NCBI GenBank assembly: GCA_017545185.1
Contig: JAFWQJ010000035.1
Span: 1 to 46,105 of the forward strand
Direction: 5' to 3'
Length of the DNA stretch: 46,105 nucleotides
Source: Oscillospiraceae bacterium
GTDB lineage: Bacteria > Bacillota > Clostridia > Oscillospirales > Ruminococcaceae
This document shows, one piece after another, positions 1 to 46,105 of this stretch. The notes beneath the pieces were generated by a model. It saw nothing but the letters and a program-made list of their open reading frames with translations. It had not been told where the DNA came from and ran no database searches. The stretch's first letter is position 1; each line of letters starts with the position of its first letter. The position numbers and the translations under genes were made by a program.

Positions 1-1
1 T

Positions 2-2384
<2,383 letters not shown>

Positions 2385-2440
2385 ACCCGGAAAACCGGAT
2401 ACACAGCAAATTTCACGAGACTGAAAAGGAGGGATCATCC

Positions 2441-3187
2441 ATGAGTGAACAGGCAAATATCCTTGCGAAGATGCTGACGGACATGGATCAGAAGCTGAAC
2501 CGGCTCGGGGAGCAGCAGAAGGAGCTTGACGCAAAGCTCGAACGCTACTCTGCATTCACCGTCAAGAAGCTGAACGATTCTGTTGACACGCTCTGCAATA
2601 TGCAGGAGGCACAGCTGAAGCTGCTGACGGAAAGCCTGACGAAAATGGGCAGGCAGGTCGATGTCATGGAAAAGCAGGTCGCGGCGCATCTTGCACCGGA
2701 TGTGACGAACACCGAACTGATGAATGCGCTCACCGGCTGCGCAGAGGACTTACAGGATTCCGTTGACCGCTGCATCGAGCTGGTCGGGCATCACAGCGTC
2801 ATGATCGAGCGCAACCTCATGGATGAGATGAACCGGCTGACCTCGCTCATGGAGGCGGATATGCAGCTGGAGCAGGACAGTGCCGACGCGCTTTCGAAGA
2901 AGCTCTCCCTTGCGTTCACGCATCTCTACGGCGAGGTGCTGAACAGTCAGGATATGATCGAGAACCCGGATGCGGTCATTGAGGAGGCGGAGGCTGTCCC
3001 GGAGAATCCGGAGGCAGTCCCCGAAACGATCGACGCTGATCCGGAGACCGTTGACGTCACCCCGGAATCCATGGAAGCAGAACCCGAAAATCCGGAAGGC
3101 GTGTTCATCAATCCCGATATCGCAGTCTTTGAAAAGCCCGATGCAGTCATACACAACGGAAACGAAACGGAGGAAATCATCAGATGA
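2441..3187 (+). CDS. Unknown protein: coiled-coil N-terminus with Pro/Glu-rich repeat tail
   Basis: 248 residues with no family I recognise. Residues 1-165 are strongly helical with heptad-like spacing and long charged stretches, so a coiled coil is likely. Residues 170-245 are an acidic tail of irregular 6-8 residue units built on a P-E/D-x-x-(V/A) theme (PENPEAVPETIDADPETVD and similar). There is no signal peptide or membrane segment, so it is probably cytoplasmic. A strong AAAAGGAGGG site lies 7 nt before the ATG, and the stop overlaps the next start by 4 bp (ATGA), so it is translationally coupled to the purine nucleoside phosphorylase gene. That tight coupling makes a role with the nucleoside enzymes possible, but nothing in the sequence names one. 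Confidence 0.8.
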   Translation: MSEQANILAKMLTDMDQKLNRLGEQQKELDAKLERYSAFTVKKLNDSVDTLCNMQEAQLKLLTESLTKMGRQVDVMEKQVAAHLAPDVTNTELMNALTGCAEDLQDSVDRCIELVGHHSVMIERNLMDEMNRLTSLMEADMQLEQDSADALSKKLSLAFTHLYGEVLNSQDMIENPDAVIEEAEAVPENPEAVPETIDADPETVDVTPESMEAEPENPEGVFINPDIAVFEKPDAVIHNGNETEEIIR

Positions 3188-4014
3188 CAGTCAAGGAACA
3201 GCTCGATGCATGCTGCGCATTCGTCTCGGCGCGCATTGATTTCAAGCCGGAGATCGCACTGATCCTCGGCTCCGGTCTCGGCGGCTTTGCGGAGAAGATC
3301 GACGTAAAGCAGACGCTGGATTATAAGGATATCCCGAATTTCCCGGTCTCAACGGTCTGGGGACATGCCGGAAGGTTAGTGTTCGGGTACTGCGACGGCG
3401 TGCCGGTCGCGGTCATGCAGGGCAGAGTTCACATGTATGAGGGCTATACGCCGCAGGAGGCCGTTCTGCCGGTCAGACTGCTGCATCAGCTCGGCGCAAA
3501 GGTGCTGTTCCTGACGAATGCGGCAGGCGGCATCCAGCACGGCATGAAGGCCGGCGAGTTCATGCTCATCACCGACCAGATCTCAAGCTTTGTGCCCTCT
3601 CCGCTCAGAGGGGAGAACATTGACGCGCTCGGCGTCCGGTTCCCGGATATGAGCGAGATCTACAGCAAGCGGCTGCAGAAGATCATCCGGAAGGTCGCGG
3701 TCAATGCGGATATCCCGCTGAAAGAGGGCGTTTACGTCCAGACGGCGGGGCCTGCCTACGAATCACCGGCAGAGATCAGAATGTTCCGGCTGCTCGGCGC
3801 GGATGCTGTCGGCATGAGCACGGCGATCGAAGCGATCGCGGCACGGCACTGCGGCATGGAGATCTGCGGCATCAGCTGCATCAGCAATCTTGCTGCGGGC
3901 ATCTCGCCTCATCCGCTCTCGCATGAGGAGGTCAAGGAGGCCGCCGATAAGGCAGCTCCGCAGTTTGAACGGCTCGTGCGGCAGTCGATCGCTGAGATCC
4001 ACAGCGTATTATAA
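3184..4014 (+). CDS. punA: Purine nucleoside phosphorylase, inosine/guanosine type
   Basis: 276-residue trimeric-type purine nucleoside phosphorylase (PNP/MTAP family). It phosphorolyses inosine or guanosine to base plus ribose 1-phosphate in the cytoplasm. Family blocks seen are LILGSGLGGFAE (phosphate site), VSTVWGHAGRLVFG, MQGRVHMYEGY, LTNAAGGI, DQISSF, the base/ribose segment YVQTAGPAYESPAEIRM, VGMSTAIEAIAARHCGM and ISCISNLAAGI. The ending SNLAAGI with N and E in the base pocket is the 6-oxopurine type, which normally uses adenosine poorly. ATGA overlap with the preceding gene; SD CGGAGG 10 nt upstream. In this operon it would remove inosine made by the hydrolase if SIH is used, or by deamination of adenosine. 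Confidence 0.95.
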   Translation: MTVKEQLDACCAFVSARIDFKPEIALILGSGLGGFAEKIDVKQTLDYKDIPNFPVSTVWGHAGRLVFGYCDGVPVAVMQGRVHMYEGYTPQEAVLPVRLLHQLGAKVLFLTNAAGGIQHGMKAGEFMLITDQISSFVPSPLRGENIDALGVRFPDMSEIYSKRLQKIIRKVAVNADIPLKEGVYVQTAGPAYESPAEIRMFRLLGADAVGMSTAIEAIAARHCGMEICGISCISNLAAGISPHPLSHEEVKEAADKAAPQFERLVRQSIAEIHSVL

Positions 4015-4044
4015 GCAAAATCGTTCCGGAAAGGAGGCGGCTGA

Positions 4045-4653
4045 ATGCAGAAATATCCGAAGGAAGAAAAGATCCTGAAGCAGATCATGCACTGGGAGAA
4101 GAAGCATCTCCGCAGCCGCACCAAGGTCAACTACGGCCTGACCGTTGATCTGCTGAAGAACAACGGTCTTGATTCCGAATACCGGAAGTATCTGATCACA
4201 AAGGAATTTACCTATCTCTCCGATTCCGCGCGTACCTTTGATCTCGGCCCCTACGGCGAGACGGTCAGAAGCTGGATCACGGAGGCCTGCAAAATGATCA
4301 CGGTCTTTCATGAGCGCCATGATATGCGGAGCCGGCTGGAAAAGCAGTTCCGCGACGATAACCTCTATGAGAAAATGGAGCAGGTGTTCTATGCGATCAT
4401 GGCGCAGTTCCTGCATACGGTCAATTTTTTCCAGTATGACCGCATCATGAATGAGAGCTACCGCGAGGCGGGCATCCGGACGATCGCACATATTCTGGCG
4501 CGCGGCAAAATGCTGCTCGAATATTACGGCACGTATCTGGCTGTACAGGGACAGGCCGTGTTCCCGGAAACGGCGGACGAGATCGGCAGCATTGCGGTCG
4601 CGGTGCAGGCCATGCAGGATGCGCTGCGGCAGACCCGCGGGGCGGAGGACTAA
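4045..4653 (+). CDS. Unknown helical protein in nucleoside operon
   Basis: 202 residues, not recognised. The product is predicted almost entirely helical, charged at the N-terminus (KEEKILKQIMHWEKKHLRSR), with two more hydrophobic helices around residues 110-135 and 150-170 that look buried rather than membrane-spanning. It has no signal peptide. AAGGAGG lies 7 nt before the ATG. It sits 30 bp after the phosphorylase gene and 10 bp before the amidohydrolase gene, all in one direction, so co-transcription is nearly certain. Function unknown; codon usage matches the neighbouring metabolic genes. Confidence 0.8.
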   Translation: MQKYPKEEKILKQIMHWEKKHLRSRTKVNYGLTVDLLKNNGLDSEYRKYLITKEFTYLSDSARTFDLGPYGETVRSWITEACKMITVFHERHDMRSRLEKQFRDDNLYEKMEQVFYAIMAQFLHTVNFFQYDRIMNESYREAGIRTIAHILARGKMLLEYYGTYLAVQGQAVFPETADEIGSIAVAVQAMQDALRQTRGAED

Positions 4654-4663
4654 AGGAGTATCT

Positions 4664-5932
4664 ATGATTCGTTTTTACAATGCAAAGATCATGACCATGG
4701 CTGACGGCTGCGGCATCACGGCAGGGGAGCTGTGGACGGACGGCGACCGTATCAGTTATATCGGAGATACACCTGCGGAGCTGCCCGCATTTGAGCGGGA
4801 GATCGACGTCTGCGGCAATCTGCTGATGCCGAGCTTCAAAAATGCGCACACGCATTCCGCGATGACCTTCCTGCGCTCGTTCGCGGAGGACGTCCCGCTG
4901 CAGACATGGCTGTTTGAAAAGGTGTTCCCCTATGAGGACAGACTGACGCCGGAGGATGTCTATGCCTTTGACCGTCTGGCGATCCTTGAATATCTCGCAT
5001 CCGGCACTACGGCGGCGTTCGATATGTATTTTTATCCGGAGAGCAGTGCCGCGGCCTTTACCGAAGCCGGGATGCGGCTGGTATTCTGCGGCAGCATCAA
5101 CGGCACCGCGAAGGATGTCGAGCGGCTGAACAGTCAGTTTCAGCAGTTCCGGAATCTGCATCCGCTCGTGAAATACCGTCTCGGATTCCATGCGGAATAC
5201 ACGAGCGACGAGAGTCTGCACCGTGAGGTCGCAAGGCTTGCACAGGCAGAGCATGAACCGGTCTATACGCATATCAGCGAAACAAAGCGCGAGCATGACG
5301 AGTGCATCGAACGGCACGGCGCATCGCCTGCGCAGTATCTGGAATCTCTGGGGCTCTGGGAATACGGCGGCGGCGGCTTCCACTGTGTCTGGTTTGACGA
5401 GGCAGACCGCGCGGTCTATAAGCGGAACGGCCTGTGGTTCGTATCCTGCCCTGCGTCCAACGCAAAGCTTGCAAGCGGCATTGCGCCTTTGAAGGAAGCC
5501 TATGAGGAAGGCGTGCAGCTGGCACTCGGCACGGACGGCCCTGCGTCCAATAACGCGCTTGATCCGTTCCGCGAGATGTATCTCGGTGCGGTGCTGCAAA
5601 AGCTCCGGCATAACGATGCGGCGGCACTTCCGGCAGCGGAGATGCTGAAAGCTGCGACCGTCGGCGGTGCAAGAGCCATGGGACTCCATGACTGCGATAT
5701 CCTTGCAGAGGGCAGGCAGGCTGACCTCATCATGATCGACCTGACTGCGGCGAATCTGCAGCCGCCGCATCACATTCCGGAAAGCCTGGTGCTGAGCGGC
5801 GACCGCGCAAACGTGAAGCTGACGATGTGTGCCGGAAAGATCCTCTACGAGAACGGGGAATACCATATCGGCGTTTCGCCTGCGGAGATCCTTGCAGATA
5901 CGGCGAAGCGCATTGCAAGACTGACGGACTGA
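4664..5932 (+). CDS. mtaD: Amidohydrolase, 5'-methylthioadenosine/SAH deaminase type
   Basis: 422-residue metal-dependent amidohydrolase of the MtaD/DadD/SsnA group. The start is ATG 4664, with AAAGGAG 4 nt upstream; an upstream extension in the same frame runs through the previous gene and is arginine-rich shadow. Metal ligands visible are H62 and H64 (NAHTHSAM), a His in GFHAEY, THISET with the third His, and D in LGTDGPASNN. The C-terminus has the usual small beta-sandwich with GRQADLIMIDL. Family members deaminate the adenine of MTA, SAH, 5'-deoxyadenosine or adenosine; substrate cannot be read from sequence. Position beside the SAH hydrolase and inosine-type phosphorylase argues for SAH or adenosine deamination. 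Confidence 0.88.
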   Translation: MIRFYNAKIMTMADGCGITAGELWTDGDRISYIGDTPAELPAFEREIDVCGNLLMPSFKNAHTHSAMTFLRSFAEDVPLQTWLFEKVFPYEDRLTPEDVYAFDRLAILEYLASGTTAAFDMYFYPESSAAAFTEAGMRLVFCGSINGTAKDVERLNSQFQQFRNLHPLVKYRLGFHAEYTSDESLHREVARLAQAEHEPVYTHISETKREHDECIERHGASPAQYLESLGLWEYGGGGFHCVWFDEADRAVYKRNGLWFVSCPASNAKLASGIAPLKEAYEEGVQLALGTDGPASNNALDPFREMYLGAVLQKLRHNDAAALPAAEMLKAATVGGARAMGLHDCDILAEGRQADLIMIDLTAANLQPPHHIPESLVLSGDRANVKLTMCAGKILYENGEYHIGVSPAEILADTAKRIARLTD

Positions 5933-5954
5933 ATCAGCGGACAGGAGGATTGAC

Positions 5955-7154
5955 ATGTTCTGTATACAATGCGGAAAACAGCTGCCGGAGGGCGCGAAGT
6001 TCTGCACAAGCTGCGGCGCACCGCGGTATGGATCGGCGAGCGCGAAGGCAGCAGCCCCTGAGCAGAAAGCGGATGCCGGATGCAAAGCGCCGGAGAAGGG
6101 CAGCGAATATCTGATCGGCACCAGAAGAGGAAAGCAAATCGCGTGGAGGGTGCTCGATCTCATGGACGGTACGGCACTGATGATCAGCAGGGAAGTCATT
6201 GTCACAAAGCCGTATCATCAGCCGGGCGGCAGCGTGACATGGAAAGACTCCGAACTCCGGCAGTGGCTGAACGGCGAGTTTCTCAACACCTGCTTTACGG
6301 AGGAAGAGCGCGCCTGCATCTGCATGACCGATGTGTCCGATACGGACAATCCGCAGTTTCATACGCCGTGGGGCGAACCGACGGCTGACAGGCTGTTTCT
6401 GTTAAGCATCCGCGAGGCGGAGCAGCTGTTCCCGGATTACGATTCCCGGAAGGTCAAAGGCAGTTCGTGGTGGTGGCTCCGGTCACCGGGGCATGATGCG
6501 GAATCCGCTGCGTTTGTACACGCTGCGGGCGATGTCAACCGGCACGGCACTTCAGCTGCCGGTCCGCTCGGCGTGCGCCCGGCGTTCCGCATCGGTTTCT
6601 CCGGTCTGGAAAAGCTGCGCGAAAATGACAGCACGCAGAAGAAGCCGGAGACTGTACAAAAGACGGAGAAACCGGATTTCACCGGCCTGTTTGACCGGGA
6701 GAGCAAATACGGTCAGTCGTACAACATGGGGACGCTGACGGACGAAATGATTGCACGCGCAGAGCAGAAGATCGGGTATCGGATGCCCGCATCCTATCTC
6801 GAACTGCTCCGTTTTCAGAACGGCGGCGTCATCCGCGATGACGACTGCTGGCTGACTGCGATCTACGGCATCGGCGAAATTGCGGAGGCTGAGAACGGTC
6901 TGGAAGATATGTTTGAGAACTGGATGGACGAGTGGGAATATCCGCGCATCGGCATTCCGTTCGGGGAAACACAGTCCGGCGGCCATGACCTGTACTTTCT
7001 GGACTGCCGGAATCCCGGTGCGGACGGCGAGCCGCCGGTCGTTCATGTGGAAGCCGGTGATGAACCGGAGCAGGCGGAGATCACGGAGGTCGCAAAGAAT
7101 CTGTACGAGTTCCTGAACAAGGTGCTGGCAGGGGAGATCACGGAATCTGACTGA
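5955..7154 (+). CDS. Zinc-ribbon / DUF6273 / SMI1-KNR4 (SUKH) three-domain protein
   Basis: 399 residues in three parts. Residues 1-25 form a treble-clef zinc ribbon (CIQCGK, CTSCGA). Residues about 50-215 match the DUF6273 pattern: WRVLDL, a VTWKDSELRQWLN block, LFLLSIREAEQLF, WWWLRSPG and the closing GVRPAFRI. Residues about 230-395 are a SUKH (SMI1/KNR4) fold: IARAEQKIGYRMPASYLELLRFQNGG, then GIGEI and YPRIGIPFGE. SUKH proteins often act as immunity proteins against contact-dependent toxins, while DUF6273 is common in gut Firmicutes without a known role. There is no signal peptide, so it is probably cytoplasmic. AGGAGG lies 6 nt before the ATG, 22 bp after the amidohydrolase gene. It ends the operon at a strong terminator. 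Confidence 0.85.
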   Translation: MFCIQCGKQLPEGAKFCTSCGAPRYGSASAKAAAPEQKADAGCKAPEKGSEYLIGTRRGKQIAWRVLDLMDGTALMISREVIVTKPYHQPGGSVTWKDSELRQWLNGEFLNTCFTEEERACICMTDVSDTDNPQFHTPWGEPTADRLFLLSIREAEQLFPDYDSRKVKGSSWWWLRSPGHDAESAAFVHAAGDVNRHGTSAAGPLGVRPAFRIGFSGLEKLRENDSTQKKPETVQKTEKPDFTGLFDRESKYGQSYNMGTLTDEMIARAEQKIGYRMPASYLELLRFQNGGVIRDDDCWLTAIYGIGEIAEAENGLEDMFENWMDEWEYPRIGIPFGETQSGGHDLYFLDCRNPGADGEPPVVHVEAGDEPEQAEITEVAKNLYEFLNKVLAGEITESD

Positions 7155-7163
7155 ACCCAAAGC

Positions 7164-7197
7164 AAAAAGAGCATGACCGCGCGGCCATGCTCTTTTT
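7164..7197. terminator. Bidirectional intrinsic terminator
   Basis: A perfect 12-bp stem (AAAAAGAGCATG / CATGCTCTTTTT) closes a 10-nt GC-rich loop. A T-run on each strand is built into the stem ends. It lies between the converging three-domain gene (plus) and acylphosphatase gene (minus) and can stop both. Confidence 0.9.
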
Positions 7198-7469
7198 CAG
7201 TATCTGATCTCAAACGAATGGTCATTGTGCACCGGCACATTCTCGCTGCGGATATCGGTGATCTCCGCCCATGTATCGCGTTCCAGTGCTCTGAGCAGAT
7301 CGTCGATGTCACGCGGGGTGCCTTCAGCTTCCATTTCGACGGAGCCGTCCCAGAGATTGCGCACCCAGCCGGTCACGCCGTAATATCTTGCGGCAGTGCT
7401 TGCCTTATACCGGAAACCGACGCCCTGCACATCGCCGGAAAAGATGAAATGCTTTCGGATCCTGTCCAT
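7197..7469 (-). CDS. acyP: Acylphosphatase
   Basis: 90-residue acylphosphatase, hydrolysing carboxyl-phosphate bonds such as acetyl phosphate or 1,3-bisphosphoglycerate. The signature GDVQGVGFRYK carries the phosphate-binding loop and catalytic arginine. The second signature GWVRNLWDGSVEMEAEG carries the catalytic asparagine. Length is typical for the family. SD AGGAG lies upstream of the ATG at 7469, with a good promoter at 7502-7530. Monocistronic, ending at the shared terminator. Confidence 0.95.
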   Translation of the reverse strand: MDRIRKHFIFSGDVQGVGFRYKASTAARYYGVTGWVRNLWDGSVEMEAEGTPRDIDDLLRALERDTWAEITDIRSENVPVHNDHSFEIRY

Positions 7470-7501
7470 GCTTCCACGCTCCTGTTTCTCTTGCTGGATC
7501 T

Positions 7502-7530
7502 ATTGTATCACAGTTTTGCGGAAACGTCAA
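7502..7530 (-). promoter_or_regulatory. Sigma-70-type promoter of acyP
   Basis: On the minus strand, TTGACG (7530-7525), 17 bp, TACAAT (7507-7502). It lies 33 bp before the acylphosphatase ATG. Confidence 0.75.
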
Positions 7531-7567
7531 GCGGTCATGAAAAGAGATGAAGATTTCACGCAGTATC

Positions 7568-7596
7568 TTGACAATTCCGGTAAAATGAATTATAAT
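7568..7596 (+). promoter_or_regulatory. Full-consensus sigma-70 promoter of the CARF gene
   Basis: TTGACA (7568-7573), exactly 17 bp, TATAAT (7591-7596). This is the only promoter in the window with full consensus in both boxes. Transcription should begin near 7603, giving a leader of about 30 nt before the ATG at 7634. Confidence 0.85.
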
Positions 7597-7633
7597 AGAA
7601 TCATCATTTTACAGAATCGAGGTGCGCTTTCTC

Positions 7634-9247
7634 ATGAAAATTTTGTTTTCCCCTGTCGGAGCCAATGATCCGTATTTTGAAGAACGGGATCCCGTGACCA
7701 ATGCGGTGACCGGTGTTCAGGAGGGCCCTTTGCTCCAGATCTGCCGCCAGGAGAATCCCGACAAGGTGTATCTGTATTTTTCCGGCGATGCACCCAGACT
7801 TGAGCAGGAGGATCGCCGGTTCCATAATGCGCTGGAGCAGCTTGTCCCGCAGCCGGAGGTTCAGGTCATTCTGCGTCTGGATGTGACGGACGATGCGGAT
7901 ACAGCGTTCCTGAAGGAGGATTTCCGCACCATACTGACGGATATCCGCAACGAGGCACCGGATGATGCCGCACTGATCGTGAATGTGTTTTCCGGTACCG
8001 ATGCGATGCGGGAGGCATTCACGCAGCTGGCCGACGAAATGGGCGGCAGCGATGAGGATGAGGATGACGTCACCGCAGGGGCTGAAGATATCGCAGTTTC
8101 TGATGATGAGGACGAGGATCCTTCCGCATTCTTTGAGGGCTTTGACGGCGACGATAAAGAGCCTGTACATGTTCCGGACGAAGAAGCCGAGGAGATCGAG
8201 GAGGAGCTTGAAATGCTCGAAGCTGCTGAAAATGCCGCTTCTGAGCCGCCGATTGCGCCGGAAGATGAGATCACTGCGGCAGAGCCTGCTGAGGCTCCTG
8301 CAGAGGAAGAATCTGCTGAACCTACCGAAGAACCCGAAGCGGAAGCCGCCGAAGAATCTGAGGAGGAACCCGCTGCTGATGCGGATGCGGCATCTGAAGA
8401 AGAACCCGCAGCGGATGCAGCGGCAGAGCCTGCCGCGCCGGAGGTCCCCGCTGTTGATACCGCAGCACTGATCGCGGACGAGCAGAAAAAGCTGCTCTGC
8501 GCGTTGATCGACGTGCAGGAATACCGCGCTGCACAGGTGCTCGCGCAGAAGGCGGAGCAGCCGCTTTCGCCGCAGTTTACCGAACTTTTGGACGCAGCCG
8601 TTCTGCGCAGCAGCGGAAAGTGGACTGCCGCCCTGCAGAAATTCCGTGCGCTCGGTCAGAACGATCTGACGACCGGCGTTGCACCTGTGACTGATTATTT
8701 CCTGCGGCTTGAGCAGCTCGCAGACCGCGACGACTGCACCGGTTTCTTCCGTGCCGTTCCCGCGCTGCTGGTCGAGGTGTTCCTCGCGGTGATCCGCAAG
8801 CAGTTCAATTCCGATCTGACGCAGTACATGATCTACGGCTCCCGCAAGTGGGACGAAAACAAGCTTGTCATTGCGCAGATGACCGGCAAATTCAGTGAGA
8901 CGTATATCTATCACACCAAGCCGCATCCGATGAAGGTCGGCGGATTTGTCACAACGGCGCATCTCTCCAACTACATGGAGAATGTCTCCGACCGGAAGAA
9001 GCACGCGCAGATGATCCTTGAAACGATGAAGCTGCGGCAGTATGCGGAGGAAAAGGTCAAGAACGTGACGACCTATTCGCTGTCCGCGACCTCAGGCGCA
9101 GAGATGCAGAAGTTCAATCTGCTGCCGCCGTCCCAGCTGATCCGGATGATCCGCGATTATATCCGGAGCTATACGGATATCTCGCTGAGCGACGAGGTGC
9201 TCGGTTCCTACGAGAAGATGAACGCTGCGCTGAAAGCCGCGCTCTGA
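7634..9247 (+). CDS. Csm6-like CARF protein with acidic insert and degenerate HEPN domain
   Basis: 537 residues; ATG 7634 is preferred over GTG 7622 because GAGGTG (7619-7624) sits 9 nt before it. Residues 1-135 look like a Csm6-type CARF domain: MKILFSPVG start, a DP pair, GPLLQICR, PDKVYLYFS, a DVTDDAD...F segment, and the cyclic-oligoadenylate-site motif NVFSGTDAM (S120-G-T). Residues 137-272 are a low-complexity Glu/Asp/Ala/Pro linker. Residues 275-537 are helical and end as Csm6 does (SYEKMNAAL). Where Csm6 HEPN domains have the RNase motif RNxxAH, this protein reads KNVTTY (K476, N477, Y481), so Arg and His are both replaced. No cas gene or CRISPR array is in the window. It is monocistronic with its own promoter and terminator. 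Assignment rests on motif recognition, not a search. Confidence 0.75.
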   Translation: MKILFSPVGANDPYFEERDPVTNAVTGVQEGPLLQICRQENPDKVYLYFSGDAPRLEQEDRRFHNALEQLVPQPEVQVILRLDVTDDADTAFLKEDFRTILTDIRNEAPDDAALIVNVFSGTDAMREAFTQLADEMGGSDEDEDDVTAGAEDIAVSDDEDEDPSAFFEGFDGDDKEPVHVPDEEAEEIEEELEMLEAAENAASEPPIAPEDEITAAEPAEAPAEEESAEPTEEPEAEAAEESEEEPAADADAASEEEPAADAAAEPAAPEVPAVDTAALIADEQKKLLCALIDVQEYRAAQVLAQKAEQPLSPQFTELLDAAVLRSSGKWTAALQKFRALGQNDLTTGVAPVTDYFLRLEQLADRDDCTGFFRAVPALLVEVFLAVIRKQFNSDLTQYMIYGSRKWDENKLVIAQMTGKFSETYIYHTKPHPMKVGGFVTTAHLSNYMENVSDRKKHAQMILETMKLRQYAEEKVKNVTTYSLSATSGAEMQKFNLLPPSQLIRMIRDYIRSYTDISLSDEVLGSYEKMNAALKAAL

Positions 9248-9258
9248 ACAGAATAACA

Positions 9259-9289
9259 ACAGCCCCGTATCGGCCGGATACGGGGCTGT
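9259..9289. terminator. Bidirectional intrinsic terminator
   Basis: A 13-bp stem (ACAGCCCCGTATC / GATACGGGGCTGT) encloses a 5-nt loop between the converging CARF gene and cobalamin adenosyltransferase gene. Short T/A runs flank it. Confidence 0.85.
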
Positions 9290-9290
9290 T

Positions 9291-9788
9291 TCAGTATTCG
9301 ATGCCTTTTCTGGCTTTGATGCCGTTCTGATACGGGTGCCGGATGCATCGGAACTCCGTGATATAATCTGCACGCTCTGAAAAAAGCGGCGTTTCCGCAT
9401 GGCCGGTCACGATCAGCTCGCAGTCCGTGCGGCTGAGCAGTTCCGTGACCAGCGAGAGATCGACCGCATTCCTGCTGACCGCATCCCCGAGCTCATCGAG
9501 GACAAGAAAGCGGTAATTCTCTGCGAGCACTTTGCGGAGATTCTCATTGTGGCAGCGGATGACCGCAGCCTGTTCCTCTGCGTTCATATCGCGGAAAAAG
9601 CGCGTGCCCTGAAAATCGCAGGCAAGCACGGGAATGCCCAGCTGCCGGAGCGGTTCGGTCTCGCCGCTGGTGCCGTTCTTGAAAAACTGTATGACGGCGC
9701 AGGAGATGCCGTTTCCGGCAGCACGCAGACATGCGCCGACCGCTGCTGAGGTCTTGCCCTTGCCTTTGCCGAAATAATACTGCAGCAT
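9291..9788 (-). CDS. cobO: Cob(I)yrinic acid a,c-diamide adenosyltransferase (CobO/BtuR type)
   Basis: 165-residue corrinoid adenosyltransferase that transfers the 5'-deoxyadenosyl group of ATP to cobalt in the cytoplasm. MLQYYFGKGKGKTSAAVG gives the family's modified P-loop right at the N-terminus, which sets the ATG at 9788; an upstream in-frame extension is arginine-rich shadow. Further blocks are the VIQFFKNG segment, RFLVLDELGDAV (Walker B-like) and ELIVTGHAETPLF. It starts 4 bp after the stop of the upstream hypothetical gene, so the two are co-transcribed. Slightly shorter than enterobacterial BtuR. No other cobalamin genes are nearby, so a salvage role is more likely than de novo synthesis (inference). 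Confidence 0.92.
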   Translation of the reverse strand: MLQYYFGKGKGKTSAAVGACLRAAGNGISCAVIQFFKNGTSGETEPLRQLGIPVLACDFQGTRFFRDMNAEEQAAVIRCHNENLRKVLAENYRFLVLDELGDAVSRNAVDLSLVTELLSRTDCELIVTGHAETPLFSERADYITEFRCIRHPYQNGIKARKGIEY

Positions 9789-9792
9789 ACGA

Positions 9793-10230
9793 TCACCGTC
9801 CGTTCGATGCGGCCTGTTCCAGTGCGCGCAGGATCTGCTGCTGCACCGGCAGACGCTCCCAGCGTTTGTAGGCCGCGGCATAGCTTTTTCTGAGTGCGGC
9901 GGCGTCTGACTGACCGAGCAGCGGGATCAGGATCGCGGTCAGCCCGTGCACGGCGATCAGCATCCAGTAGATGCTTTTCGGTTCCTCATGCGATTTCGGC
10001 AGCTGATACATGAAATCCAGCAGCTCCCGGATCTCCGGTGAGGCAGGGGATTCTTCCCTGTAAGCTTTCAACGCAACTTCGAGCTCCGCGGCAAATTCCG
10101 CATGACAGGGGTCGTCGCCGGGCTTTTTCCCGATGCCGAACATACCGTCCGTCGGCTTGCGGTTCTGTTCTGCGGCAAGCGCCTTATCAAAATAGCTGTC
10201 ATAGATCTTCCGGATCGCTGCTGTCGGCAT
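9793..10230 (-). CDS. Unknown 145-residue protein
   Basis: Not recognised. The product is mostly helical, with a Pro/Lys-rich loop (MFGIGKKPGDDPC) and one moderately hydrophobic segment (YWMLIAVHGLTAILIPLL, about 89-106) that could be a single membrane helix or a buried helix. It overlaps the end of the upstream small membrane-protein gene by 32 bp and is followed after 4 bp by cobO. The overlap and spacing show a three-gene unit. No evidence ties it to cobalamin beyond position. Confidence 0.75.
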   Translation of the reverse strand: MPTAAIRKIYDSYFDKALAAEQNRKPTDGMFGIGKKPGDDPCHAEFAAELEVALKAYREESPASPEIRELLDFMYQLPKSHEEPKSIYWMLIAVHGLTAILIPLLGQSDAAALRKSYAAAYKRWERLPVQQQILRALEQAASNGR

Positions 10231-10474
10231 GGCCGTTCTCCTTTTCCTCTGTGTTTTCTGTATTCTGCGCTGCGCTGTCGATCTGCCAGCGTTTGAAGAT
10301 GTATACGCCGAAACCGACCGCTGCCAGCATAAATGCGCCGCCGATCAGTTTTGCGGTCAGGGTTGACATGCTGTCGCTTTCGCCGGTTGCGATCTTCCAG
10401 CCGAGAAAGAAAATATAGCCTGCCACAACTGCGCGCAGGATCGCGGCTGTCGAAGCCTTGTTCTGTCCGTTCAT
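10199..10474 (-). CDS. Small membrane protein (two TM helices)
   Basis: 91 residues. Helix 1 lies around residues 12-30 (ILRAVVAGYIFFLGWKIA), helix 2 around 41-61 (KLIGGAFMLAAVGFGVYIF). A hydrophilic acidic C-terminal tail (about 65-91, QNTENTEEKENGH...) follows. AAGGAG is 6 nt before the ATG. It is the first gene of the unit that ends with cobO and starts immediately downstream of the sugar-permease terminator. No family recognised. Confidence 0.8.
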   Translation of the reverse strand: MNGQNKASTAAILRAVVAGYIFFLGWKIATGESDSMSTLTAKLIGGAFMLAAVGFGVYIFKRWQIDSAAQNTENTEEKENGHADSSDPEDL

Positions 10475-10498
10475 AGCGGTCTCCTTCCGTATATGATA

Positions 10499-10535
10499 AA
10501 CTCCGGTATCCGCTTTTGCTGTGGATACCGGAGTT
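10499..10535 (-). terminator. Terminator of the sugar ABC operon
   Basis: A perfect 13-bp inverted repeat (AACTCCGGTATCC / GGATACCGGAGTT) with an 11-nt loop lies just after the mmsB stop. On the minus strand it is followed by TTTATCAT, a modest U-tract. Confidence 0.8.
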
Positions 10536-10549
10536 CGTGTTCCGGGTTA

Positions 10550-11713
10550 TCAGCCCGCCTTGCCGGTCTTGTGGTTGGAGACGACGTCAAAGATAACAGC
10601 GATGAGAAGCACCGCTCCCTTGACGACATACTGCCAGTTGTTGTCCAGACCGATGATCGACATGCCCTGGTTGATGACACCGAGCAGAATTGCGCCGACC
10701 ATGATGCCGGGGACTGTACCGCTTCCGCCGTATGCCGAAGCACCGCCGATGAAGCAGGAGCCGATCGCGTCCATTTCAAAGGAGTTGCCGGTGTCGCCGT
10801 TGACGGAGCCGATACGTGCTGCCATCAGCAGACCGGACAGACCCGCCAGCAGGGACATCGAGGTATATGCCATGAAATAGACGAAGTTTGTGTTGATACC
10901 GGAAAGCTTGGTTGCCTTCTCATTGCCGCCGACTGCATAGAAGTATCTGCCGAACGCGGTCTTGGAGGTGATGAACGCATAGATCAGAACGACTGCGAGC
11001 ACCCACAGTGCCATGACCGGAATGCCCTTATAGTTCGCCAGCTTCCAAGTGTAGTACAGCACGAGCGCGTCGATGACGATGATCTTGCCGAACTCAGAAG
11101 CGGCAGAAACCTGCTTATATCCCTTCTTTGCCTTGTGTGCACGGCTTCTGACCGTGTTGACCAACAGCAGGGCTGCGATGATGATGCCGGCAATGAATGC
11201 GGACCATTTCTTTTCGCCGTCGTCCAGACCCGGTACGGCAATATACGATGCGAAGATGTTGAGGAAGGACTTGTTGCTGATCGCGACAGTCTTGGAGCCG
11301 AGGATCGCTCTGCCCAGACCGCGGAACAGGAACATGCCGGCCAGCGTACAGATAAACGGCGGGATATGCACGTTGCCGATCCAGAAGCCCTGCCAGACGC
11401 CGATGATAACGGAGAGCAGTAGGCAGATCAGAATGACCAGGATCGGGCTCATCCTGTCAGTGGCCAGGAGCTGTGCCGCGATCGCACCGACCAGACAGAC
11501 CGTCGAGCCGACCGAAAGGTCGATGTTTCCGCCCGTCAGGATACAGAGCAGCATGCCGCAGGCCATGACCAGCACGTAAGCATTCTGCAGCAGCAGGTTC
11601 GAGAGGTTCTGCGGATAAAGCAGACGGCCGCCTGTCAGCACTGCAAAGAGGATAAAGACCACGCACAAGGCGATGACCATAGTATACTTCTTGATAAAAG
11701 CCTTTGTTTTCAT
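10550..11713 (-). CDS. mmsB: Monosaccharide ABC transporter permease (MmsB/GguB type)
   Basis: 387-residue polytopic permease of the ribose/xylose/multiple-sugar class. The conserved block GGNIDLSVGST near residue 60 and EMDAIGSCFIGGASAYGGSGTV near the C-terminus are diagnostic. It is longer than RbsC because of a central stretch (about residues 160-245) with extra helices and the basic loop RSRAHKAKKGYK, as in the GguB/MmsB subgroup. SD GAGGG is 8 nt before ATG 11713. It follows the ATPase gene by 15 bp and ends at the 10499-10535 hairpin. It forms the membrane channel for the ChvE-like binding protein. Confidence 0.93.
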   Translation of the reverse strand: MKTKAFIKKYTMVIALCVVFILFAVLTGGRLLYPQNLSNLLLQNAYVLVMACGMLLCILTGGNIDLSVGSTVCLVGAIAAQLLATDRMSPILVILICLLLSVIIGVWQGFWIGNVHIPPFICTLAGMFLFRGLGRAILGSKTVAISNKSFLNIFASYIAVPGLDDGEKKWSAFIAGIIIAALLLVNTVRSRAHKAKKGYKQVSAASEFGKIIVIDALVLYYTWKLANYKGIPVMALWVLAVVLIYAFITSKTAFGRYFYAVGGNEKATKLSGINTNFVYFMAYTSMSLLAGLSGLLMAARIGSVNGDTGNSFEMDAIGSCFIGGASAYGGSGTVPGIMVGAILLGVINQGMSIIGLDNNWQYVVKGAVLLIAVIFDVVSNHKTGKAG

Positions 11714-11728
11714 GTTGCATTCCCTCGC

Positions 11729-13264
11729 TTATTTTTTATCGGACTGGAGGATCGCTGCCATGATCTTTTCCTGTGTCGCTTCGGCAGCGGGCATTTCCGC
11801 GACAAGCCTGCCCTCGTTCATGACATAGATGCGGTCGCACATGCCGAGCAGCTCGGGCATTTCGGAGGAGATCATCACAACGGATTTTCCTTGCGCGACC
11901 AGATCGTTCATGATGCAGTAGATCTCGTATTTTGCACCGACATCAATACCGCGGGTCGGCTCATCGAGGATCAGCACCTCGGGATCCGCAAACATCCATT
12001 TGGAAAGCAGCACCTTCTGCTGGTTGCCGCCGGACAGATTGCCGACATTCTGCTGCACGGACGGAGTCTTTGTGCGCAGCTTGTCTTTATATTCCTCTGC
12101 GACGGCGTTCTCCTTGTCCACATCAATGATGCCGTTATTGCAAACCTTTTCCAGACGGGCCATCGTGGTGTTCTTCGCGATGCTCTCCGTCAGGATGAGG
12201 CCGTTGCCTTTTCTGTCCTCCGTGACGTATGCAAGACCTGCTTCGATCGCATCACGGGCAGTTTTCAGCGTTTGCGGTTTGCCGTCGATCAGCACCTCGC
12301 CGCTGATATCAGCACCGTAGGAGCGTCCGAAGATCGACATGGCAAGCTCGGTTCTGCCTGCACCCTGCAGACCGGAGAACCCGACGATCTCGCCGCGGTG
12401 CACATTGAACGACACGCCGTCCACGACCTTTTTCTCGGTATAAAGCGGATGATGCACGGTCCAGTTGCGCACCTCCATGCCGATCTGATCGCTGATTTTG
12501 TGTTCGCGTGCAGGGTAGCGGTCGCTGAGCTCACGGCCGACCATGCCCTGAATAATGCGCGCCTCATTGATGTTCCGTTCGCTGTTGTCGATCGTCTCGA
12601 TCGTTGCGCCGTCACGGATGACCGTGATCTTGTCTGCAACATAGGAGATCTCGTTCAGCTTGTGGGAAATGATGATCGAGGTCATGCCCTCCTGCTTGAA
12701 ATGCAGCAGGAGATCCAGGAGCATCTTTGCATCTTCTTCGTTCAGGGAGGATGTCGGTTCATCAAGGATCAGCAGCTTGACCTGTTTGCTCAGAGCCTTT
12801 GCGATCTCAACAAGCTGCTGCTTGCCGGTACCGATATCCTTGATCAGGGTCGTAGCTTCTTCCTTCAGACCGACCTGCCGCATGTGCGTTTCCGCCTCAT
12901 GATAGGTGCGGTCCCAGTCAATGCCGAATTTGCCCTTGCGCTCATTGCCGAGGAACATGTTTTCCCCGATCGAGAGCTCCGGGATCAGGGCAAGCTCCTG
13001 ATGAATGATGACGATGCCTTCCGTTTCACTGTCGTGCAGCGTCTTGAACTGACAGACCTTGCCGTTATAGACAATGTCGCCGGTGTAGGTGCCGTAGGGG
13101 TAGGTGCCGCTGAGTACGTTCATCAGCGTGGATTTTCCCGCGCCGTTCTCACCGACGAGCGCATGGATCTCGCCGCGCTCGACCTTGAGATTGACGTTGT
13201 CAAGTGCCTTGACGCCGGGAAATTCCTTTGTGATATTTTTCATTTCAAGAATGAGATCCGCCAA
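11729..13264 (-). CDS. mmsA: Monosaccharide ABC transporter ATPase, duplicated (MmsA/GguA type)
   Basis: 511-residue twin ATPase. The start is set at TTG 13264: AGGGAGGG lies 6 nt upstream and the protein then begins at the usual [17 protein letters not shown]1 has GENGAGKST, a [13 protein letters not shown] signature-like segment and [14 protein letters not shown]2 has the usual degenerate Walker A ([10 protein letters not shown]), the signature [10 protein letters not shown] and [12 protein letters not shown]. Both domains end with H/Q-loop segments typical of RbsA/MglA. An in-frame ATG further upstream (13321) would add 19 unrelated residues and lacks an SD. Together with mmsB and chvE it forms a complete importer. 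Confidence 0.94.
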
Positions 13265-13322
13265 GGATATCCCTCCCTGTCTCTGAAATTCGCCGGTTAA
13301 TCCGGTATTCTGCATACACAAA

Positions 13323-13345
13323 CAGGGCGGGCATTGCCCGCCCTG
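13323..13345 (-). terminator. Intercistronic hairpin between chvE and mmsA
   Basis: A perfect 10-bp GC-rich stem (CAGGGCGGGC / GCCCGCCCTG) with a 3-nt loop lies in the gap after the chvE stop. On the minus strand only a weak T-rich stretch follows (TTTGTGT). It is therefore likely to give partial termination or 3'-end protection, leaving more binding-protein than transporter mRNA. Confidence 0.7.
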
Positions 13346-13372
13346 CTGAGATGATACTGTTTATATGACAGA

Positions 13373-14563
13373 TCAGGTCGTTTCTGCAGTGGATTCGAGG
13401 TACTTGTTATCGCTGTCCCACTTGTAGAGGCCGGTATCGACCAGCTTCTGGAGATCATTCTTGGTGATGACATACGGAACGAGCAGATAGGACGGAACGA
13501 CCTTCACGCCGTTGTTGTAGGATTCGACATCATAGGTTGCATCTGCGCCGAGAGAGCTGACCAGACCTTCGTCCGGGGTCTCGCCGGAGAGGATGGACTT
13601 CGCGACTGCCAGCGTTGCAGCTGCTTCGTCATTGACGTTCTTGTAAACGGTCATGGTCTGGATGCCGTCCACGATGTTGCGCAGGTTTGCGATATCGCCG
13701 TCCTGACCGGTGACGATCGGGGTGTTGCCGCCTGCATAGTCCGTGGTGATCGCCTTTGCGACGCCCAGTGCGGTGGAGTCGTTGGAGCAGAGTGCCACAT
13801 CAAGGATCTCGCCCTTTGCATAGAAGGAAGCGAGGGTGTTCTGCATGTTCTCGAATGCGGTGTCGGTAGACCAGCTCGGGGTCGCGACCTGCTCAAAGGT
13901 CTTCTTGCCGGACGGAATGACGAGCTTGCCGCTGTCGATGTAGAACTTCAGTGCGTCATAAGCACCGTTGAAGAAGAAGCCTGCATTGTTGTCAGCCGGG
14001 TCGCCCGCGGTGAACTCAATATTGAACGGGCCGTCTGCATTGTCGAGATCGAGCTGCTTCTTGACGAACTCGCCCTGCAGCTTGCCGACGGTGTAGTTAT
14101 CGAAGGAAACATAGTAGCTGACCGCATCGGTGTTCATGATAAGGCGGTCGTAAGCGATGACCGGGATGTTCTGTGCCTTTGCATCGTCCAGCGTCTGGGA
14201 CAGGGTGCTGCCGTCGATCGCAGCGATCAGCAGGAGGCTGACGCCGTCAGCGATCATGCCCTGGATATCGTTGTTCTGCTGGTCGGTCTTGTTGTCGGAG
14301 TACTTCAGCTCGACCTTGTAGCCTGCATCCTCAAACTGCTGCTTCAGATATTCGCCGTCTCTGTTCCAGCGCTCGAGAGACTTGGTCGGCATTGCGATAC
14401 CGACGGTCTTGTCGCCGCCCTTGTTGTCTGCCGGGGCTTCATTGTTGGATTCCTGTGTCGGAGCGTTGCCTGCAGGTGCGACATCTGTGCCGCAGGCTGC
14501 GAGAGATGCGCCCATTGTCAGTGCCATGAGGCCTGCCACGAGCTTTTTTGCTGTTGCGTTCAT
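13373..14563 (-). CDS. chvE: Sugar-binding lipoprotein (ChvE type)
   Basis: 396-residue extracytoplasmic binding protein of the xylose/multiple-monosaccharide group. Residues 1-24 are a lipoprotein signal ending in LAAC, with the lipidated Cys at 24. A Ser/Thr/Asn/Gln/Pro spacer precedes the periplasmic-binding-protein fold, which starts at TVGIAMPTKSLERWNRDGEYL. Later blocks include DRLIMNTDAVSYYVSFDNYTVGKLQG, ALCSNDSTALGVAKAI and VTGQDGD, which match XylF/ChvE. GGAGG is 9 nt before the ATG. First gene of chvE-mmsA-mmsB, transcribed from the promoter at 14631-14659. Aldoses such as xylose, galactose or glucose are likely ligands. Confidence 0.94.
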   Translation of the reverse strand: MNATAKKLVAGLMALTMGASLAACGTDVAPAGNAPTQESNNEAPADNKGGDKTVGIAMPTKSLERWNRDGEYLKQQFEDAGYKVELKYSDNKTDQQNNDIQGMIADGVSLLLIAAIDGSTLSQTLDDAKAQNIPVIAYDRLIMNTDAVSYYVSFDNYTVGKLQGEFVKKQLDLDNADGPFNIEFTAGDPADNNAGFFFNGAYDALKFYIDSGKLVIPSGKKTFEQVATPSWSTDTAFENMQNTLASFYAKGEILDVALCSNDSTALGVAKAITTDYAGGNTPIVTGQDGDIANLRNIVDGIQTMTVYKNVNDEAAATLAVAKSILSGETPDEGLVSSLGADATYDVESYNNGVKVVPSYLLVPYVITKNDLQKLVDTGLYKWDSDNKYLESTAETT

Positions 14564-14602
14564 AAGTGATTTCCTCCTTCAGATAATTGATCTTCCTTTT
14601 TT

Positions 14603-14622
14603 AGAAGTTCGTTCAGACTTCT
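14603..14622. promoter_or_regulatory. Inverted repeat in the chvE leader, possible operator
   Basis: AGAAGT-8 nt-ACTTCT lies at or just downstream of the expected transcription start of the chvE operon. That position suits a repressor roadblock or a short leader hairpin. No regulator gene is adjacent. Confidence 0.4.
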
Positions 14623-14630
14623 ATAGCTAC

Positions 14631-14659
14631 ATTTTACAACTTCCGGCGCAATCTGTCAA
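14631..14659 (-). promoter_or_regulatory. Promoter of the chvE-mmsA-mmsB operon
   Basis: On the minus strand, TTGACA (14659-14654), 17 bp, TAAAAT (14636-14631). The leader to ATG 14563 is about 60 nt. Confidence 0.75.
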
Positions 14660-14797
14660 TACAATCAGTAAGATTTTGGCTGTAATATACAATCTGAATA
14701 GACTGTTTCTGTGCATTTTCACAGTATGACATGTATATGCCGAAAAAATATGTTCGTACATCTGAATGCACCGTTTGTAACCTGTATGCATATTTTC

Positions 14798-14822
14798 AAA
14801 AAAAGCAGCCCCGAAGGGCTGC
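14798..14822 (-). terminator. Terminator of the ABC-2 exporter operon
   Basis: On the minus strand, GCAGCCC-TTCG-GGGCTGC is followed by seven T residues: a 7-bp stem on a stable UUCG tetraloop with a clear U-tract. It lies 48 bp after the last permease gene. The 14660-14797 stretch holds no gene that I can see and is AT-rich. Confidence 0.9.
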
Positions 14823-14869
14823 AAAAGCGTCGAATCTGCGAATGATTTGTTCATATTTCAAACTGAATG

Positions 14870-15673
14870 CTACGACCCGGTTCCGCTGTATTTCAGCGCA
14901 CCGTACATCCAGAGCTTATAGCTGAGGAAGAAGAACAGGCAGCCGATCAGCGGAGAGAGCCATGAGAGCACCGGTACCGCATCCGGACGGAGCAGCACAA
15001 GGCTCGGATAATATGCGATGAATGCGATCGGCATGATGAACGTGAAGATAAACTTGAACACCGGGCTGAAGATCGTGATCGGATACTTCGCATAGTCCTT
15101 GAATTTGAATGCGAGATCGAGCACATAAAACGAGTTCTGGATCCAGAAGCAGGATGCCGCGGCGGCGTTCTGCAGCGCGATCATGATAAGCGAGGCGGTC
15201 ACGAGAAAGACCAGTGTTTTCAGCAGCGCGAGCGGTGTGACCGCAAGCCCTAATTTTGCCCATGCATAGGCAAGCGTGCCGATGCCGAAGGCCAGCTGTC
15301 CGAGCCCCTTGATATCGAACACCTCGGACTGATAATAGAAGAACAGGTTGATCGGCCGGAAGCAGTATTTGATGAAGTCGCCGGAGTAAACGTACATCCG
15401 GAGGCTCCAGTTGTTGTCAAAGAGGCACTGCACCGGCGTCAGCGAGATCAGCGAAAAGCCGTACAGGAACAGCATTTCGTGATAGCTCCAGCCGTTGATC
15501 GACGGGAAATTCCGGAACAGGATCCAGAAGCTGACAAAGCCCGTAATGTTCGTGCAGATCATGCCGACCGTCGAGATGATGAAGTCGGCGCGGTAGCTCA
15601 TTTTGCTTTTTAAGTCCTGTGCAAGGATCTTGCGGTAAATGCGCAGGTAAAAGCGCAGGCCGTTATGTTTCAT
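14870..15673 (-). CDS. ABC-2 type transporter permease (second permease)
   Basis: 267 residues with about six membrane helices, of the COG3694-like ABC-2 permease group that pairs with large DrrA-like ATPases. The N-terminus is amphipathic (FYLRIYRKILAQDLKSKMSYRADF), followed by TVGMICTNITGFVSFWILF and the typical EMLFLYGFSLI segment. AGGAGG precedes the ATG at 15673. Its start overlaps the end of the acetyltransferase gene by 11 bp, so translation is coupled. It is the last gene of the unit. With the ATPase and the other permease it should form an export or lipid-handling complex of unknown substrate. Confidence 0.87.
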   Translation of the reverse strand: MKHNGLRFYLRIYRKILAQDLKSKMSYRADFIISTVGMICTNITGFVSFWILFRNFPSINGWSYHEMLFLYGFSLISLTPVQCLFDNNWSLRMYVYSGDFIKYCFRPINLFFYYQSEVFDIKGLGQLAFGIGTLAYAWAKLGLAVTPLALLKTLVFLVTASLIMIALQNAAAASCFWIQNSFYVLDLAFKFKDYAKYPITIFSPVFKFIFTFIMPIAFIAYYPSLVLLRPDAVPVLSWLSPLIGCLFFFLSYKLWMYGALKYSGTGS

Positions 15674-16481
15674 GGCGTCCTCCTTTCGTGCCGAGATAGT
15701 ATTCGCGCGGTACGGGTGCGCTGCGGATGCAGAGGTCGTGGTCTGTTTTTTCCCAGAGCATCCTGACCGTATCGGTCATTCTGACGGCGTCGCAGACGTA
15801 AACAACTGCCTGACCGAGCTGTCCGTATGAAACAGCTCCCGTATATTCAAACGCTTCCTTATAATTCGGATAGTATTCCGAGACACAGGTATCAGATGCC
15901 GCGGTATAATGCGTATGGAACGGCGGGGACAGGATCTCATTGCCGTCATAGTCTTTGATCGTGATGACGAAGGTCTCCTGTTTCAGGCGGTCGGGGATGC
16001 CTAACCGTTCATCTACCGAATGCAGATAGGTGTTGCGTTCATGTCCGACGCCGATCAGCAGCACCTTGCCGTGCTCCTCATATAATCTGCCGAGACAGCA
16101 GCCGGCCGGTGCGGGCGAGGAACATCGTTCTTCCCCTCTGACATATTCCGCGGCACCGTTTCCGAATGCCGCAACGGAATGCGTCGGGTGCAGCGAGCGG
16201 ACGCCGTCTTTCCGGAAGGCCGCGACCTTTGCGAGCGTGCCGATGCACGGTTCGGTTGTCCGGACGTCGTAGTACGGGTGTTCCCGCACGACGGTGTCCC
16301 ATGTATGCGTCGGGATGATGAGCAGGCCGTCCGTGAGATAGGAGCGGAGCCCGTCGATCAGGCCGTCCGCGCCGTTTTCGATTTTGCCGACAGCGCGGAG
16401 CGCGGCGTGAACGGTGATCTTGTCATCCGGCTTGATGCCGTTTTCCCGCAGAAATGTATGAATATCAGTTCTGTTCAGCAT
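15663..16481 (-). CDS. Aminoglycoside N3-acetyltransferase-family protein (AAC(3)-like)
   Basis: 272 residues of the AAC(3)/YokD/FrbF family, which transfer acetyl from acetyl-CoA to an amine. The start ATG 16481 has GGAGGCTGACC just upstream and lies 2 bp from the previous stop. Family blocks: ITVHAALRAVG, LLIIPTHTWD, SLHPTHSVAAFG with the conserved His pair, and LLIGVGHERNTYLHSVDE. Chromosomal members often do not confer aminoglycoside resistance, so substrate is open. It lies between the two permease genes of one ABC exporter, tightly coupled on both sides. Joint modification and export of one compound, or self-protection, is a reasonable inference. Confidence 0.88.
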   Translation of the reverse strand: MLNRTDIHTFLRENGIKPDDKITVHAALRAVGKIENGADGLIDGLRSYLTDGLLIIPTHTWDTVVREHPYYDVRTTEPCIGTLAKVAAFRKDGVRSLHPTHSVAAFGNGAAEYVRGEERCSSPAPAGCCLGRLYEEHGKVLLIGVGHERNTYLHSVDERLGIPDRLKQETFVITIKDYDGNEILSPPFHTHYTAASDTCVSEYYPNYKEAFEYTGAVSYGQLGQAVVYVCDAVRMTDTVRMLWEKTDHDLCIRSAPVPREYYLGTKGGRHET

Positions 16482-16483
16482 GG

Positions 16484-17287
16484 TCAGCCTCCGTTCACCG
16501 TGATCTGCCGCAGCGAAGCCTTCCAGAACAGCTTGCTCAGCAGCACCATAAAGACGCACCAGAACAGCTGCAGGCCGAGGATCGGCAGGACTGTTTCCGG
16601 ACGCGCACTGCGGTCCAGCAGAATGGTCAGCGGTGCGTTGTAGATCGACTGGAACGGCAGGAAGTATGCGACCCGCCGCAGGGTATCCGGAAAGAATGCC
16701 AGCGGGATCGTGGCGCCGGAAAGCAGCAACACGATGACCTGCTTCATGATATTGATGCCCCAGATCGACTCCGTAAACAGGCAGATCGTTCCGACGAGAT
16801 AATCAATGCTGTAATTGATGACGATTGCCATGACGACCGATACCGCAAAATACAGCAGATTGATGCCGAGCGGCACCGCGCCGTGCGTGACGATGCAGAC
16901 CGCAATAAAAGTCGGCAGGAAGGTCGTGCAGAAGTTGGTTACAAAGCTGCCGGAATACGACCAGAACAGATAGCTGCGGTATTCCATCGGCTTCAGCAGA
17001 TCGAGCACGATCTTGCCGGACTGGATCGCTCTGCCCATTTCCCAGACCGTGTACATTTCCGTGAAGCTGTACAGTGCGGTCGCCAGAACCAGATAGATCA
17101 GCGTATCGGAAAAGGTCATGCCGTTGACAACATCGGTTCCTGCAGAAGCGTAGATCGCCTTCCAGAGGAAATAGACGACGATCAGATACAGGATATTGCC
17201 GGCGAACATGACAAAAGCCGACAGTCGGAACTGCAGTGCCTCAATGATGCCGGCACGGGTGAGGGTGAGGTACTTTTTCAGGTTCAT
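16484..17287 (-). CDS. ABC-2 type transporter permease (first permease)
   Basis: 267 residues, six predicted membrane helices, COG4587-like. The start is ATG 17287 (MNLKKYLTLTRAGIIEALQFR), which overlaps the ATPase stop by ATGA; a longer upstream extension is shadow of the ATPase gene. Landmarks are FTEMYTVWEMGRAIQSGKIVLDLLKP, SYSGSFVTNF and ATIPLAFFPDTLRRVAYFLPFQSIYNAPL, all usual for this permease group. Same length as the partner permease at 14870. It forms a heterodimeric channel with that protein (inference from the family). Confidence 0.87.
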   Translation of the reverse strand: MNLKKYLTLTRAGIIEALQFRLSAFVMFAGNILYLIVVYFLWKAIYASAGTDVVNGMTFSDTLIYLVLATALYSFTEMYTVWEMGRAIQSGKIVLDLLKPMEYRSYLFWSYSGSFVTNFCTTFLPTFIAVCIVTHGAVPLGINLLYFAVSVVMAIVINYSIDYLVGTICLFTESIWGINIMKQVIVLLLSGATIPLAFFPDTLRRVAYFLPFQSIYNAPLTILLDRSARPETVLPILGLQLFWCVFMVLLSKLFWKASLRQITVNGG

Positions 17288-18285
17288 TTCACACCCTCCT
17301 CGTATATTTTTTTGATGACGTCCTCCGTGGAGATCTCCTCCAGCTGCATGTCGCGGATGCGGTACTCCTTCTGGAGCTGCGTCAGAACGTCCATGACGCG
17401 CTGCTTTTCCTCGTTGACCAGCACGGAGATCCATTCGTCATCCGCGGAGACGGCACAGTCCGGGAGATGCTTTCCGATCTGTTCCGCCTGTTCCTTCAGG
17501 TCGCCGCCGACGCGGATCTTCAGTGTGCGGTATGCGCCGAAAAAGCTTTTCAGATGCTCCGTGTCGTTGTCGTAGAGCATTTTGCCCTTGTCGATAATGA
17601 CGATCCTCCGGCAGAGCGCATCTACGTCGCCCATGTCGTGCGTCGTCAGGATGACGGTCGTCTGTTTCTGCTCGTTGAGCGCATGGATCAGCGTCCGGAT
17701 CTTTGCTTTCATCGAAACGTCCAGACCGATCGTCGGCTCATCGAGAAACACGATCTTCGGATTATGTAAAAAGGCTGCGAGAATATCGCTCAGCGTCCGC
17801 TGGCCGAGTGACATCTGGCGCACCGGCTTATGCAGCAGCGGCTCAATATCGACGAGCGACTGATACAGCTTCAGCATCCCTTCGTAATCCGCATCGCTGA
17901 TGCGGTAGATATCCTTGAGGATGCGGAACGATTCGATCAGCGGGAGCGCCCACCAGAGCTGCGTCCGCTGTCCGAACACGACGCCGATCTGCTGTGCATT
18001 CTGCGTGCGGTTCCTGTACGGCACATTCCCCGCGACAAGGATCTCGCCGGAGGTCGGTTCCAGAACGCCGGTCATCATTTTGATCGTTGTCGATTTGCCT
18101 GCACCGTTCGGCCCGAGATAACCGACGATCTCGCCCTGTTCCACGGTCATGGAGATATTGTCCACGGCGCGCACGGTCTTATAGTCACGCGAGAACAGGT
18201 CTTTCAGGCTGCCCTTCAGACCCTCACGGCGGTTGAGTACCTTAAATTCCTTTGTCACGTTTTTGATCTCGATCATGGATGACAT
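17284..18285 (-). CDS. ABC transporter ATPase (COG4586-like exporter ATPase)
   Basis: 333 residues; ATG 18285 has AAGGA 6 nt upstream. A second ATG three codons in (18276) is less well spaced. Walker A is GYLGPNGAGKST (about 60-71), the Q-loop segment is GVVFGQRTQLWWALP (typical for this group), the signature is MSLGQRTLSDI, and Walker B is IVFLDEPTIGLD. A C-terminal domain of about 90 residues (from about 245) ends EDVIKKIYEEGVK, as in DrrA-like exporters. First gene of the four-gene unit, with a promoter at 18342-18370. Confidence 0.92.
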   Translation of the reverse strand: MSSMIEIKNVTKEFKVLNRREGLKGSLKDLFSRDYKTVRAVDNISMTVEQGEIVGYLGPNGAGKSTTIKMMTGVLEPTSGEILVAGNVPYRNRTQNAQQIGVVFGQRTQLWWALPLIESFRILKDIYRISDADYEGMLKLYQSLVDIEPLLHKPVRQMSLGQRTLSDILAAFLHNPKIVFLDEPTIGLDVSMKAKIRTLIHALNEQKQTTVILTTHDMGDVDALCRRIVIIDKGKMLYDNDTEHLKSFFGAYRTLKIRVGGDLKEQAEQIGKHLPDCAVSADDEWISVLVNEEKQRVMDVLTQLQKEYRIRDMQLEEISTEDVIKKIYEEGVK

Positions 18286-18341
18286 TCTTTTTCCTTCTTT
18301 CTGTATACAGGATGCGGGGCGTCCCCCGAAGCGATAGCAAC

Positions 18342-18370
18342 AGAATAACACAAAACGAACCCTGCGTCAA
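18342..18370 (-). promoter_or_regulatory. Promoter of the ABC-2 exporter operon
   Basis: On the minus strand, TTGACG (18370-18365), 17 bp, TATTCT (18347-18342). The leader contains a small CGGGG-GACG-CCCCG hairpin (about 18312-18327) before the ATPase SD. Confidence 0.65.
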
Positions 18371-18461
18371 GCTTTTTGGCCGGATATCGGTATTTTCGCC
18401 AAATGTCAACAGCAGGATTCCGTTTTGTGTCTCTCTGCGTTTCCATGTGAACGGCATCTGT

Positions 18462-18641
18462 TCACATATCGTGAACGTCAGTCGCGGGAATTTCCTTTGC
18501 AAGGATCTTTGTCGGCAGCTCGCAGGTTTCCGGCAGATCGTCCGCAGTTTTGCCGTGCGGCGCATTCCGCTGAATCTTCTGTACGGGCAGCGGCTGCCGG
18601 ATCGCATGTGCGCCTCTGTTCGGGTCATTGTTTTGCTTCAT
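18462..18641 (-). CDS. Small ORF, 59 residues, with near-perfect ribosome binding site
   Basis: An ATG at 18641 is preceded by GGAGGTGATCC, which matches the full anti-Shine-Dalgarno sequence, 4 nt away. Starting MKQNNDPNRG, it runs 59 codons to TGA at 18462-18464. The product is hydrophilic, with a single Cys at 40 (DDLPETCELPTK), several Pro and no signal peptide or membrane segment. Codon endings are G/C-rich like neighbouring genes. It lies upstream of and co-directional with the ABC exporter, about 90 bp before that operon's promoter. It overlaps spurious longer frames on both strands. No family recognised; a regulatory, ribosome-associated or precursor peptide are all possible. Confidence 0.55.
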   Translation of the reverse strand: MKQNNDPNRGAHAIRQPLPVQKIQRNAPHGKTADDLPETCELPTKILAKEIPATDVHDM

Positions 18642-18744
18642 CTGGGATCACCTCCGCTGACAGGATGCCCGCCGGGACTGCGGATATACGGTCTTTTGTT
18701 TGTTTTGATATGAAAGATGTTGATTTTTTGTAGTTAAAGACCAT

Positions 18745-18773
18745 TGCTTTTTTCTAGCAAATATGATATAATA
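18745..18773 (+). promoter_or_regulatory. Promoter of the FAD oxidoreductase gene
   Basis: TTGCTT (18745-18750), 17 bp, TATAAT (18768-18773), in an AT-rich stretch. The transcript start would be near 18780, 60 nt before ATG 18840. Confidence 0.7.
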
Positions 18774-18839
18774 AAATAAATTCGTTTGCGGTTCAGGCGG
18801 ATCGTAAACGAATGGATCAGAAAAAAAGGGGCAGATAGT

Positions 18840-20237
18840 ATGATACGGAAACAAAAAAATACGGATTATGATGTGCTGATCGTCGGCGCTGGACCCGGCG
18901 GCATTTTCACGGCATACGAGCTGTGTCAGGCAAACCGCGGACTGAAGATCGCAGTCTTTGAGTGCGGCAATCCGCTTTCCGCGCGCAAATGTCCGATCGA
19001 CGGCAAAAAGGTCAAAAGCTGCATCAACTGCAGGACCTGTGCGATCATGAACGGCTTTGGCGGTGCGGGCGCCTTCTCGGACGGCAAATACAACATCACC
19101 AATCAGTTCGGCGGCACGCTGTATGAATACATCGGCAAGCAGGAGGCGCTTTCGCTGATGCGCTATGTCGATCAGATCAATCTCGATTACGGCGGAGAGG
19201 GCACAAAGCTTTACTCTACTGCGAATACCGCGATCAAGAAAAAGTGCTTCGAGAACGACCTGCATCTGCTGGATGCACAGGTGCGGCATCTGGGCACGGA
19301 CAAGAATTACATCGTCCTTGAGAATCTCTATGAGGCGATGAAGGACAAGGTCGATTTCTACTTCCGGACTGAGGTCGGTTCCGTGGAGCGTACCGAATCC
19401 GGCTACGCGGTCACGGCAGGGGAGCAGCGGTTCACCGGAAAACGCTGCGTGATCTCCGTCGGACGGAGCGGCAGCAAATGGATGGAGACGGTCTGTGCTG
19501 CACTGGATATTCCGACGCGCTCGAACCGTGTCGATATCGGCGTGCGCGTGGAGCTTCCGGCGGCGGTGTTCTCGCACCTGACCGACGAGCTCTACGAGAG
19601 CAAGATCGTCTACCGCACGAAGCAGTTTGAGGATCTGGTGCGTACCTTCTGTATGAATCCGCACGGCGTCGTCGTCAATGAGAACACGAACGGCATCGTG
19701 ACGGTCAACGGCCACAGCTATGAGGATCCGGCACTGCATACGGACAATACGAATTTTGCGCTGCTGGTCAGCAAGCATTTTTCCGAGCCGTTCCGCGACA
19801 GCAACGGCTACGGCGAGAGCATCGCCCGCCTGTCGAATATGCTCGGCGGCGGTGTCATGGTACAGCGGTTCGGCGATCTGATCCGCGGCCGCCGCAGCAA
19901 TGCGCAGCGCATCGCGGAGAGTTTTGTCGTGCCGACGCTTGCCGCACAGCCCGGCGATCTCAGCCTTGTGATCCCGAAGCGCATTCTCGACGGCATCATT
20001 GAGATGATCTACGCGCTTGACAAGATCGCGCCGGGCACCGCAAACGACGATACGCTGCTTTACGGCGTGGAGGTCAAATTCTACAATATGGAGGTCGAGA
20101 TCGACAGCGATCTGCAGACAAAGTACGAGGGACTGTATGTGATCGGGGACTGCTCCGGCGTGACGCATTCGCTGTCCCATGCATCGGCATCGGGTGTGTA
20201 TGTTGCGCGGCATATCCTCGGTCAGGACAAGGAATAA
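18840..20237 (+). CDS. FAD-dependent oxidoreductase (COG2509-like)
   Basis: 465 residues. The start is ATG 18840 (MIRKQKNTDYDVLIVGAGPGG) with AAGGGG upstream; the 18-residue upstream extension runs into the promoter region. The N-terminus has the dinucleotide-binding fold VLIVGAGPGGIFTAYEL with an acidic residue ending strand 2 (VFECGN). A Cys-rich segment (KCPIDG, SCINCRTC) follows, then GFGGAGAFSDGKYN. The C-terminus has YVIGDCSGVTHSLSHASASG, the second FAD-contact motif. These features fit the uncharacterised FAD-dependent dehydrogenase group COG2509, whose substrate is not known. The cysteine cluster might hold metal or act in redox. Probably co-transcribed with the following membrane-protein gene (12-bp gap). 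Confidence 0.88.
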   Translation: MIRKQKNTDYDVLIVGAGPGGIFTAYELCQANRGLKIAVFECGNPLSARKCPIDGKKVKSCINCRTCAIMNGFGGAGAFSDGKYNITNQFGGTLYEYIGKQEALSLMRYVDQINLDYGGEGTKLYSTANTAIKKKCFENDLHLLDAQVRHLGTDKNYIVLENLYEAMKDKVDFYFRTEVGSVERTESGYAVTAGEQRFTGKRCVISVGRSGSKWMETVCAALDIPTRSNRVDIGVRVELPAAVFSHLTDELYESKIVYRTKQFEDLVRTFCMNPHGVVVNENTNGIVTVNGHSYEDPALHTDNTNFALLVSKHFSEPFRDSNGYGESIARLSNMLGGGVMVQRFGDLIRGRRSNAQRIAESFVVPTLAAQPGDLSLVIPKRILDGIIEMIYALDKIAPGTANDDTLLYGVEVKFYNMEVEIDSDLQTKYEGLYVIGDCSGVTHSLSHASASGVYVARHILGQDKE

Positions 20238-20249
20238 GGAGGAACTGTC

Positions 20250-20732
20250 ATGAAAAAGATCGGATTACAGATGAACATTCTGATGGGAACCGCACTGAGC
20301 TTTTGCCTGTCGCTGTTCGGAACGCTGCATTCGGGACATTTTTCGGTTCCGGCCTTTCTGGTCAGCTTTCTGGTCAGCCTGATCGTCAGTCTGGTGATCG
20401 GCTTTCTTGTGCCGATGCCGAAGCTTGAGGCCGCTGTCTGCGGGAAACTGAATATCGAGCAGCGTTCCGTGAAGGGCAACGCGGTCACGGCGCTGCTTTC
20501 CGACCTGATCTATACGACGCTCATCACACTGGCCGCGACTGCGCTGGCTTATAAGCAAATGGTAAAAGCAGGCGGTTCGGCTTCGTTCGGCGCAATGTTT
20601 CTCAGCTCGCTGCTGATCTCGCTGGTGATCGGCTATGTGCTGATCTTCATTCTGAAGCCGCTGTTCCTGAAGCTCGTGCTGAAGCATAACGGCATTGACC
20701 CTGCTCATATGCAGGACAGACCGCAGAATTAA
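20250..20732 (+). CDS. Membrane protein, four TM helices, unknown
   Basis: 160 residues. Hydrophobic helices lie at about 8-26, 30-55, 82-102 and 115-140. The short hydrophilic loop 56-75 has LEAAVCGKLNIEQRSVKGN. A weak internal similarity between helices 1-2 and 3-4 (both end in a LVIG(F/Y) segment) suggests an internal duplication. AAGGAGG precedes the ATG, 12 bp after the oxidoreductase gene. Resembles the DUF2798-like small membrane proteins, but I am not certain. Confidence 0.8.
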   Translation: MKKIGLQMNILMGTALSFCLSLFGTLHSGHFSVPAFLVSFLVSLIVSLVIGFLVPMPKLEAAVCGKLNIEQRSVKGNAVTALLSDLIYTTLITLAATALAYKQMVKAGGSASFGAMFLSSLLISLVIGYVLIFILKPLFLKLVLKHNGIDPAHMQDRPQN

Positions 20733-20736
20733 CAGA

Positions 20737-20769
20737 AAGCCCGGAGGCGTTCGGAACGCTTCCGGGCTT
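20737..20769. terminator. Bidirectional intrinsic terminator
   Basis: A long stem (AAGCCCGGAGGCGTTC / GAACGCTTCCGGGCTT, one G-T wobble) is followed on the plus strand by TTCTT and on the minus strand by TCTG. It separates the converging membrane-protein gene and symporter gene. Confidence 0.85.
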
Positions 20770-20773
20770 CTTC

Positions 20774-22297
20774 TTAATGCATTTCCTGATTCTCCGAGCG
20801 GATATCCTGCCGGAACGCTTCGTTCAGCTCGGGATATGCCGAGAGCATCGGTTCAATATCCGCACCCTTTTTGCGGTCAAAGTAGTTTTTCGTGACCTTC
20901 GCGACCAGACCGCTCAGCGCGACCAGACAGATCAGGTTCGGTACTGCCATCAGTCCGTTGAACGTGTCGTCGATCGCCCAGATCAGTTCGCTGTGGATCG
21001 CTGCGGAAGCCGAGATCAGGATGACGTAAACGATCTTGAAAATCCTGACGGTCATGCTCCGCTTGCTTTCCGGGAGAAATCCGAACAGAAATTCCACGGC
21101 CTTTTCTCCGTAGTACGACCATGCGAGGATCGTCGTAAAGGCAAACAGCGGCAGAATGACCGAAAAGACCGCCGTACCGAAGCTGCCGAAATTGGTTGAG
21201 AACAGCGACATGGACATCGCCGTATCCTCCATATCGGAGCTGAGAGATGCGGTGTCAAAGGTCGTCAGGAAGGTCAGCGAGGTCAGCGTGCAGATGATGA
21301 ACGTATCGAAGAATACCTCAAACACACCCCAGAGCCCCTGCTTGACCGGCTCTCTGGTCTCTGACGCAGAATGCGCGATGACGGACGAGCCGAGACCGGC
21401 TTCATTGGAAAAGACGCCGCGCGCCATGCCCTTTTTGATGACAGTCGCGAAGGAATAGCCGAGGACGCCGCCGCCCGCTGCCCGGAAGTTGAACGCATTG
21501 CCGAAGATCAGGCCGAAGGCGCGGGGGATCGCGGTGACATGCATGCCGAGCGTCAGCAGAGACATGATGATGAACAGCAGCGACATAAACGGCACAAGCA
21601 TCGAAGCGACCTTGCCGATGCGCTGAATGCCGCCGATGATGATCAGTGCAGTGACCGCTGCAACGGCGATGCCGATGACAAGCCGGAGCGAAGTTGTATC
21701 ATGAACCCCGGTCAGCCTGGCAGCCGCCTCACTGAGCGTGCCGGAGATCTTGTTTGTCTGGACACCGCTCATGCCGACAGCCGCAAACATGCAGAATACC
21801 GCGGCGCAGAGGCCGAGCCATTTCTGCTTCATGCCGTTGGCGATGTAGTAGAACGAGCCGCCGGAAAGATTGCCGTGATCGTCCTTTTTGCGGAAATACA
21901 GGCCGAGGACGTTTTCGGAATAATTCGTCACCATGCCGAAAAATGCGGAGACCCACATCCAGAACACCGCACCCGGTCCGCCGGTCAGGATCGCGGAGAC
22001 AACGCCGATGATGTTGCCGGTGCCGACCGTGCCGGAGATCGCAGTGGAAAACGCCTCAAACTGCGAGACGGATTTCAGATTCGGGTCAGCGTCCTTTTTC
22101 CCTTTCCCGAGGCTTTTCAGTGCCGGAATGATCGTGGTGTTCAGTGATTCCTTAAAATGCGTGACCTGTAGAAATCCCGTCCGGACGGACAGCAAAATGC
22201 CTGTGCCGAGGATCAGGATGATGACCGGCCAGCCCCAGACGATCCCGTTCAGGACGTCGTTGACCGCGCTGATCCGGTCAAGTACCGTTTGCAGCAT
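20774..22297 (-). CDS. agcS: Amino acid:cation symporter, AGCS family (alanine/glycine)
   Basis: 507-residue AGCS (DagA/AlsT) symporter importing alanine or glycine with sodium or protons. Start ATG 22297 has GGGAG 11 nt upstream; an alternative ATG ten codons earlier (22327) lies before the SD. Diagnostic segments: FEAFSTAISGTVGTGNIIGVVSAI near the N-terminus, GGPGAVFWMWVSAFFGMVTNYSENVLG, GGSFYYI, GVFSNEAGLGSSVIAHSASETREPVKQG and a C-terminal AWSYYGEKAVEFLFG. About 11 membrane helices. Monocistronic, with a promoter at 22360-22388. A short CCGC-TTGAT-GCGG stem followed by a T-run sits in its leader at about 22332-22349. Confidence 0.95.
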   Translation of the reverse strand: MLQTVLDRISAVNDVLNGIVWGWPVIILILGTGILLSVRTGFLQVTHFKESLNTTIIPALKSLGKGKKDADPNLKSVSQFEAFSTAISGTVGTGNIIGVVSAILTGGPGAVFWMWVSAFFGMVTNYSENVLGLYFRKKDDHGNLSGGSFYYIANGMKQKWLGLCAAVFCMFAAVGMSGVQTNKISGTLSEAAARLTGVHDTTSLRLVIGIAVAAVTALIIIGGIQRIGKVASMLVPFMSLLFIIMSLLTLGMHVTAIPRAFGLIFGNAFNFRAAGGGVLGYSFATVIKKGMARGVFSNEAGLGSSVIAHSASETREPVKQGLWGVFEVFFDTFIICTLTSLTFLTTFDTASLSSDMEDTAMSMSLFSTNFGSFGTAVFSVILPLFAFTTILAWSYYGEKAVEFLFGFLPESKRSMTVRIFKIVYVILISASAAIHSELIWAIDDTFNGLMAVPNLICLVALSGLVAKVTKNYFDRKKGADIEPMLSAYPELNEAFRQDIRSENQEMH

Positions 22298-22359
22298 AAA
22301 GCAGCATTCTCCCTTCTGAAAATACACATAAAAAATCCCGCATCAAGCGGAACGGTATC

Positions 22360-22388
22360 ATTATATCAGATTTCGCCGCAAAATGCAA
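22360..22388 (-). promoter_or_regulatory. Promoter of the AGCS symporter gene
   Basis: On the minus strand, TTGCAT (22388-22383), 17 bp, TATAAT (22365-22360). The roughly 230 bp between the divergent symporter and xpt starts otherwise holds only the repeat at 22414-22430, the xpt promoter and its leader; no gene is visible there. Confidence 0.75.
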
Positions 22389-22413
22389 GCGTTTCCCGGG
22401 AAAAACGCGTATC

Positions 22414-22430
22414 TGCCGCAAAGCTGACGC
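22414..22430. repeat. Intergenic 17-bp motif, copy 1
   Basis: TGCCGCAAAGCTGACGC. It recurs with one mismatch at 31871-31887, also in a divergent intergenic region near promoters. Possible regulator site or repeat remnant. Confidence 0.4.
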
Positions 22431-22514
22431 CCCGGAATCAATCGCCCCTCTCAAATTTGTGCAGGGTGCCTAAAACGGCCTGCGAGAAGCAAGCAAATTC
22501 GCTGAAATGCCGTC

Positions 22515-22543
22515 TTGCAATTTCGTGCGAATTGGAATATAAT
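22515..22543 (+). promoter_or_regulatory. Promoter of the xpt-nucleoside transporter unit
   Basis: TTGCAA (22515-22520), 17 bp, TATAAT (22538-22543). Inverted half sites (AATTCG ... CGAATT, about 22497-22533) flank the -35 and could serve as an operator. Confidence 0.75.
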
Positions 22544-22566
22544 TGAATTGTAGTTAGAACCGGAAT

Positions 22567-22610
22567 CAGACCATTGAGCACTTGTTTTCAATCGTCTGCT
22601 TTTTTATTTT
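22567..22610 (+). promoter_or_regulatory. Leader terminator (attenuator) upstream of xpt
   Basis: CAGAC-C-ATTGA, a 10-nt loop, TCAAT-C-GTCTG gives a 10-bp stem with one central C/C mismatch, followed by CTTTTTTATTTT. It lies between the xpt promoter and its SD, so it can stop transcription before the gene. The leader (about 22550-22631) is too short and lacks the conserved cores of the classical guanine riboswitch, so the controlling signal is unknown. Confidence 0.7.
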
Positions 22611-22631
22611 GCCGCAAAGGAGCGTGATCCC

Positions 22632-23207
22632 GTGAAGGCACTGGAAGACAAGATACGGGCAGAGGGAAAGATCCTGCCCGGACCCGTACTGAAGGTCTCG
22701 TCCTTTCTGAATCATCAGATGGATTCGGATTTTATTATGGAACTCGGCAGAGCGCTTGCGGAGCGTTTCCGGGAGGACGGCGCAACGAAGATCCTGACGA
22801 TCGAATCCTCCGGCATTGCGATCGCGGTCGCAGCCGGCGCGGCACTGCATGTCCCGGTGCTGTTTGCCAAAAAGCACCGCACGAGCAATGTCTCCGGTAT
22901 GCTCTATCAGACGCTCGTGCATTCGTATACGCACGGCACTGATTACACCGTCGTAGTCGAGCGCGAGTATCTGAAAGCGGACGACCGCGTACTGATCATT
23001 GACGATTTCCTTGCGAACGGCAAGGCGGTCGAGGGCTTGCTGGACCTCGCTTCACAGGCAGGGGCAAAGGTCGTCGGCGCGGGCATTGTGATCGAAAAGG
23101 GATTCCAGGAAGGCGGCGAAAAGCTGCGTGCGGACGGCCTGCGCGTGGAATCGCTCGCGATCATTGACAGCATGGATGAAAACGGGATCGTGTTCCGGGA
23201 AAGCTGA
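22632..23207 (+). CDS. xpt: Xanthine phosphoribosyltransferase
   Basis: 191-residue type I phosphoribosyltransferase converting xanthine plus PRPP to XMP. Start GTG 22632, AAAGGAG 9 nt upstream. Xpt features: MKALEDKIRAEGKIL, KVSSFLNHQMD, the hood segment ILTIESSGIAIAVAAG, VPVLFAKKHR and the PRPP-binding loop VLIIDDFLANGKA. Length and order match Bacillus Xpt. A BMP-type nucleoside importer follows 60 bp later in the same direction. Expression is probably set by the leader terminator, as xpt is commonly riboswitch-controlled in Firmicutes. Confidence 0.95.
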   Translation: MKALEDKIRAEGKILPGPVLKVSSFLNHQMDSDFIMELGRALAERFREDGATKILTIESSGIAIAVAAGAALHVPVLFAKKHRTSNVSGMLYQTLVHSYTHGTDYTVVVEREYLKADDRVLIIDDFLANGKAVEGLLDLASQAGAKVVGAGIVIEKGFQEGGEKLRADGLRVESLAIIDSMDENGIVFRES

Positions 23208-23267
23208 ATCATATCCGGTATCAGCCGGGTATCAGAATAACTGCTGAAAATGCAAAGGAGAAGGACT

Positions 23268-24494
23268 ATGAAAAAGAATCTGATTCGTTTACTGTCTGCT
23301 GTGCTTGCGGGTTCCCTGTGCATGGGACTGACCGCCTGCGGAGAGCCGGGCACCGGCGGAGACGGAAAGACGGGCAAGGATGCGATCAAGGTCGGCCTGA
23401 TCTGCCTGCACGACGAAAACTCCACCTATGACCTCAACTTCCTGAACGCAATGGAGGAGGCCAAAAAGGAGCTGGGGCTTTCCGACAATCAGATCATCAT
23501 CAAGAAGAATATTCCGGAAACGAATGAATGCAAGGAGGCTGCCGCCGATCTTGCAGACCGCGGCTGCAGCATCATTTTCGCGGATTCCTTCGGCCATGAG
23601 CCGTACATGCTGGAGGCTGCCGAGGCCTATCCGGATGTGCAGTTCTGCCACGCGACCGGCACCATGGCACATACCGAGAACAAGGACAATTTCCACGATG
23701 CATTCGCTTCGATCTATCAGGGCAGATATCTTGCCGGTATCGCAGCCGGCCTGAAGCTCAATCAGATGATCGACGAAGGCAAGATCAAGCCGGAGGAAGC
23801 CGTCATGGGCTATGTCGGCGCATTTACCTACGCAGAGGTCATTTCCGGTTATACCTCGTTCTATCTCGGTGCGAAGTCGGTCTGCCCGAGCACGACGATG
23901 AAGGTGCAGTTCACCGGTTCGTGGTATGACGAGACTGCGGAAAAGGAAGCCGCGACCAAGCTGCTCAGCCAGAAATGTGTGCTGATCTCGCAGCATGCGG
24001 ACTCCATGGGTGCACCGACCGCCTGCGAAAACGCTGGTGTTCCGAATATCTCCTACAACGGCTCCACAAAGGACGCCTGCCCGAATACCTTTATCGTGTC
24101 GTCCCGCATCGACTGGAAACCGTATTATGTGTACGCGATCAACTGCGTGCTGAACGGCCAGCAGATCAAGACGGACTGGGTCGGCGACCTGAGCACCGGC
24201 TCCGTCGTGCTGACGGAGGTCAACGAGCAGGCAGCCGCTCCGGGCACACAGGCCGCGATCGACGAGGCCGCTGCACAGCTGAAAGACGGTACGCTGCATG
24301 TGTTTGATACCGCTGCATTTACCGTGGACGGCAAGATGCTGACGACCTATCTTGCGGATGTGGACACCGATCCGGAGTATCAGCCCGATACCGAGGTCAT
24401 CAAGGACGGCTATTTCCACGAGTCCGAATACCGTTCGGCTCCGTATTTCGATGTGCAGATCGACGGCATCGAGCAGCTCAACACCATGTTCTGA
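23268..24494 (+). CDS. BMP-family nucleoside-binding lipoprotein
   Basis: 408 residues; the start is ATG 23268 (MKKNLIRLLSAV) with AAAGGAG upstream. The signal ends in LTAC with lipid Cys 24. The mature part is a BMP/PnrA/Med-family binding protein: KVGLICLHDENSTYDLNFLNAMEEA, CSIIFADSFGHEPYMLEAA, FASIYQGRYLAGIAAGL, MGYVGAFTYAEVISGYTSFYLGA and CVLISQHADS. Family members bind purine nucleosides. The sequence is Cys-richer than most of the family. It feeds the ATPase and two permeases downstream, past a strong terminator. Confidence 0.92.
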   Translation: MKKNLIRLLSAVLAGSLCMGLTACGEPGTGGDGKTGKDAIKVGLICLHDENSTYDLNFLNAMEEAKKELGLSDNQIIIKKNIPETNECKEAAADLADRGCSIIFADSFGHEPYMLEAAEAYPDVQFCHATGTMAHTENKDNFHDAFASIYQGRYLAGIAAGLKLNQMIDEGKIKPEEAVMGYVGAFTYAEVISGYTSFYLGAKSVCPSTTMKVQFTGSWYDETAEKEAATKLLSQKCVLISQHADSMGAPTACENAGVPNISYNGSTKDACPNTFIVSSRIDWKPYYVYAINCVLNGQQIKTDWVGDLSTGSVVLTEVNEQAAAPGTQAAIDEAAAQLKDGTLHVFDTAAFTVDGKMLTTYLADVDTDPEYQPDTEVIKDGYFHESEYRSAPYFDVQIDGIEQLNTMF

Positions 24495-24508
24495 TCTCGT
24501 ATGAACAT

Positions 24509-24545
24509 CAGGCGGGGCAGTACATCTGTCCCGCCTGCGTTTTTT
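24509..24545 (+). terminator. Terminator between binding-protein and transporter genes
   Basis: A 12-bp stem (CAGGCGGGGCAG / CTGTCCCGCCTG, one G-T wobble) with a 5-nt loop is followed by CGTTTTTT. Partial read-through would give more lipoprotein than transporter. Confidence 0.85.
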
Positions 24546-24594
24546 GGCAATCCGAATCCCAAACCGGCAGGAAGTGCCGTGAAAGGAATCCGTC

Positions 24595-26172
24595 ATGAGC
24601 AAAGCAGTCAAACAGTCAGAAGCTGCACCGGCGATTCGGCTGCAGAATATCACCAAGCGGTTCGGACAGGTCGTTGCGAACGACAATGTGTCGCTTTCCG
24701 TGGATCACGGGCAGATCCTCTCGATCCTCGGCGAAAACGGCAGCGGCAAGACCACGCTGATGAATATGATCGCGGGCATCTATTTCCCCGACCACGGACA
24801 GATCTTCGTGGACGGAAAAGAGGTCGTGATCCGTTCCCCGAAGGATGCGTTCCAATGCGGCATCGGCATGATCCACCAGCATTTCAAGCTGGTCGATGTG
24901 TTCTCCGCAACGGAGAATATCGTGCTGGGTCTGGATGACGAGGAGAAATTCAGCCTGAAGCAGTCCGCGAAGAAGATCACGGAGATCAGTCAGCAGTTCG
25001 GCTTTGAAATTGATCCGGACAAGAAGATCTATGAGATGAGCGTTTCCGAAAAGCAGACCGTTGAGATCCTCAAGGTGCTGTACCGCGGCGCGGATATTCT
25101 CATTCTGGATGAGCCGACCGCCGTGCTGACGCCGCAGGAGACCGAAAAGCTCTTTGCGGTGCTGCGGAAAATGCGCGACAGCGGCAAGGCGATCATCATT
25201 ATCACGCATAAGCTCCATGAGGTGCTGTCGCTGTCCGACCGGGTCGCGGTGCTCTGCAAGGGCCGGTATATCGGCACCGTCGAGACCGCAAAAACGAATG
25301 AGAGCGAGCTGACCGAGATGATGGTCGGCAAGAAAATTTCGCTGAATATTGCGCGCTCCGAACCGAAGGACCCTGTTGACCGTCTGGTCGTGGAGGGGAT
25401 TACCTGTAAAAACCGTGAGGGTGCCGAGCTGCTGCATGATATCAGCTTTACCGCAAGGGCAGGGGAGATCCTCGGCATTGCGGGCATTGCGGGCAGCGGA
25501 CAGCGCGAGCTGCTGGAAGCGATCGCAGGACTGCAGCATGTGAACGGCAAAATTCTTTATAACGATCCGAAAACCGGCAAGACGGAAGATCTGCGCGATA
25601 AAACGCCGCTGCAGATCCGTGAGCTCGGCGTGCGGCTTTCCTTTGTGCCGGAGGACCGCCTCGGCATGGGGCTGGTCGGCAATATGGACATCGTGGACAA
25701 TATCATGCTCCGCAGCTACAAAAAGGGAAAGGGCATCTTCCTTGAACGCAAAAAGCCGCGTTCCCTTGCGGAAAAGATCATCAAGGATCTTGAGGTCGTG
25801 ACGCCGGGCGCGAATACGCCGGTGCGGCGGCTTTCCGGCGGCAATGTGCAGAAGGTTCTGGTCGGGCGCGAGATCGCGGCATCGCCGACCGTGCTGATGG
25901 CTGCTTATCCGGTGCGCGGACTTGATATCAACGCATCGTTCACGATCTACAGGCTGCTGAATCAGCAGAAGGAAAACGGCGTTGCGGTGATCTTCGTCGG
26001 CGAGGACTTAGACGTTCTGCTGGAGCTTTCCGACCGCATCATGGTCATCAGCTCGGGACGCATTGCCGGGACGGTCGATGCGCGCACCGCGACCAAGGAG
26101 CAGATCGGTCTGCTCATGACAAAGAATACGGCGCAGGAGGGAGGTGCGGCAGATGACACAGCAACCGCATAA
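24595..26172 (+). CDS. Nucleoside ABC transporter ATPase, duplicated (NupA/YufO type)
   Basis: 525-residue twin ATPase. NBD1: GENGSGKTTLMN (Walker A), GIGMIHQHFKLV (Q-loop block typical of the BMP-linked ATPases), the signature variant MSVSEKQTVEI and ILILDEPTAVLTPQE. NBD2: the degenerate Walker A GIAGSGQRELLEAI, FVPEDRLGMGL, the signature RLSGGNVQKVLVGREI and VLMAAYPVRGLD, in which the usual D-E-P of Walker B is absent, as is common in this family. AAAGGAAT lies before ATG 24595. It follows the 24509 terminator and overlaps the next gene by 20 bp. Confidence 0.93.
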   Translation: MSKAVKQSEAAPAIRLQNITKRFGQVVANDNVSLSVDHGQILSILGENGSGKTTLMNMIAGIYFPDHGQIFVDGKEVVIRSPKDAFQCGIGMIHQHFKLVDVFSATENIVLGLDDEEKFSLKQSAKKITEISQQFGFEIDPDKKIYEMSVSEKQTVEILKVLYRGADILILDEPTAVLTPQETEKLFAVLRKMRDSGKAIIIITHKLHEVLSLSDRVAVLCKGRYIGTVETAKTNESELTEMMVGKKISLNIARSEPKDPVDRLVVEGITCKNREGAELLHDISFTARAGEILGIAGIAGSGQRELLEAIAGLQHVNGKILYNDPKTGKTEDLRDKTPLQIRELGVRLSFVPEDRLGMGLVGNMDIVDNIMLRSYKKGKGIFLERKKPRSLAEKIIKDLEVVTPGANTPVRRLSGGNVQKVLVGREIAASPTVLMAAYPVRGLDINASFTIYRLLNQQKENGVAVIFVGEDLDVLLELSDRIMVISSGRIAGTVDARTATKEQIGLLMTKNTAQEGGAADDTATA

Positions 26173-27259
26173 GGTCAGGGAACCGCTGTTCCGCATCGCG
26201 AAGCGTGATACGATCGTCTGGTGGAAGGCATGGTGCATCCGTGCCGCCGCGATCATCATTGCGCTGATCTTCAGCGGGATCGTGTCGTATCTGCTGACCG
26301 GCGAAAATCCGCTGCATATTTATGCGACCATGCTGGACGGTGCATTCGGGACGCAGCGCAGAATCTGGGGTATGCTGCAGAATCTTGCAATGCTGCTCTG
26401 CGTATCCGTTGCCGTGACGCCCGCATTCAAAATGCGCTTCTGGAATATCGGTGCGGAGGGGCAGGTGCTGATCGGCGGACTGGCATCCGCAGCCTGCATG
26501 ATTTTGCTCGGCGACAAGCTCCCGAACACCGTGCTGCTCATCGTGATCCTCGCGGCGAGCGTGCTGGCCGGTGCGGTCTGGGCAGTGATCCCTGCCGTAT
26601 TCCGCGCAAAATGGCTGACCAATGAAACACTGTTCACCCTGATGATGAACTATATCGCGATCCAGCTTGTCTCGTTCTTCGTATACAAATGGTCGGTGCC
26701 GAAGGGCTCCGGACAGGTCGGCGTCATCAACCGTGCGACCCACGCCGGCTGGATGCCGGTCATCGGGAAATACGACTATCTGCTGAATATTCTGATCGTT
26801 GCGGTCATCACCCTGTTCATGTATATCTACCTGAAATACAGCAAGCAGGGCTATGAGATCGCGGTCGTCGGCGAGAGCGAGAACACTGCGCGCTATATCG
26901 GCATTCCGGTAAAAAAGGTCATCATCCGCACCATGCTGATCTCCGGCGCGATCTGCGGTCTGGCCGGTATGCTGCTGGTTTCCGGCACTGACCATACGAT
27001 CTCCCGCGATACCGCGGCAGGCAGAGGCTTCACCGCGATCATGGTCTCATGGCTCGCGAAATTCAACCCGATCTTCATGGTGCTGACCTCATTCCTGATC
27101 GCGTTCCTCGAAAAGGGCGCGACCGAGGTCTCGACCGAATTCGGGCTGAACGAATCGTTCTCGGAGATCATCACCGGCATCATCATTTTCTTTATCATCG
27201 GCTGTGAGTTTTTCATTCAGTATACCGTGAAAACGCGTGAAAAGGAGGCGGCGAAATGA
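26153..27259 (+). CDS. Nucleoside ABC transporter permease 1 (YufP/NupB type)
   Basis: 368-residue polytopic permease of the BPD_transp_2 class. ATG 26153 is chosen because GGAGGGAGG (26137-26145) is spaced 7-8 nt upstream; GTG 26144 lies inside that SD. Landmarks: FSGIVSYLLTGENPLHIY, FKMRFWNIGAEGQVLIGG, WLTNETLFTLMMNYIA, AVVGESENTARYIGIPVKKV and GRGFTAIMVSWLAKFNP. It overlaps the ATPase end and shares ATGA with permease 2. Confidence 0.92.
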   Translation: MTQQPHKVREPLFRIAKRDTIVWWKAWCIRAAAIIIALIFSGIVSYLLTGENPLHIYATMLDGAFGTQRRIWGMLQNLAMLLCVSVAVTPAFKMRFWNIGAEGQVLIGGLASAACMILLGDKLPNTVLLIVILAASVLAGAVWAVIPAVFRAKWLTNETLFTLMMNYIAIQLVSFFVYKWSVPKGSGQVGVINRATHAGWMPVIGKYDYLLNILIVAVITLFMYIYLKYSKQGYEIAVVGESENTARYIGIPVKKVIIRTMLISGAICGLAGMLLVSGTDHTISRDTAAGRGFTAIMVSWLAKFNPIFMVLTSFLIAFLEKGATEVSTEFGLNESFSEIITGIIIFFIIGCEFFIQYTVKTREKEAAK

Positions 27260-28236
27260 TCTGGGCAGGATTTTTGCAGCGTGCGATCATGCAGGGCATT
27301 CCGCTTCTGTACGGCTCGACCGGTGAGATCATCACCGAAAAATCGGGCAACCTGAACCTCGGCATACCGGGCATCATGTATGTCGGCGGCATCAGCGGCG
27401 TCATCGGCGCGTTCCTCTACGAGCAGAATGCCGCAACACTGAATCCCGTGCTTGCGGTGCTGATCCCGCTGCTTTGTTCGGTCGCGGGTTCTCTTGTCAT
27501 GGGGCTGATCTACAGCTTTCTGACGGTCTCGCTGCGGGCAAATCAGAACGTGACGGGTCTTGCGCTGACGACCTTCGGTGTCGGCTTCGGCAATTTCTTC
27601 GGCGGCTCGCTCTCAAAGCTGGCAGGCAGCGACGTTGCGTCGATCTCCCTGACTGCAACAAGCAATTATTTCCGCACAAAGCTGCCGTTTGCGGATTCCT
27701 GCGGCTGGTTCGGGCAGGTGTTCCTGTCGCACAGCTTTCTTGCTTACACCGCGGTCATCATCGCGGCTGTGACGGCACTGATCCTCTCGCATACCCGCGT
27801 CGGCCTGCATCTGCGTGCAGTCGGTGAGAACCCCGCGACTGCGGATGCAGCGGGCATCAATGTCGGCCGGTACAAGTATATCGCGACCTGCATCGGCAGC
27901 GTGATCGCCGGCCTCGGCGGGTTGTACTACGTCATGGACTATGCAAACGGTGTCTGGTCGAACGACGGCTTCGGCGACCGCGGCTGGCTCGCGATCGCGC
28001 TTGTCATTTTCGCCGTCTGGCGGCCGAATATCAGCATTTTCGGCTCGATCCTGTTCGGCGGACTGTATATCGTCCACAACTATATCCCGGGTCTGGATGT
28101 CAGCGGACAGGAGCTGTTCAAGATGCTGCCCTATGCCGTGACGATCCTGTTCCTTGTGGTCATCAGTATGCGCCGCAAGCGCGAGGCACAGCCGCCTGCG
28201 CATCTCGGTCTGCCGTATTTCCGTGAGGAACGGTAA
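27256..28236 (+). CDS. Nucleoside ABC transporter permease 2 (YufQ/NupC type)
   Basis: 326-residue permease, partner of the preceding gene, translationally coupled by ATGA overlap with AAAGGAGG upstream. Landmarks are GSTGEIITEKSGNLNLGIPGIMYVGG at the N-terminus, LRANQNVTGLALTTFGVGFGNF, LRAVGENPATADAAGINV, GLGGLYYVMDYANGVWSNDGFGDRGWLAIALVIFAVW and a basic cytoplasmic tail. It completes the purine nucleoside importer next to xpt. Confidence 0.92.
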   Translation: MIWAGFLQRAIMQGIPLLYGSTGEIITEKSGNLNLGIPGIMYVGGISGVIGAFLYEQNAATLNPVLAVLIPLLCSVAGSLVMGLIYSFLTVSLRANQNVTGLALTTFGVGFGNFFGGSLSKLAGSDVASISLTATSNYFRTKLPFADSCGWFGQVFLSHSFLAYTAVIIAAVTALILSHTRVGLHLRAVGENPATADAAGINVGRYKYIATCIGSVIAGLGGLYYVMDYANGVWSNDGFGDRGWLAIALVIFAVWRPNISIFGSILFGGLYIVHNYIPGLDVSGQELFKMLPYAVTILFLVVISMRRKREAQPPAHLGLPYFREER

Positions 28237-28292
28237 CAAGCGGGGCGCTTCTATGGAATGTCTTTCGCCGGAATCAGAAGGGAGCATAAGCA

Positions 28293-28871
28293 ATGGACAG
28301 ATCAGAATTTCTGCGTCTGCTTGAGGAATATACGCAAAATGAAAAAATGTCTGACTTAACAGTTACAGGCGAAATCATCAGCGATATGGATTTTTCATCC
28401 TATTACCTCGGCTCAACATGGTTTATGGATAATCAATTTGATTCCTGCACATTCCACACGACCAGACTTACAGATACCAATTTTTGCGGCAGCGTCTTTC
28501 GCAGCTGCACCTTCAGCGAAAACTATATTCTGAAAGCCGATTGGAATGATATAAAAATGATGCATTGCGCTATCGTTTCCCTTGAGGCCGTGAGAGTATG
28601 TTTCTTTCGTATCATAATGGAAGACTGTGAAGTAAAAAACTCAGAGTTTGCAAGATGTTCTTTTGAGCCTATACATAAAGAAGGGCAGGAAGACGGTCAC
28701 TTTTCAAAAACAGTTTTCAGGAACTGTACATTTGAAGTTTGTAACTTTGAGGACTGCGTTTTTGATTCCGTCGAGTTTATCGGGTGTACGTTTACGAATA
28801 CTGATATTGATACAGCAAATCCCGGTGTTCATTTTACGGACTGCAAATTCAAACCGAATCAATCAAATTGA
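28293..28871 (+). CDS. Pentapeptide-repeat-like protein
   Basis: 192 residues with many units of the A(D/N)LXX-like kind in a Cys/Phe-rich form: FDSCTF, LTDTNFCGSVFRSCTF, NSEFARCSF, KTVFRNCTFEVCNFEDCVFDSVEFIGCTFTNTDI, HFTDCKF. Such repeats fold as a right-handed quadrilateral beta-helix; the outward face and function vary. There is no signal peptide, so it is probably cytoplasmic. The gene is visibly AT-richer than its neighbours and its codon third positions differ, which suggests recent acquisition. AGAAGGGAG precedes the ATG, 56 bp after the permease. The 28872-29026 gap holds only a weak GGCGA/TCGCC hairpin (28910-28925). Confidence 0.85.
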   Translation: MDRSEFLRLLEEYTQNEKMSDLTVTGEIISDMDFSSYYLGSTWFMDNQFDSCTFHTTRLTDTNFCGSVFRSCTFSENYILKADWNDIKMMHCAIVSLEAVRVCFFRIIMEDCEVKNSEFARCSFEPIHKEGQEDGHFSKTVFRNCTFEVCNFEDCVFDSVEFIGCTFTNTDIDTANPGVHFTDCKFKPNQSN

Positions 28872-29026
28872 AGTGATATCTTGCATTCCAAACATATAAA
28901 GAGGATTTTGGCGATCGCATTCGCCTTATCCTGCTTTCCAAAAGGCATTCATCCGTTGAACGGGCAGGCTGCTCGGGAAGCGGGTTTGCCAACCGTTAAT
29001 GAAAATATAACAGAGGTGTTGCGGAT

Positions 29027-29365
29027 ATGAGAAAACTGTTCTGGGCACTGACTGCGGCATTCGGCGGATATGTGCTCTCCGGACTGGTGATGCGGATTCT
29101 GCGTGAACGCTTTTCTGTCGGGATCGCCGACCGCACTGCATTGATCGTATCTGTTGTGACGGTTGCCGTGCTCGTGCTGATTGCACTGATCGCTGCGGGC
29201 GGACGCAATCTCAACCGGGAACGTCTGCACGGCTATGCAAAGCAGGCCTGCGCGCCGGAATCCGATGCAAAACGTCTGAAAAAGCAGCTTGCCGCTGAGA
29301 TCGTATGGATCATCGTATTGAATCTGCTGTTTGCGGCAGTTCTCTGGTATCTCAGAAAGCAATAA
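29027..29365 (+). CDS. Small membrane protein, three TM helices
   Basis: 112 residues. Helices lie at about 5-23 (FWALTAAFGGYVLSGLVM), 38-58 (ALIVSVVTVAVLVLIALIAAG) and 92-109 (IVWIIVLNLLFAAVLWYL). A basic amphipathic stretch 60-88 lies between helices 2 and 3. AGAGGTG lies upstream of the ATG. Not recognised; composition is like the core genome rather than the preceding gene. Confidence 0.75.
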   Translation: MRKLFWALTAAFGGYVLSGLVMRILRERFSVGIADRTALIVSVVTVAVLVLIALIAAGGRNLNRERLHGYAKQACAPESDAKRLKKQLAAEIVWIIVLNLLFAAVLWYLRKQ

Positions 29366-29402
29366 AAAACGCCGCCCTGTTCCGTTTCCGGAGCAGGGCG
29401 GC
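29364..29402. terminator. Intrinsic terminator, strong on the minus strand
   Basis: A 14-bp stem (GCCGCCCTGTTCCG / CGGAGCAGGGCGGC, one wobble) with a TTTC loop. On the minus strand it is followed by GTTTTTT, ending the aquaporin transcript. It can also serve the converging membrane-protein gene. Confidence 0.88.
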
Positions 29403-29418
29403 TGCTGTATTTCTGTGC

Positions 29419-30123
29419 TTATTTCTTTGCGGCATCCGGGGATTCCAGATACTTGTAGCAGACGGCTGCAAGTGCCGCACCGACGAACGGGCCGACGATG
29501 AATACCCAGAGGTCTGAGATCGGGGCGGTATTGCCGCTGAACAGTGCGACCAGTGCCGGACCGAAGCTTCTTGCCGGGTTGACCGAGGTGCCGGTCAGGC
29601 CGATGCCGAGGATGTGCACGAGCACCAGCGTGAAGCCGATGACGATGCCGCCGAAGGAGCCGTGATTCGCCTTTTTCGAGGTCACGCCGAGGATCGTCAG
29701 GACGAAGATGAAGGTCAGCAGGATCTCAACAAGCAGACCCGCCGCGGCGTTGCCGTTCACGCCCGCCAGACCGTTCGAGCCGTAGCCGCCGGTCATGTCC
29801 CTGACGCCGCCGAGATTCCAGATCAGCGCGAGAACGCCGGAGCCGGCAAATGCGCCGAGGCACTGTGAGACCACATAGCCGATGAAATCAGAGCTGCTCA
29901 TGCCGCCGGACATCAGTACGCCGAGCGAAACAGCCGGATTGATATGACATCCGGAAATGTTGCCGACGCAGTACGCCATGCCGACGATCGTCAGACCGAA
30001 TGCGAGTGCGGTGAGGATGTAGCCGCAGCCGTATACTGCGTCACATCCGACCAGCATGGCGGTGCCGCATCCGATCAGGACAAGGGTGAAGGTACCGATG
30101 AATTCTGCGATGTACTTTTTCAT
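29419..30123 (-). CDS. aqpZ: Aquaporin (AqpZ-type water channel)
   Basis: 234-residue major intrinsic protein with six helices and two NPA half-helices: SGCHINPAVSLG and GTSVNPARSFGPAL. The helix 5 histidine (LVLVHILGIGLTGT) and the arginine after the second NPA are the narrow selectivity filter of water-specific AqpZ rather than the Gly/Asp-containing filter of GlpF. The N-terminus MKKYIAEFIGTFTLVLIGCGTA is typical. AAGGAAG precedes the ATG. Monocistronic, with a structured leader of about 95 nt. Confidence 0.94.
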   Translation of the reverse strand: MKKYIAEFIGTFTLVLIGCGTAMLVGCDAVYGCGYILTALAFGLTIVGMAYCVGNISGCHINPAVSLGVLMSGGMSSSDFIGYVVSQCLGAFAGSGVLALIWNLGGVRDMTGGYGSNGLAGVNGNAAAGLLVEILLTFIFVLTILGVTSKKANHGSFGGIVIGFTLVLVHILGIGLTGTSVNPARSFGPALVALFSGNTAPISDLWVFIVGPFVGAALAAVCYKYLESPDAAKK

Positions 30124-30190
30124 GACAGTCTTCCTTTCTTTTCAGGCTGATTTCTTTCGCTCCGCGCCGCCTGATAAAAGCCGGAGTGCA

Positions 30191-30208
30191 GCGGCATCAG
30201 ACTGCCGC
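30191..30208. promoter_or_regulatory. Hairpin in the aquaporin mRNA leader
   Basis: GCGGCA-TCAGAC-TGCCGC, a perfect 6-bp stem near the 5' end of the predicted transcript. A second pairing (TCAGGC / GCCTGA, about 30142-30172) lies closer to the SD. It could affect mRNA stability or translation. Confidence 0.4.
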
Positions 30209-30223
30209 TTTCCTGTACTTTAT

Positions 30224-30252
30224 ATTATAGCACAGAATATATTGCGATGCAA
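30224..30252 (-). promoter_or_regulatory. Promoter of the aquaporin gene
   Basis: On the minus strand, TTGCAT (30252-30247), 17 bp, TATAAT (30229-30224). Confidence 0.8.
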
Positions 30253-30271
30253 GCCTTTTTCTAATAAGAAT

Positions 30272-30306
30272 AAAACCGCCGCAGTCCGTAAACGAAAATG
30301 CAGCGG
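30272..30306 (-). terminator. Terminator of the GH25 gene
   Basis: On the minus strand, CCGCTGCA, a 15-nt loop, TGCGGCGG (8 bp with one T-G wobble), then TTTTATT. It begins directly at the stop codon and lies upstream of the aquaporin promoter. Confidence 0.75.
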
Positions 30307-31734
30307 TTATTCGGTCGGTTCCGGTAATGTGTCCGTCTCCTGCGGCGCGGAGCCGGTATACCGCATCAGATCCAGCGCGAGATAACCGGATTCCAGCCTG
30401 AAAAAGGTTTTGGATACGATGCGGAACAGCGGTGTGCGTTCAAGGCCGCATTTGCAGCCGATTTTGGTCGCAGTCCGCATGGCGCCGGGCAGCCCCCATC
30501 GGCGGTAGAACCAGGCCGTGATCCGCAGCGGCAGTGAGCCGGCAGGCTTCCGGATCGCCGAGGTTGCTTCACGCCGGTGCCCCTGTTCGGCAAAGTGGAA
30601 TTCCGGCATGGAATGACTGCTGACTGTATCAGCGGAATGGGGATCGGTCTGCGGCGGAATCTCGTCCGGGCCGACCGAGAACGGCGCCTTGACGACCTCA
30701 ATCTCAACACCGGCGGAATCAACAGCCTTGATGCAGAGGTCGTATTCGCCCTCTGTCAGCGTGGAGAAGATCAGCTTTTTCGTGAAGAAGCCGGTCAGCT
30801 TGTATTCCTTTGCGTGCGGATAGACGGTCACGGACTGGATCGCCTCGTTTGCGCCCTTCCGCGTGATCGTTCCCGTGATCGTGCGGAGCACATTGTCCGA
30901 GCTGACGGTGCCTGCAAGCGTAAAATTGGAGCCTGCTTTCAGTGTGCCGCCGGGCAGCACGGAATTTGCAATGACAGCCTGATGATTGAAGAACTGATAT
31001 GTATAGCAGATATTGCGGTCAACGGTCGTGCGGATGCCGGGGCATCTGCCGCAGCCGGAATACTGCCAGATCGTCGCCTCGCCGGATAGGTCGTAGCCGA
31101 CCGGACTGACAAGGCCGTTTGTCGTGTTGAAGTAATTTGCTTCCCAGATCGGATATTTTGCATCCAGAAGCGTCTGCCGGTCGATGCATTCGCTGTAAAA
31201 TGCGCTGCTGGAATAAACGCCTGCCGTATGGCCGGCATCCTCGATCTTTTCCAGTCCTGCGAGCAGCGCCGGCATAAAGACCTCCGACGGCAGATGTTCC
31301 TGCCGGATCGGGGATTCGAGATCGAGAAAGACCGGAAACTCAAAGGACTTGTCCTTCAGGAAACCGAGCATATAGCCGACGTCCTCGAGAAATTCGTCCT
31401 CGGTTGCGGCGTCGGTGAACAGATAACAGCCGACTGCGATGCCTGCAGCTTTTGCGCCCTCGTAGTTAGCCTCAAAGGTCGAATCAAGCTCCCAGTCGTC
31501 ATAAGCGCGGATGACCTTGCAGCAGCGCAGGATCGCGAACTGGACACCGCTTTTTGCGACTTCGTTCCAGTCGATCTCCTCCTGATACTTGGAGATGTCG
31601 ATGCCGGGGATCTCGACCGCTGCCGATGCGCGGAGCCTGCTGCGGGATCCGGAGCGGTCAGCCGCAGACAGATACAGCAGGGTCAGAATCAATGCAAGCA
31701 TACATGCCGTGAACCGGCGTGATCGCGTCTTCAA
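30307..31734 (-). CDS. Secreted GH25 muramidase with Ig-like domain and basic tail
   Basis: 475 residues; the start is TTG 31734, with AAGGGAG 7 nt upstream. Residues 1-25 form an Arg-rich signal/anchor (MKTRSRRF then a Leu-rich helix). Residues 43-250 are a glycoside hydrolase 25 lysozyme: GIDISKYQ (D46), FPVFLDLES (D138, E140, the catalytic pair) and a TIWQYSG...VDRN end. GH25 enzymes cut N-acetylmuramyl bonds in peptidoglycan. Residues about 260-365 look like a beta-sandwich (GTLKAGSNFTLAGTVSSDN to a closing APFSVGP). The last 80 residues are Arg/Lys-rich with no repeat or anchor motif. The promoter is at 31774-31802. Likely role: wall remodelling or killing of neighbours. Confidence 0.9.
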   Translation of the reverse strand: MKTRSRRFTACMLALILTLLYLSAADRSGSRSRLRASAAVEIPGIDISKYQEEIDWNEVAKSGVQFAILRCCKVIRAYDDWELDSTFEANYEGAKAAGIAVGCYLFTDAATEDEFLEDVGYMLGFLKDKSFEFPVFLDLESPIRQEHLPSEVFMPALLAGLEKIEDAGHTAGVYSSSAFYSECIDRQTLLDAKYPIWEANYFNTTNGLVSPVGYDLSGEATIWQYSGCGRCPGIRTTVDRNICYTYQFFNHQAVIANSVLPGGTLKAGSNFTLAGTVSSDNVLRTITGTITRKGANEAIQSVTVYPHAKEYKLTGFFTKKLIFSTLTEGEYDLCIKAVDSAGVEIEVVKAPFSVGPDEIPPQTDPHSADTVSSHSMPEFHFAEQGHRREATSAIRKPAGSLPLRITAWFYRRWGLPGAMRTATKIGCKCGLERTPLFRIVSKTFFRLESGYLALDLMRYTGSAPQETDTLPEPTE

Positions 31735-31773
31735 CGAACCACTCCCTTCTTCCAAAAATAAACATACAAATTT

Positions 31774-31802
31774 ATTATACCACAAATTCGCCTGAAATGC
31801 AA
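31774..31802 (-). promoter_or_regulatory. Promoter of the GH25 gene
   Basis: On the minus strand, TTGCAT (31802-31797), 17 bp, TATAAT (31779-31774). Divergent from the prfA promoter. Confidence 0.8.
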
Positions 31803-31870
31803 CATTTTCTGCCGGATTTTTCATAAGCCTCTGCTGAATACTGCCGTTTTTCGGGGAATTTCAATGGTTT

Positions 31871-31887
31871 TGCCGCAAATCTGACGC
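31871..31887. repeat. Intergenic 17-bp motif, copy 2
   Basis: TGCCGCAAATCTGACGC, one mismatch from 22414-22430. It ends 6 bp before the prfA -35 box, where a bound protein could contact RNA polymerase. Confidence 0.4.
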
Positions 31888-31893
31888 GGGGGC

Positions 31894-31922
31894 TTGCTAT
31901 TTTCCGGGAAAAGCAGTATAAT
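31894..31922 (+). promoter_or_regulatory. Promoter of prfA
   Basis: TTGCTA (31894-31899), 17 bp, TATAAT (31917-31922); leader about 30 nt to ATG 31959. Confidence 0.8.
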
Positions 31923-31958
31923 AATAAAGTATGTACTGACGGAGAAAGGAAGATTTCC

Positions 31959-33047
31959 ATGCGAACGGAGGACAGGCTTCGCAGGGCGGAGCAGAAATAT
32001 GAGGAGCTGACGGAGCGTCTGCAGGACAGCAGCATCGTGGCTGATCCCGCAAAGCTCGCGGCGCTCATGAAGGAATACAAGCAGCTGACGCCGGTCGTGG
32101 AGGCGTACCGCAGCTATACCGGCTGCAAAAAATCACTGGAGGAGCTTGATCAGCTGCTGTCTGATCCGGAAACGGACGCGGAGCTCCGCGCAATGGCGCA
32201 GGAGGAGCGGCAGACCGAGACCGCCCGCCTTGCCGGACTGGAAGCGGAGATCAGCCGGCTGCTCATGCCGGAGAATGAAGCTGATACCCGCGATGTGATC
32301 GTCGAGATCCGCAGCGGTGCGGGCGGCGAGGAAGCAGCGCTCTTTGCGCATTCGCTGCACCGGATGTATTCGATGTATGCCGACCGGCAGGGCTGGAAGC
32401 AGACGGTCATGAACCTGAATGAGACAGAACTGGGCGGCACCAAGGAAGTGATATTCTCGCTTTCCGGCGACCGCGTCTATCAGAAGATGAAATTTGAGAG
32501 CGGCGTGCACCGCGTTCAGCGTGTGCCGGAGACCGAGTCGCAGGGGCGTGTGCATACCTCAACGGTCACGGTCGCAGTGCTGCAGGAGGTCGAAGATGTC
32601 GAACTGGAGCTCAATCCGAATGACCTGCGGATCGACGTATTCCGTTCCAGCGGCGCGGGCGGCCAGCATATCAACAAAACTTCGTCGGCAATCCGCGTGA
32701 CGCACATCCCGACCGGCATGGTCGTCGAGTGCCAGAACGAGCGCAGCCAGTTCCAGAATAAGGATAAGGCGCTGGCCGTTCTGCGTGCGCGGCTCTATGC
32801 GAAGGCACAGGCAGAGCAGGATGCGCAGGTCGCTGCAGCGCGCCGGACGCAGGTCGGCTCCGGTGACCGCTCCGAGAAGATCCGTACCTATAACTTCCCG
32901 CAGTCGCGGCTGACCGATCACCGCATCGGGTTTTCGCTGTATAAGCTGGAGGATGTGATGAACGGCGATCTGGACGCCGTGTTTGAGGCGCTGCTGACTG
33001 CGGAGCAGGCGGAGCGTCTGGCGGGCATGAAGGAGGCGGAGACATGA
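31959..33047 (+). CDS. prfA: Peptide chain release factor 1
   Basis: 362-residue RF1, which reads UAA and UAG in the ribosomal A site and releases the peptide. The codon-recognition tripeptide position reads PET in VPETESQGRVHTS (PxT class, hence RF1 and not RF2). The peptidyl-transferase motif is SGAGGQHINKT with GGQ. The C-terminal RTYNFPQSRLTDHRI block is typical. AAGGAAG precedes the ATG. It overlaps the Sua5 gene by ATGA. The GGQ methylase gene prmC, often between these two in Firmicutes, is absent here. Confidence 0.97.
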   Translation: MRTEDRLRRAEQKYEELTERLQDSSIVADPAKLAALMKEYKQLTPVVEAYRSYTGCKKSLEELDQLLSDPETDAELRAMAQEERQTETARLAGLEAEISRLLMPENEADTRDVIVEIRSGAGGEEAALFAHSLHRMYSMYADRQGWKQTVMNLNETELGGTKEVIFSLSGDRVYQKMKFESGVHRVQRVPETESQGRVHTSTVTVAVLQEVEDVELELNPNDLRIDVFRSSGAGGQHINKTSSAIRVTHIPTGMVVECQNERSQFQNKDKALAVLRARLYAKAQAEQDAQVAAARRTQVGSGDRSEKIRTYNFPQSRLTDHRIGFSLYKLEDVMNGDLDAVFEALLTAEQAERLAGMKEAET

Positions 33048-34084
33048 AAACAAGGCTGCTGCACGAGGACGGCATCGCGCTGGCCGCGGAGCTGATCCGG
33101 CAGGGCGAGCCGGTCGGAATGCCGACGGAAACGGTCTACGGCCTTGCCTGTGATGCAGGCAATCCTGAGGCTGTGCGAAAGGTCTTTGCGGCAAAGGGCA
33201 GACCGGCGGACAATCCGCTGATCGTGCATATCGCGGATATCACGGACTGGGCACCGCTTGTGACGGAGATCCCTCCGCTGGCACAGAAGCTCGCAGAACG
33301 CTTCTGGCCGGGGCCGCTGACGATCATTCTGCCGCGCACGGAGCGGATCCCATCCGTGACCGCGGGCGGACTGGATTCCGTCGGGGTACGGTTCCCGGCG
33401 CATCCGGTCGCACAGGCACTTATCAAGGCGTCCGGCGTGCCGATCGCGGCACCGTCCGGCAACCGTTCGGGAAGTCCGAGCCCGACGACCTCAGCGCACA
33501 TGCTTGCGGATATGGACGGGCGCATTCCGGCGATCCTCGAAGGCGGAAGCTGTCTCTGCGGCGTCGAATCGACCGTCATTGCGCTGGACGATGCGGAAAC
33601 CGTCCGTGTACTGCGGCCGGGATTTGTGACACCGGAACAGCTCGGCACAATCGCAAAGCGCGTGATCGTCGATGATGCGGTGCTTGCAAAGGTCAAAGAG
33701 GGGACTGTTGTTCGTTCGCCGGGTATGAAGTACCGGCATTATGCACCGAAGGCAAAGGTCACGCTGGTGCAGGGCAGTCAGGACGATTTCCTTCGTTATA
33801 TGGAACAGCACACGGGGACGGGCGTGCTCGCGCTGGTCTTTGATGCGGATGTTCCCGCCTGTCAGATGCACGGGATCCCGTGCAAAGCCTACGGCGACAC
33901 GGATGAAGCGAGAGCGGCTGCATTTTTCGCTGCTCTGCGCGATGCCGATGCGGCTGGTGTTTCGCATCTGTATGTCCGCGCACCGAGAACCGACGGCGTC
34001 GGGCTTGCGGTGTATAACCGGCTGATCCGTGCGGCAGGCTATGACATTGTTCATGCGGAGCAGGCTGTATCCGCGGATGCCTGA
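33044..34084 (+). CDS. ywlC: Threonylcarbamoyl-AMP synthase, Sua5 type
   Basis: 346 residues. It makes threonylcarbamoyl-AMP from Thr, bicarbonate and ATP for t6A37 of ANN-decoding tRNAs. The YrdC domain (about 10-200) shows GMPTETVYGLACDA, FAAKGRPADNPLIVHI, PGPLTIIL, SVGVRFPAHPVAQALI and APSGNRSGSPSPTTSAHM. A linker with SPGMKYRHYAPKAKV leads into the C-terminal Sua5 domain (about 230-345). Two-domain length separates it from the single-domain TsaC form. Start ATG coupled to prfA by a 4-bp overlap. It ends at a strong terminator. Confidence 0.95.
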   Translation: MKTRLLHEDGIALAAELIRQGEPVGMPTETVYGLACDAGNPEAVRKVFAAKGRPADNPLIVHIADITDWAPLVTEIPPLAQKLAERFWPGPLTIILPRTERIPSVTAGGLDSVGVRFPAHPVAQALIKASGVPIAAPSGNRSGSPSPTTSAHMLADMDGRIPAILEGGSCLCGVESTVIALDDAETVRVLRPGFVTPEQLGTIAKRVIVDDAVLAKVKEGTVVRSPGMKYRHYAPKAKVTLVQGSQDDFLRYMEQHTGTGVLALVFDADVPACQMHGIPCKAYGDTDEARAAAFFAALRDADAAGVSHLYVRAPRTDGVGLAVYNRLIRAAGYDIVHAEQAVSADA

Positions 34085-34110
34085 TTTGCATTGACAGAAA
34101 CATATTCCGG

Positions 34111-34147
34111 AACGGCATTTGCTGAAAGGTCAGCAGATGCCGTTTTT
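34111..34147 (+). terminator. Terminator of the prfA operon
   Basis: A 15-bp stem (AACGGCATTTGCTGA / TCAGCAGATGCCGTT, one wobble) with an AAGG tetraloop, then TTTTT. The stretch 34148-34284 is AT-rich and holds no clear gene. A 17-codon frame (34217-34270) ends in the SD region of the next gene but lacks a good ribosome site of its own. Confidence 0.9.
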
Positions 34148-34284
34148 GTCGTTCCGGACGGTCAGCGAAGTGCACAAACCGATTCGGCATATTTTGTAAT
34201 ATATAACAAAAAGAAGATGCAGAGGGGACATTTGGCCGATTTATTTGTTTATATTATAGGAGGTGCATGAAAGGAGTGGATGAT

Positions 34285-36834
34285 ATGCATCAGAAGAAAC
34301 TTTTGTCGCTGCTGACAGCCGGGGTGCTGTTTTTCGCAGTCTGTCCGCAGATGCCTGCTGCGGCCGCGGAATCTGCCGGATCCGATTTCGTGATCGAAAA
34401 CGGCGTTCTGCTCGAATACACCGGAAACGACCCTGTCGTGCATGTGCCGGAGGGCGTGACCGAGATCGGATTTCAGGCGTTTGTGCGGACGAAAACGGTT
34501 CAGAATATCAATAGCCCGGAACTGTCACTCAAAATTCCGTATAACGATGTTCTGGAGGAGGTCTATCTGCCGGAGAGCCTGCTGGTGATTGACGAACGTG
34601 CTTTTTACAGCTGTGTGTCGCTGAACAAGGTGCATTTTCAGGAGGGCTTGAAAAAAATCAATTCTCACGCTTTTTCTAATTACTGTGAATTGAATTATAC
34701 GGAATACGGTCTGACGGAAGCGGACATGCAGATGCATCTGGAATCTGCTGAACTGCCGGACAGTCTTGACACGATAGGGGAATATGCCTTTCAGGGCAGC
34801 GGACTGCAGTCTGTCAGCTTCGGAAGCGGGCTGAAAACGATCGCGCCCTATGCGTTTGCGTATACCGATCTGAAAACGGTCACATTGCCGGACAATATTG
34901 TTTATTTAACGTGGTACTGTTTTGCGGGTTCAAAGCTGGAATCCGTGCACCTTCCGGACAATCTCGTTAAGATCGACGAATCTGCATTTATGAATACCTG
35001 CCTGAAAACCGTTTCATTCCCGGAAACCCTGCAGTGGATCGGGGACAAGGCGTTTATGGGCACCGGTCTGACGGAGGTCATGATCCCCGCAGCGGTTTCG
35101 ACGCTCGGCTCGTATGCATTTGCGAATACGCAGCTGGAATCTGTCACCTATGAGGGCAGTATTCGGAATATGGGAAAAAATGTCTATATGAATACGCCTT
35201 ACGCAATGACGCATACAGAGAATGTCGGGGATTTTGAGATCCTTGAAGGAAATCTGGTTCAGTACACCGGCAACGATGTGACAGTCAGAGTTCCGGATAC
35301 CGTGAAAACGATCGCGAAGGAGGCGTTTCAGGGGGTCTCGCGTCTGCGATATCTGTATCTGCCGGATTCCGTCACGCTGATCGGCGAATGCGCATTTGCA
35401 AACTGCAGTCATCTCCGCGAAGTGCATTTCGGAAACAGCGTCACAACGATCGGCAGTGAAGCGTTCCTGAACTGCAAAAAACTGCGGCGCATCATGCTGC
35501 CTGATTCAGTGCAGAGCATCGGAAACAGTGCTTTTGCAAACTGCATCTCGCTGGAAGATGCCCGTCTGAATGACGGTCTGAAAACGGTCGGGTACAGTTT
35601 CTTTAACAATTGCACTGAGCTCAAAACGCTCCGGATCCCGTCCAGCCTGGAAAAATGTGAACGGTCTTATTATCTGCATGATTTAGAGTCTGACAGGTGG
35701 GATTCCATAACGGAGACGGTGGCATCCTTTTACAAAGAATATCCGGAGCTGATCACCGGCAATAATTGTGAAATCGTTGAATGCAGTCTTTTGGGCCCGC
35801 AGTGCAGGGAAACCGTCGTGTACGGGGAAAGCGGCTCCATGGCACCGGGCATCGCAGAGAATCTGCACCTGACATGGAAGCCGCTCTCCGAGCTGCCGGA
35901 ATTTGACCCCGTGCCGGACGGCCCCGACATGACGCTGGATATTGACAGGGATACATGGAAATTCCTGAATGCGGGCAGCGTGTTCGGCTCTGAACGGTAC
36001 ATGACCGATGAAGCACTGGCACTCGCAAAGCAGACCGTCAACGGAGAAATTGCCGATCTTGACGGCGTATTCGACGGCTCCTGCTACGGTATGTCGCTGA
36101 CGGTGATCCTTGCAAAGGCCGGAAAGCTGAAAGCATCGGACATGCTTGCGGGCGCGAAGAATCTCAAAGAGCTGGAACCGGATCAGACGGTGCAGTCTGT
36201 TATCAATTTTTATCATTACATGCAGCATGCGCAGAATCTGACAGTCACGACCGGTACCAATTATGACGATACACTCGCGGATATGCTGGAAACGGCGGAG
36301 AATATCCCGCACGGTGAACTGCCGATGCTCCTGACGCTGAATACGCTGTCCGGCAATCACGCGGTCGTCGGCTGCGGCGTCGAAAAAGGGGAGGGGAATC
36401 TGAACGGCAGGAAATATGACCGCAAAATACTGGTCTGGGATCCGAATAACCCGAACGAACTGAAGGACGATGCCTGCCTGTATATCAGCAGCATCACGCT
36501 GGATTATTGTGTCCCGCTTTACGGGATCATTTACCAATATGATGAGAACGGTCTGAAGCAGGGAATGCTCGGCTCCTGCAGCAATGACCTGAACCGGCTG
36601 CTGCCGGCGGAATACCCGTTCGGGACGCAGGTTTCTGTCAAACGCGGCGACATGAACTGCGACGGGCAGACGGATGTTTCCGATGCCGTTCTGCTGGCAA
36701 GGTTCCTTGCAGAGGACAGGGAAGCGGTGATCACCGATCAGGGACTGAAAAATGCGGAAACGGACGGCGAAGCCGGACTGACCATGTCTGACCTGACTGT
36801 CATGCTGAAAATCATTGCAAAGATCATCCGATAA
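34285..36834 (+). CDS. Secreted leucine-rich-repeat protein with papain-like peptidase region and C-terminal dockerin
   Basis: 849 residues; ATG 34285 has AAAGGAG 8 nt upstream, while ATG 34267 has its GGAGG only 4 nt away. Residues 1-28 are a signal peptide ending AAAA. Residues about 35-470 contain BspA-type LRR_5 units (IGEYAFQGSGLQSVSF, IGDKAFMGTGLTEVMIP, IGSEAFLNCKKLRRIMLP), interrupted at about 315-340. Residues about 545-780 look like a cysteine peptidase: GSCYGMS with Cys600, GNHAVVGCG with His692, LVWDPNN with Asp719, in papain order. Residues 789-846 are a dockerin: GDMNCDGQTDVSDAVLLARFL, then a weaker second half (ETDGEAGLTMSDLTVML). Likely cellulosome- or scaffoldin-attached at the cell surface. 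The peptidase call is inference from motif order. Confidence 0.85.
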   Translation: MHQKKLLSLLTAGVLFFAVCPQMPAAAAESAGSDFVIENGVLLEYTGNDPVVHVPEGVTEIGFQAFVRTKTVQNINSPELSLKIPYNDVLEEVYLPESLLVIDERAFYSCVSLNKVHFQEGLKKINSHAFSNYCELNYTEYGLTEADMQMHLESAELPDSLDTIGEYAFQGSGLQSVSFGSGLKTIAPYAFAYTDLKTVTLPDNIVYLTWYCFAGSKLESVHLPDNLVKIDESAFMNTCLKTVSFPETLQWIGDKAFMGTGLTEVMIPAAVSTLGSYAFANTQLESVTYEGSIRNMGKNVYMNTPYAMTHTENVGDFEILEGNLVQYTGNDVTVRVPDTVKTIAKEAFQGVSRLRYLYLPDSVTLIGECAFANCSHLREVHFGNSVTTIGSEAFLNCKKLRRIMLPDSVQSIGNSAFANCISLEDARLNDGLKTVGYSFFNNCTELKTLRIPSSLEKCERSYYLHDLESDRWDSITETVASFYKEYPELITGNNCEIVECSLLGPQCRETVVYGESGSMAPGIAENLHLTWKPLSELPEFDPVPDGPDMTLDIDRDTWKFLNAGSVFGSERYMTDEALALAKQTVNGEIADLDGVFDGSCYGMSLTVILAKAGKLKASDMLAGAKNLKELEPDQTVQSVINFYHYMQHAQNLTVTTGTNYDDTLADMLETAENIPHGELPMLLTLNTLSGNHAVVGCGVEKGEGNLNGRKYDRKILVWDPNNPNELKDDACLYISSITLDYCVPLYGIIYQYDENGLKQGMLGSCSNDLNRLLPAEYPFGTQVSVKRGDMNCDGQTDVSDAVLLARFLAEDREAVITDQGLKNAETDGEAGLTMSDLTVMLKIIAKIIR

Positions 36835-36837
36835 CAA

Positions 36838-36873
36838 AAAACGTCCGCAGAGGATCGGCTCTGCGGACGTTTT
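36838..36873. terminator. Bidirectional intrinsic terminator
   Basis: A perfect 15-bp stem (AAAACGTCCGCAGAG / CTCTGCGGACGTTTT) with a 6-nt loop lies between the converging LRR-dockerin and dockerin-cohesin genes. Confidence 0.9.
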
Positions 36874-36897
36874 GTCTGCTTATGCGGCAGGAACAGG

Positions 36898-37854
36898 TTA
36901 TTCGGCTGCTTCTTCGGGAGCCTCAACAGCGATCGCGCCGTCAAGAACGACATACTGATATGCAGTTAAGTTGCAGTCATACATCGCTGCCTCATATTCC
37001 TCGGGGCTCAGCTCCCAGCCGGCGGTAATGAACTTGCTTTCGGTCCGGTCAAGTGAGAGCGAATAAACAGAACCGGGCTTTGCGTCCTCCGGAATCTTGT
37101 AGATGTACTCACCGAGAATCGAACCGTCCGGAATTTCCGCGTTCTGTGCCTCGGCCCATACCATAGCACCGCAGTTCGGATCCGGATTCACGACGGCATC
37201 GTGCGACGGAATACTGCTGTTGATGATATCGTTGATATTGCAGCGGATGTCGGTCAGCTCCGCATCGCCTGCCTCGTGGATGAAGAGCTGGAATCCTGCG
37301 AGCAGCGGCATACCGGAGACATAGATCGGAACCGAAACATAATCGCCGGGTTTGCCGGACGCGACGCCGACCTCAATGAAGCTGCCCTTCTTGCCGTATT
37401 CACGGAAAACCTCCGTCAGTTTTTCCTTGACGACCGGCAGCGTGATGCCGTCCTCGATCACATAATCAACGATCTCATAGTCATATTTCCAGCCTCTCTG
37501 ACCGGTGACACTGGAGACCTTGCGGTAATCCGACCACAGCGGCTTATTGCCTGCCAGCGTATTGCAGTAATACTGCAGGATGTTGGATGCATCCACAACG
37601 TCGATGATGCCGTCGAAATTCGTGTCGGATGCCGGATCGGTATCTGCGGAGATCGTTTCGCGCTTCGACAGGGCAGTCACGTAGTTGATCAGAACGGTCT
37701 GTGCGTCCTCGACGCTGACCTTACCGTTTCCGTCTGCATCGCCCATGCTGCGGAAGCTGTTTGTCACAGCAGAAGCCTGAAATACCGGGCAGATACTGAC
37801 TGCCAGTACGGATGCGCAGGCTGCACACAAAGCCTTCAGTTTTAAGGAGCTCAT
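36898..37854 (-). CDS. Dockerin-cohesin protein, adaptor-scaffoldin-like
   Basis: 318 residues; ATG 37854 with AAGGAGG 7 nt upstream. Residues 1-29 are a signal peptide. Residues 37-98 are a type I dockerin with two calcium loops: GDADGNGKVSVEDAQTVL and DTNFDGIIDVVDASNIL. Residues about 100-155 are an X-like linker region. Residues 158-311 resemble a cohesin: IEVGVASGKPGDYVSVPIYVSGMPLLAGFQLFI, a central MVWAEAQN, and GEYIYKIPEDAKPGSVYSLSL. A dockerin plus one cohesin is the plan of an adaptor scaffoldin such as R. flavefaciens ScaC, but the order is reversed (dockerin first). No sortase signal. It would plug into one cohesin and present another, changing binding specificity. Confidence 0.85.
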   Translation of the reverse strand: MSSLKLKALCAACASVLAVSICPVFQASAVTNSFRSMGDADGNGKVSVEDAQTVLINYVTALSKRETISADTDPASDTNFDGIIDVVDASNILQYYCNTLAGNKPLWSDYRKVSSVTGQRGWKYDYEIVDYVIEDGITLPVVKEKLTEVFREYGKKGSFIEVGVASGKPGDYVSVPIYVSGMPLLAGFQLFIHEAGDAELTDIRCNINDIINSSIPSHDAVVNPDPNCGAMVWAEAQNAEIPDGSILGEYIYKIPEDAKPGSVYSLSLDRTESKFITAGWELSPEEYEAAMYDCNLTAYQYVVLDGAIAVEAPEEAAE

Positions 37855-37936
37855 AACGGTTCCTCCTTTGATTGGTACATAGATTGAATGTATATCGGTA
37901 CGGTTCATTTCGGAGGGGTCCCCGGCCCTCTCATAC

Positions 37937-37945
37937 AGTATAACA
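37937..37945 (-). promoter_or_regulatory. Extended -10 promoter of the dockerin-cohesin gene
   Basis: On the minus strand, TGTTATACT (TG-n-TATACT, 37945-37937) with no clear -35. A GAGGG/CCCTC hairpin (about 37914-37931) lies in the leader of about 75 nt. Confidence 0.55.
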
Positions 37946-38033
37946 GTTTAAACGTGAAAAGTCTCATATTTTCTTAAAATTTGTAGCGGTAAATAAAAAA
38001 CGGATGTGCCGTTTGTACAGGTTATACAATAAA

Positions 38034-38068
38034 AACGGAACCCGACCGCCCTCTGATCGGATTCCGTT
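38034..38068 (-). terminator. Terminator-like hairpin, minus strand
   Basis: AACGGAA-C-CCGA / TCGG-A-TTCCGTT, an 11-bp stem with one mismatch, followed on the minus strand by TTTTATTG. It implies a minus-strand transcript entering from above 38070, although no convincing gene lies there. Confidence 0.6.
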
Positions 38069-38640
38069 CTTTGTATGCTGTGGAGTATGATGCGATGCCG
38101 TTCTTTCGCAACGGCATACTATCATGTGTAATACCGGCAGATGCGGCGGTGACCCTGCCGATCCGGAGTCTTTTGCCGAACCGGGCTGTGCACAGCGCCT
38201 GCTGAAACCGGATCGGGAAAAGCCGGTTTCTGCTGACGGTTTTTTCCCCGTTTCCGGTGAGAGACCGGATCCGGTCAGCCGTCTGCCGTATCAAGGCTTC
38301 GCCGTTTCCGATGCGGGAAGCTCGGAACGCGGCACGGATATTCGTCTGCTTAGCCGACAGCGCCGCTTTTATTGCGGACTGCCGGGATCGCGGCTCCTTT
38401 GGCGGGAGGCCGTTCAGAGCACTGCCTGTGACGGGAAACACATCGGACGCGCAGACTGCTCAATGCTCAATGAAAGATTGCTCTCTGAATTTAGATGCTG
38501 TGTCAAAGCATTCCTCCTTCTGTTGTGAAACAAAGTGGCGGGGGAGAATGGATTAAAGTGCGCAGCGGGAAATCTGCGCCTCTATACATGAAACAATCCA
38601 CAAGGGAAAATGTCCCACGAAAAAATCAGATTTGTATACA
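38069..38640. other. Non-coding stretch rich in inverted repeats
   Basis: No convincing protein gene. Frames open on both strands lack ribosome sites and have shadow-like composition. Inverted repeats: ATGAT-GCG-ATGCCGTT / AACGGCAT-ACT-ATCAT (38087-38125), GAAACCGG / CCGGTTTC around 38196-38222, the palindrome GACCGGATCCGGTC near 38266, and GCGCAG / CTGCGC near 38561-38580. On the minus strand, AAGGAGG (38513-38519) precedes a TTG-started frame of 30 codons (38506-38414). A structured RNA ending at the 38034-38068 terminator is possible. Confidence 0.4.
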
Positions 38641-38648
38641 TGCACAAA

Positions 38649-38677
38649 AGCACCCTGCATCTCTTGTGCAGGGTGCT
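38649..38677 (-). terminator. Terminator of the sigma/anti-sigma operon
   Basis: A perfect 11-bp stem (AGCACCCTGCA / TGCAGGGTGCT) with a 7-nt loop, then TTTTG on the minus strand, 8 bp after the anti-sigma stop. Confidence 0.85.
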
Positions 38678-38685
38678 GTAAAACC

Positions 38686-39933
38686 TTATTTGTTTTCCGG
38701 GATCTGCGGAGCGAACGGTTCCTCCGGCGTCAATCCTGTCGGGTCAAATTCCCTGACGCTGACCGGTTCATCGACCGTCAATGCAGTGACTTCACTGTAA
38801 TCGGTCTGCAGGCCGTCCGCATTTCGCTCCTCGTATTTCATCAGGATGCCGGTACCGATATCGACAAGCAGAGAGATCGCATTGCCGCTGTGTACGCCTT
38901 CGATCGCAGCACAATTTCGCCCGAGGACGGTTTCGGTTCCTGTGATATGCCAGAGATCAAAATCGTCCAGCCGGGACATGGCAATGCTCTGCGGGAACAG
39001 GCAGCAGCTGCAGGATATGCCGAGGTTCATGCCGTCCATGCGGTTGAATGCAAGCCCCGTGCCGTCCGGCAGAGAAGAACGCCGGTCATTGTCGCGCATG
39101 ATGAAATCATTTTGGTTGTCCACGCTGCAGAAATTCCGGCTGTAGGTTCCTGCGGTCAGATCGACATTTGTGAGAAAGCTGCTGAATGCTTCGTCAGAGC
39201 CGCTGAAATAGGTTTCATATGCGCCTTCGCCGGACTGTTCATACTCGTATGATTTGTGCGCAGTATCATCTGTCTGAAACCGGATAATGATTTGCCCGCC
39301 GGAGATCCCGTATATCATTTCGCCCTCCGCAGTGCTGAAATAGTCGATGCTGTTCAGCATCATGTGATAGAGATAGCTTTTCGCCTCCAAATCATTGATG
39401 TCTGCTCCGGAATCCGGTGCAAAGTATTTTGCAATGTATTTTCCGGTGTCGATCAGCAGGGGGCCGCCGTTCTGCCGGTAGCGTTCGCGGGCTTCGTTCA
39501 GGAGTGCGTCCTTTTCTTCCCATGTGTGAACCTGCTTTTCCTGCTCGTGCAGCTCGAGCTCTGCGTAAACGGCAGGCGGGGCGGTCGTTTCGGCGGGCTC
39601 TGTCACAGCCACGGCCTGTTCCGTCTCCGCGGTGTCAGTTGTGAGCGGGATCGCCGCGCTGTCCGCTGTGCTCTGCAGGACTTCATGTTCCTGATCGCCG
39701 CGGATCAGAAACAGTCCGACGCCGGCTGCAAACATCATGCAGGCCGCCAGTGCCGCGGCGGTGACCGGGCGAGGGACTTTGACGCTTCTGTGATCGGGCT
39801 TTGCCGCCCTTGTGATACCCGTTGATTCATTGCCGTGCTTTGTGTCTGCGGTTTCTGCGGGAGCGCGGAAGCAGTCATTGACCAGATCACGCGGGATATC
39901 TCCGAGCGCATCCATGATTTCCAGCGGTTTCAT
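38686..39933 (-). CDS. Membrane-anchored anti-sigma-factor-like protein
   Basis: 415 residues; ATG 39933 with GGAGG 7 nt upstream, overlapping the sigma-factor stop by 4 bp. Residues 1-55 are a short cytoplasmic part. Residues 57-77 form one membrane helix (VTAAALAACMMFAAGVGLFLI). Residues about 80-125 are a Thr/Glu/Ala/Pro stalk. Residues about 130-405 are an extracytoplasmic domain with alternating beta-strands (IYGISGGQIIIRF, FDLWHITGTETVLGRNCAAIEGVHSGN, ISLLVDIGTGILMKYEERN), reminiscent of LolA/RseB-like lipoprotein folds. The cytoplasmic part lacks a zinc-binding HxxxCxxC motif. Position and topology make it the partner of the ECF factor; the outer domain is the probable sensor. Confidence 0.82.
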   Translation of the reverse strand: MKPLEIMDALGDIPRDLVNDCFRAPAETADTKHGNESTGITRAAKPDHRSVKVPRPVTAAALAACMMFAAGVGLFLIRGDQEHEVLQSTADSAAIPLTTDTAETEQAVAVTEPAETTAPPAVYAELELHEQEKQVHTWEEKDALLNEARERYRQNGGPLLIDTGKYIAKYFAPDSGADINDLEAKSYLYHMMLNSIDYFSTAEGEMIYGISGGQIIIRFQTDDTAHKSYEYEQSGEGAYETYFSGSDEAFSSFLTNVDLTAGTYSRNFCSVDNQNDFIMRDNDRRSSLPDGTGLAFNRMDGMNLGISCSCCLFPQSIAMSRLDDFDLWHITGTETVLGRNCAAIEGVHSGNAISLLVDIGTGILMKYEERNADGLQTDYSEVTALTVDEPVSVREFDPTGLTPEEPFAPQIPENK

Positions 39934-40484
39934 AGCAATTCCTCCTTTTCCAGATAATCTCTCAGTTTTTTTCTTGCGCGCAGCAGCGTCATTTTGACCG
40001 CGCTGATGCTCATGCCGTTCTGCGCAGCGATCTCCTGCACGGACGCGGACAGATAATACCGCTGCAGAAAAATACGCCTGATTCGCTGCGGCTGACTGCG
40101 GAGCCAATCGGTCAGGGCGGCGGTCAGCTCGTGCTGCTCTGCCAGCTGCTCGACCTGCTCGCCGGAGGGCAGGATCTCCGCAAGCTCGTCCAGTGCCAGC
40201 GCGAACTGTCTGCCGCCGCGTTTCTGACGCGTTCTTGTTTTCAGCTTGTCCATAGCCGAATGCCGGGTGAGTGATACCAGATAGGCTTTCAGCTCCTGCG
40301 GCGCGATCTGCTGCCTGCTGTTCCAGACAGCCAGAAGCATGTCGCTGACGCATTCTTCTGCGTCCTGCTGGCTGCCGAGGATCCGGTAAGCAAGCTTTCC
40401 GCAGAGTGCGCCGTAGATTCTGCGGATCTCGGATAATGCCCTTTCATCGCGGTTCTGCAGCATCGCAATGATCTGACTGTCCAT
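39930..40484 (-). CDS. ECF-type RNA polymerase sigma factor
   Basis: 184 residues. Region 2: ALCGKLAYRILGSQQDAEECVSDMLLAVW. Region 2/3 end: LKAYLVSLTRHSAMDKLKTR. Region 4 is about 120-180: QRIRRIFLQRYYLSASVQEIAAQNGMSISAVKMTLLRARKKL, a helix-turn-helix for -35 recognition. AGGGAG precedes the ATG. It overlaps the anti-sigma gene by ATGA. Placed between cellulosomal and potassium-transport genes; targets unknown. Confidence 0.93.
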   Translation of the reverse strand: MDSQIIAMLQNRDERALSEIRRIYGALCGKLAYRILGSQQDAEECVSDMLLAVWNSRQQIAPQELKAYLVSLTRHSAMDKLKTRTRQKRGGRQFALALDELAEILPSGEQVEQLAEQHELTAALTDWLRSQPQRIRRIFLQRYYLSASVQEIAAQNGMSISAVKMTLLRARKKLRDYLEKEELL

Positions 40485-40504
40485 TTCATCACTCCCTTCA
40501 CTTA

Positions 40505-40534
40505 CTATATAGACAAAAAACGAGATCGGTCACA
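40505..40534 (-). promoter_or_regulatory. Possible autoregulated promoter of the ECF operon
   Basis: On the minus strand, TGTGACC (40534-40528), 13 bp, GTCTATATAG (40514-40505), close to the sigma-factor ATG. It does not fit the sigma-70 pattern used elsewhere here; the GTCTATA core resembles ECF -10 elements, but spacing is short. Confidence 0.35.
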
Positions 40535-40677
40535 GGTCAGTCGGAGATGATCTGAAAAAAAGCCGCCGTCCCGTCGGAAAGCGGTCTGTGCGCTTATTAT
40601 ATCATACGGAACGGAAAACAGCAATGCTTCCGTGTGCAGAAAACATGCTGCACGATGCGCATTGTGTTCTGCAAATA

Positions 40678-40706
40678 TTGCATTTTCAGCAGGATTGTGA
40701 TATAAT
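40678..40706 (+). promoter_or_regulatory. Promoter of the potassium uptake operon
   Basis: TTGCAT (40678-40683), 17 bp, TATAAT (40701-40706); leader under 25 nt to ATG 40734. The divergent gap 40535-40677 shows no gene or riboswitch core. Confidence 0.8.
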
Positions 40707-40733
40707 GATACAGACATAAGGAGGACTTTGCAT

Positions 40734-42068
40734 ATGAAAAAAACGAAAATGACCTCTGTGCAGGTCATTGCGCTTGGATTTCTGCTGATGATTTTTGTCG
40801 GCGCGGTTTTGCTTTCGCTGCCGGTTTCATCCGCATCGCATACGCATACACCGTTTTTCGACTGCCTGTTCACCTCTGCGTCGGCGTCCTGCGTGACGGG
40901 TCTGGTCGTTGCCGATACCGGCACGCACTGGTCGCTGTTCGGGCAGATCGTTCTGCTGGTGCTCATTCAGATTGGCGGACTCGGGTTTATGTCTGTTTCG
41001 GCACTGTTCCTGCTGCTGATGCGGCGGCGGATCGGTCTCAGGTTCCGCGTGATCCTTGTGGACAGCATGAACTATTCGCAGATCGGCGATATTCTGCCGT
41101 TTCTGCGGCGGATTCTGTACGGCGCATTTTTGCTCGAGGGCGCCGGTGCGATTCTGCTTTCATTCCGGTTTATCCCGATGCTCGGGGTGAAGCGCGGCAT
41201 TTATTACAGCATCTTCCATTCGGTGACGGCCTTCTGTAATGCGGGCTTCGATCTCATGGGGAGCATCAGCGGGGAGTATTCCTCATTGGTCATGTTCTCC
41301 GGCGACTGGCTCGTCAATCTGACGGTCTGCGGACTGATTTTGCTCGGCGCGCTGGGCTTCTGGGTCTGGAACGATCTCTGGAACAAAAAATGTATGCTGC
41401 ACCGCTGCACACTGCATACCAAGCTGACGCTTGCGGTTTCCGCCGTTCTGGTGATCGGCGGAACGCTGCTGTTCCGGCTGCTGGAAAACGGGAATTTTGC
41501 AGGGATGCCGGAGCATGAAAAATGGCTCTGTTCCCTGTTCGATGCTGTGACGCCGCGTACAGCCGGATTCAACACGACAGATACCGCGGCACTTACGGAC
41601 AGCTCCGTTCTGCTGACCTATCTGCTGATGTTTATCGGCGGCGGCTCCGGTTCGACCGCAGGCGGCATGAAGATGACGACGATTGCGGTGCTGCTGCTGT
41701 TTGTCATTGCCGGCATCCGGAATCAGGAGGAGGCGACCGCCTTCGGCAGAACGATTCCGGTGTCCGTACTGCGTCCCGCTGTAACGGTCATTGCGATGAA
41801 TGCCGGACTTGCCTTTACGGGTGCGGCAATTATCTGTGCCGCGGACGGTCTTGCGATGCGGGATGTGCTGTTTGAGACGATCTCCGCCGTCAGTACGGTC
41901 GGCATGACGACGGGCATCACGCGGGCGCTCGGGCCGTTATCGCGTGTCATCATCATCTTTTTAATGTATCTCGGCAGAGTGGGCAGCGTATCGTTTGCGC
42001 TTGCAATGATCGCCAAGCGGCAGCAGATCCCCGTGACACTGCCGTCTGAAAATATTTTGGTCGGATAA
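40734..42068 (+). CDS. ktrB: Potassium uptake membrane subunit (KtrB/TrkH family)
   Basis: 444 residues; ATG 40734 has AAGGAGG 9 nt upstream (TTG 40728 is between them and less likely). Four M1-P-M2 repeats, each with a selectivity glycine: SASASCVTGL (P1), HSVTAFCNAGFDL (P2), DAVTPRTAGFNT (P3), AVSTVGMTTGI (P4). Between P3 and P4 lies GGGSGSTAGGMKMTT, the intramembrane gate loop. The length is that of KtrB rather than the longer TrkH. It imports K+ driven by Na+ or proton gradient together with the regulatory subunit downstream. Confidence 0.95.
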   Translation: MKKTKMTSVQVIALGFLLMIFVGAVLLSLPVSSASHTHTPFFDCLFTSASASCVTGLVVADTGTHWSLFGQIVLLVLIQIGGLGFMSVSALFLLLMRRRIGLRFRVILVDSMNYSQIGDILPFLRRILYGAFLLEGAGAILLSFRFIPMLGVKRGIYYSIFHSVTAFCNAGFDLMGSISGEYSSLVMFSGDWLVNLTVCGLILLGALGFWVWNDLWNKKCMLHRCTLHTKLTLAVSAVLVIGGTLLFRLLENGNFAGMPEHEKWLCSLFDAVTPRTAGFNTTDTAALTDSSVLLTYLLMFIGGGSGSTAGGMKMTTIAVLLLFVIAGIRNQEEATAFGRTIPVSVLRPAVTVIAMNAGLAFTGAAIICAADGLAMRDVLFETISAVSTVGMTTGITRALGPLSRVIIIFLMYLGRVGSVSFALAMIAKRQQIPVTLPSENILVG

Positions 42069-42080
42069 GGAAGGAACAGT

Positions 42081-42719
42081 ATGAAACAGTTTTTGATTAT
42101 CGGAATGGATACCTTCGGACATATTCTCTGCAGGAAGCTTGCAAAGACCAGATGTGAGATCATGATCGCGGACATTGACCCGAACAAGCTGGATGACCTG
42201 CTTTCTGTTGTGGACAGCGCGAAATGCGGCGACTGTACCAGTGAGACCGTGCTCCGTTCCTACGGCATTCCGGATTTTGATGTATGCTTTGTATGCGTCG
42301 GCGCCCATTTTCAGGCGAGCCTGCAGATCTCCTCGCTGCTGAAGGAGCTGGGAGCTAAAAAGGTCATTACCAAGGCAGCCAATGCGATTCAGGCCAAGTT
42401 CCTGCTCCGAAACGGTGCCGACCAGATCATCTATCCGGAGGACGAGGTCGCGGAGCGGATCGCGACCAGAGAAAGCAACGACCGTATTTTCGATGCGGTC
42501 GAGCTGGGCGGCGATTATGCGATCTATGAGCTGATGCCGCATAAGCGCTGGATCGGAAAAACACTGAAAGAGCTGAACTTCCGTGCGAAATACAAGATGA
42601 TCGTCGTGGCGGTCAAGGATGATGCCGGAGAGATCATCCTGCCGCACGCGGAATATAAATTTCAGCCGGGACACCACATGCTTGTGGTCAGCAAGCCGGA
42701 GGATGTCGAGGATTATTGA
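42081..42719 (+). CDS. ktrA: Potassium uptake regulatory subunit (KtrA/TrkA, RCK protein)
   Basis: 212 residues. RCK_N domain 1-135: FLIIGMDTFGHILCRKL, ending strand 2 in IADIDP, then CGDCTSETVLRSYGI and KKVITKAANAIQAKFLLRNGAD. RCK_C domain about 140-210: KTLKELNFRAKYKMIVVAV, LPHAEYKFQPGHHMLVVS. The nucleotide loop reads GMDTFG where the family usually has GLGRFG; the first and last glycines are kept. KtrA rings bind ATP/ADP at RCK_N and c-di-AMP at RCK_C in the family. 12 bp after ktrB, with GGAAGGAA upstream. Confidence 0.94.
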   Translation: MKQFLIIGMDTFGHILCRKLAKTRCEIMIADIDPNKLDDLLSVVDSAKCGDCTSETVLRSYGIPDFDVCFVCVGAHFQASLQISSLLKELGAKKVITKAANAIQAKFLLRNGADQIIYPEDEVAERIATRESNDRIFDAVELGGDYAIYELMPHKRWIGKTLKELNFRAKYKMIVVAVKDDAGEIILPHAEYKFQPGHHMLVVSKPEDVEDY

Positions 42720-42745
42720 GCCGGCGAAAAAGATGTATATGCAGG

Positions 42746-42779
42746 GCGTGCGGAGCAGACGGTTCCGCACGCTTCTTTT
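42746..42779 (+). terminator. Terminator of ktrBA
   Basis: A 9-bp stem (GCGTGCGGA / TCCGCACGC), 9-nt loop, then TTCTTTTT. Confidence 0.88.
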
Positions 42780-42790
42780 TATGCTGTTAA

Positions 42791-42943
42791 TCTGGACTTT
42801 TTGCAGAAACCGTATTGTTGTACGGTTGCGATAAAACAAGTTGTACTGCCATTATTCCTGATACGACAACCGAAGATGATATTATTGCAGTACAAATGAA
42901 ACAGGATCAAAGCGGCAATATAAACATAATTCAATACATTTAG
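42791..42943 (+). pseudogene. Possible 3' remnant of a protein gene
   Basis: A 51-codon open frame without a start or ribosome site. It contains the protein-like stretch DKTSCTAIIPDTTTEDDI and then IAVQMKQDQSGNINI, ending in TAG. It is AT-rich, unlike ktrA or the GH43 gene. It reads like the C-terminus of a lost gene, but chance cannot be excluded. The rest of the 42944-43006 gap holds nothing I recognise. Confidence 0.3.
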
Positions 42944-43006
42944 AGCGATTTTAAGCACTTGTACAAAAACATCTGCATTTTGTCCACTTAATCTGTAAAT
43001 TGTAGG

Positions 43007-43035
43007 TTGAAGTTTGACGATAGATTGTATATAAT
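43007..43035 (+). promoter_or_regulatory. Upstream promoter of the GH43/CE1 gene
   Basis: TTGAAG (43007-43012), 17 bp, TATAAT (43030-43035). Confidence 0.65.
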
Positions 43036-43058
43036 GACAATAGTATATTATATCCTTG

Positions 43059-43067
43059 TGGTATAAT
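43059..43067 (+). promoter_or_regulatory. Downstream extended -10 promoter of the GH43/CE1 gene
   Basis: TGGTATAAT (TG-n-TATAAT) without a good -35, 49 bp before the ATG. Tandem with the promoter at 43007; the surrounding DNA is AT-rich. Confidence 0.55.
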
Positions 43068-43115
43068 ATCAAAGAGAAATTATATTATATTTATTTTTTT
43101 TAGGGGGAATAGAAT

Positions 43116-45605
43116 ATGAGAAAACAGCTGACGTGCGCGATAGCTGCGTCTATCAGCCTGTGCACACTCATGCAGACTGCGTCTCTGACGTCGTTTGCGA
43201 ACAATCCGATTTGCCAGACCAGCTTCTCGCCGGATCCGGCACCGGTCGTATTCGGTGATGAACTGTATGTTTACACCGGTATGGACAGAGACGGAAACAA
43301 TGACAATTACTACATGACAGGCTACCAGTGCTTTTCCACGACAGATATGCAGAACTGGACGAATCACGGCGTGATCCTGAAAGACACCGATATCAAGTGG
43401 ATCAAGCAGAATTCCGCATGGGCATCCCAGTGCATCGAGCGCAACGGCAAGTACTATTATTATATCACCGGCGAAAGCTCCACCGGCAGCGGCAGAGTCA
43501 TCGGCGTGTTCGTCGCGGATTCTCCGTCAGGTCCGTTCCAGGATGTCAACGGCAAGGAGCTTGTCGGCCCGAACTGGGAATACATCGACCCGACTGTTAT
43601 CATTGACGATGACGGACAGGCGTGGCTGATGTTCGGCAACCCGAGCTGCTACTATGTCAAGCTGAAAGAGGACATGGTGACGCTCGACGGCCCGATCCAG
43701 AAGTTCAATCTCTCGCTGCCCGGCGGGACAAGATACGGCGAGGGTCCGTGGATCTATAAGCACGACAGCCTTTACTATCTTGTTTTCGCTTCGTTTGTTG
43801 ATGCGTTCAACGGCGAGAGTATTTCGTACTGCACCGGTCCGTCCGTGACAGGTCCCTGGACATTCCGCGGTACGATCCATGAGGGTTCCAACTGCTTTAC
43901 GACGCACGGCGGAATCATCGACTATAAAGGCCATTCCTATTCCTTCTATCACATGAACGGCCTGCCCGGCGGCGGTTCCTTCAACCGCAGCGCAGCATGT
44001 GAAGAATTTACATACGGTTCCGACGGTTCGATCCAGGCACTGAAGTCTACCAGAACAGGCCCGGATCAGATTGAATCGTTCAATCCGTTCCGCAAGCTTG
44101 AGGCCGAGACCATGGCATGGTCCGAGGGCGTCAAGGTCGAGTCTGCGGGCAACGGTTCGCAGGCTCTTGGCTTCATCGAGAACGGCGACTACACCATGCT
44201 CAAGGGTGTTGACTTCGGCGATGAGGGCGCAACAGAGTTCGTTGTCAGTGCCGGTTCCAACGGCGAAGGCGGCATGATCGAGGTGCATCTCGACAGCAAG
44301 ACCGGCCCGATCGTTGCGACTGCAAAAGTCCCGGTCACCGGCGGCTGGCAGGATTTCACCGAGATCTCCGGCAATTGTCTCGGCGCAACCGGCAAGCACG
44401 ACGTCTACTTCGTGTTCAGCGGTCCTGACGGCTACCTCTTTAATGTTGACTGGTGGGAGTTCAAGGGCGCTGGCAGCTCCTCGGGTTCTTCCCAGAACGG
44501 AAATACGACCAGCTCCGTCCTCGGCGATCTGGACAATGACGAAAAGATCACCGCAAAGGATCTGTCTCTTGCCCATCAGGAGTTGAAGGTCTATCAGGAA
44601 TATACCGGCACTTCGTTCAAGAGCAATGCAGATGTCAACGGCAACGGCAAGATCGAAAAGGACGATTTCCAGTGGTATGTCAAGTTCCTGACCGGTCAGA
44701 CGAAGGAATATCCGGAAAAGCAGACGCCGGTCACGACGGCTCCGCCGCAGACCACTGTTCAGCAGACGACCACGACTGTGAAGCCGGCAAGCAATTTCCG
44801 GTATCCGGAGATCAAATTCCATGAGGCGCCCGGCTACTACTTCAATGAAGGCAGCAAAAAGGGCAGAGTCATCAACGAAAGCTATAACGGCATTAACGGC
44901 GGCAACAAGCTGAACGTCTATCTGCCGTATGGCTATGACGAAAACAAGCAGTATAACATCTTCTATCTGATGCACGGCGGCAATGAAAATGAAAACACGC
45001 TGATCGGGCAGAACGATACGATGATTCAGAATATGATGGATCACATGATCGAAAACGGTGAAGTGGATCCGATGATCGTTGTGTTCCCGACATGGAACAA
45101 GTCCGGTGCGGATAAGTTCTACGGTGAATTCCGTCAGAGCGTTGTTCCGTTTGTCGAAGGCAAGTATTCCACTTACGCAGGCAAGGATACCAGCGAAGCA
45201 AGCCTCAGGGCTTCGAGAATGCACCGTGCATACGGCGGCTTCTCCATGGGCTCTGTCTCTACGTGGGGCGTTGCGGAAAACTGCATGGATATCGTGGCAT
45301 ACATCATGCCGCTCTCCGGCCACAGCTACGGCGGCATGGGTAAGATCGCGGAGGCAGTTGACAGATTCGGCCTCAAGAAGGGCGAATACTTCATCATCTG
45401 CGCGACCGGTTCTACCGATATTGCGTATCCGAACATGAATCCGCAGATGGATGAGCTCAAGCAGGACAGCCACTTCTCTTACGGCTGGGATCTCTCAAAG
45501 GATAACTTCTATTATATGGTCGCGGACGGCCGCGATCACTGGTGGGGCAATGTGCGCCACTATGTCTACGACATACTGCCTTCGTTCTTCCGCGAAGGTC
45601 AGTAA
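43116..45605 (+). CDS. Cellulosomal GH43 - CBM6 - dockerin - CE1 feruloyl esterase
   Basis: 829 residues, secreted (signal 1-28, ASLTSFA). GH43 (about 33-315): base D40 in SPDPAP, D158 in YIDPTVI, acid E209 in RYGEGPWI; family members remove arabinose or xylose side groups. CBM6-like (about 325-450): FRKLEAETMAW to LFNVDWWEFKG. After a Ser/Gly linker comes a dockerin (468-526): GDLDNDEKITAKDLSLAHQ and ADVNGNGKIEKDDFQWYV. A Thr/Pro linker leads to a CE1 esterase (about 562-829): nucleophile S710 in GFSMGS, oxyanion MHGG at 620, His808 in DGRDHWWGN. It can remove arabinosyl and feruloyl decorations from xylan together. AGGGGGAA precedes the ATG. Confidence 0.93.
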   Translation: MRKQLTCAIAASISLCTLMQTASLTSFANNPICQTSFSPDPAPVVFGDELYVYTGMDRDGNNDNYYMTGYQCFSTTDMQNWTNHGVILKDTDIKWIKQNSAWASQCIERNGKYYYYITGESSTGSGRVIGVFVADSPSGPFQDVNGKELVGPNWEYIDPTVIIDDDGQAWLMFGNPSCYYVKLKEDMVTLDGPIQKFNLSLPGGTRYGEGPWIYKHDSLYYLVFASFVDAFNGESISYCTGPSVTGPWTFRGTIHEGSNCFTTHGGIIDYKGHSYSFYHMNGLPGGGSFNRSAACEEFTYGSDGSIQALKSTRTGPDQIESFNPFRKLEAETMAWSEGVKVESAGNGSQALGFIENGDYTMLKGVDFGDEGATEFVVSAGSNGEGGMIEVHLDSKTGPIVATAKVPVTGGWQDFTEISGNCLGATGKHDVYFVFSGPDGYLFNVDWWEFKGAGSSSGSSQNGNTTSSVLGDLDNDEKITAKDLSLAHQELKVYQEYTGTSFKSNADVNGNGKIEKDDFQWYVKFLTGQTKEYPEKQTPVTTAPPQTTVQQTTTTVKPASNFRYPEIKFHEAPGYYFNEGSKKGRVINESYNGINGGNKLNVYLPYGYDENKQYNIFYLMHGGNENENTLIGQNDTMIQNMMDHMIENGEVDPMIVVFPTWNKSGADKFYGEFRQSVVPFVEGKYSTYAGKDTSEASLRASRMHRAYGGFSMGSVSTWGVAENCMDIVAYIMPLSGHSYGGMGKIAEAVDRFGLKKGEYFIICATGSTDIAYPNMNPQMDELKQDSHFSYGWDLSKDNFYYMVADGRDHWWGNVRHYVYDILPSFFREGQ

Positions 45606-45622
45606 CCCAACAACGGGGGAAG

Positions 45623-45654
45623 CAGCAGCGGTACTGTCAGGGGTGCCGTTGCTG
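45623..45654 (+). terminator. Hairpin after the GH43/CE1 gene
   Basis: A 12-bp stem (CAGCAGCGGTAC / GTGCCGTTGCTG, two wobbles) with an 8-nt loop and no U-tract. It is more likely a 3'-end or intercistronic stabiliser than a full stop, so the next gene may be partly co-transcribed. Confidence 0.5.
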
Positions 45655-45732
45655 TGAAAAATAGAAATTGGACATCATGGTTTTCGGGGAAAATCAACTG
45701 TTTCAAATTCATTTTTTGAAAGGATGATTTTC

Positions 45733-46105
45733 ATGAAAAGGACAGTAGCAGCAATTCTCTCTATGAGTTTTGCACTTTCGGTCTGCTCCGCATTTCAGGC
45801 TGCGGCAGCGGACGATGCAGGCGGTTTCGACATGAGCCAGATGGGCGGCGGTGACGCAGGCGGCATGGACTGGAGTCAGTTCGCCGGCGGTGACGCAGGC
45901 GGCATGGGCGGTATGGACTGGAGTCAGTTCACCGGCGGTGACGCAGGCGGCATGGGCGGTATGGACTGGAGTCAGTTCACCGGCGGCGACGCAGGCGGCA
46001 TGGGCGGTATGGACTGGAGTCAGTTCACCGGCGGCGACGCAGGCGGCATGGGCGGTATGGACTGGAGTCAGTTCACCGGCGGCGACGCAGGCGGCATGGG
46101 CGGTA
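45733..46105 (+). CDS. Secreted Gly/Met/Asp/Trp repeat protein (3' truncated)
   Basis: ATG 45733 with GAAAGGATG upstream; open to the window edge. Residues 1-27 are a signal peptide (MKRTVAAILSMSFALSVCSAFQ, then AAAA). After DDAGGFDMSQMGGG the sequence becomes tandem 16-residue units of GMGGMDWSQFTGGDAG, each with one Trp and one Phe in a glycine-rich acidic frame. No charged basic residue occurs after the signal in the part seen. It resembles no domain I know. It follows a cellulosomal enzyme and may be a surface or matrix protein; end and anchor lie outside the window. Confidence 0.85.
   Translation, partial: MKRTVAAILSMSFALSVCSAFQAAAADDAGGFDMSQMGGGDAGGMDWSQFAGGDAGGMGGMDWSQFTGGDAGGMGGMDWSQFTGGDAGGMGGMDWSQFTGGDAGGMGGMDWSQFTGGDAGGMGG
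45862..46105 (+). repeat. Tandem 48-bp coding repeats
   Basis: One shorter diverged unit (45862-45900, 39 bp) is followed by four 48-bp units starting at 45901, 45949, 45997 and 46045, then a partial copy cut by the window end. Units 2 to 4 look identical; unit 1 differs at one silent position (GGT for GGC). Confidence 0.95.

Follow-up and report, generated by a model that had tools for sequence, protein, structure and literature searches.

Csm6 proteins of type III-A CRISPR loci carry a CARF domain followed by a HEPN domain, and the table of a survey of HEPN domains lists the Csm6 families as keeping the catalytic motif (PMC3710099). Two described proteins come close to the one reported here without matching it. 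The HEPN domain of Swt1 is perhaps inactive through loss of the conserved motif and, in the same survey, inactive HEPN domains of this kind are proposed to bind RNA, the binders being domains that lack conserved polar residues (PMC3710099); Swt1 differs from our protein in that it is eukaryotic, fused to a PIN domain and not derived from Csm6. PfCsx15, a CARF-type protein whose gene lies outside a CRISPR locus, does not act mainly as an enzyme; its description presents it as a sponge for cA4, CARF-like in fold, and in the text consulted mentions no HEPN domain (PMC13148439). Further background was taken from a 2025 CRISPR classification (PMC12669027) and from a 2017 review (PMC5303251). A literature search with partial coverage returned no report of an inactive orphan clade of Csm6, and an earlier mention may exist.

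The gene studied here lies on an Oscillospiraceae contig of 46,105 nucleotides, which we call the window. It occupies positions 7634..9247 of the forward strand (ATG at 7634, stop codon ending at 9247) and encodes a 537-residue orphan homologue of Csm6 that is catalytically dead by motif. Its resemblance to Csm6, proposed in a sequence-only reading of the window, is borne out by profile searches: the NCBIfam model TIGR02672 matches with 167.9 bits (cut-off 150) in two stretches that cover both domains, and the Pfam Csm6 HEPN profile scores 36.8, above its threshold of 23.4, with the Pfam Csm6 CARF profile just under its own (24.9 for a cut-off of 27.5). That reading would have been abandoned had no CARF or HEPN profile matched, and matches were found. 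The CARF domain spans residues 1-137 (7634..8044, forward strand) and the HEPN-derived C-terminal region residues 276-537 (8459..9244, forward strand), and both folds resemble those of solved Csm6. By profile and fold the protein is thus homologous to Csm6, yet it lacks the catalytic and genomic-context features of that family. Profile names attached to orphan genes can mislead in such a case, since TIGR02672 is titled 'type III-A CRISPR-associated CARF protein Csm6'.

We searched 100 genomes, that of the window included. Fifteen matched: 13 genomes of the window's own Ruminococcus-like genus, each with one orphan (13 of the 30 genomes of the genus), and G059 and G067, which carry a canonical Csm6. 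All 13 orphan reading frames are open. When the orphan alignment was used on the GTDB species genomes, in a scan confined to two peptide patterns, 12 loci came back. All are on MAG contigs, with Ruminococcus sp., Oscillospiraceae, Clostridia or Clostridiales in their titles, and for five of them the title gives an animal gut as source (goat, buffalo, sheep, horse and pig). No relative was found in viral contigs in a search limited to the same kind of two peptide patterns, nor did the plasmid and phage searches return an orphan relative at the sensitivities used; carriage on phages, plasmids or viral contigs, as expected of a defence or anti-defence gene of mobile elements, was therefore not seen in those searches. 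Across 396 genomes of the family, the listed ones including 7 of the window's genus, the HEPN profile matched nine, namely three orphans of the genus and six Csm6-like proteins outside it, and R-N-x-x-A-H is intact in five of these six, with complete frames. In the sixth (L152, G1052 C102, reverse strand), which lies next to csm1, csm3, csm4 and csm5, the Csm6-like frame stops short of the HEPN motif, and may be truncated, frameshifted or an assembly error. At another locus (L150, 8186-8490) a frame upstream of Csm6 translates into SHPSRGRK units that look like repeats, which would fit a CRISPR array immediately ahead of csm6.

The origin of the orphans was examined in a maximum-likelihood tree of 36 rows, made of the 13 orphans and 23 canonical Csm6. 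Two sequences, L152 and L081, were dropped from this tree and from the column counts given below, and the copy of genome G416 (L082/L083) failed the phmmer step and is absent from both of our trees; read by eye, L081 and the G416 copy keep R-x6-H. The 13 orphans form one clade (100/99) and its sister, again with full support (100/99), is the type III-A Csm6 of G024, a genome of the same genus; a 32-row tree agrees. The III-A locus of G024 holds csm1, csm3, csm4, csm5 and csm6, the csm genes looked for, with CRISPR repeats, and its Csm6 (L035/L066) carries RNLAAH. The same genome has an orphan on another contig. Sister and orphans share the CARF and HEPN domains, their order and their fold, whereas the orphans have no catalytic His, an acidic linker, a promoter of their own and no csm genes found nearby. 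The simplest history is that a III-A csm6 native to the genus was copied, or survived as a relic, a single time and lost its His before the orphans diversified.

The loss is read at residues 476-481 (9059..9076, forward strand), where the former HEPN active site is KNVTTY in place of the canonical R-N-x-x-A-H, as the sequence-only reading had it. In the 36-sequence alignment, position 481 is His in 23/23 canonical Csm6 and in 0/13 orphans (11 Tyr, 2 Phe), and position 476, always Arg in the 23 canonical proteins, is Arg in 8 orphans and Lys in 5. A profile alignment to 4rgp places the His of RNPLAH opposite the Tyr of the orphan consensus. The possibility that an intact RxxxxH sits elsewhere in the chain, raised beforehand as an objection, was followed up across the whole 537-residue protein, and no R-x4-6-H was found; among the 13 orphans, two (L026 and L030) have chance strings of this form at unaligned places. 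The HEPN catalytic motif is lost, and RNase activity has presumably gone with it.

The setting of the gene also departs from that of Csm6. Using tblastn with csm1, csm3, csm4 and csm5, we obtained no match in the window or at the 12 other orphan loci (10 of these loci and the window are at least 10 kb, L030 and L034 less than 5 kb). All four genes were present at 7 of 8 canonical loci of at least 7 kb; L153, a canonical locus on a 7,054-base contig, has none of them. At genome scale, Csm1 exceeds its cut-off in one of the 30 genomes of the genus, G024; the orphan-free genome G009 gives a weak match that stays under the cut-off, and Cmr2 was found in 0/30. A search of the window's genome for cas10, proposed in the sequence-only reading, gave no Csm1 or Cmr2 match, an absence that is no proof because the genomes are fragmented MAGs, this one 95% complete in 94 contigs, and a Cas10 could have been missed. 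Unlike Csm6, the orphan was found without type III effector genes among those searched for, csm1, csm3, csm4 and csm5 in the window and Csm1 and Cmr2 in its genome.

It had also been stated that there is no CRISPR array or cas gene. This stands for the window, where none of the other open reading frames scanned, a part of the total, matched a cas family, but not for the genome, which elsewhere has a type I-C locus (L065 1-9167, G000 C66) encoding Cas1c, Cas7, Cas8c, Cas5c and Cas3, with an array of about 15 repeats. Synthesis of cyclic oligoadenylate is not known from type I-C systems. A repeat scan of the window returned CRISPR-like spaced 20-mers only at 45846-46104, and these belong to a tandem repeat that recurs every 39-48 bases and lies right at the contig end. 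An association of the orphan with CRISPR in general was considered and dropped, as Cas1 matches, some of them weak, occur in 13 of the 30 genomes of the genus, with and without the orphan, and no clear link emerged.

On the sensor side, the CARF ligand-loop motif NVFSGTDAM (residues 117-125; 7982..8008, forward strand) has S-G-T present in the window protein. S-G-T/S is found in 23/23 canonical Csm6 versus 3/13 orphans, these being the window protein and its two nearest relatives, and the CARF domain measures 112-113 residues in five orphans rather than 130-139. With 10 of 13 members devoid of the CARF motif, the clade also differs from PfCsx15. The window protein could still bind a ligand, which is unlikely as a function common to the whole clade.

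Between the two domains, residues 138-275 (8045..8458, forward strand) form a linker that is acidic and Ala/Pro-rich by composition and mostly disordered in the structure model, where pLDDT falls below 50 at residues 138-181 and 204-271. The acidic insert described beforehand is thus real as a segment of about 140 residues, but it isn't a run of 136 acidic residues: over 147 aligned residues, 41% are D or E, with a net charge of -59. It is the longest and most acidic linker of the orphans, which range from 63 to 147 residues and from -10 to -59 in net charge; that of G024 Csm6 has 54 residues and a charge of -4.

Conservation points to the other end of the protein. Invariant columns across the 13 orphans number 59: residues 379-472 (8768..9049, forward strand), just ahead of the former active site, account for 35, CARF has 10 and the linker has none. 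This block, with R404, W406, D407, K410, K419, E422, H427 and KPxP, is the most conserved part. Much of it is ancestral, since G024 Csm6 has 46 of the 59 invariant residues. H427 is invariant in 13/13 orphans and occurs in one of the 23 canonical Csm6, that of G024; the K-P-x-P insertion is likewise restricted to the orphans and G024 Csm6. H427, K429 and KPxP are present already in a Csm6 with intact RNLAAH and so did not arise as substitutes for the lost His. H427 and KPxP argue for a conserved binding site. Residues 401-440 are of low confidence in the structure model.

Charge was considered as an argument for RNA binding and given up. In 10 of the 13 orphans the HEPN region has a pI of 7.6-9.2, in L027-L029 one of 5.6-5.9, and the three canonical Csm6 measured give 7.8-8.5. 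The fixed basic residues that differ from G024 Csm6 are R388, K410 and K466, and among the 23 canonical proteins K stands at position 410 in 14 and K/R at 388 in 7 and at 466 in 5. Fixed basic residues and pI are thus found in canonical Csm6 as well, which counts against the argument.

Selection acts on the orphans. Across eight orphan pairs, every dN/dS that could be computed, whatever the region, is below 1; the HEPN values run from 0.06 to 0.30, and all are approximate as several dS are large. Within pairs, HEPN is more alike than CARF in 76 of 78 cases among the orphans (mean identity 0.53 vs 0.37) and in 0 of 171 among 19 canonical Csm6 (mean 0.23 vs 0.39); as pairs share history and are not independent, the counts serve as description. 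Both exceptions (P0001-L024 and L023-L024) belong to the window's own sub-clade, in which CARF dN/dS (0.08 and 0.16) is below that of HEPN (0.18 and 0.19). The inversion of constraint therefore holds between sub-clades, with the sensor well kept in that of the window, where sensing may persist. This inversion is a further difference from Csm6. The orphans are thus more than a one-off: they are a clade of single origin, under purifying selection and without the catalytic His.

Upstream of the gene, a perfect sigma-70-type promoter, TTGACA-17-TATAAT with a 12/12 consensus match, lies at 7568..7596 (forward strand). It had been noticed as the best promoter in the window, and it is the sole perfect TTGACA-N16-18-TATAAT there. 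A perfect promoter stands within 150 bases upstream of 12 of the 13 orphans and an 11/12 match precedes the remaining one; for the III-A csm6 of the genus, the upstream match is at best 7/12. With 188 perfect TTGACA/TATAAT sites of 17-nt spacer in the window's genome, this promoter indicates strong ordinary transcription and no unique signal. Expression would be constitutive, and the protein is probably well expressed. The 17-nt spacer is alike across deep orphan sub-clades (ACAAAAT at its centre). The idea of an operator or regulon behind it was not retained: a pattern search across the genus gave 31 sites in 21 of the 30 genomes, 0-4 in each, 5 of them belonging to the orphans themselves; the promoter in the window departs from the pattern, and no regulon was shown.

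A possible ribosome-binding site, GAGGTG, is read at 7619..7624 (forward strand). Beyond the stop codon, an intrinsic-terminator-like hairpin at 9258..9290, predicted on the reverse strand only, lies between the orphan gene and a convergent btuR-like gene and may be common to both. On the other flank is an opposite-strand frame that we take, from its VQGVGFR motif, to be acylphosphatase-like. With these two neighbours, the orphan gene is probably transcribed alone.

Farther upstream, the window holds on the forward strand a cluster (1080-5932) for an S-adenosylhomocysteine hydrolase, a purine nucleoside phosphorylase and an amidohydrolase, the best NCBIfam models of the last being N-ethylammeline chlorohydrolase and related deaminases, all below cut-off. 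Parts of this cluster are also found upstream of the orphan in close relatives, and neighbour genes are common within sub-clades. A nucleoside-salvage operon was considered, but other sub-clades lie beside different housekeeping genes, among them those for an NFACT protein, an amylase and an HTH protein, and no functional link was drawn. Between the cluster and the orphan, one forward-strand gene (5955-7154) encodes a zinc ribbon, a DUF6273 and a SUKH (SMI1/KNR4) domain. Proteins with a SUKH domain frequently serve as immunity proteins.

What such a protein does was weighed among several readings. The lost catalytic motif, together with the lack of a Csm1 match in 12 of the 13 orphan-carrying genomes, could describe a decaying and functionless remnant of a lost type III-A locus, yet this is already contradicted by frames that are open in 13/13, by dN/dS below 1 wherever computable, by 59 invariant columns across deeply diverged copies and by the conserved promoter, and we hold it to be highly improbable. 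The concentration of invariant columns in residues 379-472, many of them polar, could instead reflect a new enzyme, with a site rebuilt around R404, D407, H427, K429, R/K476 and the aromatic residue 481 and acting on a nucleotide, RNA or another substrate. The near-restriction of H427 and K-P-x-P to the orphans speaks for it, as does the remark in the HEPN survey that in some proteins a His at another position might take over from the missing one (PMC3710099). The occurrence of H427, K429 and KPxP in the III-A Csm6 of G024 beside RNLAAH tells against it, as does the low-confidence model of residues 401-440, which gives them no firm placement relative to the old site; a rebuilt enzyme is in our judgement unlikely.

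In the remaining rival the protein would bind cA4/cA6 through its CARF domain, or pair with active Csm6, and so act as a sponge or dominant-negative that weakens type III responses, such as responses launched by incoming elements. Its case is best in the window's sub-clade, where the window protein and its two nearest relatives keep S-G-T under strong constraint and CARF is more conserved than HEPN in 2 of 3 pairs; probable high expression from the promoter would suit it, and the orphan CARF-like PfCsx15 is reported to sequester cA4 (PMC13148439). Against it, S-G-T/S is lost in 10 of the 13 orphans and CARF shortened in five, the sensor is the less conserved domain across sub-clades, and Csm1 matches in only one of the 13 orphan-carrying genomes. 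We regard this as quite unlikely. The sensor and sponge options of the sequence-only reading are thus less well supported as the function of the clade; in the window's species a sensor role is possible, because the CARF domain is well kept there, and a cyclic-oligoadenylate sponge is possible in that species too. The remainder of its interpretation (Csm6 homology, motif loss, acidic insert, no type III genes found, strong promoter) stands, and its third option, a role outside CRISPR, gives the best fit.

The explanation we put forward, as about evenly poised between right and wrong, is that a dead Csm6 was exapted as a constitutive HEPN-based binding protein, probably for RNA or a ribonucleoprotein. 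The exaptation is well supported, with homology, motif loss, single origin, separation from type III genes, purifying selection, the inversion of constraint between sub-clades and the conserved promoter each obtained by computation; the ligand is proposed on two grounds, the position of the most conserved block right beside the site where RNA was once cut and the suggestion that inactive HEPN domains such as that of Swt1 bind RNA (PMC3710099). Unlike the binders of the HEPN survey, the orphans keep many polar residues, R/K at 476 in 13/13 among them. In the proposed course of events, a III-A csm6 of the genus would have been copied, or left behind, outside the CRISPR locus; the catalytic His of its HEPN domain would then have been lost, an acidic disordered linker gained between sensor and effector, and the gene placed under its own strong promoter. 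The product would be a constitutive, non-nucleolytic protein whose HEPN-derived domain most likely still dimerises, and the dimer would bind, without cutting, RNA or a ribonucleoprotein close to the former catalytic site. By nucleic-acid mimicry, a form of self-inhibition, the acidic linker might compete for that site, or it might merely uncouple the CARF domain.

In evolutionary terms, Csm6 may have been domesticated once, in this genus, into a constitutive non-defence housekeeping protein in which the dead nuclease is the conserved working part and the sensor is drifting in most sub-clades, a view to which we give slightly less than an even chance. If true, this would be a clear example of an effector of CRISPR signalling that has moved out of immunity into a different role. 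The changes involved, namely the loss of the His, the acidic linker and the new promoter, are separable, and a motif-intact III-A sister is available for comparison within the same genus. That the gene was kept under selection with its own strong promoter after leaving CRISPR suggests that it was given a new job.
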